A DNA stretch of 64,000 nt. Source: Methylotenera sp. (GTDB lineage: Bacteria > Pseudomonadota > Gammaproteobacteria > Burkholderiales > Methylophilaceae). The position numbers and the translations under genes are program-made. Below, in pieces: positions 1 through 64,000 of the stretch; within the stretch, counting starts at the first letter, position 1, and every line of letters begins with the position of its first letter. Under the pieces are notes generated by a model, which saw nothing but the letters and a program-made list of their open reading frames with translations, had not been told where the DNA came from and did not search any database. The stretch is from contig JADGRO010000034.1 of the NCBI GenBank assembly GCA_017880905.1, positions 1 through 64,000 of the forward strand, in the 5' to 3' direction.

Positions 1-422
1 ATGAAGTGCGTGAAGCCTTATCCAATATAGGAGTGCAAGGCATCCATCATACTGACTGAATTGCCTGATTGGACTACATCGGCGTCAGCAACGGCGGCGG
101 AAATGGCTACTGGAGCAAGAATAACTGGGATGGTGCCACCATCCTTGGCCATACACCCGAGGATCTAGTCGATACCCACGTCGTCTTTACCGTTGATCGC
201 ATATTTTAAATCAATGACTCTTCCCTTGAGGGTGCCTATGGCATCCTTTTTTTGCTGGATTTCAACTCCAGACGATAGGGTAACAATGTTGTATATACCT
301 ATGAATTTTTACAAAAGTTTTATATCTGCGCAGCATTATTTTTCACGATTTTTATATTTTTTTCTTTAGCATTTCACTTGGGTTCAATTGAATCCAATAC
401 TTGTAAGACAGGAGAAAATTAA
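1..422. other. No intact gene; possible decayed coding fragment and leader of the first PII-like cassette
   Basis: No full gene is visible. An open stretch at about 69-209 (+), without a convincing start, has a protein-like composition (Gly/Asn-rich, then an acidic segment, ending in Phe) and may be the 3' end of a broken gene; I cannot name it. Positions 290-420 are AT-rich and look like the promoter and leader of the gene at 423. They contain an imperfect 20-bp palindrome at 378-397 (one mismatch per arm) just before the ribosome binding site AGGAG at 410-414. A regulatory role for the palindrome is a guess. Confidence 0.4.
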
Positions 423-746
423 TTGAGTTGTATTAGTTTGTTACTCATGACCTCGGAGGTCATGGCTGTTCGTAGAGCAGTTTTCGCGGCCGGGGCGAGT
501 CGCGTCGTTGTTTCTTCCTTGCCTAAACATACATGGGCAGCGCATTTTCAGGACTGGAGCTTCGGCAAAGACAATACAAGGTGCGATGCTCCCATCCGAA
601 TTGAAGTGGGAGTCGACGAAGACCATGCGGACGAAGTCGTTTCAGCCTTTCTGACGACAGCACATGTCGGCACGATCGAACGAATTGCAAAACACCCCGC
701 AAAATCGACAAAAGGTATCTTCCAGAGGCTCCTCCATGCAGCCTAA
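423..746 (+). CDS. Divergent PII-like protein, copy 1
   Basis: Small 107-residue protein whose layout resembles the GlnB/GlnK PII fold: an N-terminal strand, the helix with AVRRAVFAAGASRVVV (residues 15-30), a T-loop-like insert with QDWSFGK, then a strand PIRIEV and a second helix ending TTAHVG. The canonical PII B-loop TGKIGDGKIF is absent and the C-terminus is short, so normal ATP/2-oxoglutarate sensing is doubtful. The start is TTG, chosen because the paralogue at 3813 aligns from the same position with ATG and because AGGAG lies about 8 nt upstream. The stop overlaps the next gene. PII family membership is an inference from pattern alone; the 16-residue block identical to copy 2 is directly visible. 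Confidence 0.6.
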   Translation: MSCISLLLMTSEVMAVRRAVFAAGASRVVVSSLPKHTWAAHFQDWSFGKDNTRCDAPIRIEVGVDEDHADEVVSAFLTTAHVGTIERIAKHPAKSTKGIFQRLLHAA

Positions 747-1110
747 AAAAGAACATGGGCATGCTGCTAGAACCTCTGCTGATCCTTGCGTGTTAAGCTA
801 TGATCGAAATGCCGATGTTGAAAAAAGAAATCTCCCTCCCAAGGCAATCGTGTCGCCCAGCATCCACACGGCTGTTCAAGAGGAAATTTTTATCGCCGTC
901 GATCATGCTAACCCGACGCAATCAAGACTATATGCACATATTTGTCCTATGTGTGGCAGAAAGCATGTTGTCAATGCGCTAAGACATCGTTTTGCCTATG
1001 GCAAACAACTCGCCTGCAGTTTTGAATGCGACATTGCAAGACGCAGGGCAATGGGTAGTTTATTTGGAATGCCATGCGCACGAAGTGTTTGCTTCAAGTC
1101 CAGAGAGTGA
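736..1110 (+). CDS. Small Cys-rich (putative zinc-binding) protein, copy 1
   Basis: Predicted 124-residue protein. I chose ATG 736, which overlaps the end of the PII-like gene by 11 nt and has AGAGG about 8 nt upstream; a longer reading from 664 would lie inside the upstream gene. A polar N-terminal half is followed by YAHICPMCGRKH (Cys70, Cys73) and then ACSFECDIARRR (Cys94, Cys98), a pattern that could hold one zinc ion; two further Cys (114, 119) lie near the end. The gene at 4137 shares the motif YSHLCPVCG and the same position after a PII-like gene. Function unknown; translational coupling suggests the two products act together. Confidence 0.6.
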   Translation: MQPKKEHGHAARTSADPCVLSYDRNADVEKRNLPPKAIVSPSIHTAVQEEIFIAVDHANPTQSRLYAHICPMCGRKHVVNALRHRFAYGKQLACSFECDIARRRAMGSLFGMPCARSVCFKSRE

Positions 1111-1115
1111 ACTGA

Positions 1116-1343
1116 ATGAGTGATATTGAGCCCATTCAGGACCATATCACTACCGTCAAGCTCTTGCTCGTTTGGCAAAAGTTAGTAGAAAACTTGAGGT
1201 ATCTCCAGCACAACGATCTGGCCGAATATCTCATACACAAACAAAATCTGGGGATGTTAGAAAAGCTGCTTGAAAGGCTCGAAATTTCGAGCTCTGTCCG
1301 GATGGAACTACTATCCGAGCCAAGCCGAAGAGCTAGCACATGA
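1116..1343 (+). CDS. Small helical hypothetical protein coupled to the CorA gene
   Basis: 75-residue protein, mostly helical by composition, with Leu-rich heptad-like stretches (NLRYLQHNDLAEYLIHKQNL, then EKLLERLEI). No membrane segment, signal peptide or known motif is visible. It starts 5 nt after the preceding Cys-rich gene, and its TGA overlaps the ATG of the CorA gene (ATGA at 1340-1343), so it is probably translated in one message with both. It could be a cytosolic partner of the transporter; that rests only on the overlap. Confidence 0.55.
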   Translation: MSDIEPIQDHITTVKLLLVWQKLVENLRYLQHNDLAEYLIHKQNLGMLEKLLERLEISSSVRMELLSEPSRRAST

Positions 1344-2338
1344 CGATCCGGGTATTTGACCTTTATGAAGGGCGCTTGTGCCAAATTCCCATTTATAGAC
1401 GGGAGGATCTAGCTGAAGCGCACCCGGTCTGGATAGACCTGGTCACACCCGAAGATGAACAACTTGATTGGGTTAGAGAAATTTTTGACGTACATCTGCC
1501 TAATCCAAAGGATCTGACTTACCAAGAGACCAGTGCACGCTTTTATGTGGAAGAGAATGGAGAATTACATTTACATTCCGACTTCCTGCTTGACTGGGAG
1601 GACGAATCACGTAAAGTGGTTGTGGCATTTGTTTTGTACAATGGCATTTTATTCTCGGTGCGGGCTGAGGAACTGCCGGTGTTTCGTTTGCAGCATGTAC
1701 GAGTAAGTGCTCAGGCAGGATATGTATCAGATGCAAAAGACGTGTTACTCAATCTTTTTGCTATTGATGTGGAATACTCGGCAAATGAGCTTGAAGACAT
1801 ATACGCCCGGCTAGAACAGGTTGGAAAGCAGGTATTCAGGTCTAATAAGACTAATGAGGAAGCAGCAAAGATACTTACTGCCATCTCCTTAGAAGAAGAC
1901 CTTAACGGATGTATACGTCGCAATATTCTGGATACCCGCAATGCTTTATCTTTTTTGACGCGTCGAAAGATTCTGTCAATCGCACAGCATGAGGATGTCC
2001 GTGAAATTCTTCACGATATTGAATCTCTGGACGGACACACAACCTTCTTGTTCAACAAGATCAACTTTCAGATGGATGCCACTGTTGGTTTCCTTAACGT
2101 CAACCAGAACGAGAACCTAAAACGGCTGACGATCATCAGTGTCGTTTTTATGCCAATCAATGTGTTGGCAGGCATTGGTGGGATGTCAGAATTTACGATG
2201 ATGACGCAGGGCATCCCTTGGCCCATCGCTTACAGTGCTTTAGTTATGGTCATGGTCGCGATTGGTATCATGACTTTTATGGTCTTGCGGACATTTGAAA
2301 ACCGCAAGATAAGAAATCATCGTGCGCGATCAGACTAA
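1340..2338 (+). CDS. CorA-family divalent cation transporter with variant GMN motif
   Basis: 332-residue protein with the CorA plan: a long acidic/helical cytoplasmic domain (about 1-265) and two C-terminal membrane helices (about 265-283 and 293-315). The family carries GMN at the mouth of the pore helix as the selectivity signature; here the equivalent is Gly281-Met282-Ser283 in GIGGMSEFTMM, so Asn is replaced by Ser. The basic tail (RKIRNHRARSD) after TM2 is typical. CorA proteins move Mg2+, Co2+ or Ni2+, and relatives such as ZntB move Zn2+; the substrate here cannot be told. It is likely cotranscribed with the small genes upstream. It sits inside the accessory region, so it may be an extra copy. 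Confidence 0.85.
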   Translation: MTIRVFDLYEGRLCQIPIYRREDLAEAHPVWIDLVTPEDEQLDWVREIFDVHLPNPKDLTYQETSARFYVEENGELHLHSDFLLDWEDESRKVVVAFVLYNGILFSVRAEELPVFRLQHVRVSAQAGYVSDAKDVLLNLFAIDVEYSANELEDIYARLEQVGKQVFRSNKTNEEAAKILTAISLEEDLNGCIRRNILDTRNALSFLTRRKILSIAQHEDVREILHDIESLDGHTTFLFNKINFQMDATVGFLNVNQNENLKRLTIISVVFMPINVLAGIGGMSEFTMMTQGIPWPIAYSALVMVMVAIGIMTFMVLRTFENRKIRNHRARSD

Positions 2339-2524
2339 ACTTAAAATTCGCCCGATAGCCGCGAATTAAATAACCTGATTTCATATTGCATTGTGTCGGT
2401 ATGTACTTAAATTAAGACCCATTAGGGTCATTCTAAGAATGCAATTCAACAGCCAACACCAGACATTGAACTAAAACTGCTAAACTTAACACCACTTTAG
2501 ATTTACCTACTAGAAGAGGAACAC

Positions 2525-3334
2525 ATGAAACGCTATTTAATATTATTGATAATTGCTTTAACATGCATGAGCCTGTTATCTACAGTGGCGGAAGCTAAGC
2601 GTTTTGGGGGAGGCAGCAGTTTTGGTAAGAGCCGTTCGATGCCAACAAGACAGGCACAAAGTACACCTGCTTCTCCGCCCACGCCTGTAGCATCTGGCGG
2701 CAACAAATGGATGGGCCCCTTGGCTGGTTTGGCATTAGGTGCCGGCTTGGCCACCATGTTTGCCAGTGGTGGCATGGGCGGCGGCATGAGCTCAATTTTG
2801 ATGATGATACTTGCTGCTGCTGCAATTATATTTTTGATTTCAAAATTCAAAAAATCCCAACAACAAAATATTCAGTATGCAGGGGGTAACACACCATATA
2901 ACCCACCACAGCAATTATCTGAACAGAATTATAGTAGGGCTAGTGCGACCAATATCCCACAAGATTTTCCAGTAGAAAGTTTTCTACGCAATGCAAAAAT
3001 GTCATTCATTCGTCTACAAGCCGCAAATGATCGTAAAGACATCAACGATGTGCGTGAATATACTACGCCTGAAGTATTTGCTGAAATTTCAATGCAAATG
3101 CAAGAGCGTGGTAATGCGGTGCAAACTACCGAAGTTATCGCAATTAATGCTGAATTACTTGAAGTTGCCAATGAAAGTGACTTTTCAATCGCCAGTGTGC
3201 GTTTTACTGGACAGTTGAGCGAAAACAACGGTAAACCAGAAAATATAGATGAAATTTGGCATATACAAAAGAATCTGCAAGAAAATAATTCAGCGTGGCT
3301 ATTAGCAGGCATTCAGCAAACGAATGTTCAATAA
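2525..3334 (+). CDS. Tim44-like domain membrane protein
   Basis: 269-residue protein. An N-terminal signal-type segment ends AEA at residue 24, followed by a Gly/Ser/Pro-rich linker (KRFGGGSSFGKSRSMPTRQ), two hydrophobic stretches around residues 63-80 and 87-108, then a soluble alpha/beta domain (about 145-269) of the Tim44/MRP-L45 type with the WLLAGIQQ-like terminal strand. Bacterial Tim44-domain proteins of this architecture are common in betaproteobacteria and of uncertain function. SD AGAGGAA lies just before ATG. It is separated from corA by 186 nt and probably has its own promoter. Confidence 0.75.
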   Translation: MKRYLILLIIALTCMSLLSTVAEAKRFGGGSSFGKSRSMPTRQAQSTPASPPTPVASGGNKWMGPLAGLALGAGLATMFASGGMGGGMSSILMMILAAAAIIFLISKFKKSQQQNIQYAGGNTPYNPPQQLSEQNYSRASATNIPQDFPVESFLRNAKMSFIRLQAANDRKDINDVREYTTPEVFAEISMQMQERGNAVQTTEVIAINAELLEVANESDFSIASVRFTGQLSENNGKPENIDEIWHIQKNLQENNSAWLLAGIQQTNVQ

Positions 3335-3812
3335 GGATGATGCTTCTTAGTTCAGGGACTTGATGCATTGGCTATTGGTATTGTGTTTGATCTTCTGAGC
3401 GGCAGCCATATTTTGTAATAAACATAGACGGTTACGTATAGACTCCCCTTCGGACTGCAAGTGCTCTGACCTATGATATTTGGTTCGACTGCTCACGCAT
3501 TTCAGCCTTTAATTACTATATCTATGCTTATGATTGGGCCTTGATGGGCTGTTCGCGTATTGGCTATCTTTCGCTTCGACGGGCTTTGACGCCTCAAATA
3601 TTCTCCGGTCCGTTAGCGCCGATTAGACCAGATCACCCTTAACGAAACTCTATTTATCTGCAGAAACGGCGTATTAGGGTGTTTCTCATGTACTCATTTT
3701 TATATAATTTTTATATCCACGGCTTAACATTTTTCACTTTTTTTAGAAACTTAGCTATAACATTTAATAAGGGATTTCTTTGGTCCCTGACACAAATGCA
3801 GGAAAACATTAA
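3335..3812. other. 478-nt stretch without a gene
   Basis: No credible ORF or RNA gene is visible on either strand. The left part (about 3420-3660) is more GC-rich and non-repetitive and could be decayed coding DNA, but I recognise nothing in it. The right part (3690-3810) is AT-rich and resembles the leader of the first PII-like cassette: a run of ATTTTTATAT, a later CATTTTTCAC, and a leader ending in an AGGA ribosome binding site before AAACATTAAATG. A short inverted repeat AGGGA...TCCCT lies at 3770-3788 (5-bp stem, 9-nt loop). Confidence 0.4.
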
Positions 3813-4133
3813 ATGAATCATATTAGCATGTTGCTTAAATCCTCGGATATCAAGGCCGTCCGCAGAGCAGTTTTCGCGGCAGGGGCTAGTCGTGTCGTTG
3901 TCACCACGTTATCTCGGCAGGCCTGGATTGTCTCCTTGCAGGACTGGTACTTTGGCAAATCAGTTTCATGGGTTGAAGCTCCCGTAAAAATCAATGTGGA
4001 GGTCGATAAGTGCCATGCGGATAACGTCGTCTCAGCTTTTCTGACAACGGCAAGTTGTGGCAAGATTGAAAAAATCACACAATACACTAAGAAGACAAAA
4101 GGTTCCCCCTTGCATATCCTGAAGGCTGCATAA
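3813..4133 (+). CDS. Divergent PII-like protein, copy 2
   Basis: 106-residue paralogue of the protein at 423: residues 15-30 (AVRRAVFAAGASRVVV) are identical in both, and the T-loop-like QDWYFGK, the strand APVKINV and the helix end FLTTASCGKI correspond. As in copy 1, the PII B-loop is missing and the chain stops early, so this is a PII-fold candidate rather than a classical GlnB. ATG start with AGGA 8-9 nt upstream. It is followed after 3 nt by a CxxC protein gene, repeating the layout at 423-1110. It precedes kdpD, with one small gene between. Confidence 0.6.
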   Translation: MNHISMLLKSSDIKAVRRAVFAAGASRVVVTTLSRQAWIVSLQDWYFGKSVSWVEAPVKINVEVDKCHADNVVSAFLTTASCGKIEKITQYTKKTKGSPLHILKAA

Positions 4134-4136
4134 AGA

Positions 4137-4400
4137 ATGTACAGTTGGAGCCCTTTCTTGCTTGGCATGCTCTTTCTGGCAGTTTTCCTGCCGATTCTGC
4201 TATGCTATGCATTGGTCGAATTACAAATGGCACACAATGCAATTATCCAACCGGAAACGACGGCATCTTCTGGTGCCAACAGGGTTGGTCATGAATGGAT
4301 GAACGACACAGCTGACTATCCAGAATCTGAACCAACAAGACAATACTCTCACCTTTGTCCGGTTTGTGGTGAAATGCATTTTGTTTATGAAACAAGATAA
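4137..4400 (+). CDS. Small membrane-anchored CxxC protein, copy 2 (shortened)
   Basis: 87-residue protein. Residues 5-30 form one hydrophobic membrane segment or signal anchor (SPFLLGMLFLAVFLPILLCY), followed by a polar linker and YSHLCPVCGEMHFV (Cys74, Cys77). The motif matches YAHICPMCGRKHVV of the gene at 736, but here the chain ends 10 residues later, so the second Cys pair is lost and an N-terminal membrane anchor is present instead. It starts 3 nt after the PII-like stop. Function unknown; the pair may place a PII-like protein at the membrane, which is inference. Confidence 0.6.
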   Translation: MYSWSPFLLGMLFLAVFLPILLCYALVELQMAHNAIIQPETTASSGANRVGHEWMNDTADYPESEPTRQYSHLCPVCGEMHFVYETR

Positions 4401-4515
4401 CGAATAGTTAATGGTAAACAGTACTTTGCAGTTTAGAATGTGAGATAAAAAGACGTAAGGCATGACGGAATCCCGCGCAGGCCTACTCCTCCCAACCATT
4501 TAGGAATCCTGAATA

Positions 4516-7239
4516 ATGGCTGATATCAAGGATCAACGCCCCAACCCAGACGAGCTTCTGGAAAAAGTGCAGCGAGAAAATGAAAAAGCGCAACGCGGTA
4601 AACTAAAACTATTTTTCGGAGCCTCAGCGGGGGTGGGTAAGACTTACGGCATGCTAGCTGCTGCAAGGCAGTTGCGTGCACAAGGTGTGGACGTAGTGGT
4701 TGGTGTAGTAGAGACTCATGGCCGCAAGGAAACTCAGGCCATGACCGAGGGGTTGGAAATTCTCCCCCTTAAAAAAATTTCTTACCGCGGCCGCATCCTC
4801 AAAGAGTTTGACTTAGATGGCGCACTGGCACGCAAGCCAGAACTTATTATGGTTGACGAGTTAGCACATTCCAATGTTGCTGGTTCCCGCCATCCCAAGC
4901 GCTGGCAAGATGTGGAGGAACTGCTGGCTGCCGGCATTGATGTGTGCTCCACTGTTAATGTTCAGCATTTGGAAACTCTTAACGATGTAGTAAGCGGCAT
5001 TACAGGCATCAACGTTTGGGAAACCATTCCAGACCGTATCTTCGAGAGTGCAGACGAGGTGGTGCTGGTCGACCTTCCTCCCGATGAATTGCTGCAGCGC
5101 CTCAAAGAAGGCAAAGTCTACTTACCGCAACAGGCCGAACGTGCCATCCAGAATTTCTTTCGTAAGGGTAATCTGATCGCCTTGAGGGAACTTGCACTGC
5201 GCCGTACTGCCGACCGTGTGGACGTGGAAATGCAGCAATACCGACGCGAAAAGGCAGTAACTTCCGTGTGGAAGGCCAGGGAATCAATCCTTGTCTGCAT
5301 CGGTTCCGGTGTAGGTGGGGACAGGATCGTGCGCAGTGCAGCTCGTCTGGCAGGCCTTCTGGCCGTGCCTTGGCACGTAATTTATATCGAAACGCCAGAA
5401 CTGCAAGGATTGCCTGATACAAAGAGAGATAAAATCCTCAAGACCCTGAAAATGGCTCAGGACATGGGCGCCGAAACAGCAAGTCTATCTGGGAATGACG
5501 CTTGCGAAACTGCGGTCGACTATGCCCGGCAACATAATCTATCAATCGTAATGGCCGGCAGAGATCATCCTCGCCCCTGGTCACCATTGCGGCGCTCTTT
5601 TGCAGACAAAATAGGCGTTCTGGCCCCAGAGCTTGATGTCATTCAGGTATCAAGAGAAGAAGGCGATGCCCGGGAGAGTTTTGCCATTTCTCCATTGCAA
5701 CAGCAGATTGATCGTATGGAGAAAGGTTGGCACGGTTATGCAATGGCGACGCTTGCTTGTATAGTTGCCACCTTAATCGCAGCGCCATTACATACGGTGT
5801 TCGAGCTTTCCAATATTGTGATGCTATTTCTGCTGACGGTAGTTTTTGTAGCAATTCGTTACGGGCGCGGGCCAGCAATGCTGGCGTCGTTTCTCGGTGT
5901 TGCCGCATTCGATTTTTTCTATGTGCCACCAAGATTTAGCTTCGCTATTGGCGATATGCAGTATCTGCTGACCTTCATGATCATGCTGGCGGTAGGATTA
6001 ATTACCGGTCAGCTTACTGCCGGCCTCAAGCACCAAGCACGTATTGCGACCAGTCGTGAAGCGCGTGTCAGGGCGCTTTATGAAATGTCACGTGACTTAT
6101 CTGGCGCACTGATTCCGGAGCAGATTGCTGAAATATGTGGGCGTTTCATTGAGTCACAATTTGGTGGCAAGGCATCTATTATTCTGTCGAATCTCGAAGA
6201 CAAGTTGAAGCCTCCAATAGCCGCTACTGCGAAGCCGCCAATCATTGACCATGGTATAGCACAATGGGCATTTGATCACGAGGAAGCCGCGGGCAATGGT
6301 ACCGACACTCTGCCAGGTAGTTCGGTGCTGTATTTGCCACTCAAGGCGCCGATGCGAGTGCGCGGGGTATTTGCTTTTGAGCCTGTAAATCCTGGCCAGC
6401 TAATGACGCCGGAACAAAGAAGACTGCTGGAGACTTTTGCCAGATTAATATCAATTGCACTTGAGCGTATCCACTACGTGGACATTTCACAATCTTTTGC
6501 TGTAACGATGGAGTCAGAGCGGTTACGTAATTCGCTTCTTTCCGCTATTTCACATGATTTGAGAACTCCGCTTAGTGTTCTTGTCGGGCTGGCTGACTCA
6601 ATGACCTTAACTAAGCCGCCCCTTACTGGGCAACAAATGGAAATAGCAAGTACCATGCGAACGGAAGCCATGCGTATGTCTGCGCTGGTGAACAACTTGC
6701 TTGATATGGCACGTCTTCAAGCTGGAGAGGTGAAACTTAACCGTCAGTGGTGCCTTTTGGAAGAAGTTGTGGAGAGTTCCCTTCGAGCAGTAAGTACAAG
6801 TCTCTCGCATTACAAAGTGAGCGTGCGGCTGGAAGAGAATTTACCTCTGCTCGAAATTGATGCTGTGCTTATGGAGCGTGTTTTTTGTAACCTGTTGGAG
6901 AATGCAACTAAATATACTCCGGAGAACAGTAAAATTGAAATCGGCGCATCATCTGCTGACCAGGAAGTTATTGTATGGGTCGAAGATAATGGCCCTGGAT
7001 TACCCAAAGGTAAAGAGGAAGAAATTTTTAAAAAGTTCGAACGCGGTCAGAAGGAGAATGCTACTCCCGGAGTAGGTTTGGGCTTGGCTATTTGTCGCGC
7101 CATTGTCGAAGCCCATGGTGGTAGTATCCATGCTGAGAATAGAAGTACAGGTGGCGCTAAGTTTGTGTTTACTCTACCTAAAGGCAACCCACCAGCCATT
7201 GAACCAGAGTTTGACAGCTCTGAAGGCGAGTGCGTATGA
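4516..7239 (+). CDS. kdpD: Sensor histidine kinase KdpD (osmosensitive K+ sensor)
   Basis: 907 residues, close to the 894 of E. coli KdpD. Order: KdpD N-terminal ATP-binding domain with Walker A GASAGVGKT (35-43) and a Walker-B-like segment MVDELAHSN; a universal-stress-protein-like domain (about 250-375); four membrane helices of the DUF4118 type (about 405-500); a GAF-like domain (about 530-655); HisKA with the phospho-accepting His680 in SAISHDLRTPLS; and HATPase with N box ENATKYTPEN and G boxes DNGPGLP and GVGLGLAI. It phosphorylates KdpE when K+ is limiting. No kdpFABC genes are visible within the window, so its target operon lies elsewhere or differs. It overlaps kdpE by 4 nt. Confidence 0.93.
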   Translation: MADIKDQRPNPDELLEKVQRENEKAQRGKLKLFFGASAGVGKTYGMLAAARQLRAQGVDVVVGVVETHGRKETQAMTEGLEILPLKKISYRGRILKEFDLDGALARKPELIMVDELAHSNVAGSRHPKRWQDVEELLAAGIDVCSTVNVQHLETLNDVVSGITGINVWETIPDRIFESADEVVLVDLPPDELLQRLKEGKVYLPQQAERAIQNFFRKGNLIALRELALRRTADRVDVEMQQYRREKAVTSVWKARESILVCIGSGVGGDRIVRSAARLAGLLAVPWHVIYIETPELQGLPDTKRDKILKTLKMAQDMGAETASLSGNDACETAVDYARQHNLSIVMAGRDHPRPWSPLRRSFADKIGVLAPELDVIQVSREEGDARESFAISPLQQQIDRMEKGWHGYAMATLACIVATLIAAPLHTVFELSNIVMLFLLTVVFVAIRYGRGPAMLASFLGVAAFDFFYVPPRFSFAIGDMQYLLTFMIMLAVGLITGQLTAGLKHQARIATSREARVRALYEMSRDLSGALIPEQIAEICGRFIESQFGGKASIILSNLEDKLKPPIAATAKPPIIDHGIAQWAFDHEEAAGNGTDTLPGSSVLYLPLKAPMRVRGVFAFEPVNPGQLMTPEQRRLLETFARLISIALERIHYVDISQSFAVTMESERLRNSLLSAISHDLRTPLSVLVGLADSMTLTKPPLTGQQMEIASTMRTEAMRMSALVNNLLDMARLQAGEVKLNRQWCLLEEVVESSLRAVSTSLSHYKVSVRLEENLPLLEIDAVLMERVFCNLLENATKYTPENSKIEIGASSADQEVIVWVEDNGPGLPKGKEEEIFKKFERGQKENATPGVGLGLAICRAIVEAHGGSIHAENRSTGGAKFVFTLPKGNPPAIEPEFDSSEGECV

Positions 7240-7934
7240 CCATAGACTCCACCAAGCCAGTCATTATCGTAGTAGAGGACGAAGCGCAAATACGTCGTTT
7301 TGTGCGTTTGGCACTCGAAGTAGACAACTGCATCGTTCATGAAGCGGAAACCTTGCAACGTGGCTTGATCGAGGCAGGCACACGTCATCCCGATCTTGTC
7401 ATTCTCGACCTTGGATTGCCAGACGGGGATGGTGTTGATTTTATTCGTGACCTTCGCGTCTGGTCACAAATACCAATTATCGTTTTATCGGCTAGAACTG
7501 AAGAAACAGATAAGGTCAGGGCCCTAGATGCTGGGGCAGACGATTATCTTACCAAACCTTTTGGTGCTTCGGAACTAGTCGCTCGAGTTAGGGCACATTT
7601 GCGTCGCAGGTCGCTAAATAGCAATGAAGATAATTCCGTTATCGAGTTTGGTAACATACACATTGATTTTCGGAAACGCATCGTAGAGCGAGCAGGTGAG
7701 GCACTTCATTTAACCCCTATTGAATATCGGTTATTGACTTATCTCGTTTCCAATCCCGATTGCGTTCTAACACATCGCCAAATACTCAAAGCGGTATGGG
7801 GGCCATCCCATATTGAGGACGCTCATTATGTCCGAATATATATGGGGCATTTAAGAAAAAAACTCGAAGAGAATACATCGCAGCCCAGGCATATCACTAC
7901 AGAGTCTAGTGTCGGGTATAGATTTATGCCTTGA
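7236..7934 (+). CDS. kdpE: Response regulator KdpE (OmpR family)
   Basis: 232 residues. Receiver domain (about 8-120) with acidic pair VEDE, phospho-acceptor Asp58 in VILDLGLPDGDG and the conserved Lys in LTKPFG; winged-helix DNA-binding domain of the OmpR type (about 135-232) with LTPIEYRLL and the recognition helix region YVRIYMGHLRKKLE. I chose ATG 7236, which overlaps the kdpD stop as ATGA; a GTG two codons upstream (7230) is possible. Partner of the kinase just upstream; its K+ pump operon is not in view. Confidence 0.93.
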   Translation: MTIDSTKPVIIVVEDEAQIRRFVRLALEVDNCIVHEAETLQRGLIEAGTRHPDLVILDLGLPDGDGVDFIRDLRVWSQIPIIVLSARTEETDKVRALDAGADDYLTKPFGASELVARVRAHLRRRSLNSNEDNSVIEFGNIHIDFRKRIVERAGEALHLTPIEYRLLTYLVSNPDCVLTHRQILKAVWGPSHIEDAHYVRIYMGHLRKKLEENTSQPRHITTESSVGYRFMP

Positions 7935-8275
7935 TACCGTTTGACGTTAAACTTGTTGCTGTATAGATAGTCATCTCTTAAATGTTTATATTCAACCAGA
8001 ATGATACGGCAGCAACTTAATAGGTAGCTACCAATAAGTTCAGAAGTTGAGTTGAAAGTCTGCTTTCATCAACCCTGGATGTCTCAAAAGGGTCGTATAC
8101 TGACATTCAAATTCAAATAGTAATTGGGTTATAGTTTCTGAGGAAACTATAACGTAGCTAAAACGTAACTGTCTTGGCTTATTTATGCGCTTTTTACGAC
8201 TGTTTGAAACTAAATTTTAAAGCAGCGGGTATGGCAGGTTATTGATTTAATTAATAAATTTATTCAAGTCTAATT
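7935..8275. other. Gene-free right end of the accessory region
   Basis: AT-rich, with no credible ORF on either strand. It contains a perfect 10-bp inverted repeat (8129-8152, listed separately) and runs directly into the tRNA-Lys 3' fragment. This is the expected position of an island end next to its attachment site. Confidence 0.5.
8129..8152. repeat. Perfect 10-bp inverted repeat
   Basis: TTATAGTTTC at 8129-8138 and its exact complement at 8143-8152 enclose a TGAG loop. It is AT-rich and not followed by a T-run, so it is a weak terminator candidate for kdpDE. Its position 124 nt from the attachment-like tRNA fragment would also suit a binding site for a recombination accessory protein. 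Neither role is shown. Confidence 0.5.
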
Positions 8276-8320
8276 CTTTTAATCCGTTTGTCGTGGGTTC
8301 GATCCCCGCACGCCCTACCA
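8276..8320 (+). other. 3' half of tRNA-Lys(UUU): likely island attachment site
   Basis: The 45 nt match tRNA positions 32-76 exactly in length and structure: anticodon loop CTTTTAA (anticodon TTT, Lys), 3' anticodon strand TCCGT, 5-nt variable loop TTGTC, T-stem GTGGG, T-loop TTCGATC, T-stem CCCGC, acceptor strand ACGCCCT, discriminator A, CCA. Nothing upstream can form the 5' half: the bases before 8276 do not pair with the anticodon stem and no D-arm is present. A break at the anticodon loop is the usual crossover point for tyrosine integrases that use tRNA genes. The intact tRNA-Lys would be expected left of the window. Confidence 0.8.
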
Positions 8321-8324
8321 ATAT

Positions 8325-8360
8325 ATAAATGGTTCACAGAGATGCGGCCATTTATTTTTC
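8325..8360 (+). terminator. Weak terminator-like hairpin after the tRNA fragment
   Basis: ATAAATGG (8325-8332) pairs with CCATTTAT (8348-8355), and TTTTTC follows on the plus strand. It is AT-rich with a 15-nt loop, so it is weak. It fits as the original terminator of the tRNA-Lys gene whose 3' end lies just upstream. Confidence 0.4.
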
Positions 8361-8363
8361 TAA

Positions 8364-9626
8364 TCAGTTCTGTAAACGCTGACTAATTTGCTTTAATCGT
8401 TGGTCTACAAATATTGATAGCTCTGGACTAAGTGTTGTGCTGGATTGTACGCGGGTAAAAGCTTCTTGGGATTGTTCTAGTTTGCCAATTGCCTGCAACG
8501 AAATGCCAAGGCCGACCAACATGCTAGTGGTAGCATTAGGTGTGCCAGTAGGCACGGTAGAGTTGAGGGAAAGTGCTATTGTGTAGTGACTGATTGCCTC
8601 TTCGTGGCGGTTAGCGCGTTGCAACAGCGTAGCTAAAAAATTTTGGTAATCGGCATTGTCTTTTGCGTATGACAGGCCTTGTTCTAAAGTGGTTAAGGCG
8701 CCAGTATGATCGCCAGCCTCTACTTGTAGGCGAGCGAGCGCCATACGAAAATCATTTTGCTCAGGCGCAATAGCCAAGCCAGTGGCTAGTGTTGCCCTGG
8801 CTTCATCATTTCTCTTATTATCTAACAACAGTCCTGCAAGCGTTTGCCTTGCTTCATGATTGCTTGGATTGGCCTCAAGCGCTAATGTCAAATTGGCCAG
8901 CGCCTCAGAAACTCTACCTTGTTGAAGATATGAAAGTGCTTGGCGATAGTAATTTTCTGATTTTTGATCTGGCCTGATTTGTTTACCAATTGCTATATTG
9001 TCTGTGTTTGATTTGCCAGATGGTTTTTCGGCGTGCTCTAGTGCAGGCGATTTTTCAGACGTAGCTGGGTTTATTAATTCTGCCGGTTCTACTGGTTTTA
9101 ATTGCTTTACTGGTGTGGCTTCTGGCATCAAATTCGCCATAATTCCTACTTTTTGTATTTTTTTAGCTTTCTGTGTATTTTCGGTCAGTGGTTGAGTATC
9201 AGATGGGCTGTAGCTGAGCTTGGTTTCAAATAGTGGTGGCGATTCAACTGTAGTATCAGTAGTGACTATAGTTCCAGTATTGTCGGTAGTGGCCGTAGAA
9301 GGTGCTATTGTTGGCTTAACAGTTATTGCAGATGTCGTATGAGTAATCGGCTGCGGTTTTATATTCAAAGTGTCAGTAATATTACTGTTGTGAGATAGTG
9401 CTAAAGTACTTTGCATCCATAAATAGGCACCGCTAGTTAACAAGAGCACGATGCCCCCCACCTTGATGAGCGGTAATCTATGGTTTATCGCTGGTAATTG
9501 GATTGATTGAGGTGTGGTTGCATCTGGTTCAGTCGCGATAATCATTTCTGCGTCAGCAACATTGACATCATTTGCTTTGGCACCACGCTGTTCTAAATCC
9601 TTTAACATTTGATTAATTAAACTCAT
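8364..9626 (-). CDS. mshN: MSHA biogenesis TPR protein MshN
   Basis: 420 residues. The N-terminal signature MSLINQMLKDLEQR is typical of MshN. One membrane helix (about 53-70) is followed by a Thr/Pro/Ser-rich linker (about 75-210), then TPR repeats (about 220-400), seen as repeated YRQALSYLQQGRVSEAL-type helices. It is thought to sit in the inner membrane with its TPRs in the periplasm and to help build the pilus machine. It is the last gene of the MSHA cluster, 33 nt after mshM. Confidence 0.88.
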   Translation of the reverse strand: MSLINQMLKDLEQRGAKANDVNVADAEMIIATEPDATTPQSIQLPAINHRLPLIKVGGIVLLLTSGAYLWMQSTLALSHNSNITDTLNIKPQPITHTTSAITVKPTIAPSTATTDNTGTIVTTDTTVESPPLFETKLSYSPSDTQPLTENTQKAKKIQKVGIMANLMPEATPVKQLKPVEPAELINPATSEKSPALEHAEKPSGKSNTDNIAIGKQIRPDQKSENYYRQALSYLQQGRVSEALANLTLALEANPSNHEARQTLAGLLLDNKRNDEARATLATGLAIAPEQNDFRMALARLQVEAGDHTGALTTLEQGLSYAKDNADYQNFLATLLQRANRHEEAISHYTIALSLNSTVPTGTPNATTSMLVGLGISLQAIGKLEQSQEAFTRVQSSTTLSPELSIFVDQRLKQISQRLQN

Positions 9627-9659
9627 TTTAATATTTGTCTTTTATTTGGGTTAAACCAA

Positions 9660-10562
9660 TTATTTAGGGTAAGCGAACAAAGCACTACCGATTAGACTGA
9701 GAAATACGCCTAAAGAAAGACCATGAAAGTGCATTTTTCTCCAAATGGATTCAATGGATTTAGTGTCTGAAACTGCTGCAAATACCTCACTTAGTCCCAC
9801 TAGATGTTTGCCCTTGCCGTAAGTTGCCAATAACGCTTTATGGGCTAGTATGTTCACTAGGCGAGGAATGCCTTTGGATTTAAAATATATGAGGTATAAC
9901 GCCGCACTACTAAACACACGGCTACCCTGATAGCCAGCGATGACCAGACGATGATTTAAGTAATATTGCATTTCGTCGCGGCTTAGACGATCAAGCTGAT
10001 ATTCGAAGGTAATGCGCTGTTTTAACTGCCTAATCGAGGCATGGTTAAGTTTGTCTTCAAGCTCAGGCTGCCCAAAAATCACGACTTGCAGCAATTTGCG
10101 TTTTTCAGTTTCAAGGTTACTTAACAGACGTAGCGCTTCGAGCGTTTCGATTGGCATCGCTTGTACTTCATCTAGACACACCACCACTTTGATATGGTTT
10201 CGAGCAAAGTTTAACAAGCCATGCGTAAGTGCATTTAAAAGAGCGTGTTGAGTGATAGCTGCTGGTAAGGTAATTCCCAATTCTCTAGCCAGTACTATTA
10301 ACAGGGATTGTGGTTCTAAAGAGGGATTAGGCACATAGGCTACTTTAAAGCGTGAATCTAAGCTGGACATTAACTTACGGCAAAGCAATGTTTTACCTGT
10401 GCCAACTTCACCCGTTATTTTGATAAAGCCCTCACCAGAACAAATGGCAAAAAGCAAGGTATTAAGTCCTTCTTGATAGCTATGCGAGGCAAAATAGAAA
10501 CTGGTATCAGGCGTGATACTGAAAGGTAGTTCTTTTAAGCCAAAATGCTTGAGATACATCAT
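9660..10562 (-). CDS. mshM: MSHA biogenesis ATPase MshM (ExeA-like)
   Basis: 300 residues of the ExeA/GspA AAA+ family: N-terminal MYLKHFGLKELPFSITPD, Walker A GEVGTGKT (51-58), Walker B VVCLDEVQAM, sensor region, and a single C-terminal hydrophobic segment (about 281-296). In ExeA-type systems such ATPases help place or assemble the secretin. Two adjacent ATGs are possible (10562 or 10559); the family usually starts at the second. It abuts the stop of mshL directly, so it is translated in the same message. Confidence 0.9.
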   Translation of the reverse strand: MMYLKHFGLKELPFSITPDTSFYFASHSYQEGLNTLLFAICSGEGFIKITGEVGTGKTLLCRKLMSSLDSRFKVAYVPNPSLEPQSLLIVLARELGITLPAAITQHALLNALTHGLLNFARNHIKVVVCLDEVQAMPIETLEALRLLSNLETEKRKLLQVVIFGQPELEDKLNHASIRQLKQRITFEYQLDRLSRDEMQYYLNHRLVIAGYQGSRVFSSAALYLIYFKSKGIPRLVNILAHKALLATYGKGKHLVGLSEVFAAVSDTKSIESIWRKMHFHGLSLGVFLSLIGSALFAYPK

Positions 10563-12329
10563 TTATCTGTTCTCCCCGGTGTTTCCATTAGCGGCATCAT
10601 TAGCGGTTCTGGCCATGGATTCTGGTCTTTGCATGTTTTCAATACGTTGCTGGCTAGATAAAACGTCATTGCTCCAGCTATCTTGGCTTTGTATTACAGT
10701 CGCTTTAAGCAAGATAACGAGTTCTGTTTTGCTTGTGTTTGAACCATGTTGACGGAAGGCAGCGCCAACGCCTTTTACATCACCCAAGCCAGGCACTTTA
10801 GATTTGCTACTAGTTGTGCTTTCGGTCATTAGTCCACCAATAGCGATAACCCGACCATCATGTGTGCGTACAATGCTATCGGTTTCACTCACATTGCTTG
10901 AGGCAAGTGGTAAGTTAATTTGGCCTGAAGTGCCACCCAAACTAACTTGCTTGTTCACTGTAGAAACCTGGCTGATAGAAGGGTGCATGTGCAAGATTAT
11001 ATTGTCGTCTTTGTCAATTTGTGGCGTCACATCCAATGCAATACCTGAAAAGAAAGGTTGTAGCGTCACTTCAGGAACTGTCGTTGTAGCACCTGTAGAA
11101 GCCGTTGTGCTGGATGAAACGCCTGTGACAAAAAACTCATCCGTACCCACTTTTAAAACTGCTTTTTGATTGTTAATAGTGGCAATGCGTGGACTGGATA
11201 GCACTTGAACGTCGCCTTGCGTTTCTAGGAATGATAATAAAGCAGCAAAATTAGCGCCTTGTAACGCCACGGCAAATAATGGCCCGCCAATCGCGGTGGT
11301 GGCTACATTTGCCAATATAGAGCCAGCTGAAGCACTTAAATCACCACTACTTAATGAGCCATTACCACTTTTACTAAGCTGGGTGTTAGCGTTGACACTG
11401 CCGACGATGCCTGTGTTAGAACCTTTACGGCCAAATACAGACCAATTTACGCCACTTTGTGATTGGTCGTTAAGTTGTACATTAAGAATTTTTGCTTCCA
11501 AGATAACTTGGCGCTCAATGTTTACTTGCATTAAGCGTAAAAACGCTTCTACATTTCGCACCTCATTAGGCATGGCGCGCACCATAATCACACCTGATTG
11601 CAAGTTAACAATAACGCGCCTACCATTTTCATTACCAACAATGCCATTGAGTGAGTCAGTTAGATCTTTCCAAAAGTCATTATTAGATGTCGTTTCAATG
11701 CTCGTACTAATTAGTGGTTCACGGTTTCCTGAGTTGCCAGAGCTGGTACTGGTAGTTCCGCCTGAGTTTTGTTGCCCGCTTTGATTGCTACCTCCGCTGA
11801 CTGATCCCGAAGTGACACGTATATCAGACGCGCCCTTACGTTGCCCCAGAATATAACTTACCTGAAACACGCGCGTTTGCATCGCCTGCGGCTCAATAAA
11901 AATACGTGTACCTTCTACCCTGTATTCATAGCCATATAGATCACGTATGGAATCTAATGCTTCAAACACGGTAACATCTTTTAAATTGACTGAAATCGTG
12001 CCAGTCACATCTTGGCGAACCAACATGCTGTAGCGAGTGCCGCTGACTATCCCCATGAGTACCTGGTTTGCGGGTGCATTATTGATGACTAAATCAAAGC
12101 GCTGTTCAAGTTGCTTTGCGCTTGTTTTTGGCATAGTGATTTTTAAAGGCGGTAACAGTGCATCGTTTACGGCAGCTGGGATAGGCGTGGTGTCCTTCAC
12201 TTCTACGGCATGTTTTAACTCGTCCTTTATTTTATTGAGAGTAGAGTTATTTTGTGGTTGCGTCGTGGCGCAAGCGCTCAATAGTACTAAAACCATTAAT
12301 GATAAATAAGTGTGTAATTTTTGCATCAT
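10563..12329 (-). CDS. mshL: MSHA pilus secretin MshL
   Basis: 588 residues. Lipoprotein signal with lipobox LSAC (Cys20), a secretin/TonB short N-terminal domain (about 95-150), a Ser/Gly/Asn-rich loop (about 180-205), an N1-type domain (about 230-285) and the secretin core (about 350-545), which includes the VPGLGDVKGVGAAFRQ segment. It forms the outer-membrane gate for the MSHA pilus. Its ATG overlaps the mshK stop by one base; mshM follows immediately. Confidence 0.93.
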   Translation of the reverse strand: MMQKLHTYLSLMVLVLLSACATTQPQNNSTLNKIKDELKHAVEVKDTTPIPAAVNDALLPPLKITMPKTSAKQLEQRFDLVINNAPANQVLMGIVSGTRYSMLVRQDVTGTISVNLKDVTVFEALDSIRDLYGYEYRVEGTRIFIEPQAMQTRVFQVSYILGQRKGASDIRVTSGSVSGGSNQSGQQNSGGTTSTSSGNSGNREPLISTSIETTSNNDFWKDLTDSLNGIVGNENGRRVIVNLQSGVIMVRAMPNEVRNVEAFLRLMQVNIERQVILEAKILNVQLNDQSQSGVNWSVFGRKGSNTGIVGSVNANTQLSKSGNGSLSSGDLSASAGSILANVATTAIGGPLFAVALQGANFAALLSFLETQGDVQVLSSPRIATINNQKAVLKVGTDEFFVTGVSSSTTASTGATTTVPEVTLQPFFSGIALDVTPQIDKDDNIILHMHPSISQVSTVNKQVSLGGTSGQINLPLASSNVSETDSIVRTHDGRVIAIGGLMTESTTSSKSKVPGLGDVKGVGAAFRQHGSNTSKTELVILLKATVIQSQDSWSNDVLSSQQRIENMQRPESMARTANDAANGNTGENR

Positions 12330-12778
12330 TATTTCTCGCTTACTTCAATCGGTTTGGAAGAATGCGTCACCTTTCTTTTTGTTCCAGATGAGCTTGCAGC
12401 AGGTGACAATATTTTTTTCTCTATGGCATAATCCATCAGTAAAGTCTGTGTGGTCATATCTGGGTTTTGCAACACTGCTTCATGCTCATTGAGTCGAATC
12501 AGTGTCGCTTGCTGATATTTTTTGCCCAAGAGTATTTTTTCACCGTTAATAATTGCTGCGCGATATTGCGGGCCTATCATTACAGATTGCAGCACTGGGG
12601 CAGATGCAACTTCTTGACCTTCGCCAGCTTCGCCATAAAGTGATGCTGGTGGCTGTGTGGGATCTTTTAATGTGTCTGCCTGCGCGGCAGGCATGGCCAG
12701 TGTCATTACTATGCCAAGCAAGACGACTAACAAGGGTTTTAACTGAGCTGAATGGGGTAGTTGGCTGATCAGTTTCAT
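12329..12778 (-). CDS. mshK: MSHA biogenesis protein MshK
   Basis: 149 residues. ATG 12778 was chosen over an upstream TTG (12796) because it avoids overlap with mshJ and gives a clean signal peptide (MKLISQLP... to AAQA, about 36 residues). The rest carries the DPTQPP motif and a PilP/GspC-like small beta domain (VMIGPQYRAAIINGEKILLG), as in MshK. It probably links the inner-membrane alignment complex (MshI/J) to the secretin encoded next. Confidence 0.85.
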   Translation of the reverse strand: MKLISQLPHSAQLKPLLVVLLGIVMTLAMPAAQADTLKDPTQPPASLYGEAGEGQEVASAPVLQSVMIGPQYRAAIINGEKILLGKKYQQATLIRLNEHEAVLQNPDMTTQTLLMDYAIEKKILSPAASSSGTKRKVTHSSKPIEVSEK

Positions 12779-12780
12779 TG

Positions 12781-13491
12781 TTAAATACTCAACCAAGTTT
12801 GATCTAAACTTAAGGTATATACCGTTATTTTTAACTGACTGTCAGGATAATGTTCCGCATTTAAAGCAGCTTTGCTCCATAGCACACGCCAAGGCATTTT
12901 TTCCAGATCAGATACATATTTAAGCAAATCCAAATAACGCCCTTCGATGGTAATTTCCACGCCATGTTTGAATACAGGGGAATTCTGCGTGTTGGCGGTT
13001 GCTACTTGAGTGCCAGCATCTTTAGTGTTGGCATCTTTAGTTATGGTGCTTTCCGATGAAGTCTCAAGTAAACCTTTTGTTGGCAGTGTCTTGAGTTCAA
13101 TCAATATAAGTGCGCCATTTTTCTTCAATAAACTACGTAGTAACTCTGGCATTTTGTCGGGGCTAATGAGAGTGGTTTGCAGGCCATTTAATTTGGTTTC
13201 TAGTAGTTGCAGATGTGACTGCAGATCGGTAATGCGCTGCTTATTTTGTGCATCGGGGTCTACCACAATTTTCTGTGCGAATTCATTAATCTGTTGATTT
13301 AATCCTTGAGTCTGCGATTGATCCGCTGCAAGTTCATTGATAAGTATTTTTTGGCGCGCTAGTACTGGGCTGAGCAATAGCATATTGATAATGGCATATA
13401 CAATCACAAATAATGTGCAAGCAACCATCCAGCGTTCACGTTTATTAAGCGCTTCAAATTTATTACATATTGTTTGCCAAGATTGTTTCAA
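12781..13491 (-). CDS. mshJ: MSHA biogenesis protein MshJ (PilO-like)
   Basis: 236 residues with one N-terminal membrane helix (about 21-42), a periplasmic coiled coil (about 50-105) and a ferredoxin-like C-terminal domain, the PilO/GspM plan. It starts with an ATGA overlap on the preceding PilN-like gene. Part of the inner-membrane alignment complex of the MSHA pilus. Confidence 0.85.
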   Translation of the reverse strand: MKQSWQTICNKFEALNKRERWMVACTLFVIVYAIINMLLLSPVLARQKILINELAADQSQTQGLNQQINEFAQKIVVDPDAQNKQRITDLQSHLQLLETKLNGLQTTLISPDKMPELLRSLLKKNGALILIELKTLPTKGLLETSSESTITKDANTKDAGTQVATANTQNSPVFKHGVEITIEGRYLDLLKYVSDLEKMPWRVLWSKAALNAEHYPDSQLKITVYTLSLDQTWLSI

Positions 13492-14246
13492 GATTTCTTT
13501 TCGCCTTCTAAAGCTTTAGTGCTGGGTAGTGATTTTTCATCAGTCGATTGCAATGCAAATTCAATAAATTTAATCTCAGTTACATTTGTGCCTGTCGTTT
13601 GTTTAGCTGGGTTTGCAGGCGTAGCAGAGTTACTATTTTTAACGACCGATACTATAGGAACGCTTGGCGCAGAAGAATTGCTACTGGATGTATCAGCCTT
13701 TGGTGAACTCATGTTTAAGGCAGAAAATAACTTGCCCTTTAATGCAGGCTCATTGCCTAAGTGAGAAATGTATTCTGGTACAAGGTCGGCTTGTAATGTA
13801 CGGCCGTTTATATTGAGTTTTTCAGTATTGCTATCAAAACTAAAGCTGGTTAACCATAAACCATCAAGGCTTTGTTTGGCAAAAGCTCGCATTAACGCTG
13901 CGTAACCTTTTTCAGGCGTGGCTGAGCTTTGATTAACAGTTTGCAGTATTTGCTGTTGCATGGTTTCTTTTTGCTCCAGTTGCATAATTTGATCTAGCAA
14001 TGCTTTGTTCGGCGCATGTGGCGCATGTAACAAAGCAGTTTGTTTCAATTGCGCCTGCGCAGCTGATAAGGCTTCCGCCGCCTGGCTGCGCTGCTTGTTT
14101 AGTGATGACACCTCTTTTTGCGCATAGCCGTAATACCCCAGCATTAATACAGACAATAGCCCTAGCGTTATGGCTATAGTATTAGGTTTTAAGAAATCCT
14201 TTTGCTTGATAAGAGCGGGATTTAGTAGGTTAATCTGCTGACTCAT
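13488..14246 (-). CDS. PilN-like MSHA alignment protein
   Basis: 252 residues. It starts with the PilN signature MSQQINLLNPAL, then one membrane helix (about 24-43), a coiled coil (about 47-75) and a Ser/Ala/Lys-rich C-terminal tail. It overlaps the upstream MshI (PilM-like) gene by 4 nt (ATGA) and the downstream mshJ by 4 nt. The order PilM-like, PilN-like, PilO-like, PilP-like, secretin matches the pilMNOPQ logic. Often left without its own msh letter or called MshI2. Confidence 0.85.
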   Translation of the reverse strand: MSQQINLLNPALIKQKDFLKPNTIAITLGLLSVLMLGYYGYAQKEVSSLNKQRSQAAEALSAAQAQLKQTALLHAPHAPNKALLDQIMQLEQKETMQQQILQTVNQSSATPEKGYAALMRAFAKQSLDGLWLTSFSFDSNTEKLNINGRTLQADLVPEYISHLGNEPALKGKLFSALNMSSPKADTSSSNSSAPSVPIVSVVKNSNSATPANPAKQTTGTNVTEIKFIEFALQSTDEKSLPSTKALEGEKKS

Positions 14247-15157
14247 ATGGTTGCTTCCTCACGTAAGGCTGCACCTAGAACGGGTAATAAGCTGGCCTGC
14301 CTGCTTAAATCACCCAACTCTATATGGCTATCAAAATCAAAGATATCACTCAACTCGAAGCTCTCAACTGGCAAGCGGATGTAATTGCGCAAGTGTTCAC
14401 AAAACGCATCACGTAATTCAAAAGGCGCCATAATGAGTTTATTAATGGTGATGAATGAAAATTGACTTTCGAAATGATCTAATGATCGTTGTAATTCAAG
14501 AGTAATCGTTTCAAATGCAGTTTTATTGCGCTCGCCCTCAATTTCTATGCGCCTTGCATGAAATAACTCTCCATCAGAGGTAAAAGTGAGCAAACCGCCA
14601 GAGTGATTGAAACTTAGCATGGCTAGCCCTCTATCTTTTTGCTCGAGTAGGCTCGCAATATTGCGCTGAGCCATTACACGCACATCAATTGCTTGTAGAT
14701 TCACACCACCTTGTATCAGGTGATTGCTCAATTCGCCTATTAGTTGATTTTTAGCTGAAACTGCATATATATATTGCTGCCTGTTAGCGTTGGCAGGATC
14801 TGGTGGTATATTAATCATATCCATCGTGGCCTGCTCCACAGGGTAGTCAATCATATCTTTTAGTTTCCAGCTTGCTGCTTGTTTCAGTTCTGTTAGTGGC
14901 ACATTGGGTTTTTCAATTTGTAGTAACTGGTAGTCAATAAAATCCAGTAACAAAGTACAGCGTGCTTTTTTAAGCTGGTATTTACTAGTTAATGCTTTAA
15001 GCGTCTGCTGATTCTGCAGATTGCCATCTTCAATCTCTGCAATATTCACCAGCGGTTTGGCATTGTGGCGCTTGGTCAGCGTCGCAATACTGATGTTGTC
15101 GTCTGTGCTACGAATCGCTGTCCAAGCTTTACTGTTCTTTTGTTTAAACCATTGCAT
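14243..15157 (-). CDS. mshI: MSHA biogenesis protein MshI (PilM-like)
   Basis: 304 residues from ATG 15157. An upstream reading to 15310 would overlap the end of mshQ by more than 140 nt and is rejected; AAGG lies about 10 nt before ATG 15157. The protein starts MQWFKQKN and has the actin-like PilM/GspL cytoplasmic fold (for example ALTSKYQLKKARCTLLLD and the LGAALRE end). It should bind the N-terminal INLLNP peptide of the next gene product at the inner membrane. It follows mshQ after about 10 nt. Confidence 0.88.
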   Translation of the reverse strand: MQWFKQKNSKAWTAIRSTDDNISIATLTKRHNAKPLVNIAEIEDGNLQNQQTLKALTSKYQLKKARCTLLLDFIDYQLLQIEKPNVPLTELKQAASWKLKDMIDYPVEQATMDMINIPPDPANANRQQYIYAVSAKNQLIGELSNHLIQGGVNLQAIDVRVMAQRNIASLLEQKDRGLAMLSFNHSGGLLTFTSDGELFHARRIEIEGERNKTAFETITLELQRSLDHFESQFSFITINKLIMAPFELRDAFCEHLRNYIRLPVESFELSDIFDFDSHIELGDLSRQASLLPVLGAALREEATI

Positions 15158-15167
15158 AAGCTTCGCC

Positions 15168-18100
15168 TTAAAAGTTTTCGCGCATATAAATAATGGGCGT
15201 TTTGTAGATGCCGAATGTAGCGCGTGATACAGGGTTAGTGCCAAACCAAGGGATATTTGCAGCTGTTGCTGCGCTTGCTGTAGATGATATGCAAGTGCCG
15301 CCGCTGGCACTATTTAGATTGAGCGTCAAATCTACGCTGCCATTATTACCTGCGCCTGGTTTAGTCAACCGCAAGTAATTGGAAACACCATTACTGAAAG
15401 CGCCAGAACCACTTGAGTAACCAATTTGTGTTTCACAGGCGGATAGATTATTTCTGTAATTACTTAAGGCGATGCTAGATGCAGCTAGGGTAGTACAGCT
15501 ATCTTGTTGATTTCTAATATACGATGAGCCATTCCAGTATTGGGATTCTAGTGGCACAGGTAGGGCCAATAACTCAGAGCCGTATACATTTTGCAAACGA
15601 AGGCGACCACTACGAATGACTGCGGAACCTTCGGTAAAACCAGAGGAGCTTGACTCGCCGTCAGAAGCACGAAGTGACAATGTAATTGGAGCGGTTTGAG
15701 GAATAGTGAATGTAAATACGGGTGATGCTGTTGCACTTCCAGCTGCAAAACTAGCAGCAGCTATGGTGTTACTAATAAAATTACCAGCTGTTGAACCATT
15801 TCCATCCGACAGCGTTACTAAATGTGCAAAGGCGCCATTATAATTTGGTGTAATAGTTGAAGTTCCATCCATAGCTTTTACTGTGGCTAATGTGATGGGT
15901 TGGCCTGAGTAAGTGAAAGTGCCGCAACCTTGTGTGTTTACTACGGTTTCCAGATGGTGCGGTGAAAACCTTCCTAGTACTGCACTTTGACCAGTAATAG
16001 TTTGCCCGAGATAAGTGCCGGATGCAGAAATTCGCATGGTACCAACTTGCGACCAACTTTGGTTAGCAATCGTATTGGTGCCTGCCGTAAGCGTCGTGCT
16101 AATGGTTGATATTGCACCCAAACTTCCTCCAGACGGTGCCATTAGCAATGGAGCAAGGGTAATAGAACTAGCAAAACTTGGTGCTACTGGATTATCTGAT
16201 AATTCGTTATCTATATCACTAGTCCACAAAGCGGCTGTCATCGTGGATGAAAAAGTACTTCCAGCTGCTGCTACTTTTGCATTTGCACCAGAGCTAGTAT
16301 CGCAGCTTACAGAAGGGCCGCTGGCGCAACTGGTTTGTGTTGTTGAAGATGCAGTAACAGTACTCGCCGCTATACCAAAGCCTACTGGGATAGACTTTGC
16401 CGAAGTCGTGCCACTAAGCGTCAATGCAGGAGTAGTGCTTGTAGCAGCAGCGTTCAAAGTAGCAGAAAGGTTAAATTGCCCCGTATCCATGTGTTTCAGC
16501 CATAGGGTCGTCATTGCATTGCTATCGAAGCTGAGCCCAGTCACATTGGTTGAAGCCGGTAGGGATGATGGTGTATATACATAACTTCCCCCAGAAGAAT
16601 TTGCTACTTGAGGCGATCCGCCCACAGTCACCCCAGATGAAAGGCTTGTACTCGCAAAACTAGCCGGGATAATTGCAGAGCTCCATACTTTAAGACCTAC
16701 GCCAGCTAGGCCTGAAATTGGCGCACAGGCTGCACCTGGTGTTGGCCCTGAGGAATGTACGCCTTGTACCAATACAGCCGTTGGCTTAGCGCCTGTTATA
16801 ACACCAGAGTTTGGTACAGTAAGCAGTAAGCCATCATTGGCTGATGTCCAAACGCACGACCCACTTATGCCGTTACATTTTTTCACGTTTGCTTCGGCTA
16901 CTGGAACCCCTGTTCCCACCACACCAAATGTTGCAGTACCTGAAGCGGTGTAAAAATTTTTAGTGGTGCTAGACTGGCTTGCGCCAATAACAATAGTAGA
17001 TCCTCCAGTTGTAGAATCCCAAATTGTTGCAGCACCCGTAGCTGATAATGTTGCCACTACGCCAGAAGAATAAAGTGTTGAACAAGTCGAATTGGTACAA
17101 GCCACTACGGTCATTGTTCCAGGTGTGCAGGAGATTCCTGACCAAGATGAATGACGAAGCTCCAAGTGGTCTATAAAGAAAGCAGGGCAGGCGTGCGTTT
17201 TACTACTTTCACCAAGCACTTGCCCTTGATTCAACTCAAAGTTATACAGCCTAAGTTCATCAACCATTCCATTTGCAGAGTTAACGCTACCTTTAGTGCC
17301 AGTAAAACCTGAAGGGTTATCTCCGATATGAACATAATCAAGAGATGCGGACATTGTTCCGCTACTTGTGAATGAAGATATGACTGGTAAGCCACCATTC
17401 ACAAATATTTGCAGGTAATCACTGTTAGCTGCCGGCGAAGCATTAAAGTTCCAAGCCACGGCGATATGCACCCACGTACCTGCTGCAAAACTCTGAGCAA
17501 CAGTTTCCACAGATCTAACGGCACCGGAACTGTCCGTTACTTCAAAAAATAGCGTACCAGATGCTGTCTTGGTTAGGGAAAACCATTGCCCATTGACCTG
17601 GGTGGCATCTAACAGTTGAGCTGCTTGTGCTGTGCCACCGTTCCAAGCTAAATTTGATTTGTACCAAAACATAATCGAGCCTTGCCCAAGCATATTGACC
17701 CCAGAATCTGAAAACTTGACGCCAGTTTTTATGGCATCTACTGTCGCTACTGACGTATTAACTGGAATTGAAGCGCCACGGCAAACGTACCCTGTGCTAA
17801 TTTCCTGAGTAGCGCCAAGTGCCATACCTGGTCGACCGTTACCAGAAGCGTCAACTACTTGTCCGACCCCTCCAGAAGACCATGCTCCTTCCTCAAACCG
17901 ATATTCGGCTAGCGGATTTGCGGAAGGAACATAAAAAAGAATGGCTGTGTTAGGTGGCGGCTCGCTAGACGCTCCGAAACTTAGGACACCATAATCAGTA
18001 CTGCTCAGTTGCCAACCAATTTGCGCTGTGCCGGTTCCACCGTGAACAATATTTCCATACTGGTAAATGAAGGTGCCATTCTCGTTGAGAATCACCTGTA

Positions 18101-18758
18101 GATCGAAGGAACCGCTGGTATTGCTGGCGCTGACCCATTCCGGAACATTTTTCCACGTCACAACAAATTGGCGATTAGGTGCAGTACCGATGCTAGCATA
18201 ACTCACATAGCAGTTAGCGTAACTATTGCAATTGGTAGGGTAAGTTGGCAGATCAGCTTTGTTCGTTGGATCAAGATCAACACCAAACACTTTCATGGTG
18301 CTGTTCATGCTAGCATCAGGATAGACATAGGGGTAAGTCTGCGGCGGACCAATATTCTGCGTACCATAACCACACGTGCTGTTGCCGAATTGCAAACGCC
18401 CATTACTCTGGATTTGAAGTGTGGTGTAGTTTGCGGCGCCATACAGGAAAGTAAAACCTATAGGTATAACATCACTAATAGTGTCATCAAGTGTCGGTGG
18501 TGTAGTTCCGCATCCGGTACCATTAAATTTGTAGGGTGCAGTGTTATAGCCGATTTTGGTGTGTCCGGACGGATCAATCCAGGCGAAGGTAGTCGAAGCA
18601 TTGGTGTAAGTTGCGGCAATCGCGGGCAATTGCCAGAGGGCGATTGAAATAAATACCGCTACACGAATAATTCTGACTAGGGTTAGAGACAAAAATGTTC
18701 TTAGCGTGGCCTGCAAAGCCCCACTTTTCGTAGTATTCATTATCAACTTAGCAATCAA
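15168..18758 (-). CDS. mshQ: MSHA biogenesis protein MshQ (large lectin-like surface protein)
   Basis: 1196 residues, the largest product in the window. A hydrophobic signal segment (about 28-48, ending AIAA) is followed by a beta-rich region, a LamG/concanavalin-like domain (about 285-500, with AEYRFEEG and WVHIAVAWNF) and a Ser/Thr/Ala-rich C-terminal half of the DUF6701 type ending FGIYKTPIIYMRENF. MshQ proteins are thought to be pilus-associated or tip proteins, possibly adhesive. The start is TTG 18758 with AAGGG 6 nt upstream; ATG 18740 is an alternative with a weaker SD. The signal peptide would remain with either. Confidence 0.85.
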   Translation of the reverse strand: MIAKLIMNTTKSGALQATLRTFLSLTLVRIIRVAVFISIALWQLPAIAATYTNASTTFAWIDPSGHTKIGYNTAPYKFNGTGCGTTPPTLDDTISDVIPIGFTFLYGAANYTTLQIQSNGRLQFGNSTCGYGTQNIGPPQTYPYVYPDASMNSTMKVFGVDLDPTNKADLPTYPTNCNSYANCYVSYASIGTAPNRQFVVTWKNVPEWVSASNTSGSFDLQVILNENGTFIYQYGNIVHGGTGTAQIGWQLSSTDYGVLSFGASSEPPPNTAILFYVPSANPLAEYRFEEGAWSSGGVGQVVDASGNGRPGMALGATQEISTGYVCRGASIPVNTSVATVDAIKTGVKFSDSGVNMLGQGSIMFWYKSNLAWNGGTAQAAQLLDATQVNGQWFSLTKTASGTLFFEVTDSSGAVRSVETVAQSFAAGTWVHIAVAWNFNASPAANSDYLQIFVNGGLPVISSFTSSGTMSASLDYVHIGDNPSGFTGTKGSVNSANGMVDELRLYNFELNQGQVLGESSKTHACPAFFIDHLELRHSSWSGISCTPGTMTVVACTNSTCSTLYSSGVVATLSATGAATIWDSTTGGSTIVIGASQSSTTKNFYTASGTATFGVVGTGVPVAEANVKKCNGISGSCVWTSANDGLLLTVPNSGVITGAKPTAVLVQGVHSSGPTPGAACAPISGLAGVGLKVWSSAIIPASFASTSLSSGVTVGGSPQVANSSGGSYVYTPSSLPASTNVTGLSFDSNAMTTLWLKHMDTGQFNLSATLNAAATSTTPALTLSGTTSAKSIPVGFGIAASTVTASSTTQTSCASGPSVSCDTSSGANAKVAAAGSTFSSTMTAALWTSDIDNELSDNPVAPSFASSITLAPLLMAPSGGSLGAISTISTTLTAGTNTIANQSWSQVGTMRISASGTYLGQTITGQSAVLGRFSPHHLETVVNTQGCGTFTYSGQPITLATVKAMDGTSTITPNYNGAFAHLVTLSDGNGSTAGNFISNTIAAASFAAGSATASPVFTFTIPQTAPITLSLRASDGESSSSGFTEGSAVIRSGRLRLQNVYGSELLALPVPLESQYWNGSSYIRNQQDSCTTLAASSIALSNYRNNLSACETQIGYSSGSGAFSNGVSNYLRLTKPGAGNNGSVDLTLNLNSASGGTCISSTASAATAANIPWFGTNPVSRATFGIYKTPIIYMRENF

Positions 18759-18851
18759 TCTAAACCCTTAATCCAGTTTCGGTAGACTAGGTTATTATCT
18801 GATTAGCGGGTGTACTTCAAAGCCCCAATTAACAAGGGTTTTAGGCCTTAT

Positions 18852-19304
18852 TCAACTGCATTGATAATTTGGAACTGCATCAGTTCCTAAACACTTGCTG
18901 AGTGTAAGTTGTACTTGTCGTTCAATGTAGTTAAGCGCGCCAGCTGTGCCAATGCTCGCAGTTGCTATAATGTCATACATGGCGATGTTATGATCCGTGC
19001 CCTGCTCAAAGTAATCTGGATATCTAGTACAAGTCACAGTTACAGAGAAATTATCAATACTGATGGTGCTTGGACTGGCAGGGCAGTTTGCCAAAGCTGT
19101 TGACCCTGGCGACAATACTTGATAGGTGCCCCACTCAGCGCCGGCACGTGCGGCTTGGTAAGCTCTTGAGCCTTGTACGTCTTGTGTGGAAGTGGCTTGT
19201 TGAATGCTGGTGATGTTGAGCGCATAGGCGCCCAATGCGGCCAAAATAACCAGTATAAATATCGCTGCAGGCAGCAAAAACCCTTTGTTATGTTGATTCA
19301 TCAT
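18852..19304 (-). CDS. mshP: MSHA biogenesis protein MshP
   Basis: 150 residues from ATG 19304, which overlaps the mshO stop as ATGA. A longer reading to 19427 runs inside mshO and gives a Cys-rich, non-family N-terminus, so it is rejected. It begins MMNQHNKGFLLPAAIFILV, a pilin-like hydrophobic N-terminus without the usual Glu5, as in MshP. The body has paired Cys residues. It is a minor pilin-like subunit that acts with MshO/D/C. Confidence 0.82.
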   Translation of the reverse strand: MMNQHNKGFLLPAAIFILVILAALGAYALNITSIQQATSTQDVQGSRAYQAARAGAEWGTYQVLSPGSTALANCPASPSTISIDNFSVTVTCTRYPDYFEQGTDHNIAMYDIIATASIGTAGALNYIERQVQLTLSKCLGTDAVPNYQCS

Positions 19305-20125
19305 GGCGAATTCACTACATTTACTTGATGCATCAATTTGACATTGGCTACATCTTGCGTAAAACCAAGGTAAATGGCGACCACGCCAGTCCTCTGCAAT
19401 ACACCGGCCACATAGTTGATTTGGCATGAGGTCAGATTTGTCGCCAATTGGCGAGCAGTAGCAAGCCCATTGAGTGTTGCCACACTGGCAGGCTGAGCGG
19501 ATTGAATGGCATAGCCGCTATATTGTAAAAGTACACGATTGGTCATGTCGCATGCATACGAGACAGGCGTGGATACCACATAAAAGCGACTGGATGGTGA
19601 TGCTTGCGGAAATGTTCCGCCACTAAAACTCAATATGCTGAGATTACCCGTGGTAAGCAGCACACGACTATTGCTGCCTTCATAAACATCAGAGCCTGGA
19701 ATGCCTAAATTGTAAATCACCAGCTTGTCTCCAGCTGTGACTGTAACGCTTGGCCCAAGCACGTCAAAGGTATCGGCAGCAAGCGAAAAATCAAGTGGAT
19801 TATCCGCAACAGAAGTTCCAACAGCGGCGCGATACCTTCCTACCTCTTTAACAGGTACAAATTCTATAAAACTGTCAACGCCATTGGTGGTAGTGCGCAC
19901 GCTATTGGGCAAGGCGTTGCGAATATCACGTGCCATACGCCGCAATGCAGTGTCGGCGCGGTCTGTGAGGTTGGCACGATTTTCGCCATCAATAAAAGCT
20001 TGTGTAGGGTTGCGAATGAACGTGGCCGCGCCTGCCGCAAGAATGCCAACAATGGTAATCACAATCACCATCTCGATCATGGTAAAGCCTGTAGATTTAG
20101 ATATTGGCTTAAATATTGGGTGCAT
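19301..20125 (-). CDS. mshO: MSHA minor pilin MshO
   Basis: 274 residues with a class III prepilin signal: short basic leader, cleavage expected at Gly13-Phe14, then FTMIEMVIVITIVGILAAGA with Glu at mature position 5. The long globular part carries a C-terminal Cys pair region, as in MshO. It overlaps mshD by 17 nt and mshP by 4 nt. Likely a minor pilin in the initiating complex of the fibre. Confidence 0.87.
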   Translation of the reverse strand: MHPIFKPISKSTGFTMIEMVIVITIVGILAAGAATFIRNPTQAFIDGENRANLTDRADTALRRMARDIRNALPNSVRTTTNGVDSFIEFVPVKEVGRYRAAVGTSVADNPLDFSLAADTFDVLGPSVTVTAGDKLVIYNLGIPGSDVYEGSNSRVLLTTGNLSILSFSGGTFPQASPSSRFYVVSTPVSYACDMTNRVLLQYSGYAIQSAQPASVATLNGLATARQLATNLTSCQINYVAGVLQRTGVVAIYLGFTQDVANVKLMHQVNVVNSP

Positions 20126-20729
20126 AGCGAACTCGGTAACCTGTTAATGTCACGTCAGTATTTGCTGGCCCAGTAACGCGAACGCCGATTTTTAGTACTG
20201 CATCTAGGGGAAAAGTAGCAAAGGGTGCTGCTGCCCCCGCCCGTGTAATGGTGACAGCGGCAGTATAAGCATTTAAACCGGTAAGTGGCGTGGTATCCCC
20301 CGGACCGCAAATCCCCGTGCAGCCGCCGCCCGGCATTGCAAATCCGCCATAGTCAGCGACATTATCAAAAGGGTCGGTGCTGCTGTAGCGGCTTTCGGAG
20401 GCGGGTGTGGGGCCGGTGAGCGCCGCACCGCCTTTATCTTGTGAGTTTGTGCAGGCCGCTGTGGAAGTTGCTATTGAAACATTAGCATCATCAGGATCAC
20501 AATAAGTAAAAGGCTGTTGTTCTATTTCCATTAATAGTGATTCGGCAATTGAAAGCGCTTGCTTACGCACCAGCGGGTCTACACTACCGCGATTAGTAAT
20601 ATCAAGCACTTTAAGCACGCCAACTAACGCCACGCTGACAATCACCATAAAAACCACCAGTTCAACCAATGTTACGCCAAGTTGTTGCTTGGCTTGTGTG
20701 ACGCCTATTTGTTTATTTCTAGTGCACAT
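20109..20729 (-). CDS. mshD: MSHA minor pilin MshD
   Basis: 206 residues from ATG 20729, which overlaps the mshC stop by 11 nt; a longer reading to 20780 gives a non-family leader. The prepilin site is QLG followed by VTLVELVVFMVIVSVALVGV with Glu at mature position 5. Several Cys residues and a Gly-rich loop are in the body. Minor pilin, expected to be processed by a prepilin peptidase encoded outside the window. Confidence 0.85.
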   Translation of the reverse strand: MCTRNKQIGVTQAKQQLGVTLVELVVFMVIVSVALVGVLKVLDITNRGSVDPLVRKQALSIAESLLMEIEQQPFTYCDPDDANVSIATSTAACTNSQDKGGAALTGPTPASESRYSSTDPFDNVADYGGFAMPGGGCTGICGPGDTTPLTGLNAYTAAVTITRAGAAAPFATFPLDAVLKIGVRVTGPANTDVTLTGYRVRYAPNI

Positions 20730-21180
20730 AGCCAGTTTCTGCCTCAACGGTGATGGTGCGGGTGGATTCGCTGGGGACAACGGCGTTTTGGATGGTAAAA
20801 GTGGCTACAGCGTTTGGCACTGGCCTACCAAGTCCATCAAACCCAATAGGAGTGGTTGATGCTGTGATAATCACATTGTTAGATAGCGTTTTGGAGTACG
20901 CCGTCTGTGTGGCAGGGTCAATCACTGCGCTGCTGCAATTGCTGGCATAGCCTAAACATAAAGTGTGCGTTGAAGCGTTAACATTGGCATACACATTTCT
21001 GCGCTGTGCGATTGCGGTTTTTTGTGCATAGCGCAAAGCTGAAACCAATGTTCCGTAACTGCCTCGTGCATCGAAAGCATCCACGCCAATAAAGCGTGGT
21101 GCGGCGATTGATGCAATAATGCCAGCAATCACCATTACGGCGACGAGCTCGATTATTGTGAAGCCAGTTTCTCTTCGCAT
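20719..21180 (-). CDS. mshC: MSHA minor pilin MshC
   Basis: 153 residues from ATG 21180; the alternative TTG 21210 is rejected because the short leader MRRETG is typical. Prepilin cleavage is expected after Gly6, before FTIIELVAVMVIAGIIASIA with Glu5. It matches the GspH/FimT-like short pilin shape of MshC. It lies after a hairpin that separates it from mshA, so its message level may be lower than that of mshA. Confidence 0.85.
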   Translation of the reverse strand: MRRETGFTIIELVAVMVIAGIIASIAAPRFIGVDAFDARGSYGTLVSALRYAQKTAIAQRRNVYANVNASTHTLCLGYASNCSSAVIDPATQTAYSKTLSNNVIITASTTPIGFDGLGRPVPNAVATFTIQNAVVPSESTRTITVEAETGYVH

Positions 21181-21210
21181 GTTGATATCAGACTGTAAGT
21201 AAACCAACAA

Positions 21211-21236
21211 CTAGAAAGAGCGATTGCTCCTTCTAG
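21211..21236 (-). terminator. Intra-operon hairpin after the major pilin gene
   Basis: On the minus strand CTAGAAGGAGC and GCTCTTTCTAG form an 11-bp stem (one G-U pair in RNA) around a 4-nt loop AATC, followed by TTGTTGGTTT. It lies 15 nt after the mshA stop and 31 nt before mshC. Such hairpins can stop part of transcription or protect the upstream message, giving more mshA than downstream minor pilin mRNA. The role is inferred. Confidence 0.6.
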
Positions 21237-21250
21237 CCATGAGAAAAGTA

Positions 21251-21703
21251 TTAACAGCCAGTTGTGGTAACAACTACCGCACCAGTCGTATCGTTATAGC
21301 TGGCTTGGCATGTAGCACTTCCGCCTGATGTTGGGCGGAAAGTGACTGCAGTTGCTACAGTGTAATCTGGCGTAAAACCATCAATGGATTGTAGGGCATT
21401 ACCAATACCAGCGGCTGTTCCAGTTGGGATGCCTGTAGTTGTACTAACGGCTACGGTTGTAGTGTCCACCATTGTTACTGGGCTTGTGTTGGTACCAGTC
21501 GCAAAGAAGCGTGCCTGTACAACACCAACAGCAGAGCGAAGCCCACCAGCCATGCCGTTTACTGTAGAAATACGTGCATCGCCAGTTAAATTAATAAATC
21601 TTGGCAATGCTGTGGCTGCCAAAATGCCTAAAATAACGATGACGACGACTAACTCTACTAAAGTAAAGCCAGATTGGGTAAAACCAAATTGTTGCTTTCT
21701 CAT
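21251..21703 (-). CDS. mshA: MSHA major pilin MshA
   Basis: 150 residues from ATG 21703; a TTG reading to 21748 is rejected. Leader [12 protein letters not shown], cleavage expected before [20 protein letters not shown], Glu5 present. The region [20 protein letters not shown] is characteristic of MshA, and a C-terminal Cys pair closes a loop ending TTTGC. It is followed by a hairpin consistent with high expression. Forms the pilus shaft, which in other bacteria mediates surface attachment. Confidence 0.88.
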
Positions 21704-21765
21704 TTCAATTACCCCTTCTAAATAAAAAAATACGACATCAGTACACAACGCTTAAATCAATAAAA

Positions 21766-22314
21766 CTAACAGCCAGTAGTGACAGCAGGTGCTATCACAG
21801 GGGCGGTATTTATGGCGGCTGCCTCTGTGTAAGTAAATTGGCAAGTGGCTGGCGCTGGAGCACCTTGTATCTGGAACGTGGCTACAGTGGCTGTGTTTGT
21901 GTAGTTGTAGCCATCTGCATTGAGTTCGACCAATGTCGGGTTAAATGAGGTAGTTAAACCAGCCGCAGATAGCAGACCAGCCGTACCAATTGCCGTGACA
22001 TCAGGATAGGCGAATACCATGGCAACAACGCCTGCCTCGGTACATAGTGTGCCCGCCGCCCCATTATTGTTGTTGGCAAAACCACCACCACCAGGGCAAG
22101 TTACCGCATCGGCAATATTGTTTCTTGCCAATACTGTGGCGTGAGTTAAAGCTGCGGCTGCGGCCACACTACCTCTAGCGGCGCTGAGTTTTGCGACGCG
22201 TGCGTCGCGTTGTAGATTGGTGAATCTGGGCAATGCTACCGCTGCCAAAATGGCAAGGATAAGAATTACTACAATTAGCTCAATTAAGGTGAAACCTTTT
22301 TCTTTATTCAACAT
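21766..22314 (-). CDS. mshB: MSHA pilin MshB
   Basis: 182 residues. Leader MLNKEKG, cleavage before FTLIELIVVILILAILAAVA, then ALPRFTNLQRDARVAKLSAA, the same core as MshA but with a longer Ala/Asn-rich middle and four Cys. The position just before mshA in the transcript fits MshB, a minor MshA-like pilin. MshA and MshB naming by position only. Confidence 0.83.
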   Translation of the reverse strand: MLNKEKGFTLIELIVVILILAILAAVALPRFTNLQRDARVAKLSAARGSVAAAAALTHATVLARNNIADAVTCPGGGGFANNNNGAAGTLCTEAGVVAMVFAYPDVTAIGTAGLLSAAGLTTSFNPTLVELNADGYNYTNTATVATFQIQGAPAPATCQFTYTEAAAINTAPVIAPAVTTGC

Positions 22315-22326
22315 GATGAATCCTTT

Positions 22327-22839
22327 TTAATCTAAAAAATTGTTAATATTGTTTCTATCTGCTACTTTATTATTTTGAACATCTAGTACTAGATCAATGC
22401 CTCCAATACTCACTAATGAGGCTCTCGCTTGCCCTGCTGTGCTGACAAGCTTGTATTGCGCTTGATGGCCATCGTTAAAAACATAAATCAGCCTTTTCTT
22501 TTGTATATCAAAATACCAAATCGCTTTACTGCTACTTGGCGCCTGTAAACGTTCTCCTACATAATTGCTCGGTTTTTCTGCAATCAACCACATGGGGTTG
22601 CTATTTTTTAATGTTTCAATATCTATAGACTGATTCGCCACACTTTTATGTACCCAAGTTTCAGCTATACCAAGTCGAAAATTGTTGAGTTCAGTATCCA
22701 GTATTACTTTTTCAACCTCAGTCTGTGCATCATTTAAGCGATGCAATAACCATGTTGCAAGTATTCCAATAATGCACACTGTGACTACGAAATCGAAACG
22801 ATGAACACTCGGTGCATATTTTGATAAATGAAAACTCAC
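22327..22839 (-). CDS. mshF: MSHA biogenesis protein MshF
   Basis: 170 residues with one N-terminal membrane helix (about 15-33, VVTVCIIGILATWLLHRL) without a prepilin cleavage site, then a soluble domain with coiled-coil start (NDAQTEVEKVILDTELNN). Its place between mshG and mshB matches MshF; family identity rests on position and size as much as on sequence. Confidence 0.72.
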   Translation of the reverse strand: MSFHLSKYAPSVHRFDFVVTVCIIGILATWLLHRLNDAQTEVEKVILDTELNNFRLGIAETWVHKSVANQSIDIETLKNSNPMWLIAEKPSNYVGERLQAPSSSKAIWYFDIQKKRLIYVFNDGHQAQYKLVSTAGQARASLVSIGGIDLVLDVQNNKVADRNNINNFLD

Positions 22840-22852
22840 TTTTAAATTTACA

Positions 22853-24079
22853 TTAACCTTTATGCAACGCTATGTTTCCGAGATCCCAGATTGGTAAGAA
22901 AATACCCAATGCTAGAATCAGCACCATGACACCTAAAAACACAATCAAAATAGGCTCAATTTGCGCGCCTAACGTTTTAATCTCATATTCGACATCGCGC
23001 TGATACATATCAGCCACTTCTTGCATCAAATCATCAAGCGCGCCAGATTCTTCGCCCACTGCAATCATTTGCAATACGATCGGGTTAAACACGCCGCTGT
23101 TGGTGGCGGTACGTAAAATACTTTCGCCGCGCTCTACACCTTCGCGCATCTGCTCAAGTTTGCTCGCGATATAATCGTTATCGGCAGTTTGCGCGACTAA
23201 CTTTAGTCCGCTGGTAATCGGCACTCCGCTTTTGCTGGCCAAGGCAAAACTTCTGGCGAACCGCGCCATGGTGGCTTTGTGGATAATCTTGCCTGCAAGT
23301 GGTGTTTTTAATTTAAAACTATCCCATTTGTATCTGCCTATGCTGGTGGCAATATATGAGCGGAAGAGAAAAACTGCAGCAATGCCACCCACGATAAGAA
23401 ATGGCCATGTGGCTAGCAAGAACTTAGAAAAGCCCAGTAAAGCGCGCGTCAATATGGGTAATTCAGCGCCAAAACTTTGAAAAACTTTGGCAAAGGCAGG
23501 GATTACAAAAAGATTAACAACAATAATGGCAACGGCCATTGCAATCATCACAAAAGTTGGATAGCGCAGCGCAGCTTTGATCTGATCGCGCATGAATCTC
23601 TCAAATTCAAGGTGGTCAAATAATCGCAGAAATACCATATCCAGCATGCCGGTCGTTTCACCGACACGCACCATGTTGATGTAGAAACTGGAAAATACTT
23701 TTGGATGTAGAGCCAGAGCAGATGAAAGCTCACGTCCGCTACCAAGGCTTTCGCGTATTTCGGCTATGATGGCAGAAAATGCTTTGTTTTTGGTTGAAGC
23801 TTGTAAGCCGTTGAGCGCCTTCATAATAGGGATGCCGGCTTTAAGAAGCGTGTACATTTGGCGGCTAAACAGCATCACATCGATGGTTTCGATTTTTTCT
23901 TCAAATAGATGAATCGAGATATTTTTTGTGGACGATGTGGCAGCCTGTGCTTGAATCTCAATGGGTGTAATACGGAGATTAAATAATTGGCTGGCCAGCG
24001 CGCTACTGTCTTGCCCTTCTAGCACGCCTTGTACCAAAGCGCCACTGCCATCACGACCCTTGTAGGTAAAAAATGGCAT
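22853..24079 (-). CDS. mshG: MSHA platform protein MshG (GspF/PilC family)
   Basis: 408 residues from ATG 24079; a TTG reading to 24094 would overlap mshE. Starts MPFFTYKGRDGSGALVQG, then two T2SSF domains (about 70-193 and 270-393), each with membrane helices, and the repeated motif VGE.SG.LD (VGETTGMLD and VGEESGALD). It is the inner-membrane platform that works with the MshE motor. Confidence 0.92.
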   Translation of the reverse strand: MPFFTYKGRDGSGALVQGVLEGQDSSALASQLFNLRITPIEIQAQAATSSTKNISIHLFEEKIETIDVMLFSRQMYTLLKAGIPIMKALNGLQASTKNKAFSAIIAEIRESLGSGRELSSALALHPKVFSSFYINMVRVGETTGMLDMVFLRLFDHLEFERFMRDQIKAALRYPTFVMIAMAVAIIVVNLFVIPAFAKVFQSFGAELPILTRALLGFSKFLLATWPFLIVGGIAAVFLFRSYIATSIGRYKWDSFKLKTPLAGKIIHKATMARFARSFALASKSGVPITSGLKLVAQTADNDYIASKLEQMREGVERGESILRTATNSGVFNPIVLQMIAVGEESGALDDLMQEVADMYQRDVEYEIKTLGAQIEPILIVFLGVMVLILALGIFLPIWDLGNIALHKG

Positions 24080-24083
24080 TCTG

Positions 24084-25787
24084 TTACTCTTCAAACTGAT
24101 TACTGATGCGCATGGCTTCAGTTATCGTGGTACGCTTTTCAATGACTAAATCCACGGCACCCTTACGCAATGTTTTGTCTGCCATATGTTGCCGTGCAAG
24201 TTGAATAAAATGATTCGGGTCGTGTTGATTGGCAGCATCAACAAGCTCGTTATTCATTTCAAGCAACTCATAAACGCCAACGCGCCCTTGGTAGCCAGTA
24301 CCATTACATTGGCTACAACCCTTGCCGCGCACATAGCTATGGTTATCTACTTCTTTACCAAGCTCGTGTTGTAGCCATGCGTGTTCTAAAGGTACTGGCG
24401 TATGCGCTTCAGAGCAGCCTTCACAAACCAAACGAACCAAGCGTTGTGCGACAACTGCCACAATAGACATTGCGACCATGAATCTAGGCGCGCCCATGTC
24501 AATCATTCTAATAGGAGTGCTAATTGCATCATTGGTGTGCAAGGTAGAAAGTACCAAGTGACCAGTCATGGCGGCCCGCAAGCCAATTTGCGCGGTTTCT
24601 TGATCGCGCATTTCACCGATGAGAACAATGTCAGGGTCTTGCCGCAAAGTAGAACGTAATACGCGTGAAAAATTTAAATCAATTTTTTCATTCACTTGCA
24701 CCTGATTAATACCAGGTAAACGATATTCCACGGGGTCTTCAACGGTGATGATTTTGTTTGAGGTGGAATTGAGTTCATTAAGCGCAGCATAAAGTGTTGT
24801 TGTTTTGCCACTACCTGTTGGGCCGGTGACCAATACCATGCCGCTAGGACGATGGATGAGTTTACGAAAGCGTTCTAACATGCCAGCTGGCATGCCAAGC
24901 TTTTCCAGTGAGAAGCCGCTGGTGTTTTGTATTAATAAACGCATGACTACCGATTCGCCATATTGTGTGGGCATGGTTGAGATACGTACGTCAACAGTTT
25001 GCTGCTTAACCTTGACTGCAAAACGTCCATCCTGTGGCAGGCGTTTTTCTGAAATGTCCAAGCCAGACATCAGTTTTAAGCGTAATACCAAAGCCGATGC
25101 AATTTTTAATTCGGCCTGGGTTTGCAGATGCATCACGCCGTCGATTCTGAAACGAATATGCAGCTTATTTTCTTGTGGTTCGATATGAATATCAGAAGCG
25201 CGTACTTGCACTGCATCCTCAAAAATCGTTTGCAATAGCTTAACAACGGGCGCTTCTTCAGCGCTTTTTCCTTCCCCAATTGAGGAAAAATCAATCGCTG
25301 CGTCGCCTAAGTCCTCGCCCAGTTCCATTGCCAGATTTGATATTTCATCGGTACGTCGGTAGCTGCGATCAATCAGTTGCAGCAGCGAGCCTTCTTGTAT
25401 TACCGCAAGCTCAATATCTTTGCGCAAAAGCCGAACTAATTCGTCGTATGCAAATAAATCGGTAGGGTCTACCATACCCACAAAATAGCTGCTGCCCTTA
25501 TCTTCGAGTACAGCACAGCGGAAGCGCCGTGCCTGAGCCTCTGGTAGTTTGCTGACGATTTCTGGCTTGGTGTTGAACTGTTGTAAATCAATAAAAGGGA
25601 TTTTTAACTGGCGTGCCAAAGCTTCAGAAATCTGTGTTTCTGTCACATAGCCACCATCCACAAATATCCGCCCTAGTTTTTTGCCAGTGCGTTTTTGCTC
25701 TTCTAGTGCTCTAGTTAAATCATCAGCAGAAATTAAATCATGCTGAACCAGAAGTTCGCCAAGACGAATCTTTACAGGACTTGCCAT
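24084..25787 (-). CDS. mshE: MSHA pilus extension ATPase MshE
   Basis: 567 residues. The N-terminal MshEN domain has tandem motifs RLGELLVQHDLISADDLTRA (from residue 8) and KLGRIFVDGGYVTETQISEA (from about 37), which resemble the c-di-GMP-binding repeats known in MshE. The ATPase core carries Walker A GPTGSGKTTTLYA, Asp box, Walker B-type IGEMRDQETAQ and His box STLHTNDA, plus a tetra-Cys zinc site (CEGCSE...CSQCNGTGY). It powers pilus assembly. First gene of the whole minus-strand MSHA run; the 116 nt before it should hold the main promoter, though I see no clear box. Confidence 0.93.
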   Translation of the reverse strand: MASPVKIRLGELLVQHDLISADDLTRALEEQKRTGKKLGRIFVDGGYVTETQISEALARQLKIPFIDLQQFNTKPEIVSKLPEAQARRFRCAVLEDKGSSYFVGMVDPTDLFAYDELVRLLRKDIELAVIQEGSLLQLIDRSYRRTDEISNLAMELGEDLGDAAIDFSSIGEGKSAEEAPVVKLLQTIFEDAVQVRASDIHIEPQENKLHIRFRIDGVMHLQTQAELKIASALVLRLKLMSGLDISEKRLPQDGRFAVKVKQQTVDVRISTMPTQYGESVVMRLLIQNTSGFSLEKLGMPAGMLERFRKLIHRPSGMVLVTGPTGSGKTTTLYAALNELNSTSNKIITVEDPVEYRLPGINQVQVNEKIDLNFSRVLRSTLRQDPDIVLIGEMRDQETAQIGLRAAMTGHLVLSTLHTNDAISTPIRMIDMGAPRFMVAMSIVAVVAQRLVRLVCEGCSEAHTPVPLEHAWLQHELGKEVDNHSYVRGKGCSQCNGTGYQGRVGVYELLEMNNELVDAANQHDPNHFIQLARQHMADKTLRKGAVDLVIEKRTTITEAMRISNQFEE

Positions 25788-25903
25788 TTAAGCTCCATTA
25801 ATATGCGTTCATACCTCAAATATAAACTGGCATGAGCGAATTCAATTGCGAGAATAAAGGCGGGATTTGCCCTGAAATTGACAGTCTGGGTTTTGCTGAC
25901 AAC

Positions 25904-26692
25904 CTAGAGTTTGCTGTGAATGTGGTTACAGATGTCTACAAAGTTTTTTACGGAAAGGTTTTCTGCGCGAAGTTGCGAATTTAGATTTAATTTTGCGAAA
26001 TCTTCATTGCTTAAAAAGTCCTTTAGCGTGTTGCGGATAGTTTTACGACGCTGGCCAAAAGCAGCAAGCACAATTTTGGCAAATAATTTGTAATCAAGCG
26101 CAACATAAGGTTTGGCGGCATATGGCAGGCAGCCCACAAATGCTGATTCTACTTTTGGCGCTGGCTCAAATGCTTCCGGCGGCACAGGGATTAAATATTC
26201 CATTGCCAAATGATATTGCAGCATCACGCTGAGCCGTCCGTATGCCGGGGTTGAGGGCAGTGCCACCATGCGTTCCACCACTTCTTTTTGCAGCATAAAA
26301 TGCATGTCGGTGATGTGCGCGAGATTATCCAACAAATGAAACAAAATGGGTGTGGAAATGTTGTAAGGCAAGTTGCCAACAACGCGCAGATTTTCACCAG
26401 ACTTATTATTGACTAATTTGGCAAAATCAAACTTAAGCGCATCTACATTGTGAATTGTGACAGCAGTATTGGCGTATTCTTTTTGCATCCAACTTACAAT
26501 GTCGCGATCAATTTCCACTACATGTAAGTGCTTGATTATTTTTAGTAATGGCTTGGTGAGCGCGCCTAAGCCAGGGCCAATTTCTACGATAATTTCTTCA
26601 GGCTGTGGGTTGATCGCGTCGATAAGGCTGGCAATAATGGCTTGATCAGTTAAAAAGTTCTGTCCAAATCTTTTCTTGGCAATGTGCTTCAT
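25904..26692 (-). CDS. rsmA: 16S rRNA dimethyladenosine transferase RsmA (KsgA)
   Basis: 262 residues. Starts KKRFGQNFLTDQ; SAM motif EIGPGLGALT and catalytic NLPYNIS are present, as is the C-terminal GQRRKTIRNTLK. It dimethylates two adjacent adenosines in the 3' end loop of 16S rRNA during ribosome maturation. Overlaps pdxA by 4 nt; the lptD-surA-pdxA-rsmA order is the same as in many proteobacteria. Confidence 0.96.
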   Translation of the reverse strand: MKHIAKKRFGQNFLTDQAIIASLIDAINPQPEEIIVEIGPGLGALTKPLLKIIKHLHVVEIDRDIVSWMQKEYANTAVTIHNVDALKFDFAKLVNNKSGENLRVVGNLPYNISTPILFHLLDNLAHITDMHFMLQKEVVERMVALPSTPAYGRLSVMLQYHLAMEYLIPVPPEAFEPAPKVESAFVGCLPYAAKPYVALDYKLFAKIVLAAFGQRRKTIRNTLKDFLSNEDFAKLNLNSQLRAENLSVKNFVDICNHIHSKL

Positions 26693-27705
26693 TGCGTTTT
26701 TTTGTGTACTAATTCAATCGCCAAATCAACCGCAGCTTGCATGCTGCCAATATCAATCTTGCCTGTACCCGCACTGTTTTTTCCAGCTAGGTCAAGCGCT
26801 GTGCCGTGATCGACCGAAGTGCGGATAATAGGTAAGCCAAGTGTCACATTAACACCACGGCCAAAACTGGCGTGTTTAAGCACGGGCAGGCCTTGGTCGT
26901 GGTACATGGCTAATGCACAATCGGCATTTTCAAGATATTTTTTGGTAAACAAAGTATCCGCCGGCAATGCGCCAATTAGCTGCATATCTTCAGCGCGTAG
27001 TTTGGCCAAAACAGGGTTGATAATCTCGATTTCTTCGCGACCTAAATAACCATCTTCTCCCGCGTGCGGATTAAGCCCCGCAACTAAAATACGCGGATTT
27101 TTAATACCAAATTTACTCATTAAATCTTTGTGTAAAATGCGGATGGTTGATTCAAGGTTATCACGAGTAATTGCGTTTGGTACATTTTTTAGCGCTAAGT
27201 GCGTAGTTGCTAGTGCAACTCGCAGACCGCCGCCAACCAACATCATCACTACTTGAGGCGCTTGTAAGTATTCGGCAATAAATTCGGAATGGCCAGTAAA
27301 AACTATGCCAGCGTCGTTGATGACACCTTTGTGTACAGGGGCGGTCACGAGCGCATCGAATGCACCACTTATACAGCCATCTGCTGCACAAGTGAGCGTA
27401 TTTAGCACATATTGGCTATTGGCATGGTTTAGAACACCAGCATTGACGGGTGCTGCAGTGGGTATATGTAATACCTTGAGTATGTTTTTGACGTGTTGGC
27501 GTGATGTTTGAGCACCTTCATAAGGCTCAAACGTTAGATTGGTATGGAGTTGCTTGGCGCGCGCAGACAGCATTTCAGCATCACCAATCACGGTGATATC
27601 GGCATCAATTTCGTGTTGTACCAGCATCATACAAATATCAGGCCCGATACCAGCAGGTTCGCCAGAGGTAATTGCAATGCGGGGAATAGAGGGGCTCAAA
27701 GACAT
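26689..27705 (-). CDS. pdxA: 4-hydroxythreonine-4-phosphate dehydrogenase PdxA
   Basis: 338 residues, usual size. TSGEPAGIGPDI at the start, APVHKGVINDAG, metal-binding His in FTGHSEF and MYHDQGLPVLKH, and the end motif TSVDHGTALDLAG are all family hallmarks. It oxidises 4-phosphohydroxy-L-threonine in pyridoxal 5'-phosphate synthesis. Lies between surA and rsmA, about 40 nt after surA. Confidence 0.96.
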   Translation of the reverse strand: MSLSPSIPRIAITSGEPAGIGPDICMMLVQHEIDADITVIGDAEMLSARAKQLHTNLTFEPYEGAQTSRQHVKNILKVLHIPTAAPVNAGVLNHANSQYVLNTLTCAADGCISGAFDALVTAPVHKGVINDAGIVFTGHSEFIAEYLQAPQVVMMLVGGGLRVALATTHLALKNVPNAITRDNLESTIRILHKDLMSKFGIKNPRILVAGLNPHAGEDGYLGREEIEIINPVLAKLRAEDMQLIGALPADTLFTKKYLENADCALAMYHDQGLPVLKHASFGRGVNVTLGLPIIRTSVDHGTALDLAGKNSAGTGKIDIGSMQAAVDLAIELVHKKTQ

Positions 27706-27746
27706 TCTTGCTTTAAAGCAGCGGTGACTAGAATTTAACTTCCATA

Positions 27747-29099
27747 CTAAAACTTATCTTCAAGTCGCAACTCAACAAAAGCGCGGTCACGCAGCTCGCG
27801 TATCCAATCTTGATAAGCCTCTTCAGATTTACGTGCACGAATTTCTTGTCGCGCCTTAAGCCTAGAAGCTTCTTTGGTCATATCTTGTTGGCGGCGCTCT
27901 AGCACTTGAATAATATGCCAACCGAAGGGGGAGAGCACGGGCTCGCTTACTTCACCTACCCTGAGCGCATTCATGGCTTTTTCAAATGGCGGCACGGTGT
28001 CCCCTGGGTTCACCCAACCTAAGTCGCCGCCATTATTGGCGCTGCCATCTTCTGAATATTGACGCGCTAATTCTTCAAATTTAGCGCCATTATCAATACG
28101 TTCTTTGATGACATCCATTTTGCGTTTACCATCTTTTTCTGAAACCACCTCAGAGAGTTTAATCAGAATGTGACGTGCATGTGTTTGACTAATCACTAGG
28201 GATGAGGTACCGCTACGGCGGTTGGTAAGTTTTAATATGTGAAAACCGTTTGGGCTACGAATTGGTTTTGATACCTCGCCCGGTTGCATACCTTTTACTG
28301 TGTCCAAGAAAAGTGCTGGTAATTGTGAGCCACCCTTCCAGCCCATGGTGCCGCCTTCAAGCGCATTAGGTGCATCTGAAAAGGCCGCCGATACTTGCGT
28401 GAAGCTTGTGCCATCGGTAAGCTGTCTGAGTACCTTTTCGGTTTTGGTTTTGGCTTTTTGTAAATCCTCGGGTGAGCTGTCTTCGGGTGTACGGATCATA
28501 ATATGTGAGATTTCGAATTCGTCATTTTCCTCGCCACGATTAGCTTGCGTGGTTAAGTAGTTGTCTACTTCACCTTCAGACACATTAAGTCGGTTATCAA
28601 TTTCGCGTTCACGCAGCCTGGCAATGGTAATTTCGTTACGGATATCTTCGCGAAATTTATGCATGCTAATACCATCTTTTTCCAGCACAACTTTAAATTC
28701 ATCCACACTTAATTTGTTTTGCTCGGCAATACGCTCTATGGTTTTATCTAGTTGTGTGTCATCAACTTTTAAACCAGTTTGGGCTGCCAGCTGTAATTGT
28801 AGGCTGTCAGCAATTAGGCGCTCTAAAATTTGCTTTTCTAAGATATTTTGTGGTGGTAATTCTGTGCCTTGTTTTTCCAGTTGTGCTCTAACCGTGTGCA
28901 TGCGATCTGCCAGTTCTTGCTCAGTAATAACACTTTGATCGACAATGGCGATAATACGATCCATCTTGACGACCTCATTGGTATTTTTAGAAGAGCGATT
29001 TTCTGCCGAGACTGCAAAACAAGAAGTAAAAAAAATACTTAAAATCAATATCTTAAAAATATTTTTTGCTGGAGTTGATGCCAAATTTAATAATTTCAT
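27747..29099 (-). CDS. surA: Periplasmic chaperone / peptidyl-prolyl isomerase SurA
   Basis: 450 residues (E. coli 428). Signal peptide about 1-32 (ending AVSA), N-terminal SurA chaperone domain (about 40-165), two parvulin PpiC domains (about 190-290 and 305-405; [12 protein letters not shown] and [13 protein letters not shown]), and a C-terminal helix. It helps outer-membrane proteins, including LptD, to fold. The start overlaps the lptD stop by 4 nt. Confidence 0.95.
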
Positions 29100-31519
29100 T
29101 GGTTGTAATTCTGTTGCCTATAAATGTTAGGGATTTGACTAGAACTCAAGTAACCCGGAATGTCGCGTCTGAGCAAATTAAGTGGGTTTGCCCCAATGGA
29201 GGCCAAGCTACCGAGCTCCAGTTGGAAGAATAGACCATAGTTTGCGTTAGCAGTTGCAGTTTCCACGCGCTGAATTACAGCGCGTGCTTGCCAACAGCCA
29301 GCATCATATTCTAGCCCGGCCAAGGTTTCAATAGGTTTACTGTCGCGTAATGAATAGTTGTATCGTGCTACGCCATACCAGCCTTTGTTTAGCGGCCATT
29401 GTCCAGAAACATTGAATTCTTCTAGCGTGTCTTTAGTGTAAAGGTAGCTAAAATTAAAGAGTTTTCCAGGTTCAGGATTGTAGCGCGCTATGAGGTTATT
29501 GCGTATAAAGTTGCCCGAATCGGTATTGTATTGCGTAGAAACATCTAAATTCCATTGATTTGAGAGCCTTGCTGCTATCGCACCAATAATGTCAGAACGC
29601 TTGCCTTGCGATATTACGCCACCAGGCAATGTCACGTTTTGATTAGTAAAATAATAGCGCTGACCTACTGTCGCAGAGAAACGTTCTATGCCGGTGTCTT
29701 TATCTATCATACGTGAAGTTAACGCTAAACTGACTTGATTAGCGTTATTAATTCTATCGTTGCCTGTAAATTGGTTTTCAGAAAATAAAGTAGTTTGGTT
29801 TAAATCAGCCAAGGCAGAATCGAATACCGGTAGTAAATCTTGATTTTGATTGGGAATATACACATAAAACAGTCGCGGTTCGATTGTTTGCGTGTAACTA
29901 TTTTTGACTATATTTAGATCACGCTCAAAATATAAACCACTATCAACACTAAAAATAGGTAACGTACGGCTATCGCTATTGTTACTGATGTTTACGCCAT
30001 TAATATTGAAATTGTTGTTATTAAGTTTATATTGCGACATGTGCAGGCCAAGCTTTGGCGTAATAAAACCATAGGATTGTGTAAACGGCATGCTGATACT
30101 GGGGTAAGTCACTAAACGACTACCTGTAGCGGCAAGTGGAGCCTGAGGGCTGCGGTCAAAATATGTCCACTGGCTGTATAAATCGGTGTTGACGTAGTTC
30201 CATTCTTTGTTGGCAGTGAGCGTGAGTTGTGGCAAGGTCTCATATGGAAAATTGATACCATCAAGTGTTTGATATTTTTGTACTAAGCCATTAAATTTCC
30301 ACACATCTCCCGCGTAGTCTACGCGGCCTCCTTGTGGTAAATTCACGCGGCTGGTGCTAATAATGCGTGTCGACAAATCAGAAAAGTATTGGTTGTCAGA
30401 CACTTTTTCAAGATTGTAACCAGCTGACCAGCCATCGCCAAAACTATGGCTGTGGCTGAAGTTGGCGTAGTAACGGCGTTTATTTGATGAGCCGTTTTGA
30501 TCTAAATACTCTAAGCTATCAATGCCGGAATAGTTTTCACTTAAGTATCTAAATTCACCCTGCATTTGTAAGCCACGCTTGCTCAAATAACGTGCAGCAA
30601 CTGTTGCATCCATATTGGGTGCAATATTAATATAGTAAGGAATTGTTGTTTCAAAGCCACTTTTTGTGGTGGAACCAAAAGTTGGTGTGAGTAAACCAGA
30701 TTTGCGTTCATTGTTAAATGAAAAATCTAACCATGGTGTGTAAAGAATCGGCACTCCCTTGAATTCTACGTACGCATTTTTTGCTGTGCCTGATTGTGTA
30801 TAGTCATCTAACTCAAGTTCTTTGGCCTTTATATACCAATCATCAACCCCCGCCTCGCATGTTGTGTATCGCGCATTTTCCAGGCGCTTTTTATCTTGGC
30901 CTTCAAAAAAAACTACTTTGGCATCTCCACGTGATTCTATTACTTTTGTAACTTGCGCATCTTGCCCAATTGGTTTGGCGGGTTCACGGAAATTATCTTG
31001 ATATTGTCTGGGATCGTCAGTCAAACTTGTTTGTGTATTTAACAGTTTCGATTGCGTATATACGGTAGGATCGTTGCGTTGTTTGAGTTCAGTGTTGACT
31101 TTTTTATTTAATGTAATCGAAGCATCGCGCATTTCGCCTATGCTCTCACTTAAGCGCATATTCAGTGCTGGGCCGCGAATTTCGCTATTTCCTAACTCAA
31201 TGCGCACATTGCCGTTGACTTTTAGCTCATCGTTTTGTACGTCGTATTCAATATTATCACCATAGATTTTTTGATCGCCCTTAGTAATCACCGCTTTACC
31301 AGTGGCGCGCATTTTGCGGTCGAGATACAAATCGAGTTTGTCACCTTCAATTTCAATCGCGCCGAGTTGTGCGATGGGTGGCGTAGTTTCTGGAACTTCT
31401 GAAAGTTCAAGTGTCAGTGTTTCTGCAGATGCAGGTACGCCAATGCTAATCAACAGAAGTGTAGCGAGGCTCGCAAATAAGCGCTTTGCGTAATTAATGT
31501 TTAAGCGGCTGTAATGCAA
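29096..31519 (-). CDS. lptD: LPS-assembly protein LptD
   Basis: 807 residues. Signal peptide about 1-32, a periplasmic OstA/LptA-like domain (about 50-190) and a large C-terminal beta barrel (about 230-790; for example [18 protein letters not shown]). Only two Cys remain after the signal (YTTCEAG and DAGCWQ), fewer than the four of the E. coli protein, so a single disulfide is expected. It inserts LPS into the outer leaflet with LptE. First gene of the surA-pdxA-rsmA operon; divergent from amgK with a 148-nt shared promoter region. Confidence 0.95.
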
Positions 31520-31667
31520 TGCGGTTGTTTAATTAAGCTAAAAAATGGTTTAAGTTATGTATTTTACGCATGAATGATAAAATCGCATAAAAGCTTGTTT
31601 TAATCAATCAACTTGTTTTAATTAATTTAAAAAAGCGGCTTTAAAACCACCATTATAAAGGCTTGCA

Positions 31668-32678
31668 TTGGATAGGGACATCATAGATAGAAAACAGCAA
31701 TTAGAAGCTTGGCTTAAACAAACATTAAACGCTCAAGTGTTTACCCTAACTGTAGCCTCAGCCGACGCCAGTTTTAGGCGCTATTTTCGTGTGCATTTAG
31801 CAGATAAGACCTTGATTGCCATGGACGCGCCACCGCCGCAAGAGGATTGCGCGCCATTTGTAAAAGTGGCAAAACTCATGCTGGATGCTGGTTTAAACGT
31901 ACCGGAAGTGTTAGCACAAGATTTAGAACGCGGTTTTTTGTTATTAAGTGATTTGGGCAACGATACTTATTTAAGCGCGCTAAATAATGATACTGCGCCT
32001 AGCTTGTATTTAAGTGCGACAGATGCGCTGATTAAGCTGCAACTGGCAAGCCAAGCTAATGTTTTGCCGAATTATGACCAAGCCTTGCTTACGCGAGAGA
32101 TGCAATTGTTTCCAGATTGGTATGTGGCAAAGCATTTAAAAACCGAATTAAATGCCGAGCAGCAAGCCGTTTTAAATAACACATTCGACATGCTCAATAA
32201 AAATATTCTGTCACAAAGCCAAGTTTACGTACACCGTGATTATCATTCCCGTAATTTGATGATTACAAATGAAAATAATCCAGGCATATTGGATTTTCAG
32301 GATGCTGTGTACGGTGCCATTACATACGACTTGGTATCATTGTTAAAAGACGCTTATATCAGTTGGGATGAAGAACAAATCATCGATTGGGCGGTACGCT
32401 ATTGGCAGCCAGCCAAAAAAGCCGGTTTGCCCGTGCCCGAGGATTTTAGCGAGTTTTATCGCAATTTTGAATGGATGGGAGCACAACGGCATACCAAGAT
32501 TTTAGGCATATTTGCTAGGCTTTATTACCGTGACGGCAAAGCTGGTTACTTAAAAGATATGCTGTTAGTAATGGGTTATCTGTGCAAAGTGTGTGAACGC
32601 TATGTGGAATTGAGGCCAATGTTGAAGTTATTGAATCAGCTTGAAAATACTCAACCGCAAATAGGATATACCTTTTAA
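31668..32678 (+). CDS. amgK: N-acetylmuramate/N-acetylglucosamine kinase AmgK-like
   Basis: 336 residues of the aminoglycoside phosphotransferase fold: catalytic loop HRDYHSRN (Asp191, Asn196) and metal motif ILDFQDA. The next gene is MurU-like, and AmgK-MurU form the anhydro-recycling route from MurNAc to UDP-MurNAc known in Pseudomonas and others. The start is TTG with AAAGG 6 nt upstream. Its stop overlaps the murU ATG. Confidence 0.87.
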   Translation: MDRDIIDRKQQLEAWLKQTLNAQVFTLTVASADASFRRYFRVHLADKTLIAMDAPPPQEDCAPFVKVAKLMLDAGLNVPEVLAQDLERGFLLLSDLGNDTYLSALNNDTAPSLYLSATDALIKLQLASQANVLPNYDQALLTREMQLFPDWYVAKHLKTELNAEQQAVLNNTFDMLNKNILSQSQVYVHRDYHSRNLMITNENNPGILDFQDAVYGAITYDLVSLLKDAYISWDEEQIIDWAVRYWQPAKKAGLPVPEDFSEFYRNFEWMGAQRHTKILGIFARLYYRDGKAGYLKDMLLVMGYLCKVCERYVELRPMLKLLNQLENTQPQIGYTF

Positions 32679-33367
32679 TGCGCGCTATGATACTGGCTGC
32701 TGGTCGTGGTGAACGCATGCGGCCTTTGACAGATACAACGCCAAAACCATTACTAAAAGTCGGCGGAAAGCCACTTATTGTTTGGCATTTGGAGCGTTTG
32801 GCCAAAGCCGGCTTTAAAGAAATTGTCATTAATCACGCGCATTTGGGTGAGCAAATTGAGTCTATCTTAGGGAGCGGCGCACAATGGGGCGTGTCGATTG
32901 TGTATAGTCCCGAAAAAATTGCACTTGAAACTGCGGGTGGCATTGCGAATGCCTTACATTTATTGACTAAAGATGGATATGAAAGCGAGCCATTTTTAGT
33001 GGTGAATGGCGACATTTATACTGAGATAGATTTTGGTCAAATTAAAACTGCACTGCAGCCCAATATCGAAGTGCACCTTGTGCTAGTGAATAATCCACCG
33101 CAGCATCCACAAGGCGATTTTTCCATTAAAGAGGGAATGTTAAAAAATGCGGGGGAGCAAATGCTGACTTTTTCCGGCGTTGGCGTATATCACCCCGATT
33201 TATTTGCAGATATTGTAAAAGGTGAATCTGCCAAATTGGCACCTTTGCTGAGAAAATCGATTGACAATCTTCGCGCCACAGCCCAGTATTATCAAGGAGT
33301 TTGGCACGATATTGGTACGCCAGAGCGATTGCAACAGATAGATGAAAAATTACTAAAACATGTTTAA
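32678..33367 (+). CDS. murU: N-acetylmuramate-1-phosphate uridylyltransferase MurU
   Basis: 229 residues of the sugar nucleotidyltransferase family: signature MILAAGRGERMRPLTDTTPK, substrate loop LETAGGIANAL and metal-binding VVNGDIYTEIDF. Size and pairing with AmgK support MurU rather than a glucose or mannose enzyme. It makes UDP-MurNAc in cell-wall recycling. Overlaps pepP by 8 nt. Confidence 0.88.
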   Translation: MRAMILAAGRGERMRPLTDTTPKPLLKVGGKPLIVWHLERLAKAGFKEIVINHAHLGEQIESILGSGAQWGVSIVYSPEKIALETAGGIANALHLLTKDGYESEPFLVVNGDIYTEIDFGQIKTALQPNIEVHLVLVNNPPQHPQGDFSIKEGMLKNAGEQMLTFSGVGVYHPDLFADIVKGESAKLAPLLRKSIDNLRATAQYYQGVWHDIGTPERLQQIDEKLLKHV

Positions 33368-34664
33368 TTTAAAAGAATTTCAACAGCGCCGTAGCCAACT
33401 TCTGAAAAAGATGGGTGAAGGTATTGCCATTATCCCCACCGCGCCAGAAGCGCTTCGCAGCCGCGATAGCCATTATCCATACCGTTTTGATAGTTATTTC
33501 TATTATTTAACGGGTTTTACTGAGCCTGAATCTGTGTTGGTGTTAGTTGCGGGTAAACATCCAAAATCCATCCTATTTTGCCGCGATAAAGACATGGAGC
33601 GCGAGATTTGGGACGGCTTTCGCTATGGCCCAGAAGGCGCAAAAAAAGAATTTGGTTTTGATGAAGCGTATAACATCAACCAACTAGATGAGCTTGCACC
33701 CAAACTTTTGGGTAACCAAGCCAAGTTGTTTTATAGCTTAGGTGCTGATGGCCATTGGGATGCACGCGTGACGGGTTGGCTAAATGCGGTTCGTGATTTG
33801 GTTAGGACTGGCGTTGTTGCGCCCGCTGAAATCGTCGATGTGCGCCAGTTGGTTGACAGCATGCGTTTGATGAAAACGCCGTTTGAGATTGAAATCATGC
33901 GTCACTCCGCCAATATCGCGGCGGCAGCGCATAATCGAGCCATCAAGTTCACTAAGCCGAATAAAAAAGAATATGAGATTGAGGCTGAGTTTTTGCATGA
34001 GTTTTATCGCAGTGGCGCGCAATCACCCGCTTATACCAGCATAGTCGCAGGTGGCGCCAATGCGTGTACGCTTCATTATAACGCCAATAATTGCGTGTTG
34101 AATGATGGTGATTTATTGTTAATAGACGCAGGCTGTGAGCTGGATGGCTATGCGTCTGATATTACACGTACTTTCCCGGTGAATGGCAAATTTAGTGCCG
34201 CGCAAAAAGATTTATACGAGCTAGTGTTAAGCGCACAGTTAGCGGCGATAGCCGCTGCCAAACCGGGTAACCTTTGGAATGCGCCTCATGAAGCCGTGCT
34301 AGATATATTAGTACAAGGTTTTATCGATTTTAAATTGTGTAAAGGCAGTAAAGATGCGGTTTTAGAGAGTGGAGATTATCATCAATTTTACATGCACCGC
34401 ACCGGGCATTGGCTGGGGCTAGATGTGCATGATGCGGGTCAATACAAAGACAAAGCCGGTAATTGGGGATTATTAAAGGAAGGAAACACGCTTACTGTTG
34501 AGCCAGGTTGTTATGTGCGTCCAGCAGACAATGTACCAGAGCACTTTTGGAATATTGGCATCCGTATAGAAGATGATGTGCTGATAACAAAAACGGCCAA
34601 CGAAGTGTTGACCAAAAATGCGGTAAAAACTGTCGCGGATATCGAAACTTTAATGAAAAGTTGA
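33360..34664 (+). CDS. pepP: Xaa-Pro aminopeptidase PepP
   Basis: 434 residues, M24 family. N-terminal creatinase-type domain (about 1-130) and a pita-bread catalytic domain with metal ligands in LIDAGCELDGYASDITRT (two Asp), HRTGHWLGLDVHD (His), LTVEPGCYV (Glu) and IGIRIEDDV (Glu). It removes N-terminal residues in front of proline. In E. coli, pepP also precedes ubiH, as here. Confidence 0.95.
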   Translation: MFNLKEFQQRRSQLLKKMGEGIAIIPTAPEALRSRDSHYPYRFDSYFYYLTGFTEPESVLVLVAGKHPKSILFCRDKDMEREIWDGFRYGPEGAKKEFGFDEAYNINQLDELAPKLLGNQAKLFYSLGADGHWDARVTGWLNAVRDLVRTGVVAPAEIVDVRQLVDSMRLMKTPFEIEIMRHSANIAAAAHNRAIKFTKPNKKEYEIEAEFLHEFYRSGAQSPAYTSIVAGGANACTLHYNANNCVLNDGDLLLIDAGCELDGYASDITRTFPVNGKFSAAQKDLYELVLSAQLAAIAAAKPGNLWNAPHEAVLDILVQGFIDFKLCKGSKDAVLESGDYHQFYMHRTGHWLGLDVHDAGQYKDKAGNWGLLKEGNTLTVEPGCYVRPADNVPEHFWNIGIRIEDDVLITKTANEVLTKNAVKTVADIETLMKS

Positions 34665-35818
34665 TGCAAGCAGACAACATCATCATTGTGGGCGGTGGAC
34701 CGGTTGGCTCGGTACTAGCATTGGCATTGCAGCAACAAGGTGTGGAATTCACCATGCTGGAAGTACGCGCAAAAGGCGCTTCGCACGCCGACAAGCGCGC
34801 GCTGGCTTTATCTTACGGCAGCAGGCTGATACTTGAAAAACTTGGTGTTTGGCCCACTGTGGAAGCGAAAGCCACTGCGATTAATACCATCCATATCTCG
34901 CAACGCGGTGGCCTTGGCCGCACTAAATTAAACGCTGCCGAACATAACCAACCTGCGCTCGGCTACGTATTGCCGTATGGTGAGTTAACAAAAGCGTTAG
35001 ACAATGCTTTAGATACAAACCGCGTGATGTATGAAGCAGAAGCCATAGAAATCAAGCCTGGCGAGCCATTTGCTCAGGTGGTATTCAATCAACTGGGGGA
35101 GATGAAAACACTTAAAAATCCGCTGCTAGTGGTGGCAGATGGCGGCCGCAGTTTGGGCGAAATAGAGGGTATTGAGCGTGAAACCAAGGAATACGGTCAC
35201 GATGCGCTAGTCAGCAAAGTACAAACCGAATTACCGCACAACAATATCGCCTACGAGCGTTTTACACCAAGCGGGCCAATGGCTTTGCTACCCAACGGGG
35301 AACGAAACTTTTCCTTAGTGTGGACAGGAAAAAAAGCAAGCATTGATGAGCTCTTGAGTCTAGATGACAAGACTTTTTTACACGAATTGCACCAAGCATT
35401 CGGTGACCGTGTAGGTAAGTTTTTAAGCGTAGAAAAACGCATGAGTTTCCCGCTTAAATTGAGTAGCTTGAAACCTACAACCGCGTCACATCTTGCAGTA
35501 ATCGGTAACGCCGCACAAACTATGCATCCGGTGGCGGGGCAAGGTTTTAATGTGGGTTTGCGCGATGCATGGACGTTAGCCGGCTTAATTTTAAGTACGC
35601 CACTACAGGCGATAGGAAGTGCGGAAATGCTTAGTCAATATAGCCAGCAGCGTAAACGCGATACACGTGGTGGCCTGGTATTTACTGATTTATTGGTAAA
35701 TGTGTTTTCTAATAATTTAATTGGTGTCTCGAGTTTACGTGGTTTGGGTTTGGGGTTTTTAGAGGTGGTAAAACCGGCTAAAAATGTGCTGGTTGGCAAA
35801 ATGAGTTTTGGGAAATGA
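34664..35818 (+). CDS. ubiH: Ubiquinone hydroxylase UbiH
   Basis: 384 residues from ATG 34664, overlapping the pepP stop by one base. FAD-binding IIIVGGGPVGSVLAL at the start, DG motif VVADGGRS, and the C-terminal GNAAQTMHPVAGQGFNVG, where GNAAQ is the form typical of UbiH rather than UbiF or UbiI (GDAAH). It hydroxylates a ubiquinone ring position. Overlaps the next hydroxylase gene by 4 nt. Confidence 0.93.
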   Translation: MQADNIIIVGGGPVGSVLALALQQQGVEFTMLEVRAKGASHADKRALALSYGSRLILEKLGVWPTVEAKATAINTIHISQRGGLGRTKLNAAEHNQPALGYVLPYGELTKALDNALDTNRVMYEAEAIEIKPGEPFAQVVFNQLGEMKTLKNPLLVVADGGRSLGEIEGIERETKEYGHDALVSKVQTELPHNNIAYERFTPSGPMALLPNGERNFSLVWTGKKASIDELLSLDDKTFLHELHQAFGDRVGKFLSVEKRMSFPLKLSSLKPTTASHLAVIGNAAQTMHPVAGQGFNVGLRDAWTLAGLILSTPLQAIGSAEMLSQYSQQRKRDTRGGLVFTDLLVNVFSNNLIGVSSLRGLGLGFLEVVKPAKNVLVGKMSFGK

Positions 35819-36984
35819 AATCTGTCGAGGCAGATATTATTGTTTTAGGTGCCGGTTTGGTGGGTTTATCAGCCGCCATTGCGTTTGCCAAGCAAAGTAA
35901 AAGTGTAGTGTTGATGGATGCAAAACCCGTAAAAATTGAGAAAAAACAAGCTTGGGATGAACGTATTTATGCGTTAACGCTCGGGACAGAGTTGTGGCTT
36001 AAAACTTTGAACGTTTGGCAACATGTGGATTTAAATCGCGTCAATGCGATTCATACCATGTATTTGTGGGATGAAACTGGTGATGACCGGCTGGTGTTGA
36101 GCGATAGCGATGCCAATTTGTCAAAATTGGGCATGATTATTGAGAATCAAAATCTCGTGCACGCGCTATGGCAACAAGTACAAGCACTAGATGTGACTGT
36201 AATCACAGACGCAAAATGCAAGTTTTTAGAGTATACAGAACAACACATAACGCTCAATTTGGAAAATGATACTAAAGTCTCAGCAAGGTTATTGATCGGG
36301 GCAGATGGCGTCAATTCTTGGGTTCGAGGCCAAGTGAATATTGCAGTGAAGCAAAAAGATTTTGAGCAAACTGCAATCGTGGCAAATTTTTTGGCTGAGA
36401 AAAATCACCAAAATATTGCTAGGCAATGGTTTGCGCCGCACGCAACTTTGGCTTTGTTGCCCTTGCCTGACAAATATGTGTCGATGGTGTGGTCTGTGTC
36501 AACCGAAAAGGCGAATGAACTGTTAGACTTGTCAAGTAAGCAATTGGCGGCGGCAGTACAAGCACAATCTCAGGATGCGCTGGGTGATTTGAAACAAGTT
36601 GGAAAGACTTTGTCGTTTACATTGAGTCAGCAAACTGCGGTGCAGTTAATCGCTGAGCGTGCTGTGTTGGTGGGCGATGCGGCGCATCAAATTCACCCAA
36701 TGGCGGGGCAAGGCGTGAATTTGGGTTTTAGAGATGTGATGGATTTGCAAGATTTATTGTTCATAGCACATGCGATGCAAGATATTGGTGAGCACAATTT
36801 TTTGCGCAAATATGAGCGCGCTCGCGGCATGGATATTGCTTCAATGAATACGTTAACAACAGGCTTAGATTATTTGTTTGCTAGTGACACAGGTTTAGTG
36901 AAAAAATTAACCCATTGGGGGTTGAGGCAACTAAATCATCAAACAACAATCAAAAAATTATTGATTCAACACGCGGCTACGTAA
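35815..36984 (+). CDS. UbiF/UbiI-type FAD hydroxylase of ubiquinone synthesis
   Basis: 389 residues, same family as UbiH: IIVLGAGLVGLSAAI, LIGADGVNSWVR and LVGDAAHQIHPMAGQGVN. The GDAAH form and length fit UbiF or UbiI; family members differ in regiospecificity, so I give no symbol. Together with UbiH it would supply two of the ring hydroxylations. ATGA overlap with ubiH shows one message. Confidence 0.85.
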   Translation: MKSVEADIIVLGAGLVGLSAAIAFAKQSKSVVLMDAKPVKIEKKQAWDERIYALTLGTELWLKTLNVWQHVDLNRVNAIHTMYLWDETGDDRLVLSDSDANLSKLGMIIENQNLVHALWQQVQALDVTVITDAKCKFLEYTEQHITLNLENDTKVSARLLIGADGVNSWVRGQVNIAVKQKDFEQTAIVANFLAEKNHQNIARQWFAPHATLALLPLPDKYVSMVWSVSTEKANELLDLSSKQLAAAVQAQSQDALGDLKQVGKTLSFTLSQQTAVQLIAERAVLVGDAAHQIHPMAGQGVNLGFRDVMDLQDLLFIAHAMQDIGEHNFLRKYERARGMDIASMNTLTTGLDYLFASDTGLVKKLTHWGLRQLNHQTTIKKLLIQHAAT

Positions 36985-37009
36985 AGCGTCGTATTAAAGA
37001 AAGTAAAAA

Positions 37010-37747
37010 ATGAATTTAAAACACATGAGTTTAAAACAGGCTGTTGCCTTATCTATATTAACCATGAGCCAATTCGGGCTTGCGGATGAAGCCAGTCTAA
37101 AAAAGGCCATAGAAGCGGCTTACCCTAAATTTAAGGTAGAAAGTGTCATTAAAACACCCTATGCAGGCTTGTACGAAGTTTTTATGGGTGGGCAGATTGT
37201 GTACACCGATGAAAAACTCACTTTTTTAATTGCAGAAGGTCGTTTGGTTGATCCAAAAACCAAAAAAGATGTGACGGGCGAGCGTTTAGAAGAGCTCACT
37301 AAAGTTGATTTTGATAGCTTACCTTTAGATCAAGCAATCAAAGTAGTAAAAGGCAACGGCAGTCGAAAATTGGTAGTGTTTTCTGACGTGGATTGCCCTT
37401 ATTGCAAGCGCTTAGAGCAAAATGAACTCGTTAATATCACGGATGTAACTGTTTATACTTTTCTTTACCCATTGCAGCAATTGCACCCGGATGCGCCAGC
37501 CAAATCCAAATCCATATGGTGCGCTGATAACCGCGTAAAAGCTTGGCAAGATTGGATATTGAATGGTCATTTGCCCCCAACTATAGGCACTTGCGAAGTG
37601 CCGCTAGAAAAAGTGGGAGAGCTTGCCAGAAAAATTGGCGTGACTAGCACACCAACGTTGATTTTTGCTGATGGTAGACGCATGATGGGGGCGCAGCCAT
37701 ATAAAGAAATTGAGAAATATATGCAGGCAGCAATAGCAAAAAAATAA
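37010..37747 (+). CDS. dsbC: Periplasmic disulfide isomerase DsbC
   Basis: 245 residues: signal peptide about 1-25, a dimerisation domain (about 26-90) and a thioredoxin domain with DVDCPYCKRLEQ (active CPYC) and the cis-Pro loop TSTPTLIF. A second Cys pair (WCADN and GTCEV) is the structural disulfide of DsbC. It may help reshuffle LptD or pilin disulfides. It follows ubiF-like after 25 nt and is convergent with pilC. Confidence 0.94.
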   Translation: MNLKHMSLKQAVALSILTMSQFGLADEASLKKAIEAAYPKFKVESVIKTPYAGLYEVFMGGQIVYTDEKLTFLIAEGRLVDPKTKKDVTGERLEELTKVDFDSLPLDQAIKVVKGNGSRKLVVFSDVDCPYCKRLEQNELVNITDVTVYTFLYPLQQLHPDAPAKSKSIWCADNRVKAWQDWILNGHLPPTIGTCEVPLEKVGELARKIGVTSTPTLIFADGRRMMGAQPYKEIEKYMQAAIAKK

Positions 37748-37792
37748 CTTAATTACCTTTTTTATCAACTTTTTGGTTTAAATAATTTAGAC

Positions 37793-39004
37793 TTAAACCA
37801 CGGAACCCATTTTGAATATAGGTAAGTACATGGCAATAACTAAGCCGCCAATAAGCACACCGAGTACCACCATAATAATCGGTTCCATCAAGCTAGAGAG
37901 TGCTGCAACAGCATCATCTACTTCAGCTTCATAAAAATCTGCTACTTTACTCAACATTGAGTCTAAGGCCCCCGATTCCTCACCAATAGCAGTCATTTGT
38001 AATACCATGTTTGGGAAGACCTGCGCGTTTTGCATGGCCACTGTTAGGCTAGTGCCTGTGCTGATTTCACTTTGAATGCGTTTGGTGGCATCGAAATAAA
38101 CACGGTTGCCAGCAGCGCCAGCCACAGAATCTAGTGCTTCAACTAAAGGAACACCTGCGGCAAACATGGTAGCTAGAGTTCGCGCAAAGCGTGCAATCGT
38201 AGCTTTGCGAATCACATCGCCGAAAATTGGTAACTTTAGCATGAGCCTATCCATAGTCGCTTGCATTTTTTCGGAACGCTTCCAAGTGTAAAAGAAAAAC
38301 CATATACCAAAACCAATGGCACCAAATATAGCCCACCACCATTTAACAAAAAAGTCGGACATTGCCATTACGATTAAAGTTGGCGCTGGTAAGGCTGCAC
38401 CAAAGCCATCAAATAACGACTTAAATGCAGGAATCACGAAAATCATAATCACCGCAGTAATCACAAATGCAACTACAATAATTGAGATTGGGTAGAATAG
38501 CGCTGATTTAATTTTGCCCTTGATGGCCTGAATTTTTTCTTTGTAAGTCGCCAGACGATCCAGTAATGTATCCAAAATGCCTGCTTGCTCGCCTGCACCT
38601 ACCAGGTTACAGAATAGATTGTCGAAATAGAGAGGATACTTTCGGAACGAGGTACTTAGGCTGCTACCGGTTTCAACATCAGCTTTAATATCACCTAAAA
38701 GCTTAGCTACCGCAGGATTGCTATGGCCTTTGCCCACAATATCAAAAGCTTGCAGTAGTGGCACGCCAGCTTTCATCATAGTGGCAAGTTGACGTGTGAA
38801 CAAAGTAATATCTTTATCGGTAATTTTGCCTTTTTTGGCGAAGCCACTTTGTTTTTTAACCTTGGTAACAAAAATGCCCTGACGGCGTAACGTGGCATTT
38901 ACAAATGATTCGCCGGCAGCGCGCATTTCGCCTTTAATGACTTTACCTTTTTTATCTTTACCTTCCCAAAGGTAAGTAACTTGCTTAGTTGCAGTTGCAG
39001 CCAT
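37793..39004 (-). CDS. pilC: Type IV pilus platform protein PilC
   Basis: 403 residues. Starts with the PilC-type YLWEGKDKKGKVIKGE and has two T2SSF domains (about 67-190 and 270-393) with membrane helices and GAGEQAGILD/IGEESGALD motifs. Paired with pilB 70 nt upstream; the prepilin peptidase often found next to them is not here. It is a second platform protein, distinct from MshG at 22853. Confidence 0.93.
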   Translation of the reverse strand: MAATATKQVTYLWEGKDKKGKVIKGEMRAAGESFVNATLRRQGIFVTKVKKQSGFAKKGKITDKDITLFTRQLATMMKAGVPLLQAFDIVGKGHSNPAVAKLLGDIKADVETGSSLSTSFRKYPLYFDNLFCNLVGAGEQAGILDTLLDRLATYKEKIQAIKGKIKSALFYPISIIVVAFVITAVIMIFVIPAFKSLFDGFGAALPAPTLIVMAMSDFFVKWWWAIFGAIGFGIWFFFYTWKRSEKMQATMDRLMLKLPIFGDVIRKATIARFARTLATMFAAGVPLVEALDSVAGAAGNRVYFDATKRIQSEISTGTSLTVAMQNAQVFPNMVLQMTAIGEESGALDSMLSKVADFYEAEVDDAVAALSSLMEPIIMVVLGVLIGGLVIAMYLPIFKMGSVV

Positions 39005-39074
39005 AATGCATCCTTATCCTAAATCCGCAAATGATGGTTCGAAAATATTAACATGTTGATTAAGCATTGAATTT

Positions 39075-40793
39075 TTATTCATTGGTGCATGCCTCAATTT
39101 CTTCAATCGAAGTTAAGCCTTGCTTAGCTTTTAAAATTCCAGATCGACGCAAATCGTTCACACCTTCTAATTTTGCTTGGTCGGCGATGTCGTGTGCCGT
39201 GCCGTGTTTCATGATGATTCGGCTAATGGCGTCGGTGACAGGCATCACTTGATAGATACCTACGCGCCCCTTATAGCCGTCATTGCACAATTCGCAGCCA
39301 CCTTCTTTTGGACCGTAGAGCTGAAATTTCTCCTTAAAGTCTTCTTCAATGAAACCTACTTCAAGCAAGGCTTCTTTTGGAACTTCAACAGGTACCTTGC
39401 AGTTTTTGCATAAACGTCTCGCGAGTCGTTGTGCAGTAATTAGTGACACTGCAGAAGCGATATTGAATGGTGCAACGCCCATATTCATCAGGCGAGTTAG
39501 CGTGGCAGGCGCATCATTGGTATGCAATGTAGAAAGTACCATGTGGCCCGTTGAGGCGGCTTTAATCGCCATATCAGCGGTTTCGAGGTCGCGAATTTCA
39601 CCAATCATGATGATGTCAGGATCTTGCCGTAAGAACGATTTTAGCGCGACCGCAAACGTGAGGCCTTGCTTATCGTTCACGTTTACTTGATTAATGCCTG
39701 CTAGCGGAATTTCACATGGGTCCTCCGCTGTGGCAATATTTACGCCTGGGTTATTTAAAATATTCAAGCAGGTATAAAGCGAAACTGTTTTACCTGAACC
39801 GGTTGGCCCTGTCACCAATACCAAGCCATAGGGACGACTTACTGCAAATAGTAACGCGTCTTTTTGCTCTGGTTCGTAACCCAACGCTTCGATACCCAAT
39901 GTTGCACTGGTAGGGTCTAAAATACGCATTACAATTTTTTCGCCATGAATCAGCGGTAAAGTACTGACGCGGAAATCAATGGTACGTGTTTTAGACAGCA
40001 CCAATTTCATACGCCCATCTTGCGGAATACGTTTTTCAGAAATATCCAGATTGGAAATAACTTTAATACGTGAGGCCAATTTATCTTTAATGGCCAGTGG
40101 TGGCTGTGCAATTTCTTTCAAGATACCGTCAACACGATAACGGATGCGGTAAAATTTTTCGTAAGGCTCAAAATGCAAGTCAGACGCACCCATATTGATA
40201 GCGTCCAACAACATTTTGTTTAAAAATTTAACGACTGGCGCATCATCAACCTCCTGAGTGTTATCAGCTTCAGTCTCTTCATCGCCCGCGCCAATATCAA
40301 GATCAAAGTCGCCATCTGTATCAAGTGAAGTCATTGATGTATCTTTTGACTCAACTATCTTGTCTATCCATTTGCCTAGCTTGTCATCTTCCACCACTAC
40401 GGGGGATAGAGTCATACCCATCTGGAATTGCACACTATCAAGCGCATGCAAATTGGTGGGGTCAGAGATAGCAACGAATAAAACGTTATTTTGATTTTTT
40501 AATGCAATCACGCGATTTGATTGCATCAGCTTTAAATCGATGGATTTAGGCGGCAGGTAATCAGGGTTAAACGCATCCAAGTTTAAATAGGGAAACCCGA
40601 AAGATCTGGATGAGGTTTCTGCGATTTTTTCAGCAGAAACCTTTCTGCTAGTAATTACTTGCGTGATAAACGGGCTTTTTACAGTATTCGCCTGAGCTTG
40701 AATAATATTCGCTTCAGCCTCTGAAAGCAGCTTCTCTTGCACCAGCATGCGGGCAAGACCACTCAATTTTATCGATGTTGCAGCAGCAGCCAT
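39075..40793 (-). CDS. pilB: Type IV pilus extension ATPase PilB
   Basis: 572 residues. N-terminal MshEN/GspE-type domain (about 1-170), an acidic linker (DLDIGAGDEETEADN) and an ATPase core with Walker A GPTGSGKTVSLY, IGEIRDLETADMA and STLHTNDAPATL, plus tetra-Cys CKNCKVP...CELCNDGYKG. Motor for the PilA-type pili encoded at 61262-62246. The RLG-type c-di-GMP repeats of MshE are not seen here. Confidence 0.93.
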   Translation of the reverse strand: MAAAATSIKLSGLARMLVQEKLLSEAEANIIQAQANTVKSPFITQVITSRKVSAEKIAETSSRSFGFPYLNLDAFNPDYLPPKSIDLKLMQSNRVIALKNQNNVLFVAISDPTNLHALDSVQFQMGMTLSPVVVEDDKLGKWIDKIVESKDTSMTSLDTDGDFDLDIGAGDEETEADNTQEVDDAPVVKFLNKMLLDAINMGASDLHFEPYEKFYRIRYRVDGILKEIAQPPLAIKDKLASRIKVISNLDISEKRIPQDGRMKLVLSKTRTIDFRVSTLPLIHGEKIVMRILDPTSATLGIEALGYEPEQKDALLFAVSRPYGLVLVTGPTGSGKTVSLYTCLNILNNPGVNIATAEDPCEIPLAGINQVNVNDKQGLTFAVALKSFLRQDPDIIMIGEIRDLETADMAIKAASTGHMVLSTLHTNDAPATLTRLMNMGVAPFNIASAVSLITAQRLARRLCKNCKVPVEVPKEALLEVGFIEEDFKEKFQLYGPKEGGCELCNDGYKGRVGIYQVMPVTDAISRIIMKHGTAHDIADQAKLEGVNDLRRSGILKAKQGLTSIEEIEACTNE

Positions 40794-41140
40794 AAGTCAA
40801 GATTTCACTTCTAATTTAACATTTAATCTAGTTATTTACTTATTCTATATAAACTATTGTAGTTAAACAAGTTTTTAGTTTTAGGTAATAATGCACTTTA
40901 ACATTTTTTTTGTAAAGATAATGCAACTTATTTTTAATAAATTCAACCTTTTCGCAACAAAACTGGTTGCGATTTAAGCAACACAGCTAAAATGCGCTTG
41001 ACTTTTTACATTTTGTAACATATAAAGCGCGTAGGTGTTTGAGTTCGAGTGATATTTTAGCCTGCTGTAGTTTTATTGCGACTTGAGTTCTTGAGACAAA
41101 CTTTTTTGGGGCGCCCCCCTTGTTATGTAAGGATGTAGAA
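40794..41140 (+). promoter_or_regulatory. Promoter and long leader of the cold-shock gene
   Basis: 347 nt without a gene, AT-rich. A good sigma-70 promoter is visible: TTGACT (40998-41003), 17-nt spacer, TATAAA (41021-41026), giving a start near 41033 and a leader of about 105 nt, as usual for cspA-type genes. A perfect 6-bp inverted repeat CGCAAC/GTTGCG lies upstream at 40953-40971. The ribosome binding site AAGGA is at 41129-41133. The promoter of pilB should also lie in the left part of this stretch. Confidence 0.7.
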
Positions 41141-41344
41141 ATGGCACTAGGTACCGTGAAATGGTTTAATGATTCAAAAGGTTTTGGTTTTATTACTCCA
41201 GATGATGGCGGCGATGATTTATTCGCGCATTTTTCAGCAATAGTAGAAGCAGGTTATAAAAGTCTTAAAGAAGGTCAACGTGTGAGCTTCGAAGTGACTG
41301 AAGGCCCAAAGGGCAAACAAGCTTCAAATATTCAAAAGGCTTAA
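41141..41344 (+). CDS. Cold-shock protein (CspA family)
   Basis: 67 residues with the RNA-binding motifs KGFGFI and LFAHFS and the start [10 protein letters not shown]. The OB-fold protein binds single-stranded RNA/DNA. ATG 41141 is chosen over a longer reading because of the family start and the AAGGA site. Long leader and strong terminator on either side indicate a single-gene transcript. The exact paralogue (A, D, E) cannot be told. Confidence 0.94.
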
Positions 41345-41380
41345 ATTCTCAGAATATTTAGCTAAAAAGTCTAAAATTGA

Positions 41381-41406
41381 AAAAGCTCGCATCGCGAGCT
41401 TTTTTT
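41381..41406. terminator. Rho-independent terminator between csp and icd
   Basis: AAAAGCTCGC and GCGAGCTTTT form a 10-bp stem with loop ATC, flanked by A-run and T-run, so it can serve both the plus-strand csp gene and the convergent icd gene. Confidence 0.9.
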
Positions 41407-41419
41407 ATGTCAAAAATTC

Positions 41420-42658
41420 CTACATATTTTCGATAATTTCATCGCCAAATTCAGTCGTTCCCACCTGTGTTGCACCTTCCATTTGACTAGAAAAATCACG
41501 TGTCACGCGTTTAGATAAAATCGCTTTTGCAACGCCATTTAACACTAAATCTGCTGCTTCCAGCCAACCTACGTGGCGCAGCATCATTTCGGCTGAAAGT
41601 ATGATTGAGCTGGGGTTGGCTAAATTTTTACCCGCAATTTTGGGCGCTGTACCGTGCGTGGCTTCAAACATCGCAACCGTATCACTTAAATTTGCCCCTG
41701 GTGCTATGCCGATGCCGCCCACTTGCGCAGCCAGTGCGTCGCTCATGTAATCGCCATTTAAGTTTAAGGCCGCAACCACGTCATAATCTTGCGGGTGCAA
41801 TAAAATTTCCTGTAAAAACGCATCGGCGATACAATCTTTAATCACAATTCCGTCAGGCAATTTACACCAGGGTCCGCCGTCCATTTCAACCGCGCTAAAT
41901 TCCTGCTTGGCGACTTCGTAACCCCAATCTCTAAAGCCACCCTCGGTAAACTTCATAATATTACCTTTGTGGGTAATGGTGACCGATTTGCGCTTATTAT
42001 CAATCGCATATTGAATTGCCTTGCGAATGAGGCGTTTACTGCCTTCCAGCGATACTGGCTTAATGCCAATTGCACAATTTTCGGGGAAGCGAATTTTTTT
42101 ACGCATGCCCATATCGCTTAAAAATTGAATGACTTTTTTAGCTTCGTCCGTCCCGGCTGCCCATTCAATGCCAGCGTAAATATCTTCGGTGTTTTCACGA
42201 AAAATCACCATATCAGTTTTTTCTGGGTGCTTCACTGGGCTTGGGACGCCGGTAAAATATTGCACCGGGCGCAAACACACATACAAATCAAGCTCTTGGC
42301 GCAATGACACGTTAAGTGAGCGTATGCCGCCGCCTACGGGCGTAGTCAAAGGGCCTTTGATCGAAATCACATAATCACGCACAGCTTGCATAGTTTCAGC
42401 GGGTAGCCAGGTGTTTGCATCGTAAACTTTGGAGGCTTTTTCTCCTGCATATACTTCCATCCAAGCGATTTTGCGCGCGTTACCGTAGGCCTTGCTCACA
42501 GCTGCATCCACTACTTTTTGCATGGAAGGCGTAATGTCTGCACCTATGCCATCACCTTCAATAAATGGGATAATCGGGTTATTCGGCACGTTGAGCGTGT
42601 CATCTGCGTTGATGGTGATTTTTGCGCCCATGCTAGGGATTGTTATTTTTGAAGCCAT
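41420..42658 (-). CDS. icd: Isocitrate dehydrogenase
   Basis: 412 residues (E. coli 416) with the TCA-cycle enzyme's core: substrate loop [20 protein letters not shown], whose Ser is the regulatory phosphorylation site in E. coli, and [11 protein letters not shown]. The cofactor loop reads [11 protein letters not shown] and the end [11 protein letters not shown]. Compared with E. coli NADP enzyme (Lys344, Tyr345, Tyr391, Arg395), Lys344 is kept but the other three are Ile, Arg and Ser, so cofactor choice is uncertain. Divergent from rluE with only 26 nt between starts. Confidence 0.93.
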
Positions 42659-42684
42659 ATTTTATCCATGTTAATTTTATTTAA

Positions 42685-43215
42685 ATGATAGTCTTATTTA
42701 ACAAGCCGTTTAACGTCGTGTGCCAATTTGGCCCACACCAGAAGCATGCCACGTTAAAAGAATTTATCGCTATCCCCAATGTTTATGCGGCAGGACGACT
42801 GGACACCGATTCTGAAGGTTTGCTTATTTTAACCGATGATGGCGCTTTGCAGCACAAATTAAGCCACCCAAAGCATAAAGAAATTAAAACTTATTGGGCG
42901 CAGGTAGAAGGCGCGCTTCAAGACACTGATTTAGCGCCGTTGCGAGGCGGCGTAGATTTGGGCGATTTTGTCACACAACCCGCACAGGCTAAAATAATAC
43001 AGGAACCAAGTGGATTATGGCCTAGAAAGCCGCCAATTCGTGAGCGCAAGGCGATTCCGACCAGTTGGTTAGAAATCAAAATCGTAGAGGGGAAAAATCG
43101 CCAAGTGCGGCGTATGACAGCTAAAATAGGCTTTCCGACATTGCGCTTAATTCGCTACAGTATCGGCAGTTATAACATTGATAATATTAAAACTGGAAGC
43201 TATAAAATTATATGA
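42685..43215 (+). CDS. rluE: 23S rRNA pseudouridine synthase RluE-like
   Basis: 176 residues of the RsuA/RluB/RluE family without an S4 domain, as in RluE. Catalytic Asp in [13 protein letters not shown]; later motif [20 protein letters not shown]. RluE modifies a uridine in 23S rRNA helix 93. The next gene overlaps by 4 nt (ATGA). Confidence 0.88.
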
Positions 43216-43919
43216 AACCTGTCGTTATTTTTCGTTTTCTAGCGCACGAAGGTCCCGGCTATTTGGGTGATTTTTTAAGCGCGCAGAATATTCCTTGGCA
43301 ACTTGTTAAAGTGGATGAGGCAGAAGCTGTTCCAGTGTCTATATTGGCTTACAGCGGCATGGTGCTAATGGGCGGCCCGATGAGCGTAAACGATGATTTG
43401 CCGTGGGTTCCGCCTTTGCTAGATTTAATTCGCGAAACCAAAGCCAACGATATTCCGCTACTCGGCCATTGCTTGGGCGGGCAACTTATGAGCAAAGCTT
43501 TGGGAGGAGTGGTGACGAAAAACCCAATCAAAGAAATCGGCTGGGGCGGGGTTGCTGTGAGCAATAACGAAGCAGCTAAATTTTGGTTTGGCAACACCGA
43601 AACCTTTAATGCTTTTCACTGGCACGGTGAAACCTTCAGCCTGCCACAAGGTGCTATTCATCTGCTTTCCAGCCCATATTGCCAAAACCAAGCGTGGAGC
43701 ATAGGCAAACATTTAGCCTTTCAAACGCACATTGAAATGACGCTTGAAATGGTGAAAAAATGGTGCGAGGAAGGTGAAAATGAATTACTTGAAGCAGCCA
43801 GTAGTGTAGCCGTGCAACAAGCGAATAAGATGCAGCAAGAGCTGTCGTTGCATTGTTTTTTCCTCAACATAGTAGCAAAACAGGTTTACACGCAGTGGAT
43901 TCGTGGGCTTAAATTCTGA
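43212..43919 (+). CDS. Class I glutamine amidotransferase-like protein
   Basis: 235 residues. Triad residues Cys87 (LLGHCLGGQ), His173 and Glu175 (AFQTHIEMT) are in place, with the conserved [11 protein letters not shown]. It is a stand-alone GATase of the GuaA N-domain type, without a synthetase part, so the acceptor is unknown. Cotranscribed with rluE by overlap. Its stop is 1 nt before the first attC-like site, so it ends the conserved chromosomal part. Confidence 0.85.
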
Positions 43920-43920
43920 C

Positions 43921-43967
43921 ACCTAACATTTGATATAAGGCGCGTCCGCTTGAATGATGGGTTAGCC
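43921..43967 (-). repeat. attC-like recombination site 1
   Basis: Read on the minus strand: GGCTAAC..., CATCATTCAAGCGGAC, short middle, TTATATCAAATGTTAGGT. The outer pair (RYYYAAC-like and GTTAGGT, matching GTTRRRY) and the inner L-box pair follow the integron attC plan. It lies just after the stop of the hypothetical gene (43975), as in a gene cassette. It shares TAACRTTTGAWWTAAGG (plus-strand reading) with the sites at 44530 and 45269. Confidence 0.65.
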
Positions 43968-43974
43968 ATTATAG

Positions 43975-44514
43975 TTATGCACCAATAATCTTAAAAAGAT
44001 AACTTACGGCTTTGAAACCCCAATATAACAACAGCCCCAAACCTGACAACATAAGTAAACCGACAAAAAATAAATACCACTTAGAGTAAATTGGCTGAAA
44101 TTGAACTTGAATAAGTTGAGCTGCCCCTTGATCAGAGCGGACTCTCAACAAGACTGGTATTTTTGAGTGACTTAAATATTGGATATTTAGAAATTCTTTA
44201 GGGCCAAGGCTATCAATTTTTATTATATGTTCACCATTAGGGTTGAATTCTTCTTTGTACGCAATAGCCTGTGAAAACTGAAAATGATCTGGCTTTTCTT
44301 TGTGCACAATTTCAATATTAGTTGCGGATTTTCTACCGCCATTTTGTATAGTTAGTGAATCAGTTTGCAGTTTTATCTTTGGGTAGTTAAGTGCAAAAGT
44401 GAATGTACCTGGTAAAAAATATTGCAGCTTTGGTTTGTCAGCAAAGCGCTGCAAAGCCAAACCTACAAGAAAAGAAACAAGACCCGTTATTACATATCCA
44501 ACTATTGGGTTCAT
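43975..44514 (-). CDS. Hypothetical two-TM protein in a cassette-like position
   Basis: 179 residues. A membrane helix at each end (about 4-22 and 148-170) flanks a beta-rich domain with LQTDSLTIQNGGRKSATNIE, of a type seen in proteins that project a small Ig-like domain. No catalytic motif visible. It is bounded by attC-like sites 7 nt after its stop and 15 nt before its start, so it fits an integron gene cassette. Function unknown. Confidence 0.6.
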   Translation of the reverse strand: MNPIVGYVITGLVSFLVGLALQRFADKPKLQYFLPGTFTFALNYPKIKLQTDSLTIQNGGRKSATNIEIVHKEKPDHFQFSQAIAYKEEFNPNGEHIIKIDSLGPKEFLNIQYLSHSKIPVLLRVRSDQGAAQLIQVQFQPIYSKWYLFFVGLLMLSGLGLLLYWGFKAVSYLFKIIGA

Positions 44515-44529
44515 CTGATCTCCCTATAG

Positions 44530-44589
44530 GGCTAACGTTTGAATTAAGGGGCTGGCTTTAGCCAGTCCGGCTTGAATGATGGGTTTGTG
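44530..44589 (-). repeat. attC-like recombination site 2
   Basis: Best formed of the three. On the minus strand: AAACCCATCATTCAAGCCGG, then a perfect stem CTGGCT/AGCCAG, then CCTTAATTCAAACGTTAGCC. The L-box pair ATTCAAGCCGG and CCTTAATTCAA is close to the classic attC. It sits between the tpm stop (15 nt away) and the next cassette gene start. Confidence 0.7.
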
Positions 44590-44603
44590 TGACTAAAGAC
44601 GTG

Positions 44604-45242
44604 TTAAACATTTTTTAGCAGCCAAACATTCTCTATTGCTGTACATTTTCCCTTCAATCCACCAGATACATTTGTGCTTGCAATGAGAGTTAACTCATAA
44701 CTATCTGCATAGTGTTGATTTATTTCCTCGTTACTGATTGAAAATGGAGGGCCTTCCATCATGCTTTGGTCGTACTCGTAACAAATTAGTAACTGCGGCG
44801 CTTTATCCGTAATTTGCATTAGGCGTTCTGTGTATTGATTGCGCATTTCTACGGGTAGAGCGACTAAAGCAGCCCTGTCATAAATTGCATCAACCAGACC
44901 AAGTATGTTGCTAGATAAATCAAATATATCACCAACAAATATATCGATATTTGTTGCGCTGGAGTGTTCTAGTTCACCAACACTTGATATTTTGGGCTCT
45001 ATTCCAAGTTCTGCAAATAATTGCACAATGGCTATTTTGCTTAATTCAGCTCCAGCAACCCTATAGCCATTAGTAAGTAACCAAGCAATATCACGAGTTT
45101 TACCGCACAATGGTATAAATATACGACTGCCTTCTACTAAAGAAAGCTCTCTAAAATATTTAACCAGTAGTGGGTTGGCTTCATTTTGGTGGAAAGCAAT
45201 GTCATTTTTTCCCCACTTTCGGTGCCAAAAATTTGCATCCAT
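44604..45242 (-). CDS. tpm: Thiopurine S-methyltransferase family protein (Tpm)
   Basis: 212 residues; starts MDANFWHRKWGKNDIAFHQ and has the SAM-binding IFIPLCGKTRDIAWLL, typical of bacterial TPMT. Bacterial TPMTs can methylate selenium and tellurium oxyanions; the real substrate here is unknown. It reads on the minus strand between two attC-like sites, as a gene cassette. Confidence 0.9.
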   Translation of the reverse strand: MDANFWHRKWGKNDIAFHQNEANPLLVKYFRELSLVEGSRIFIPLCGKTRDIAWLLTNGYRVAGAELSKIAIVQLFAELGIEPKISSVGELEHSSATNIDIFVGDIFDLSSNILGLVDAIYDRAALVALPVEMRNQYTERLMQITDKAPQLLICYEYDQSMMEGPPFSISNEEINQHYADSYELTLIASTNVSGGLKGKCTAIENVWLLKNV

Positions 45243-45268
45243 AATAATCTCTTTGGAAATTTACTTAC

Positions 45269-45328
45269 GCATAACGTTTGATATAAGGGGTAATGCGCGT
45301 CAGCGCAGCGTCTCGCAATACTTAGCAT
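45269..45328 (-). repeat. Degenerate attC-like site 3
   Basis: Contains the same core (minus-strand CCTTATATCAAACGTTA) as sites 1 and 2 on the side next to tpm, but the partner L box is not recognisable; the far end reads TGCTAAG. It would be the 3' end of a lost cassette upstream of tpm. Degenerate, so lower confidence. Confidence 0.45.
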
Positions 45329-45433
45329 AAATTAAATTATGAAGTTACACGGGCCGCAAAGCAACTGCTTATCACAACATTACATATGATTGAGTCTGAA
45401 TCGGCGAGGTTTAGACTGTGTTAAAATAGCGCT

Positions 45434-46519
45434 ATGTCCGGAAACACAATTGGTACTTTATTCACGCTCACCTCGTTCGGCGAATCGCACGGTCCCGCTA
45501 TTGGGGGCGTGGTAGATGGCTGTCCACCAGGTTTGGAGTTGAGCGTCGCTGATTTGCAGGTGGATTTGGATAGACGCAAACCCGGAACTTCGCGCCACGT
45601 GACGCAACGCCAAGAAGACGACGCGGTAGAAATCTTATCGGGCGTATTTGAGGGCAAAACCACAGGCGCGCCGATAGGCTTGCTGATTCGCAACACTGAC
45701 CAGCGCAGCCATGACTACAGCAAGATTATGGATACGTTTCGGCCTGGCCATGCTGATTATACCTACAGCCAAAAATATGGTGCGCGCGATTATCGTGGCG
45801 GCGGGCGCAGTAGTGCGCGCGAAACGGCGATTCGCGTGGCGGCTGGTGGTATTGCCAAAAAATGGCTCAAACAGCGTTTTGGCGTGCAAGTACGCGGTTA
45901 TATGAGCCAATTGGGTGAAATTGAAATTCCATTCGAGACTTGGGATTGCGTGAATGAAAACCCATTTTTTTCGCCCAATACCAAAGTGTTACCACAATTA
46001 GAAGAATATCTGGATAAAATCCGTGCCGAGCGCGATTCAGTCGGCGCACGCATCACCGTGGTGGCAGAGGGTGTACCGGTGGGTTGGGGCGAGCCGGTGT
46101 TTGATAGGCTGGATGCGGATATTGCGCATGCCATGATGAGCATTAATGCGGTGAAAGGCGTAGAAATTGGCGCGGGCTTTGCCGCCATTTCGCAGCGCGG
46201 TAGCGTGCATTCAGATGAATTAACCCCACAAGGTTTTGTCACCAATCATGCGGGTGGTATTTTGGGCGGCATTTCTAGTGGGCAAGAGATACGCGTCAAT
46301 GTGGCGTTAAAACCGACTTCTAGCATTCCGCAAGAACGCCGTTCGATTGATAAAAATGGCAAAGCCGTAACTATGCAAACCACGGGGCGACATGACCCAT
46401 GCGTGGGTGTGCGTGCCACGCCGATTGCTGAAGCCATGTTGGCGCTGGTGTTGATGGATCATGCGTTACGTCATCGTGCGCAAAATGCTGATGTGGTTTC
46501 AACTGTACCTAAGATTTAA
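45434..46519 (+). CDS. aroC: Chorismate synthase AroC
   Basis: 361 residues, usual length. Signatures [36 protein letters not shown] and [20 protein letters not shown] are all present. It makes chorismate from EPSP with reduced FMN. A promoter region lies upstream (45330-45433) with a likely TAAAAT -10 box at about 45422. Confidence 0.97.
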
Positions 46520-46542
46520 TTAGTAATGAGATTTAACTCGTT

Positions 46543-47712
46543 TTGAGTCACGCGCTTCACGCAAATCTTTCCCGTTTTTACTTCGTTTATTACTTTTTTG
46601 TAGGCGCGTTTGTGCCTTACTGGGGCTTATACCTTCAATCCGAGCAGTTTTCGGCGGCAGATATTGGCATTCTCATGTCCCTGTTTCAGATCAGCCGCAT
46701 TTTTGCGCCCAATGCGTGGGGCTGGCTGGCAGATCATACCAAGCAACGGGTTAAGTGGATAAAACTTACTGCCTTTTTGGGTTTGCTGGGCTTTGTGGCA
46801 GTGTTTTGGGCGCATGGTTTCTTTTGGCTGTTTTTTGTCATGGCATCCTTAAGTTTATTTACCAGTTCTACGCTGCCGCTATCTGAATCACTCACCTTGG
46901 CGCATTTGGCCACCACTAACGGCCATTACAGCCGCATCCGCATGTGGGGCTCTCTAGGCTTTATTTTTGCTGCGGTGATACTCGGTTTTTTAATTGATGC
47001 GTATGGCATTAAAAGTCTGTTGTGGTTTTTGCTCGCGGTACAAATTACTTTATTTGCACTAACTTTTAAACTGCCCGAGGCCAGCATTGCACCGCATGCG
47101 CATGACCATTTTTCCATCTGGCAAATCATTAAGCAACCCGCCGTGATTGCGCTATTGGTGGGCTGCTCGCTGATGGTGACCGCACATGGCGTTTTGTACA
47201 ACTTTTACTCGATTTATTTGGCTGAACACGGCTACAGTAAAGGCATGATAGGCCTGCTGTGGTCGGTGGGTGTGATATGCGAGATTGCGATTTTTATGCT
47301 GATGCCAAAAATCATGAAAAAATTTAGTCTAAAAGCGATTTTATTAACAAGTTTAGCGCTCGCTGTCCTCCGATTCGGCCTGATAGGCGTTGCTGTGAAT
47401 AACATTATGCTGTTATTAATCGCACAAAGTTTACACGCTGCGACGTTTGGCAGTTTTCATGCAGCTTCGGTCGAGGTGATTACGCAGTTTTTTAACGGAC
47501 GCCATCAAGCACGTGGTCAAGCCATTTACAATAGTGTGGCGTATGGCGTTGGCGGCACTATTGGCGGGATTTCTGGCGGATATGCTTTGCAGTTTTTAGG
47601 CGGTGAAAACACATTTTTATTGGCAGCAATATTTCCGTTGTTGGGATTGATTGTGATAGCATTAGGTTTAAAACTGGCCCAAACACATGCACGTGCAGGT
47701 ATGTTTAGTTAA
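46543..47712 (+). CDS. MFS transporter (phenylpropionate permease/HcaT-like)
   Basis: 389 residues with about 12 membrane helices. N-terminal FYFVYYFFVGAFVPYWGLYL and the loop WGWLADHTKQR are typical of the PPP/LacY-like group of the major facilitator superfamily. Substrate unknown. The start is TTG with no strong SD; a nearby ATG (46526) is out of frame and hits a stop, so the start is uncertain. It follows aroC by 23 nt. Confidence 0.82.
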   Translation: MSHALHANLSRFYFVYYFFVGAFVPYWGLYLQSEQFSAADIGILMSLFQISRIFAPNAWGWLADHTKQRVKWIKLTAFLGLLGFVAVFWAHGFFWLFFVMASLSLFTSSTLPLSESLTLAHLATTNGHYSRIRMWGSLGFIFAAVILGFLIDAYGIKSLLWFLLAVQITLFALTFKLPEASIAPHAHDHFSIWQIIKQPAVIALLVGCSLMVTAHGVLYNFYSIYLAEHGYSKGMIGLLWSVGVICEIAIFMLMPKIMKKFSLKAILLTSLALAVLRFGLIGVAVNNIMLLLIAQSLHAATFGSFHAASVEVITQFFNGRHQARGQAIYNSVAYGVGGTIGGISGGYALQFLGGENTFLLAAIFPLLGLIVIALGLKLAQTHARAGMFS

Positions 47713-47730
47713 GTACGCGAACAGGAACTT

Positions 47731-48381
47731 ATGTTGAAAATTAATTTAGCAGTTGGCTTGATGCTAGTTTTTTTGGCGCTACACGCGCAAGCTGATACGC
47801 AGGTGAATGTGGTCGGTTTGTTTAGCAATAAAGCTGTTGTGACCATTAATGGCGGTGCGCCTCGTAGCTTAACTTCTGGTCAAACGGTGGATGGCGTAAA
47901 GTTAGTTTCAGCCAATAGTGAATCCGCCACGTTTATGGTAGAAGGCAAGCGTCAAGTGCTCAAAATGGGACAAGCTGCATCAGTCGCGGGTAATGCTGGC
48001 CCGGAAAATAACGATCCTGTGAGTTTGTACGCGGATTCTGCAGGACACTTTTTAGGTAATTTAACGATTAATGGTGCGACGCTTAAATACTTGGTGGATA
48101 CCGGTGCTACAACAGTCGCTTTAAATAGCGGTGACGCAAAATTCGCTAAAATTGATTATGAAAAAGGTGAGAAGGCTTTAAGTTCAACAGCAAATGGCTT
48201 GGTGACAGTGTATAGAGTGACACTCAATACATTAAAAATAGGCACTATTATTTTAAATAATGTCGAAGCAGTTGTTATTGAGGGTGGTTCACCCCCTGTT
48301 GTGCTACTAGGCATGTCGGCGTTAAATCGTTTGGATATGAAGCGTGATAATTCGATAATGACGCTGACTAAAAAATACTAG
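47731..48381 (+). CDS. Retropepsin-like aspartic protease (TIGR02281 type)
   Basis: 216 residues: signal peptide about 1-21 (ending AQA), then an N-terminal domain with a GQTVDGVKL motif, and a retropepsin domain (about 110-216) with the active site YLVDTGATTVAL and the flap/end VVLLGMSALNRLDM. Likely periplasmic. It follows the MFS gene after 18 nt and ends at a strong terminator. Confidence 0.85.
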   Translation: MLKINLAVGLMLVFLALHAQADTQVNVVGLFSNKAVVTINGGAPRSLTSGQTVDGVKLVSANSESATFMVEGKRQVLKMGQAASVAGNAGPENNDPVSLYADSAGHFLGNLTINGATLKYLVDTGATTVALNSGDAKFAKIDYEKGEKALSSTANGLVTVYRVTLNTLKIGTIILNNVEAVVIEGGSPPVVLLGMSALNRLDMKRDNSIMTLTKKY

Positions 48382-48410
48382 TCAGTCTTGAATATTAAGG
48401 CGCTAATAAA

Positions 48411-48434
48411 AAAACGGGCTTTAGCCCGTTTTTT
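48411..48434. terminator. Rho-independent terminator
   Basis: AAAACGGGCT and AGCCCGTTTT form a stem with a TT loop, flanked by A- and T-runs. It serves the plus-strand protease gene and probably also the convergent dodecin gene. Confidence 0.9.
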
Positions 48435-48450
48435 ATTAAAATTCAACAAG

Positions 48451-48696
48451 TTATTTCTTTTTTGTTTTGCTGGGTTTAGTTACTACTTTTGGTTTATCTT
48501 TTAGCACAAAAGTGAGTTTTAAGTTCACGCGGTATTCCGACACTTTACCGTTAGTTACTTTCACACTTTGCTCTTTCACCCATGCGCTGGAAATGTCATG
48601 TAGCGAATCTGCGGCTTTTGCAATGCCTTGCATAACAGCATCTTCAAAACTTTTTTTACTAGAGGCAATAATTTCTATCACTTTTGCGACGGACAT
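48451..48696 (-). CDS. Dodecin family flavoprotein
   Basis: 81 residues. VAKVIEIIASSKKSFEDAV is the dodecin start; WVKEQSVKVTNGKV and the C-terminal strand LKLTFVLKD complete the fold. Dodecins are 12-mer hollow spheres that store or buffer flavins. The Lys-rich tail after the strand (KPSKTKKK) is a little longer than usual. Confidence 0.85.
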   Translation of the reverse strand: MSVAKVIEIIASSKKSFEDAVMQGIAKAADSLHDISSAWVKEQSVKVTNGKVSEYRVNLKLTFVLKDKPKVVTKPSKTKKK

Positions 48697-48756
48697 TTGA
48701 GCTTACCTTTTGTTAAAAATAATGTGAAAACAAACAGTTAAAATTAAAAATGGGTT

Positions 48757-49002
48757 TTACCCCATATATTTTACAGCTAATATAGCCAGCATAGCCATAA
48801 TTGCAGTAAATGTTATCAATGCCAGTATGCAGGCAAAACCCACCTGCATAGGTGTCATTCGTTCAATGTCTTTTTCATATGGTTGTTTTTTGCGGACCCC
48901 CAGAATCCTCAAAGCGACAGTTATCACCAGATGAAACGTAGCAGTTGGTTTTTGCAATGGCACTTCAACATGGGTTTTTAAGGCTGGTTCAACTTTAGTC
49001 AC
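48757..49002 (-). CDS. DUF2970 family membrane protein, copy B
   Basis: 81 residues: polar N-terminus, FHLVITVALRILGVRK motif of DUF2970, then one C-terminal membrane helix (about 54-76). It overlaps copy A (48999-49226) by 4 nt. Function of the family is unknown. Confidence 0.75.
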   Translation of the reverse strand: MTKVEPALKTHVEVPLQKPTATFHLVITVALRILGVRKKQPYEKDIERMTPMQVGFACILALITFTAIMAMLAILAVKYMG

Positions 49003-49226
49003 GTATGCCCCGCATATTTTATAACAAGCCTCACTATTGTGAGCATGGTTACAACAAATATCAGCCCGCCGATTAAGCCCGCAATCACCGCTTGCTTGAG
49101 CGTGATTTTAGTGGTGTCGTCCTCGTAGCCTTTTTGTTGACGCACGCCCAGCATGCTCCACAAAACGGCTTTAACTATTTGAAATATCGAGGCTTTTTCT
49201 TGAGTTTTTGATTCAGTTTCGGTCAT
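48999..49226 (-). CDS. DUF2970 family membrane protein, copy A
   Basis: 75 residues with FQIVKAVLWSMLGVRQQKGY and one C-terminal membrane helix (about 47-70). Same plan as the next gene, with which it shares an ATGA overlap, so the pair probably forms one unit, perhaps a heteromer. Function unknown. Confidence 0.75.
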   Translation of the reverse strand: MTETESKTQEKASIFQIVKAVLWSMLGVRQQKGYEDDTTKITLKQAVIAGLIGGLIFVVTMLTIVRLVIKYAGHT

Positions 49227-49238
49227 GATTATTCTAGT

Positions 49239-50057
49239 TTACTTTTTGCGTTTGTCGTTTTCAATAAGCGCATAAGCAGAGTGGTTGTGAATACTCTCAA
49301 AATTTTCACTTTCTACAATGTAAGCATCGATGCGCTTTTCGGCGTTGAGTTGCGCAGCCACGTCGCGCACCATGTCTTCGACAAATTTAGGGTTATCGTA
49401 TGCACGTTCAGTAACAAATTTTTCGTCCGGGCGTTTTAGCAAGCCATATAGCTCGCACGAGGCTTGTTTTTCGACTAAAGAAATAATGTCTTCAATCCAG
49501 ATGAAATCATTGATGAGCGCAGTAACCGTAACGTGCGAGCGCTGATTATGTGCGCCGTAATCGGAGATTTTTTTGCTGCAAGGGCACAGGCTTGTGACCG
49601 GCACCAGCACTTTTACCGTGATCGCGAATTTACCATTTTTGATTTCGCCGATAAATGTTACATCATAATCCAGCAAACTTTTAACTCCGGAAATCGGCGC
49701 GGATTTATTCACAAAATACGGAAAGCGCATTTCTACATAGCCGGAATTTGCCTCAAGGCGCTTGACCATTTCGTGCAAGATCGTTTCGAACGATTCAATC
49801 GAAATCGCGTGCTCGTTCATGTTGAGAATCTCAACAAAACGTGACATGTGCGTGCCTTTAAAATTGTGTGGCAGATGCACATACATATCAAACACCGCAA
49901 CAGTGCTTTGTTCGCCGCCGCTTTTATCTTTAACAATTACAGGATGACGAATCGATTTGATACCGACTTTGTCAATGTCTAAGTGCCTAACATCGGGCGT
50001 GTTTTGAACATCTTCGATGCCCCGCAAAGTATTTTTAGCTTCAGTTGGTAGATTCAT
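49239..50057 (-). CDS. folE2: GTP cyclohydrolase FolE2
   Basis: 272 residues from ATG 50057; a TTG six codons upstream (50075) is possible. Type IB enzyme with the metal Cys in [15 protein letters not shown] and the Glu/His-containing HNQRSHVTV. It opens GTP in folate (and queuosine) synthesis, and in many bacteria is used when zinc is short. 12 nt upstream of the DUF2970 pair in the same direction. Confidence 0.93.
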
Positions 50058-50203
50058 AAATTCGGAAGGTTCCAAAAATTAAGCACAATCTTAGAATGAC
50101 TTAAAATTAGCGTAAAGTTTACTCGCATGCGCTTTAGTAAACAAATTTTTAATTAATATAGGTGACCGATGTTGGGTTGGATAAGCTGAAATTCAAGCTC
50201 TGA

Positions 50204-52069
50204 TTACATTACTAAGCTTAATTTTTCTTTTATTGCACTGACAATTCCGACACTGTCTAGACCGCATTCTGCCAACATGGTTTCATGCACGCCATGCTCA
50301 ATAAACGTGTCTGGTAAGCCAAGGCACAGTGTAGGCGTGGTTAAATTAAGTCTCTGCATAGCTTCCAGTACCGCTGCACCGGCGCCTCCCATGACTGCGT
50401 TTTCTTCGATGGTGACAATTAAATCGTGCGTTTTGGCGAGTTTCTTGATTAAATCAACATCAAGCGGTTTCACAAATCGCATATTAGCAACTGTAGCATC
50501 AAGCATGGATGCGGCCTGAAGAGCAGGGGTCAGCATGCTACCAAACGCTAGAATCGCGATTTTTTTGCCCTTTTTAATTTTTGACTGGCGTTTGATTTCA
50601 CCTTTGCCAATGGGCAAAGTTTCAAGCGACGTACAAATGACAGCACCAGTACCGGTGCCGCGCGGATAGCGTACCGCAGCCACGCCATTGTATTGGTAGC
50701 CAGTAGTGAGCATTTGGTGGCATTCATTTTCGTCACTTGGTGCCATAATCACAATATTTGGGATACAGCGCAAATAGCTTAAATCGAAACTGCCTGCATG
50801 GGTTGGACCATCGGCGCCAACCAAGCCAGCGCGGTCGATGGCAAACAGCACGTCTAAATTCTGTAGTGCAACATCATGAATCAGCTGATCATAAGCGCGC
50901 TGTAAAAATGTGCTATAAATCGCCACTATTGGTTTAAGGCCATCACAGGCCATGCCGGCAGCGAATGTTAGCGCGTGTTGCTCCGCAATGCCCACGTCAA
51001 AATAACGGTTTGGATATTTTGCTGCAAACGCATTTAGGCCAGAGCCATCGCACATAGCGGGCGTAATGCCAACAAGCTTGTCGTCGCTATCTGCCATATC
51101 CACCAGCCAATCGCCAAATACTTGTGTGTAGGTTTTAGCGGTGGTAGTTGCATGCGAAACACCATTGCTGGAATCGAATTTGCTCACGCCATGATATTTG
51201 TTTGGGTCGTCTTCGGCGGGTTCAAAACCTTTGCCTTTTTGTGTCACAATATGCAAAAACTGCATGCCTTTAAGTTCGCGGATGTTGCTTAAGGTATCGA
51301 GCAATACTGGGATATCATGGCCATCAATCGGGCCGATATAATTAAAACCAAACTCCTCGAACAACGTGCCTGGCGTAACCATACCTTTAGCATGCTCCTC
51401 CGCGCGTTTAGCGAACTCTTTCATCGGCGGCACAATATCCAGCACTTTTTTCCCGCCGCGCCGCACGCTATCGTAAAAGCGCCCAGAAAGTAATCTGGCA
51501 AGATAATTGTTAAGTGCGCCGACATTGTTTGAGATGCTCATGTCGTTGTCGTTTAAAATCACCAGTAAATTCGCATCCATATCGCCCGCGTTATTGAGTG
51601 CTTCAAACGCCATACCGGCAGTCATCGCGCCATCGCCAATAATCGCTACGCTGCGGCGCTCTAAACCCGCTTGCTTGGCGGCAATCGCCATGCCTAAAGC
51701 GGCGGAGATTGAGGTGCTGGAGTGGCCTGTGCCAAAAGTATCGTATGGGCTTTCTCCGCGTCTTGGAAAGCCCGCAATGCCTTCAGGTTTGCGCAAGTTT
51801 GCCATTGCCTCACGACGACCGGTGAGGATTTTGTGGGGGTAAGTTTGGTGGCCAACATCCCACACTAGCCTGTCGTCAGGTGTGTTAAACGCGTAATGCA
51901 AGGCGATGGTGAGTTCCACCACGCCTAAATTTGAGGCTAAATGACCGCCTGTTTTAGAAACGCTTTCAATTAAAAATGTGCGTAATTCTCCAGCTAATAT
52001 TTCAAGTTGATCGCGGTCAAGCTTGCGCAAATCTACAGGTGAGTTAATGGAATCTAATAACGACGGCAT
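50204..52069 (-). CDS. dxs: 1-deoxy-D-xylulose-5-phosphate synthase Dxs
   Basis: 621 residues (E. coli 620). Thiamine diphosphate motif [18 protein letters not shown]...NDNDMSI, middle pyrimidine domain with [13 protein letters not shown] and C-terminal transketolase domain. First step of the MEP isoprenoid pathway. Lies 12 nt after ispA in the xseB-ispA-dxs order common to many proteobacteria. Confidence 0.96.
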
Positions 52070-52081
52070 GATGGGGCCGCC

Positions 52082-53008
52082 TTAAAAACTGCGGTGTGTA
52101 ATAAAACTGGCCAGATGTCGCAATAAATCTGCTTCACGGCCATAAAACGAAAGTGCAGCCATAGCGTTGGCGTGTAGCTCGCTGGCTAGTTGTTTCGCAG
52201 CCGATAATCCAAGAATGGTGACGTAAGTAGATTTGTTATGTAGCTTATCTTTCCCTGCAGTTTTGCCTAAAGTTTGCGTGTCTGCTTCGGCATCTAAAAT
52301 GTCATCCACCACTTGAAACGCCAAACCTATTGACTTGGCAAAGTGGTCTACCGCTTCTACTTTTTCTTCTTTGGGTTTATCAGCGCTATACGCGCCCAAT
52401 AAGGCTGCGGCGCGAATCAGCGCGCCAGTTTTTTGGATGTGCATGTGCTCCAGCTCGGCGCGTGTGAGTGGTATGCCAATGCTTTCGATATCAATGGCTT
52501 GGCCACCCGCCATTCCGCGTGAGCCGCTGGCCAAAGCTAAAATATGCAACATTTGCAATTTTTGCGTGGCGTTTTTAAGTAATTTATCCTGTGAAATAAG
52601 CTGAAATGCCAAACTTTGCAAAGCATCACCGACTAACAAAGCCATGGCATCGCCATATTGCTTGTGCGTGGTGGGCTTGCCACGACGCAAATCGTCGTCG
52701 TCCATACACGGTAAATCATCGTGTACCAGTGAAAACGCATGAATAATCTCTACAGAAGCGGCCGGGATATCAATTTTTGCCTGTTCTGCGCCGCAAAATT
52801 CGCCTGCTGCATAAGCCAGCAAAGCGCGCACGCGTTTACCACCACCCAAAGTGGAGTAACGCATTGCCTCATGTAGGCGCGAGGGTGAAGTGCTAGCCGG
52901 CGGCAGGTGCGCATCAAGTATGCCTTCCATTCGCATTTGCATATCAGTTGCCCAAGCGTTGAAGGCGTTTGTTTGCTCGTTGTTGGACTCTACCATGGGT
53001 TTATTCAT
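52082..53008 (-). CDS. ispA: Farnesyl diphosphate synthase IspA
   Basis: 308 residues from ATG 53008; a TTG four codons upstream is possible. First Asp-rich motif LVHDDLPCMDDDDLRRG and second VVDDILDAEAD are complete. It makes C15 (or C10) prenyl diphosphate for ubiquinone and undecaprenyl synthesis. Overlaps xseB by 8 nt. Confidence 0.94.
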   Translation of the reverse strand: MNKPMVESNNEQTNAFNAWATDMQMRMEGILDAHLPPASTSPSRLHEAMRYSTLGGGKRVRALLAYAAGEFCGAEQAKIDIPAASVEIIHAFSLVHDDLPCMDDDDLRRGKPTTHKQYGDAMALLVGDALQSLAFQLISQDKLLKNATQKLQMLHILALASGSRGMAGGQAIDIESIGIPLTRAELEHMHIQKTGALIRAAALLGAYSADKPKEEKVEAVDHFAKSIGLAFQVVDDILDAEADTQTLGKTAGKDKLHNKSTYVTILGLSAAKQLASELHANAMAALSFYGREADLLRHLASFITHRSF

Positions 53009-53240
53009 TAATTGGCTCAAATGTGGTGAGTTTATTAGCTTCGGTCAAAATACGCACTTGCTGTTCGGCATCGGTTAATGATTTTTGGCAAATTTGTAAT
53101 AGCTCTGCGCCACGTTTATAAGCGTTTATGGATTGCTCAAGCGGCAGATTGCCTGATTCCATCTGGCTGACAATTGATTCCAACTCTGCTATAGCAGTTT
53201 CAAAGTTAGGTGAGACGTTAGCTTGAGGATTGGTCGTCAT
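53001..53240 (-). CDS. xseB: Exodeoxyribonuclease VII small subunit XseB
   Basis: 79 residues, with the family core FETAIAELESIVSQMESGNL and LEQSINAYKRGAELLQICQ. Acts with XseA (not in window). First gene of xseB-ispA-dxs. Confidence 0.95.
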   Translation of the reverse strand: MTTNPQANVSPNFETAIAELESIVSQMESGNLPLEQSINAYKRGAELLQICQKSLTDAEQQVRILTEANKLTTFEPINE

Positions 53241-53328
53241 TTTTATAGTTTTGTTTGTTTATAGAATTTTAGCAAAACAAATCAAAGTTGCGGGCTTTTT
53301 CGCGTGCCATTTCAGGTTATGTGAAGAA

Positions 53329-53982
53329 TTAATGCAAAGTTGTGCGTAAAAACTCGCGAATATCTTCAATTTCTGGTTGGATTACCGAGTGTGCCATTGG
53401 ATACTCGTGCCATTGAATGGTGTAATGCTGCGCCTGTAACACCTCAAAAGAGATGTGGTTGGTTGCCAAGCTAATCACATTATCAAACGTGCCATGCGCC
53501 ATAAAAATGGGGATATGCTGATTTTTTGTGGATTTTTCTTTTGCCAAACTGGTTTTTAATGGCAAATAGGTCGATAGCGCCAGAACGCCTGCCAATGCTT
53601 GATTATGGCGCAGCGCCGTCTGCAGCGCTACCGCACCACCTTGTGAAAAACCAGCCAAAACGATGCGATTGGCAGGAATGCCGCGTGCGATTTCTTTGCT
53701 AATAAGCGATTCGATATACGCTTGGCTTTCACGTACGCCAGCTTCGTCCTCGCGACTGCCAGGTGTAAAGCCAAAAACGTCATACCAAGCACGCATTTCG
53801 TAACCATTGTTTGCGGTTACTTTTTTGTAGGCCGCGTGTGGAAGAATAAAGCGCACATCGGGCAAATTGAGCATTTTTACTACAGGCACAAAGTCGTTGC
53901 CATCAGCGCCCAAACCATGTAGCCAAATCACACTGGCGGTTGGCGCAGCGCTAATGCTTATTTCAATTGGGGTGTCGTACAT
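53329..53982 (-). CDS. Carboxylesterase/phospholipase (YpfH/EST family)
   Basis: 217 residues of the alpha/beta hydrolase fold: oxyanion WLHGLGADGNDF, nucleophile Ser in LAGFSQGGAVAL, and late Asp (MAHGTFDNVISL) and His (EYPMAHSVIQPE). Cytosolic small-ester hydrolase. 88 nt from xseB; its start faces the cyclase pseudogene at 54126. Confidence 0.9.
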   Translation of the reverse strand: MYDTPIEISISAAPTASVIWLHGLGADGNDFVPVVKMLNLPDVRFILPHAAYKKVTANNGYEMRAWYDVFGFTPGSREDEAGVRESQAYIESLISKEIARGIPANRIVLAGFSQGGAVALQTALRHNQALAGVLALSTYLPLKTSLAKEKSTKNQHIPIFMAHGTFDNVISLATNHISFEVLQAQHYTIQWHEYPMAHSVIQPEIEDIREFLRTTLH

Positions 53983-54125
53983 AGGGTTTTTCTGATGTGT
54001 GTTGTTGTTATCAAATCATATAACAAAACGCGCTATTCATTGCGTAAATTATGCGTTATGCTTACACATAAAATTGGAAAAATAACATTAAAATCAATTA
54101 ATTAAAGTAGTATTTTTATATTCTA

Positions 54126-56370
54126 ATGCGCTTATTCTCACTGACTAAACTTAAAAATGTTGTAAAGCAGCATGGTGTAAGTTTTGCACTTAGTCTGGCT
54201 ATTATTGTGCTTATGTTGTTACACGCTAGCAATGTATTACCGCTGGGGTTTATCCATAAGCTAGAAAATTATACTTATGATGTGCGGCTCAATTTGCTCA
54301 TGCCCGACACCGTTGATAACCGAATTGTGATTGTGGATATAGATGAGAAAAGCTTGATTGAGCAAGGCCGCTGGCCGTGGGGCGCGATAAAATGGCCACA
54401 CTGGTAAATCGGTTATTTGATACTTATCACATCAATACACTGGGTTTCGACGTGGTATTTGCAGAGAAAGATGAAAGCTCCGGGCTTAAAAACTTGGAGT
54501 GGTTGCAACAACAGTATTTAAAAGACGACACCGGTTTTGCTAATGCTTTGAATATAGCGAAACCTAAGCTGGATTACGATCAAATTTTTGCTGATAGTTA
54601 AAAAATCGCAATGTGGTGTTGGGCTATTATTTTCAAATTCACGGTGATACCAACCATGTTGGTCAATTACCTGCTGAAATTTTTTCAGCTGAGAGTTTTG
54701 AAAATAAGCCCATTACTTTTACCGAAGCCACGGGTTATGGCGCCAATTTGGCTATTTTGCAGCAAAATACGGTTTCTGCGGGTCATTTTAATCCAGAACC
54801 AGATGCTGATGGCATTACCCGCAAAATTCCTGTGTTGATAAAGTATGGCGAGCATTATTACGATGCTCTAGCCGTTGCCGTTGCGCGTGCCTATTTGCAA
54901 AATCCGTTGATGGAAGCCAAATTTGCAACTGTGGTAGCAGATGAAAATTACGCTAGATTGGAAGCGTTTCAATTGGCCGATAAGCGCATTCCTGTGGACG
55001 GTACAGCGGCTACGCTCATCCCTTATCGTGGCGCTCAAGGTAGCTTTAAATACGTTTCAGCAACGGACGTGCTTAACAATAAAGTACATCCGGAAACACT
55101 TAAAAATCAAATTGTTTTGGTGGGGACCACTGCACCGGGACTAATAGATTTGCGGGCAACGCCTGTACAAAGCAACTACCCAGGGGTTGAAATGCACGCC
55201 AATATTACCTCAGGTATTTTAGATAACAACATTAAAGAAAGACCAGCGTTTACAAATGGCTTGGAATTTGTTTTGATACTGTTGGCAGGTTTATTGCTTA
55301 CATTCACTTTACCAAACTTGAATCCGCTAAAAGCAACATTGATGACCTTGGTAGTATTGGCGACGATATTGGGTATAAATTTTGCGAGTTGGAAGTATGC
55401 AAATTTGGTGTTGCCAATTGCTTCATTGTTGCTAATGATAGGCTTGGTTTACTTATTGAATGTGAGCTATGGATTTTTTGTAGAATCGCATGGAAAGCGC
55501 CAATTGACAGGGTTTTTTGGCCAATATGTGCCGCCACAATTGGTAAAAGAAATGGCTAAAAATCCTGAGGTAAATAGCCTCAAGAGCGAAAGCCGCGAGA
55601 TGACGGTTTTATTTTCTGATATTCATGGGTTTACGAATATTTCAGAGGGGCTAGACCCCAAGCAGTTATCGCAAATGATGAATGAATTTTTGACACCAAT
55701 GACAAAAATAATTCATGAACACCGTGGAACGATTGATAAATACATGGGTGACGCATTATGGCATTTTGGGGCGCGCCAATGAGAGATAAAAATTATGCCA
55801 AGCACGTGCTGAATGCGGCGTTGCAAATGAATGCATCGATAAAAGACATCAACGCAAAATTTGCAAAAAAGGGTTGGCCGGAAATTCGAATGGGATTTGG
55901 ACTTAATGCAGGCAATATGGTGGTGGGCAATATGGGCTCTAGCTTTCGCATGGCATACACGGTGATGGGCGATAGCGTAAACTTGGGCTCGCGCATTGAA
56001 GGTTTAACCAAATATTACGGCGCTGATATTGTGGTGAGTGAGTTTGTGAAAGCGCGGGCACCGGACATGATTTACCGCGAATTGGATATTGTGCGGGTAA
56101 AGGGTTAAAGATAAACCGGTGATTATTTATGAGCCACTTGGCACGGTAGAACAAGTGTCAAAAGAGATGCTAGACGAGCTAGAATTGTACCAAGAGGCGA
56201 TTTCGCACTATCGCAATCAAAATTGGGATTTGGCTATGAAATTGTTGAAAAAATTGGAAAAAACAGCGTCAAATCAACTCTATGGGCTGTATATAACGCG
56301 GATTAAGCAATTTAAACAATCGTCACCCGGCAAAAATTGGGATGGCGTATTTAATCACGAAACAAAGTAG
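54126..56370 (+). pseudogene. CHASE2-domain class III nucleotide cyclase, frameshifted four times
   Basis: Joined, the pieces read as a full CHASE2-cyclase (about 745 residues): one N-terminal membrane helix, a CHASE2 sensor domain, three membrane helices (about residues 380-465) and a class III catalytic domain with FSDIHGF, DKYMGDA and VMGDSVNLGSRIEG. Frame is lost at a GGGG run (54379-54382, one G short), at TT near 54598 (one T short), near 55755 (one A short) and at 56105-56106 (one T extra). Between the shifts the code is intact with no further stops, so decay is recent, or the shifts are sequence errors. The phosphodiesterase at 56387 follows after 16 nt. Confidence 0.85.
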
Positions 56371-56386
56371 AACGAGACAATAATTT

Positions 56387-57151
56387 ATGCAGATAAAAGT
56401 ATTAGGCTGTAGCGGTGGTATAGGCGGCGATTTGCGCACTACTTCATTGCTGGTAGATGAGGATGTGCTAATAGATGCAGGCACCGGCGTGGGTGATTTG
56501 TCGCTTGAAGCTTTGCTAAAAATTGACCATATTTTTGTCACGCACACACATCTTGATCACATTGCAGCTATACCCTTGCTACTCGATACGGTGATGGGGC
56601 TGCGCGCCAAGCCAGTCACAGTGCATGCCACGTCTGAGGTGATTAATATATTTAAACAGCATATTTTTAATTGGCTGATTTGGCCAAATTTTAATTTAAT
56701 TCCCGACCCTGCCAACCCGTTTTTGATTTACCACGAAATTACTTTGGGCAACGCAGTAAGTATTAACCATAAAAGCATCACTGCTCTACCTGCGAACCAT
56801 GTTGTGCCAGCGGTGGGTTATCAAATTGATAGTGGCGCAAATAGCCTTGCATTTACCGGTGATACCGCAGGCGGTAAGCCTTTTTGGCAAGCGGTGAATA
56901 AAATAAAAAATTTGAAGTACCTGATTATTGAAACCGCATTTAGCAATGCGGAGGCTGAATTAGCAGCGGTTTCGAAGCATTTATGTCCAAACACACTAGC
57001 ATATGAGCTTGAGCATTTGCAAAGTCAACCAGAAATTTTTATAACGCACTTAAAACCAGGCGAAGACGCAACTATTATGCAAGAAATCGCAGCACATCCG
57101 ACAACGCAGCATTGCAAGGCTTTGCAGCATCAACAGCTGTTTGAATTGTAA
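56387..57151 (+). CDS. Metallo-beta-lactamase-fold 3',5'-cyclic-nucleotide phosphodiesterase (class II-like)
   Basis: 254 residues. Starts MQIKVLGCSGGIGGDLRTTS; metal motif THTHLDHIAAIPLL, further ligands His in PANHVVPAVGY, Asp in FTGDTAGG and a late His in FITHLKPGE. The N-terminus and motif spacing match class II cyclic-nucleotide phosphodiesterases (CpdP/PDE1 type) better than RNase Z. It lies between a cyclase gene and a cyclic-nucleotide-binding gene, which supports cAMP or cGMP as substrate. Confidence 0.8.
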   Translation: MQIKVLGCSGGIGGDLRTTSLLVDEDVLIDAGTGVGDLSLEALLKIDHIFVTHTHLDHIAAIPLLLDTVMGLRAKPVTVHATSEVINIFKQHIFNWLIWPNFNLIPDPANPFLIYHEITLGNAVSINHKSITALPANHVVPAVGYQIDSGANSLAFTGDTAGGKPFWQAVNKIKNLKYLIIETAFSNAEAELAAVSKHLCPNTLAYELEHLQSQPEIFITHLKPGEDATIMQEIAAHPTTQHCKALQHQQLFEL

Positions 57152-57171
57152 AAATATGACTGAAAATAAAC

Positions 57172-58254
57172 ATGGTAGAACATAGCAAACCAGTTCCAAT
57201 CGCAAAATCTACATTGGCTCAATTCGAGCCAATCGCAAGGCTTTCGGCCAACCGGCTAGAAGAGCTTGCGGCGGTGTGTTTTGTAGAAAGCGTCAGCAAA
57301 GATTTAGACCCAACGCGCATGTCTGTTAATGGCACGCAAGCGCTTTATGTAGTGAAAGGCGATTTGGGTATTCGCTACGACAACGGCAATAAACTTATTT
57401 TGCGCGCAGGCACCGATGCCGCCAAACACTCCGTGGATGCTGATAGATTGCAAATTAAAGATACTATTGCGCTGACGCAGATTGAAGTGGTACGTATCGA
57501 TTTGGATCTGCTGGATATCATGATGACATGGGATCAACTCTCTGGCTACCCACCTGCGCAAACGCAAAAAACTGTGAATGCGCAAAGTGGTAAACAGGGC
57601 TGGAAGATTGATGCGGCTAGTTTTAACGCATTTAAATTGCAAAACGGCGTGTTTGCCAAACTGCCAGCAGCCAATATAGAAGCCATGTTTGCGCGTATGG
57701 AGCCGATAGATGTTGAAGCTCACCAAGCTATCATTACGCAAGGGCAAGAGGGCGATTACTATTATCTGATTCAACAAGGATCGGCTAAAGTTACTCGTGT
57801 AAAAGACCCAAGTCAGCCCCCTATTGTGTTGGCAGAAATTTCCACTGGCGCTGGGTTTGGTGAAGAGGCTTTGGCCTCAGACAACAAACGCAATGCGACT
57901 GTCACTATGAAAACCGATGGTCAGCTACTGAGGTTAAAGAAACAAGACTTTGTTGAGCTACTAAAAGCGCCGATTGTGAACACTGTCAACATGGCAGAGG
58001 CCAAAGCTAAAGTAGCGGCTGGGGCGGAGTGGCTTGATGTGCGTTTTGCTTCGGAATATGGCTACCATCATATCGAGGGGGCAATTAACGCACCCTTGCA
58101 CGAGCTACGCAGCTTAATTTCGCAATTAGATAACACAAAAGAATACATTGTGTATTGCCAAACAGGCCGTCGCAGCTCTGCCGCCGCGTTTATTCTAGCG
58201 CAATTTGGGCTTCATGCAGTGGTGCTGGAGGGCGGAACTAGAAATAGTAGCTAA
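57172..58254 (+). CDS. Cyclic-nucleotide-binding/rhodanese fusion protein
   Basis: 360 residues. The N-terminal part (about 15-120) is a degenerate cNMP-binding fold; a second cNMP-binding domain (about 155-275) has the phosphate cassette FGEEALASDNKRNATV with the Arg that contacts the cyclic phosphate; a C-terminal rhodanese domain (about 278-358) has active-site loop YCQTGRRSS with its Cys. It may link a cyclic nucleotide signal to sulfur transfer or act as a sensor without catalysis. ATG start 20 nt after the phosphodiesterase stop; same message likely. Confidence 0.82.
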   Translation: MVEHSKPVPIAKSTLAQFEPIARLSANRLEELAAVCFVESVSKDLDPTRMSVNGTQALYVVKGDLGIRYDNGNKLILRAGTDAAKHSVDADRLQIKDTIALTQIEVVRIDLDLLDIMMTWDQLSGYPPAQTQKTVNAQSGKQGWKIDAASFNAFKLQNGVFAKLPAANIEAMFARMEPIDVEAHQAIITQGQEGDYYYLIQQGSAKVTRVKDPSQPPIVLAEISTGAGFGEEALASDNKRNATVTMKTDGQLLRLKKQDFVELLKAPIVNTVNMAEAKAKVAAGAEWLDVRFASEYGYHHIEGAINAPLHELRSLISQLDNTKEYIVYCQTGRRSSAAAFILAQFGLHAVVLEGGTRNSS

Positions 58255-58366
58255 AAAATAGCGAGTCCAAGTCATAAACTTTGAATTATGATAGCATCTG
58301 ATTCAAAGGTTTATCGGTGTAAGTTAATAAACCAGCAATTTCTTAATTCACTAACATGGTCGGCAA

Positions 58367-60382
58367 ATGCCTATAAACAGTAAGTTCGCTACCTCAATAC
58401 AGTTGCTATTTCTTACTTGCTTAATTCTATCAGGCTTCTGGTATATAGGTAGCGCGCTGACAGGCGTGCTACTGATTATCGCAGCGGTATTTGGCTGTGT
58501 TGGTGCATTTAACCGCCATACTTTTCAGAGTTACTCTTTATCCAAACTGATGCTAATTTATTTGGTTTGGTTGTATGTGGTAGCTCTAAGTAGTTCCGTA
58601 CCAAATACCAGTATGATGACGCTAGCGGTTTTAGCAGGTTTGCCTGTAATGTACTTAGTCGCAAGTAACACTCCCAACTTTGCTGAAATATGGAAAAGCC
58701 TGCGTGTAGTGATTTTTGTTACAGCTGTGGGATTGGCTTTGTGGGCAATTTGGCAAGTGGAAAACCATATTGGTTATGGCTGGGCAGTTGGCCCATTGGT
58801 AGATCGCAATGCATTCGCCGCACTGATGAATTTGTTATGGTTTCCTGCGGCCTATTTGTTTATTTCTAACGAATTTGCATCGAAACGTTGGGTGCTGTTG
58901 CTATTGGGAGGGGGCTTATTCATAATAAACATGGCTTTGTTTGCCACTTCTTCACGCGGAGGAATAGTGACTTGGCTGCTATTGCTACCTTTTATATTAT
59001 GGGCAAGCTATCTATATACTAAATCTAAACAGTTAATTGCAATTGTGCTTGGCATAGCGCTATTTGCTTATTTTTGTAGCGCACAATTTTTGCATAGTAA
59101 CGTTGCAGATCGTACCTTTCAGATAGGCCCATCAACTCAGGCAGGTCAGCTTTCAAAAGATGTCTCAACCAATGTCCGCTTACTGATATGGCAGTCTACA
59201 ATCAAAATAGCACTGAATCACCCATTTACGGGCACTGGTTGGGGTACTTTCGAGGCCTATTATCCTACCTATCGCTCACCCCTTGAAAACTCATCTTCGG
59301 GAGTTGTTGCGCATAACGACTACGTACAGTTGCCTGCAGAAGGCGGTATCCCAGCTTTATTACTACAACTGAGTATAGTATTAGGCTTGTTGCTGCAGTT
59401 AAGAAAAAGCTTGAAACGTGCATCTGAAGATGCAGGTTTTGAAAGTACAGCTTTATTACTAGGATGTTTGGCCATATTTATTCATGCGGCCGTCAATTTT
59501 ATTTTTGTATTCGCATTTATGAATATCATGGTAGGGCTTTACCTAGCTCGTGCTGTGCAATTAATCGATACGCCACAGTCCGTTAAAATTTCCAGTTTTG
59601 AACAAATCAGGCCATCAGTAAAACGCCTACTTGCTGGCTTTATTATTTTAATGGTTAGTACGCCATTCGCTTTGCATCTTTTTGCGCAAGCTTTTTTAGC
59701 GGGCTCGCAGCCAGGCTTAAAAGCAATTAATCTGGTTGCGCCAAAAGTGACGGTATATAGTATCGCTAATTTTATTACTACAATTCGCCCACAAGAAGGT
59801 ATTGCACAGGAAGCAATGCTGCAAACAGCAGAACAGTTTTTAGCTGTCAGTGCTAATAACAATAGTCCGGTTACAGATGATTTTAAGCATGAGTTGCTTA
59901 ATGAGACAATTGAGCGGTATGAGTCCGCGCGCGCACGATCTGCAAACAACCCGAACATGGGCGTGCGCGAGGTTAAAATGCTAATCGCGTATCACGATAT
60001 GTTGGGCGGTGATATTGCCTACACTAAGGCGCAACAGATTCTTAGTAGTAGTTTGAAAACCGATCCTTATCATGCGCAAAGTATGATTATGTTGGCTCGC
60101 TTGCAAGTAGCGGAAGGTCAACGTAGCGAGGCAATACGCACATTGCAATACGCAGAAAACCATGTTCGCACTCAGCGAGACCAGCAGTTAATCGTTGTAG
60201 AAACCTTACGACAGCTTGCAGCGCCTAAAAAAATTGCTGAGCTGGATGACATAGAAAAACAATTAGGACTAGTGCACTCAGATTCTGAAACTGGTAGACC
60301 ACTCATTTTGCCGCCGAATTTTAATGAGAATATCAATGCGAAGTTAAAAGCAATTGCAGGCCAATTAAAGCAAGCGCAATAA
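58367..60382 (+). CDS. PglL/Wzy-type O-oligosaccharyltransferase (pilin glycosylation candidate)
   Basis: 671 residues: about 11-12 membrane helices (1-445), with the PglL-type RNAFAALMNLLWFPAAYL, the large periplasmic loop holding GTGWGTFEAYYP and HNDYVQLPAEGGIPALL, which is the catalytic Wzy_C loop; the C-terminal third (about 470-650) has TPR-like helices. The family attaches lipid-linked glycans to pilins (TfpO/PglL) or to LPS (WaaL). The pilin and TfpZ genes next door favour pilin glycosylation; this is inference. Confidence 0.82.
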   Translation: MPINSKFATSIQLLFLTCLILSGFWYIGSALTGVLLIIAAVFGCVGAFNRHTFQSYSLSKLMLIYLVWLYVVALSSSVPNTSMMTLAVLAGLPVMYLVASNTPNFAEIWKSLRVVIFVTAVGLALWAIWQVENHIGYGWAVGPLVDRNAFAALMNLLWFPAAYLFISNEFASKRWVLLLLGGGLFIINMALFATSSRGGIVTWLLLLPFILWASYLYTKSKQLIAIVLGIALFAYFCSAQFLHSNVADRTFQIGPSTQAGQLSKDVSTNVRLLIWQSTIKIALNHPFTGTGWGTFEAYYPTYRSPLENSSSGVVAHNDYVQLPAEGGIPALLLQLSIVLGLLLQLRKSLKRASEDAGFESTALLLGCLAIFIHAAVNFIFVFAFMNIMVGLYLARAVQLIDTPQSVKISSFEQIRPSVKRLLAGFIILMVSTPFALHLFAQAFLAGSQPGLKAINLVAPKVTVYSIANFITTIRPQEGIAQEAMLQTAEQFLAVSANNNSPVTDDFKHELLNETIERYESARARSANNPNMGVREVKMLIAYHDMLGGDIAYTKAQQILSSSLKTDPYHAQSMIMLARLQVAEGQRSEAIRTLQYAENHVRTQRDQQLIVVETLRQLAAPKKIAELDDIEKQLGLVHSDSETGRPLILPPNFNENINAKLKAIAGQLKQAQ

Positions 60383-60390
60383 TAAAGCTT

Positions 60391-61149
60391 CTATTTTTTG
60401 CGAGCTATTGCTTTTGGTTTCGCATCAATAATCTCAATAAAGTTACCCGTTTTAGCGTCTACTACCGCAGACATCTCTGCCAATTCTGAGCTAATCGGTA
60501 AAGCTAAAAAATCACTTTCTGGGCGATGGTTTTTGTTTAAAAATTTGTCAATGACAAATTTATTTTCAACGCTATCAGCAGCAAGTCTAGCAAGTGGTTT
60601 GCCTGCTGTAATCACTTCTTCGCGATGTTTGTTGTACTCGTCATATAGCTTAGGGTAGCGATAAGCATAAGCTCGCACTACCATCGCAAACGCTACTGCC
60701 TTTTTATCTTTTTTATTTGGCTCACCAATAGCGACCAGTTGAGGGCCTGCAGTGGGGGCTTGCCGCCACAGCGGGTTTTTAGCTTTTGTTAACTCTTCTG
60801 GAACGATATCGACAAGGGCACCAATTTGGAATTTATCTTTGTTAAACACAGTAAAAATGGGGCGTGCTTGCAGCATGACATATACGCCATAGGAGAGCGC
60901 AGCTACCTGTACTAATCCTATACAAAATAAATCAAACTTAAGACCTTTTTTGCCAGATTTAAATACAATAAAAGTAAGTAATGGACCTAAAAAAACGTCC
61001 ACAATGCCAATTAAAATAATTAATTTTTTACCTCCCATCAGTGCAAAGTAAGCTTTTGGAAACCATAAAAAATACATGGCACTGATGACCAAAGTGACAA
61101 TAAACAAACTCAATAATACGTGCAGACCAGCGGCTTTAAATCTATTCAT
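60391..61149 (-). CDS. TfpX/TfpZ family type IV pilin accessory protein
   Basis: 252 residues with about four membrane helices in the first 120 residues (from LHVLLSLFIVTLVISAMYFL on) and a C-terminal soluble domain. TfpX/TfpZ proteins are encoded next to pilA and are needed for proper pilin assembly. It lies 112 nt after the proximal pilin gene on the same strand and converges with the PglL-like gene 8 nt away. Confidence 0.85.
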   Translation of the reverse strand: MNRFKAAGLHVLLSLFIVTLVISAMYFLWFPKAYFALMGGKKLIILIGIVDVFLGPLLTFIVFKSGKKGLKFDLFCIGLVQVAALSYGVYVMLQARPIFTVFNKDKFQIGALVDIVPEELTKAKNPLWRQAPTAGPQLVAIGEPNKKDKKAVAFAMVVRAYAYRYPKLYDEYNKHREEVITAGKPLARLAADSVENKFVIDKFLNKNHRPESDFLALPISSELAEMSAVVDAKTGNFIEIIDAKPKAIARKK

Positions 61150-61224
61150 AATGTAATAAATAAGAAAGTTTAATAGTTAAAAGTATAAAGAATTAATTCT
61201 AATTTAACTCAGCACAAATAAAAT

Positions 61225-61243
61225 CCCCCTCACTAGGAGGGGG
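61225..61243 (-). terminator. Terminator after pilin gene 1
   Basis: On the minus strand CCCCCTC and GAGGGGG form a 7-bp GC stem with loop CTAGT, followed by ATTTTATTT. Lies about 19 nt after the stop of the pilin at 61262 and is an exact relative of the one at 61763. It would limit read-through into the TfpZ-like gene. Confidence 0.75.
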
Positions 61244-61261
61244 GTCAGAGACTAACTACAA

Positions 61262-61708
61262 TTAAGGGCAATCGCCAGCACCAGATTTAAAGCCTCTGGT
61301 TGCATTGCATGATGTGCCGGTGTTAGTCCAAAGCATATTTGCATTACCTGCAGTGTAAGTCGGAGTGTCAACGATGGTTAAGTTAACAGGAGGTGAAGCT
61401 GTGTCTGTAGCACCAGTGGTTACAGTGATAACACCGTTAGTAACTGATGTTACTGCGGTGATATTTTTAGTTTGTTGTGGTGTCGGCACACCGTTAGTGC
61501 CTGCGCTACAACCTGTAAATGTACCAATTTCCTGATAGCATAACGCAATACCTTTTTTGGTTGAGTTTAATTCTGATGCGGCACCAGCGGCACGTGAACG
61601 TGATACATAGTTACCGTATTGTGGAATTGCAATTGCAGCCAAAATACCGATAATGGCCACTACAATCATTAACTCGATCAGGGTAAACCCTTTTTGAAAT
61701 TGTTGCAT
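61262..61708 (-). CDS. pilA: Type IV major pilin PilA-like, copy 1
   Basis: 148 residues. Leader MQQFQKG, cleavage expected before [20 protein letters not shown], Glu5 present. Two Cys pairs, the last closing the C-terminal loop ([16 protein letters not shown]). It differs from copy 2 at 11 of 148 positions, mainly in the leader and just after the N-terminal helix. Copy 1 lies downstream of copy 2 and of its terminator; its own promoter is not obvious. Confidence 0.92.
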
Positions 61709-61762
61709 TATTAACTTCCTTTATAAATAATAAATTCTAATTTAACTCAGCACAAATAAAAA

Positions 61763-61781
61763 CCCCCTCACTAGGAGGGGG
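61763..61781 (-). terminator. Terminator after pilin gene 2
   Basis: Same CCCCCTC/GAGGGGG hairpin as at 61225, 538 nt away, sitting between the two pilin genes, followed on the minus strand by TTTTTATTT. It may make copy 2 the more abundant message. Confidence 0.75.
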
Positions 61782-61799
61782 GTCAGAGACTAACTACAA

Positions 61800-62246
61800 T
61801 TAAGGGCAGTCGCCAGCACCAGATTTAAAGCCTCTGGTTGCGTTACAAGATGTACCAGTGTTAGTCCACAGCATATTAGAATTACCTGCGGTGTAAGTTG
61901 GAGTATCAATAGTCGTTAAATTAACAGGAGGTGATGCTGTGTCCGTTGCACCGGTTGTTACAGTGATAACACCGTTAGTTATGGATGTTACCGCGGTAAT
62001 ATTTTTAGTAACTTGAGGAGTTGGTACGCCGTTAGTGCCAGCGCTACAGCCTGTAAATGTGCCAATCTCTTGATAACACAGAGCGATGCCTGCTCTTGTT
62101 GAGTCTAACTCCGATGCAGAACCAGCGGCGCGTGAGCGTGAAACATAGTTACCGTATTGTGGAATCGCAATCGCAGCCAAAATACCGATAATTGCAACCA
62201 CAATCATTAACTCGATTAGGGTAAAACCTTTTTGAATTTGTTTCAT
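61800..62246 (-). CDS. pilA: Type IV major pilin PilA-like, copy 2
   Basis: 148 residues. Leader MKQIQKG, cleavage before [20 protein letters not shown], Glu5 present; the same four Cys and C-terminal end as copy 1. Nearest to the sigma-54-like promoter at 62340-62355, so likely the main expressed pilin. Works with PilB/PilC at 37793-40793. Confidence 0.92.
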
Positions 62247-62339
62247 TGTTCATTTCCTTTATAAAAAATAAATTTAGTATCACTAATTAATAGTATTCAC
62301 ACACCAGAAGTAGTTAATACCAGTGCTTGGAAAGGTATG

Positions 62340-62355
62340 AGCAACAGGCATGCCA
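62340..62355 (-). promoter_or_regulatory. Sigma-54-type promoter for the pilin genes
   Basis: On the minus strand TGGCAT, 5 nt, TTGCT: matches the -24/-12 consensus TGGCAC-N5-TTGCW at all but one base. It lies about 94 nt before the start of pilin copy 2. PilA promoters of many proteobacteria use sigma-54 with PilR. Confidence 0.7.
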
Positions 62356-62461
62356 ACTTAGGCTTTAAGCCGAGCCAACCTAGGACTTATTTCTGTAACT
62401 TATTGTTTTTTAAAATAAAATAGTCTACAGCAAGAAGAGAAAGAGTTTTTTTGACACCCCA

Positions 62462-62495
62462 GGCGTAAAAAAAGCGGGTTTTACGCCACTTTTTT
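62462..62495 (+). terminator. Terminator-like hairpin
   Basis: GGCGTAAAA (62462-62470) pairs with TTTTACGCC (62479-62487); ACTTTTTTCT follows on the plus strand. No plus-strand gene is seen upstream, so it may end a small RNA or be part of the pilin regulatory region. Confidence 0.5.
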
Positions 62496-62679
62496 CTGTA
62501 TTTTAACTGACAAAAAATGTCACATTTATCTAATAATGTCACTTGCAAATGGCTTTATAGCCTGAGTAACGTAACAGTATTGAGGTCACTTTTATACTAC
62601 CAGAATTTCCACCAAGGTTTTTTATCAACACTCACTTTGGTGCTAGTTGCATTGTTTACCGCCCCTGTGGCGGCATTAG

Positions 62680-63219
62680 CTACTTTGAGTTTTCGGCTAC
62701 CTTTTTCAAGCTTGCCAAGCCACTATCGTAAACATCGGTGACGAATTTAGTGGCTGTTTCGTCATCCTGACCTGGCGGAATTGGTGGATTTAGCTTGTAA
62801 GTACGATAAAAACGACCCACCCATGTCACAGTGGTTTCACCAGCACCTGGACCGGCCGCCACCGTCATAACAGAGTTATAATCAGCCACTGGCGCCACGC
62901 CACTGACGATTTCATATTTAAGTTTCATGGTGGCATCATCTGCGCTACGCAATTTCTCGTATATATCGCCACCAGATTTTAAAGTGAGTGTTCTATAAGT
63001 AGCCATTTCACCATTGTCGTCTTTCTTTTGCTCGGTTTTATCGCTGGCAATGGCGGGGTGCCACACTTGCATGTTGCCAAAATCTTTTACTAGCGCCCAC
63101 ACTTTTGCTGGCGGTGCTTTAATGGTCACGGTTTTTTCAACTTTTTGTGGAGTTGGGCCGTGGGCTAAGGCGCTAAACGGCAAAATTGCTAGTGCTAGCA
63201 ATGCTATAAACTTTTTCAT
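62680..63219 (-). CDS. MxaD-like periplasmic SRPBCC protein
   Basis: 179 residues from ATG 63219 (GGAG 8 nt upstream); a longer reading to 63249 is rejected. Signal peptide about 1-20 (ending ALA), then an SRPBCC/START-like domain with VWALVKDFGNMQVWHPA. The size, signal and sequence pattern are like MxaD, which in methylotrophs aids electron transfer from methanol dehydrogenase to cytochrome cL. The next gene to the right is a beta-propeller, which fits that neighbourhood. Confidence 0.75.
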   Translation of the reverse strand: MKKFIALLALAILPFSALAHGPTPQKVEKTVTIKAPPAKVWALVKDFGNMQVWHPAIASDKTEQKKDDNGEMATYRTLTLKSGGDIYEKLRSADDATMKLKYEIVSGVAPVADYNSVMTVAAGPGAGETTVTWVGRFYRTYKLNPPIPPGQDDETATKFVTDVYDSGLASLKKVAENSK

Positions 63220-63338
63220 TCTATATCTCCAATTAGGTAGAGCAAGCAAAAAATAAAACTACACGTTATTATAAACTCAGTTGCGGCAATATGCCCACGT
63301 ATTCAGTAACGCTTGATGATAGATGGCGTTGACCCATG

Positions 63339-64000
63339 CTACTGCAATATAAATAAGCCGAATGCACGGCTTTTGTCACCTGTTTTAATGTGCCCTTTGA
63401 ACTTGCTAGTGTGTGCATCAATCACGCTGACTTTGTTTTCGCCCCAGCTCGCGACCAATACTTGCTGGCTAGCCGTGTCATAGCTAATGCCTTCTGGTGT
63501 CATGCCTACTTCTATCGTCGCAATGGTTTTTTTTGTGTTTAAATCGATAATAGAAACCGTGTCGTCTTGCGTGTTGGTGACATAGAGCGTTTTATTATCT
63601 GGGCTAGCAACCGCGCAATAAGGGTGTTCGCCCACCTTTATTTTGGTTTGTTGCCAAGTGCTGGTGTTGATAATTGAAACAGAATTTGCATACACGTTCA
63701 CGGCGTAAAGCGTGTTGCCATCTTTACTTAGCGCAAGCCCAAACGGGTGTTTGCCGACAGTGATGCGTTTGGTGATAGTGAGTGTGGCAGTATCAATCAC
63801 CGCGATTTCATTGGTGTCGCGCGCAGCCACATAAAGCTGCTTACTATCTGGGCTAACCACCAAGCCTGCGGGCGCCTTAGCCACAATCACTTCTCGGCGT
63901 TCATTATAGTTAACGGTATTAATGGCAAGAATGTGGTCGCTATACCAATCGGCCACATACAAGGTTTTATTGTCTGGCGCGATAGCAATGCCCACCGGTG
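63339..64000 (-). CDS. YVTN-family beta-propeller protein (5' part outside window)
   Basis: At least 219 residues visible; the frame stays open through the right edge and the residues there (PVGIAIAPD) are the middle of a repeat, so the true start lies beyond 64000 and the GTG at 63995 is not it. About five blades repeat the pattern SPDSKQLYVAARDTNEIAVI, SKDGNTLYAVNVYANSVSII, SPDNKTLYVTNTQDDTVSII. Such propellers occur next to PQQ-dependent alcohol oxidation genes. Likely periplasmic. Confidence 0.85.
   Translation of the reverse strand, partial: PVGIAIAPDNKTLYVADWYSDHILAINTVNYNERREVIVAKAPAGLVVSPDSKQLYVAARDTNEIAVIDTATLTITKRITVGKHPFGLALSKDGNTLYAVNVYANSVSIINTSTWQQTKIKVGEHPYCAVASPDNKTLYVTNTQDDTVSIIDLNTKKTIATIEVGMTPEGISYDTASQQVLVASWGENKVSVIDAHTSKFKGHIKTGDKSRAFGLFILQ

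Follow-up and report, generated by a model that had tools for sequence, protein, structure and literature searches.

INTRODUCTION

PII proteins are nitrogen and carbon switches. In the GlnK-AmtB and SbtB-SbtA systems, a PII-type protein is encoded beside the transporter on which it docks, as described in PMC8352866. The Kdp potassium system has described regulators of other kinds: PMC9239096 and PMC13104625 report that EIIA-Ntr binds KdpD, the latter also placing ptsN2 inside kdp operons, and PMC4686210 reports that c-di-AMP binds the USP domain of KdpD directly. Titles and abstract starts of the c-di-AMP and KdpD literature matches listed contain no PII gene in a kdp locus, and none of the literature matches listed, mostly non-subscription papers represented by the start of the abstract, names a PII-like or zinc-ribbon gene there.

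Here we describe two small-gene cassettes upstream of kdpDE in the window (the whole 64,000-nucleotide stretch of Methylotenera sp. DNA analyzed; its genome is G000 below). Each pairs a divergent PII-like gene with a gene for a small CxxC protein, and their predicted promoters and genomic distribution point to an undescribed layer of potassium-uptake control.

RESULTS

Organization of the cassettes

The cassettes and their neighbors are all on the plus strand:

305 to 358, +, twin KdpE-type boxes before cassette 1 (22 bp + 10 bp + 22 bp)
423 to 746, +, PII-like protein 1 (PII1), 107 aa, TTG start
736 to 1110, +, CxxC protein 1 (CxxC1), treble-clef/zinc-ribbon-like, C-x2-C-x20-C-x3-C
1116 to 1343, +, 75-aa open reading frame (ORF) of unknown family, no Pfam match
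1340 to 2338, +, CorA-like membrane protein (Pfam CorA E 1.6e-39; TIGR00383 below cut-off)
2525 to 3334, +, Tim44-domain protein, 269 aa (Pfam Tim44 E 8.8e-21)
3696 to 3749, +, twin KdpE-type boxes before cassette 2 (motif scan)
3813 to 4133, +, PII-like protein 2 (PII2), 106 aa
4137 to 4400, +, CxxC protein 2 (CxxC2) ORF, remnant to 4465; hydrophobic helix and CPVC half-site
4516 to 7239, +, kdpD sensor kinase (Pfam KdpD E 2.5e-98; PF02702)
7230 to 7934, +, kdpE response regulator (Response_reg and Trans_reg_C)

An earlier note, made from the sequence alone, had described two PII-like and CxxC cassettes around the CorA-like and Tim44 genes and before kdpDE, and this layout is confirmed at the same positions. 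One correction concerns CxxC2, which is broken by a stop at 4398 to 4400 that cuts off its second cysteine pair, the remnant of which (CSLECEIKRRKA) is readable at 4427 to 4465 in another frame. The TTG start of PII1 is preceded by a Shine-Dalgarno-like GGAG, the start of CxxC1 (736) overlaps the PII1 stop, and the 75-aa ORF and the CorA-like gene, which overlap by 4 bases, follow at short distance. PII1, CxxC1, the 75-aa ORF, and the CorA-like gene thus make up a single compact unit, with a KdpE-type box in front of it. Judged from gene order, the cassette arrangement is more than chance, because homologues keep their neighborhood in other families of the order.

The small proteins are divergent members of the PII superfamily

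PII1 and PII2 are 56% identical, and with a dN of 0.35 and a dS of 1.13 (dN/dS about 0.31), the two copies look constrained; all of the full-length PII-like ORFs (9/9) are open. PII1 alone matches Pfam P-II (PF00543) at E 0.13, with 13 bits against a curated cut-off of 25, and PII2 has no Pfam match and scores 14 bits with NCBIfam PRK10858, for which the cut-off is 202. With an E limit of 1, Pfam P-II matches four of the nine members, the strongest at 1.9e-4, and PDB sequence searches with PII1 or PII2 as query returned nothing up to E 10. Alignment of the PII-like profile with 10 canonical PII proteins by hhalign gave a probability of 97.2% (E 4.2e-11), the homology covering residues 1 to 86 and ending at model position 86, and in the reverse check the cassette profile picks up canonical PII (27/27 loci inspected).

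The single-chain AF2 model of PII2 is only moderate (pLDDT 72.4, pTM 0.65) and has the beta-alpha-beta-beta-alpha-beta fold of the PII superfamily. The 50 Foldseek matches listed for it are all titled PII, GlnK, GlnZ, or TT1020 (a Thermus PII), the best among them being GlnK 1gnk (E 8.7e-4, the sole match below 0.001). VIA-align scored BMC (microcompartment) shell proteins as high as PII (Z 8.8 and 8.9), and weight was placed on sequence profiles instead. Fold and profile thus uphold the PII assignment already proposed from the letters, and an unrelated fold was not found.

The YRGAEY T-loop motif with its uridylylation tyrosine, invariant in the 10 canonical PII proteins aligned, is absent from all nine aligned PII-like members, in which the T-loop region, where PII proteins usually bind their targets, varies in both sequence and length. 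The canonical B-loop TGKIGDGK and C-loop RIRTGE of the ATP site are likewise not kept in the nine members (residues 87 to 90 and 101 to 106). The sequences show the small protein to be a divergent PII-superfamily member in which the canonical modification and nucleotide-binding loops are lost.

KdpE-type twin boxes precede the PII-like genes

A KdpE-box motif was trained on 42 cassette-free regions upstream of kdpFABC and scanned as twins 32 bp apart. In a first EM run (45 regions, some cassette loci included), the top motif was kdpF coding sequence and the box came fourth; with 110 bases beside kdpA cut, cassette loci removed, and random starts, the box came first. Its period agrees with the E. 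coli KdpE site, TTTATA/TTTACA with a 5-bp gap, as published in PMC3264566. Among the training regions, 21/40 score at least 8 at +32 and 8/40 score below -20 there.

The two cassettes have the only strong twin-box sites in the 64 kb. The box at 305 to 358 has the top score (38.9) and no mismatches to the half-site pattern, and that at 3696 to 3749 is second (32.4) with one mismatch; neither score is reached by any of 2,000 dinucleotide shuffles (0/2000 each). All PII-like genes (10/10) have upstream of them a twin box with a score of 20 or more, which ends 41 to 64 bp before the PII-like start in 9/10; in G369, the box has a score of 20 and a distance of 433 bp to the PII gene. In the one-contig genome G925, twin boxes stand before five genes: kdpF, the two PII copies, the CxxC gene (some 340 bp away), and ptsN (some 260 bp away), with no further site of at least 12 across those 33 kb. 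In 70 kdp loci, some of them taken twice, there are 54 twin hits of at least 15; 36 are no more than 480 bp upstream of kdpA, and of the 18 others, 8 precede CxxC-bearing units (5 distinct genomes) and 2 are one site in locus L075 before a Gcw_chp gene.

The half-site pattern, written only after the boxes were known, misses two boxes in G153 (kdpF and PII), one in G911 (PII), and two in G925 (CxxC and ptsN). Its extra matches are an unlinked site in G925, three sites in G000 that are weaker (3 mismatches), and one site outside the cassette in G153, and the reversed control gives 0 to 2 matches per genome. The scan strongly indicates that every PII-like gene has a KdpE-type promoter of its own, and the PII-like protein would thus be made at the K+ shortage sensed by KdpD/KdpE, together with kdpFABC.

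The cassette proteins are rare and reside in kdp loci

All eight genomes found to carry the PII subfamily have it inside a kdp locus, five from a profile search of 399 genomes of the order (G000, G153, G369, G270, and G199) and three from a later whole-genome search (G871, G925, and G911, 3/3 kdp-linked). Homologues are thus linked to a transporter, as first suggested, rather than scattered. Contigs of G369, G199, and G871 end within or near the locus, and the genes after the cassette on the 8.8-kb contig of G871 are not kdpDE. The CxxC protein is present in 10/399 genomes, 6 of them outside the training set of its profile, and its nearest copy lies at most 1.2 kb upstream of kdpD in 10/10; it occurs without the PII subfamily in G310, G275, G390, G456, G472, G332, G228, and G175. 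Gene neighborhoods show both the PII subfamily and the CxxC protein to be residents of kdp loci.

The subfamily is rare (5/399 genomes), and KdpD is present in 125/399, so Kdp works without it. A widespread occurrence of PII-like genes across kdp loci was rejected, with none in 60 kdpD-upstream regions (from 60 of the 125 KdpD genomes; two of the fragments do not reach 300 bases, and three more do not reach 3.3 kb). The first, three-row profile matched 126/399 genomes, of which the five are counted as the subfamily; other matches align at about model positions 1 to 86 or 1 to 91 with E 1e-7 to 1e-3, and 27 such loci inspected (25 plus 2 from another search, the remaining matches, G000:C40 among them, being outside this set) are all canonical GlnB/GlnK. 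G882 was rejected as a canonical PII, and a G250 match (E 0.005) away from kdpD was set aside. Scans of 84,980 species found nothing with PII2 alone and a single locus with the three-row alignment, that of Gallionellaceae UBA2239 (L033, which is G153); G153 was also the sole match besides the window's genome in a single-sequence search of 199 relatives, and a plasmid search with a PII-like query found nothing.

Joining of the window contig to the kdpFABC contig by overlap was rejected, as they share no 15-mer; contigs C24 and C8 of G000 are presumably adjacent. At its end, C24 carries the beginning of a Gcw_chp-type protein (E 1e-8 by blastp, but only 0.1 by Pfam), and window positions 72 to 206 have no significant match to Gcw_chp-type proteins.

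CxxC proteins vary in helix and ribbon

The C-x2-C-x20-C-x3-C spacing, which we take to be of TRASH type, is found in 10/12 CxxC copies, the exceptions being CxxC2 and a degenerate copy in G175. By eye, an N-terminal hydrophobic helix is present in CxxC2 and the G310 and G275 relatives and missing from CxxC1, the predicted structure of which is too poor for use (pLDDT 51.3). Helix and ribbon lie in different frames in G153, and G270 and G871 retain the helix with the ribbon absent. Curated families give matches below cut-off for the G456 ribbon (Zn_ribbon_IS1595 E 0.039, Arc_trans_TRASH E 0.067) and the G925 protein (best, Ribosomal_S27 E 0.02), and none for that of G310.

Predicted role of the cassette

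The reading we lean toward, with modest confidence, is that the cassette is a KdpE-induced accessory module of Kdp, in which a non-canonical PII protein feeds back on KdpD or KdpFABC. KdpD and KdpE would sense K+ shortage, and KdpE-type promoters would switch on the PII-like genes and kdpFABC; the PII-like protein, probably a trimer, would then act post-translationally by docking on KdpD or the KdpFABC pump, much as GlnK does on AmtB and SbtB on SbtA. Its partner, the CxxC protein, with its hydrophobic helix in several genomes, could be a membrane-side partner or a metal- or redox-sensitive tether. EIIA-Ntr is encoded in the same part of the locus in other genomes, which favors KdpD as the first candidate target. 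That the cassette proteins control anything is what we infer. A broader form, possible and offered tentatively, is a K+-dedicated counterpart of GlnK-AmtB, in which a KdpDE-induced PII protein, with another signal replacing nucleotide and 2-oxoglutarate, would gate KdpFABC or KdpD with a membrane-anchored treble-clef zinc protein, and kdp loci would serve as a site of exchange, with PII-like, EIIA-Ntr, and zinc-finger regulators substituting for each other or occurring together.

The PII-like protein could instead have a different membrane protein encoded in the locus as its target, the CorA-like channel or the Gcw_chp outer-membrane protein, or affect general ion balance rather than KdpD/KdpFABC. 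The tightly spaced unit that ends in the CorA-like gene behind a KdpE-type box argues for this, as do CorA genes in three further PII-bearing kdp loci (G153, G270, and G911) and a CorA-like GMS relative between kdpC and kdpD in G198. The CorA signature is GMN, and the window protein has GMS at that position. CorA types differ among loci (GMS, GMN, and large) and the orientation is divergent in G153, five kdp loci have CorA without PII (G198, G143, G148, G228, and G472), and G925 has only a short CorA remnant beside kdpD yet two PII copies, all of which make the alternative unlikely. A Tim44 relative is also present in the G270 kdp locus, split over two frames. The earlier note had tied the small PII proteins to CorA or the K+ response: the K+ part is well supported by the boxes and the CorA part weakly, with a CorA gene of one of three types in 4/8 PII-bearing genomes in the stretches examined (G000, G153, G270, and G911), a genuine but sporadic linkage.

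An effect confined to transcription, with the PII-like protein replacing EIIA-Ntr as a KdpD/KdpE partner and having no role at the pump, is rather unlikely. An EIIA-Ntr gene precedes the CxxC gene between kdpC and kdpD in G456, G228, G472, and G332, its binding to KdpD is published (PMC9239096 and PMC13104625), and the window's own genome has no PF00359 match. That PII genomes lack EIIA-Ntr was nevertheless rejected, since only G000 is without a match and the other four of the five PII-bearing genomes tested encode it elsewhere (G871, G925, and G911 were outside this test), and in G925 an EIIA-Ntr gene beside kdpE shares one locus with two PII copies, so the two are not exclusive. Decay, with PII-like genes as kdp-locus passengers without a function of their own, would fit their rare and patchy occurrence, the broken CxxC2, the frame differences in the G153 CxxC and G270 Tim44 genes, and the degenerate G175 copy; the nine open full-length ORFs, the dN/dS between window copies, and the boxes retained at every PII-like gene make it very improbable.

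DISCUSSION

A PII subfamily tied to a potassium pump by gene order and promoter would carry PII logic over to the principal cation of the cytoplasm; if the proposed accessory module is real, Kdp in Gram-negative bacteria gains a brake or accelerator that acts after translation. The kdpC-kdpD stretch is a suggested hot spot for accessory regulators, and two protein groups missed by curated family libraries are now named.

Among known systems, PstA/DarA and c-di-AMP share with the cassette a link between PII-like proteins and K+ homeostasis, but are mainly Gram-positive in the titles and abstract starts of the literature listed; Gram-negative bacteria of the kind described here are not known to use c-di-AMP on Kdp. 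Canonical GlnB/GlnK (PF00543) share the fold and the profile over residues 1 to 86, but the cassette proteins differ in the T-, B-, and C-loops and in their kdp neighborhood. Like EIIA-Ntr (PtsN), the cassette PII is a soluble regulator of nitrogen/carbon type encoded in a kdp locus, although it belongs to an unrelated family (the cassette proteins have no PF00359 match) and the PII-like genes have KdpE-type boxes of their own. GlnK-AmtB and SbtB-SbtA are similar in that a small PII-fold gene adjoins a high-affinity transporter and the same shortage signal apparently induces both; here, in contrast, the partners are a P-type K+ pump and a sensor kinase, the cassette adds a CxxC protein, T-loop tyrosine and nucleotide loops are lost, and docking is putative. 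Two marks of a transporter-linked PII, a gene beside the transporter and a predicted common regulator, are apparent from the genomes, with kdp linkage in 8/8 and KdpE-type boxes at 10/10 PII-like genes.

Gene content of the cassette region

The window is the beginning of contig C8 of a draft genome of 1.93 Mb, and an ORF reading recovers every gene that the earlier note had claimed at 423-4400 and in kdpDE, organized as two cassettes, each with a PII-like and a CxxC gene, upstream of kdpDE:

423-746, plus strand, PII1 (PII-like), ORF below every curated cut-off
736-1110, plus strand, CxxC1, ORF below every curated cut-off
1116-1343, plus strand, 75-aa ORF, below every curated cut-off
1340-2338, plus strand, CorA-like gene, CorA confirmed by Pfam
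2525-3334, plus strand, Tim44 gene, confirmed by Pfam
3813-4133, plus strand, PII2 (PII-like), ORF below every curated cut-off
4137-4400, plus strand, CxxC2, ORF below every curated cut-off
4516-7239, plus strand, kdpD, confirmed by Pfam
7230-7934, plus strand, kdpE, confirmed by Pfam

Against the curated family libraries (Pfam, NCBIfam), no small window protein scores at the curated cut-off. CxxC2 is a damaged copy with a stop at 4398-4400, the end of its domain being readable in another frame (4427-4465). After kdpDE, an MSHA-type pilus/secretion-like cluster (TPR protein, ATPase, and secretin, named by eye) occupies 8364-12329 on the minus strand.

The CorA-like gene is part of the cassette-1 unit and is therefore probably co-regulated with that cassette, but the presence of CorA in kdp loci is sporadic, both where PII occurs and where it does not. 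In the kdp loci of the window (1340-2338) and of genome G198 (fetched locus L134, 6904-7140 region), the CorA-like gene is of a subtype that has GIGGMSEFTMMT in place of the GMN filter and is possibly not a Mg2+ channel.

The PII-like protein is a divergent PII

The family profile retrieves canonical GlnB/GlnK in all 27 matches inspected, and profile-profile comparison with 10 canonical PII proteins gives a probability of 97.2% (E 4.2e-11, residues 1-86); Pfam P-II is matched by four of nine members (best E 1.9e-4). An AlphaFold2 model of PII2, built from only three sequences and of moderate confidence (pLDDT 72.4, pTM 0.65), has the element order beta-alpha-beta-beta-alpha-beta. Foldseek places GlnK and other PII proteins at the top, and VIA-align puts microcompartment shell proteins level with PII, so the sequence profile was taken as deciding. 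M1, I4, V16, R17, A19, A23, G24, and V62 are common to all nine members. They have lost the T-loop tyrosine, B-loop TGKIGDGK, and C-loop RIRTGE, which canonical PII proteins conserve with few or no exceptions. Judged by sequence, the protein is therefore PII by descent and is not a canonical uridylylated ATP/2-oxoglutarate sensor.

Distribution and linkage to kdp

Searches of overlapping samples (399 genomes of the order, 369 of the class, and 4, 9, and 80 of families around matches) find the subfamily in eight genomes: G000 (the window's genome), G153, G270, G369, G199, G871, G925, and G911. G000 and G925 have two copies each, and the G199 copy is truncated by a contig end. The gene lies in the kdp locus in 8/8, including G871, G925, and G911, an independent test (3/3) by whole-genome search after the link was noticed. 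In G270, the kdpFABC and PII contigs have 126 bases in common, at the end of one and at 127-252 of the other, extending as far as the PII promoter, and the 126 bases that open the second contig do not match; in G000, we infer that contig C24 (kdpFABC) adjoins C8. Because it is rare, the subfamily is a Kdp accessory and no core part.

The CxxC profile, run on the 399 genomes of the order (E < 1e-9), matches ten, six of them outside profile building (G456, G390, G472, G332, G175, and G228). In all ten, the copy closest to kdpD lies 0.1-1.2 kb ahead of that gene and on the same strand. Three stops interrupt the G175 copy, which is degenerate. C-x2-C-x20-C-x3-C is common to 10/12 copies, a spacing that we take to be of TRASH/treble-clef type; the Pfam TRASH match is only E 0.067. 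In G310 and G275 the protein is single with an N-terminal hydrophobic helix (by eye), a stand-alone ribbon is present in G472, G332, G228, G456, and G390, and a helix-only protein is retained behind PII in G270 and G871. In G153 (locus L003, 1074-1460 and 1258-1452, minus strand), helix and zinc ribbon are in different frames, through a frameshift, an assembly error, or a split gene. Upstream of the stand-alone ribbon, loci L125, L126, L127, L128, and L129 code for a ~100-aa protein starting near CIGI, perhaps a domesticated piece of IS110 transposase; the G456 copy very weakly resembles its N-terminal domain (E 0.056).

EIIA-Ntr genes lie between kdpC and the CxxC gene in G456, G228, G472, and G332, each as one of two copies. 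No EIIA-Ntr (PF00359) match is found in G000 (92% complete), and at least one is present in each of 14 others tested. According to PMC13104625, about 10% of alphaproteobacterial genomes have ptsN inside a kdp operon.

KdpE-type promoter boxes

A 22-bp motif was learned from random starts on 42 kdpA-upstream regions of loci lacking the PII cassette, after removal of the kdpF coding stretch, the top motif of an initial run. An 11-bp direct repeat emerged, ATtTTTACac.ATCTTTATACc, which scores ≥15 in 40/42 regions and is consistent with the E. coli KdpE site, where a 5-bp gap separates TTTATA from TTTACA (PMC3264566). Its commonest companion is a second copy 32 bp on (21/40 at score ≥8). When the 64-kb window was searched on both strands for twins of this kind, the two highest scores, 38.9 at 305 and 32.4 at 3696, fell directly before the two cassettes. 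The next is 12.2, leaving aside a score of 13.9 at 3698, where the second site is read out of register, and 0/2000 dinucleotide shuffles of each cassette intergenic region attain the observed score. Twins (scores 20.0-38.9) precede 10/10 PII-like genes, ending 41-64 bp from the start codon in nine and 433 bp in G369, and with the kdp linkage they lend good support to the suggested tie to the K+ response. G925 has five twins in 33 kb, before kdpF, PII-A, PII-B, the CxxC gene, and ptsN. A half-site pattern, composed after the boxes had been seen and failing at some sites, finds ≤1 mismatch in G000 at PII1, PII2, and kdpF, and three others with 3 mismatches.

In many kdp loci, the gene after kdpC codes for an outer-membrane-type protein of the Gcw_chp family (PF09694; L075; L045, 190-957; L131; L132; L142; L144); in L075 (reverse strand, near 87) its gene is behind a very strong twin (42.7) and is a likely KdpE target. 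A second small ORF family, ending MEAIIRALPSGEIGRI, with its own twin and then dapA, is present in G270 (L035, 1658-2041) and G911 (L144, 12933-13334); against the PII profile it reaches no better than E 2.7, and Pfam gives no match.

A proposed role and its precedents

The sequences show that the PII-like protein descends from PII and has lost the canonical loops, that its genes are linked to kdp, and that promoter boxes precede them. The cassette is a real, conserved module, probably controlled by KdpE. Under K+ shortage, KdpE~P would switch on the PII-like genes, and the PII-like protein, with the CxxC protein as its putative partner, may then tune KdpD or the pump. Phosphorylation of the pump is a second ability of KdpD (PMC11018627, in part), and a KdpD-binding protein could therefore act on both levels. 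Among the literature matches listed, none describes a kdp-locus PII-like subfamily. The nearest precedents for a PII-like protein acting on a transporter are the SbtB-SbtA and GlnK-AmtB pairs (PMC8352866), and the nearest for a regulator acting on KdpD is EIIA-Ntr (PMC9239096, PMC13104625). PII-type proteins tied to a transporter are already known, and the cassette is a variant of that kind.
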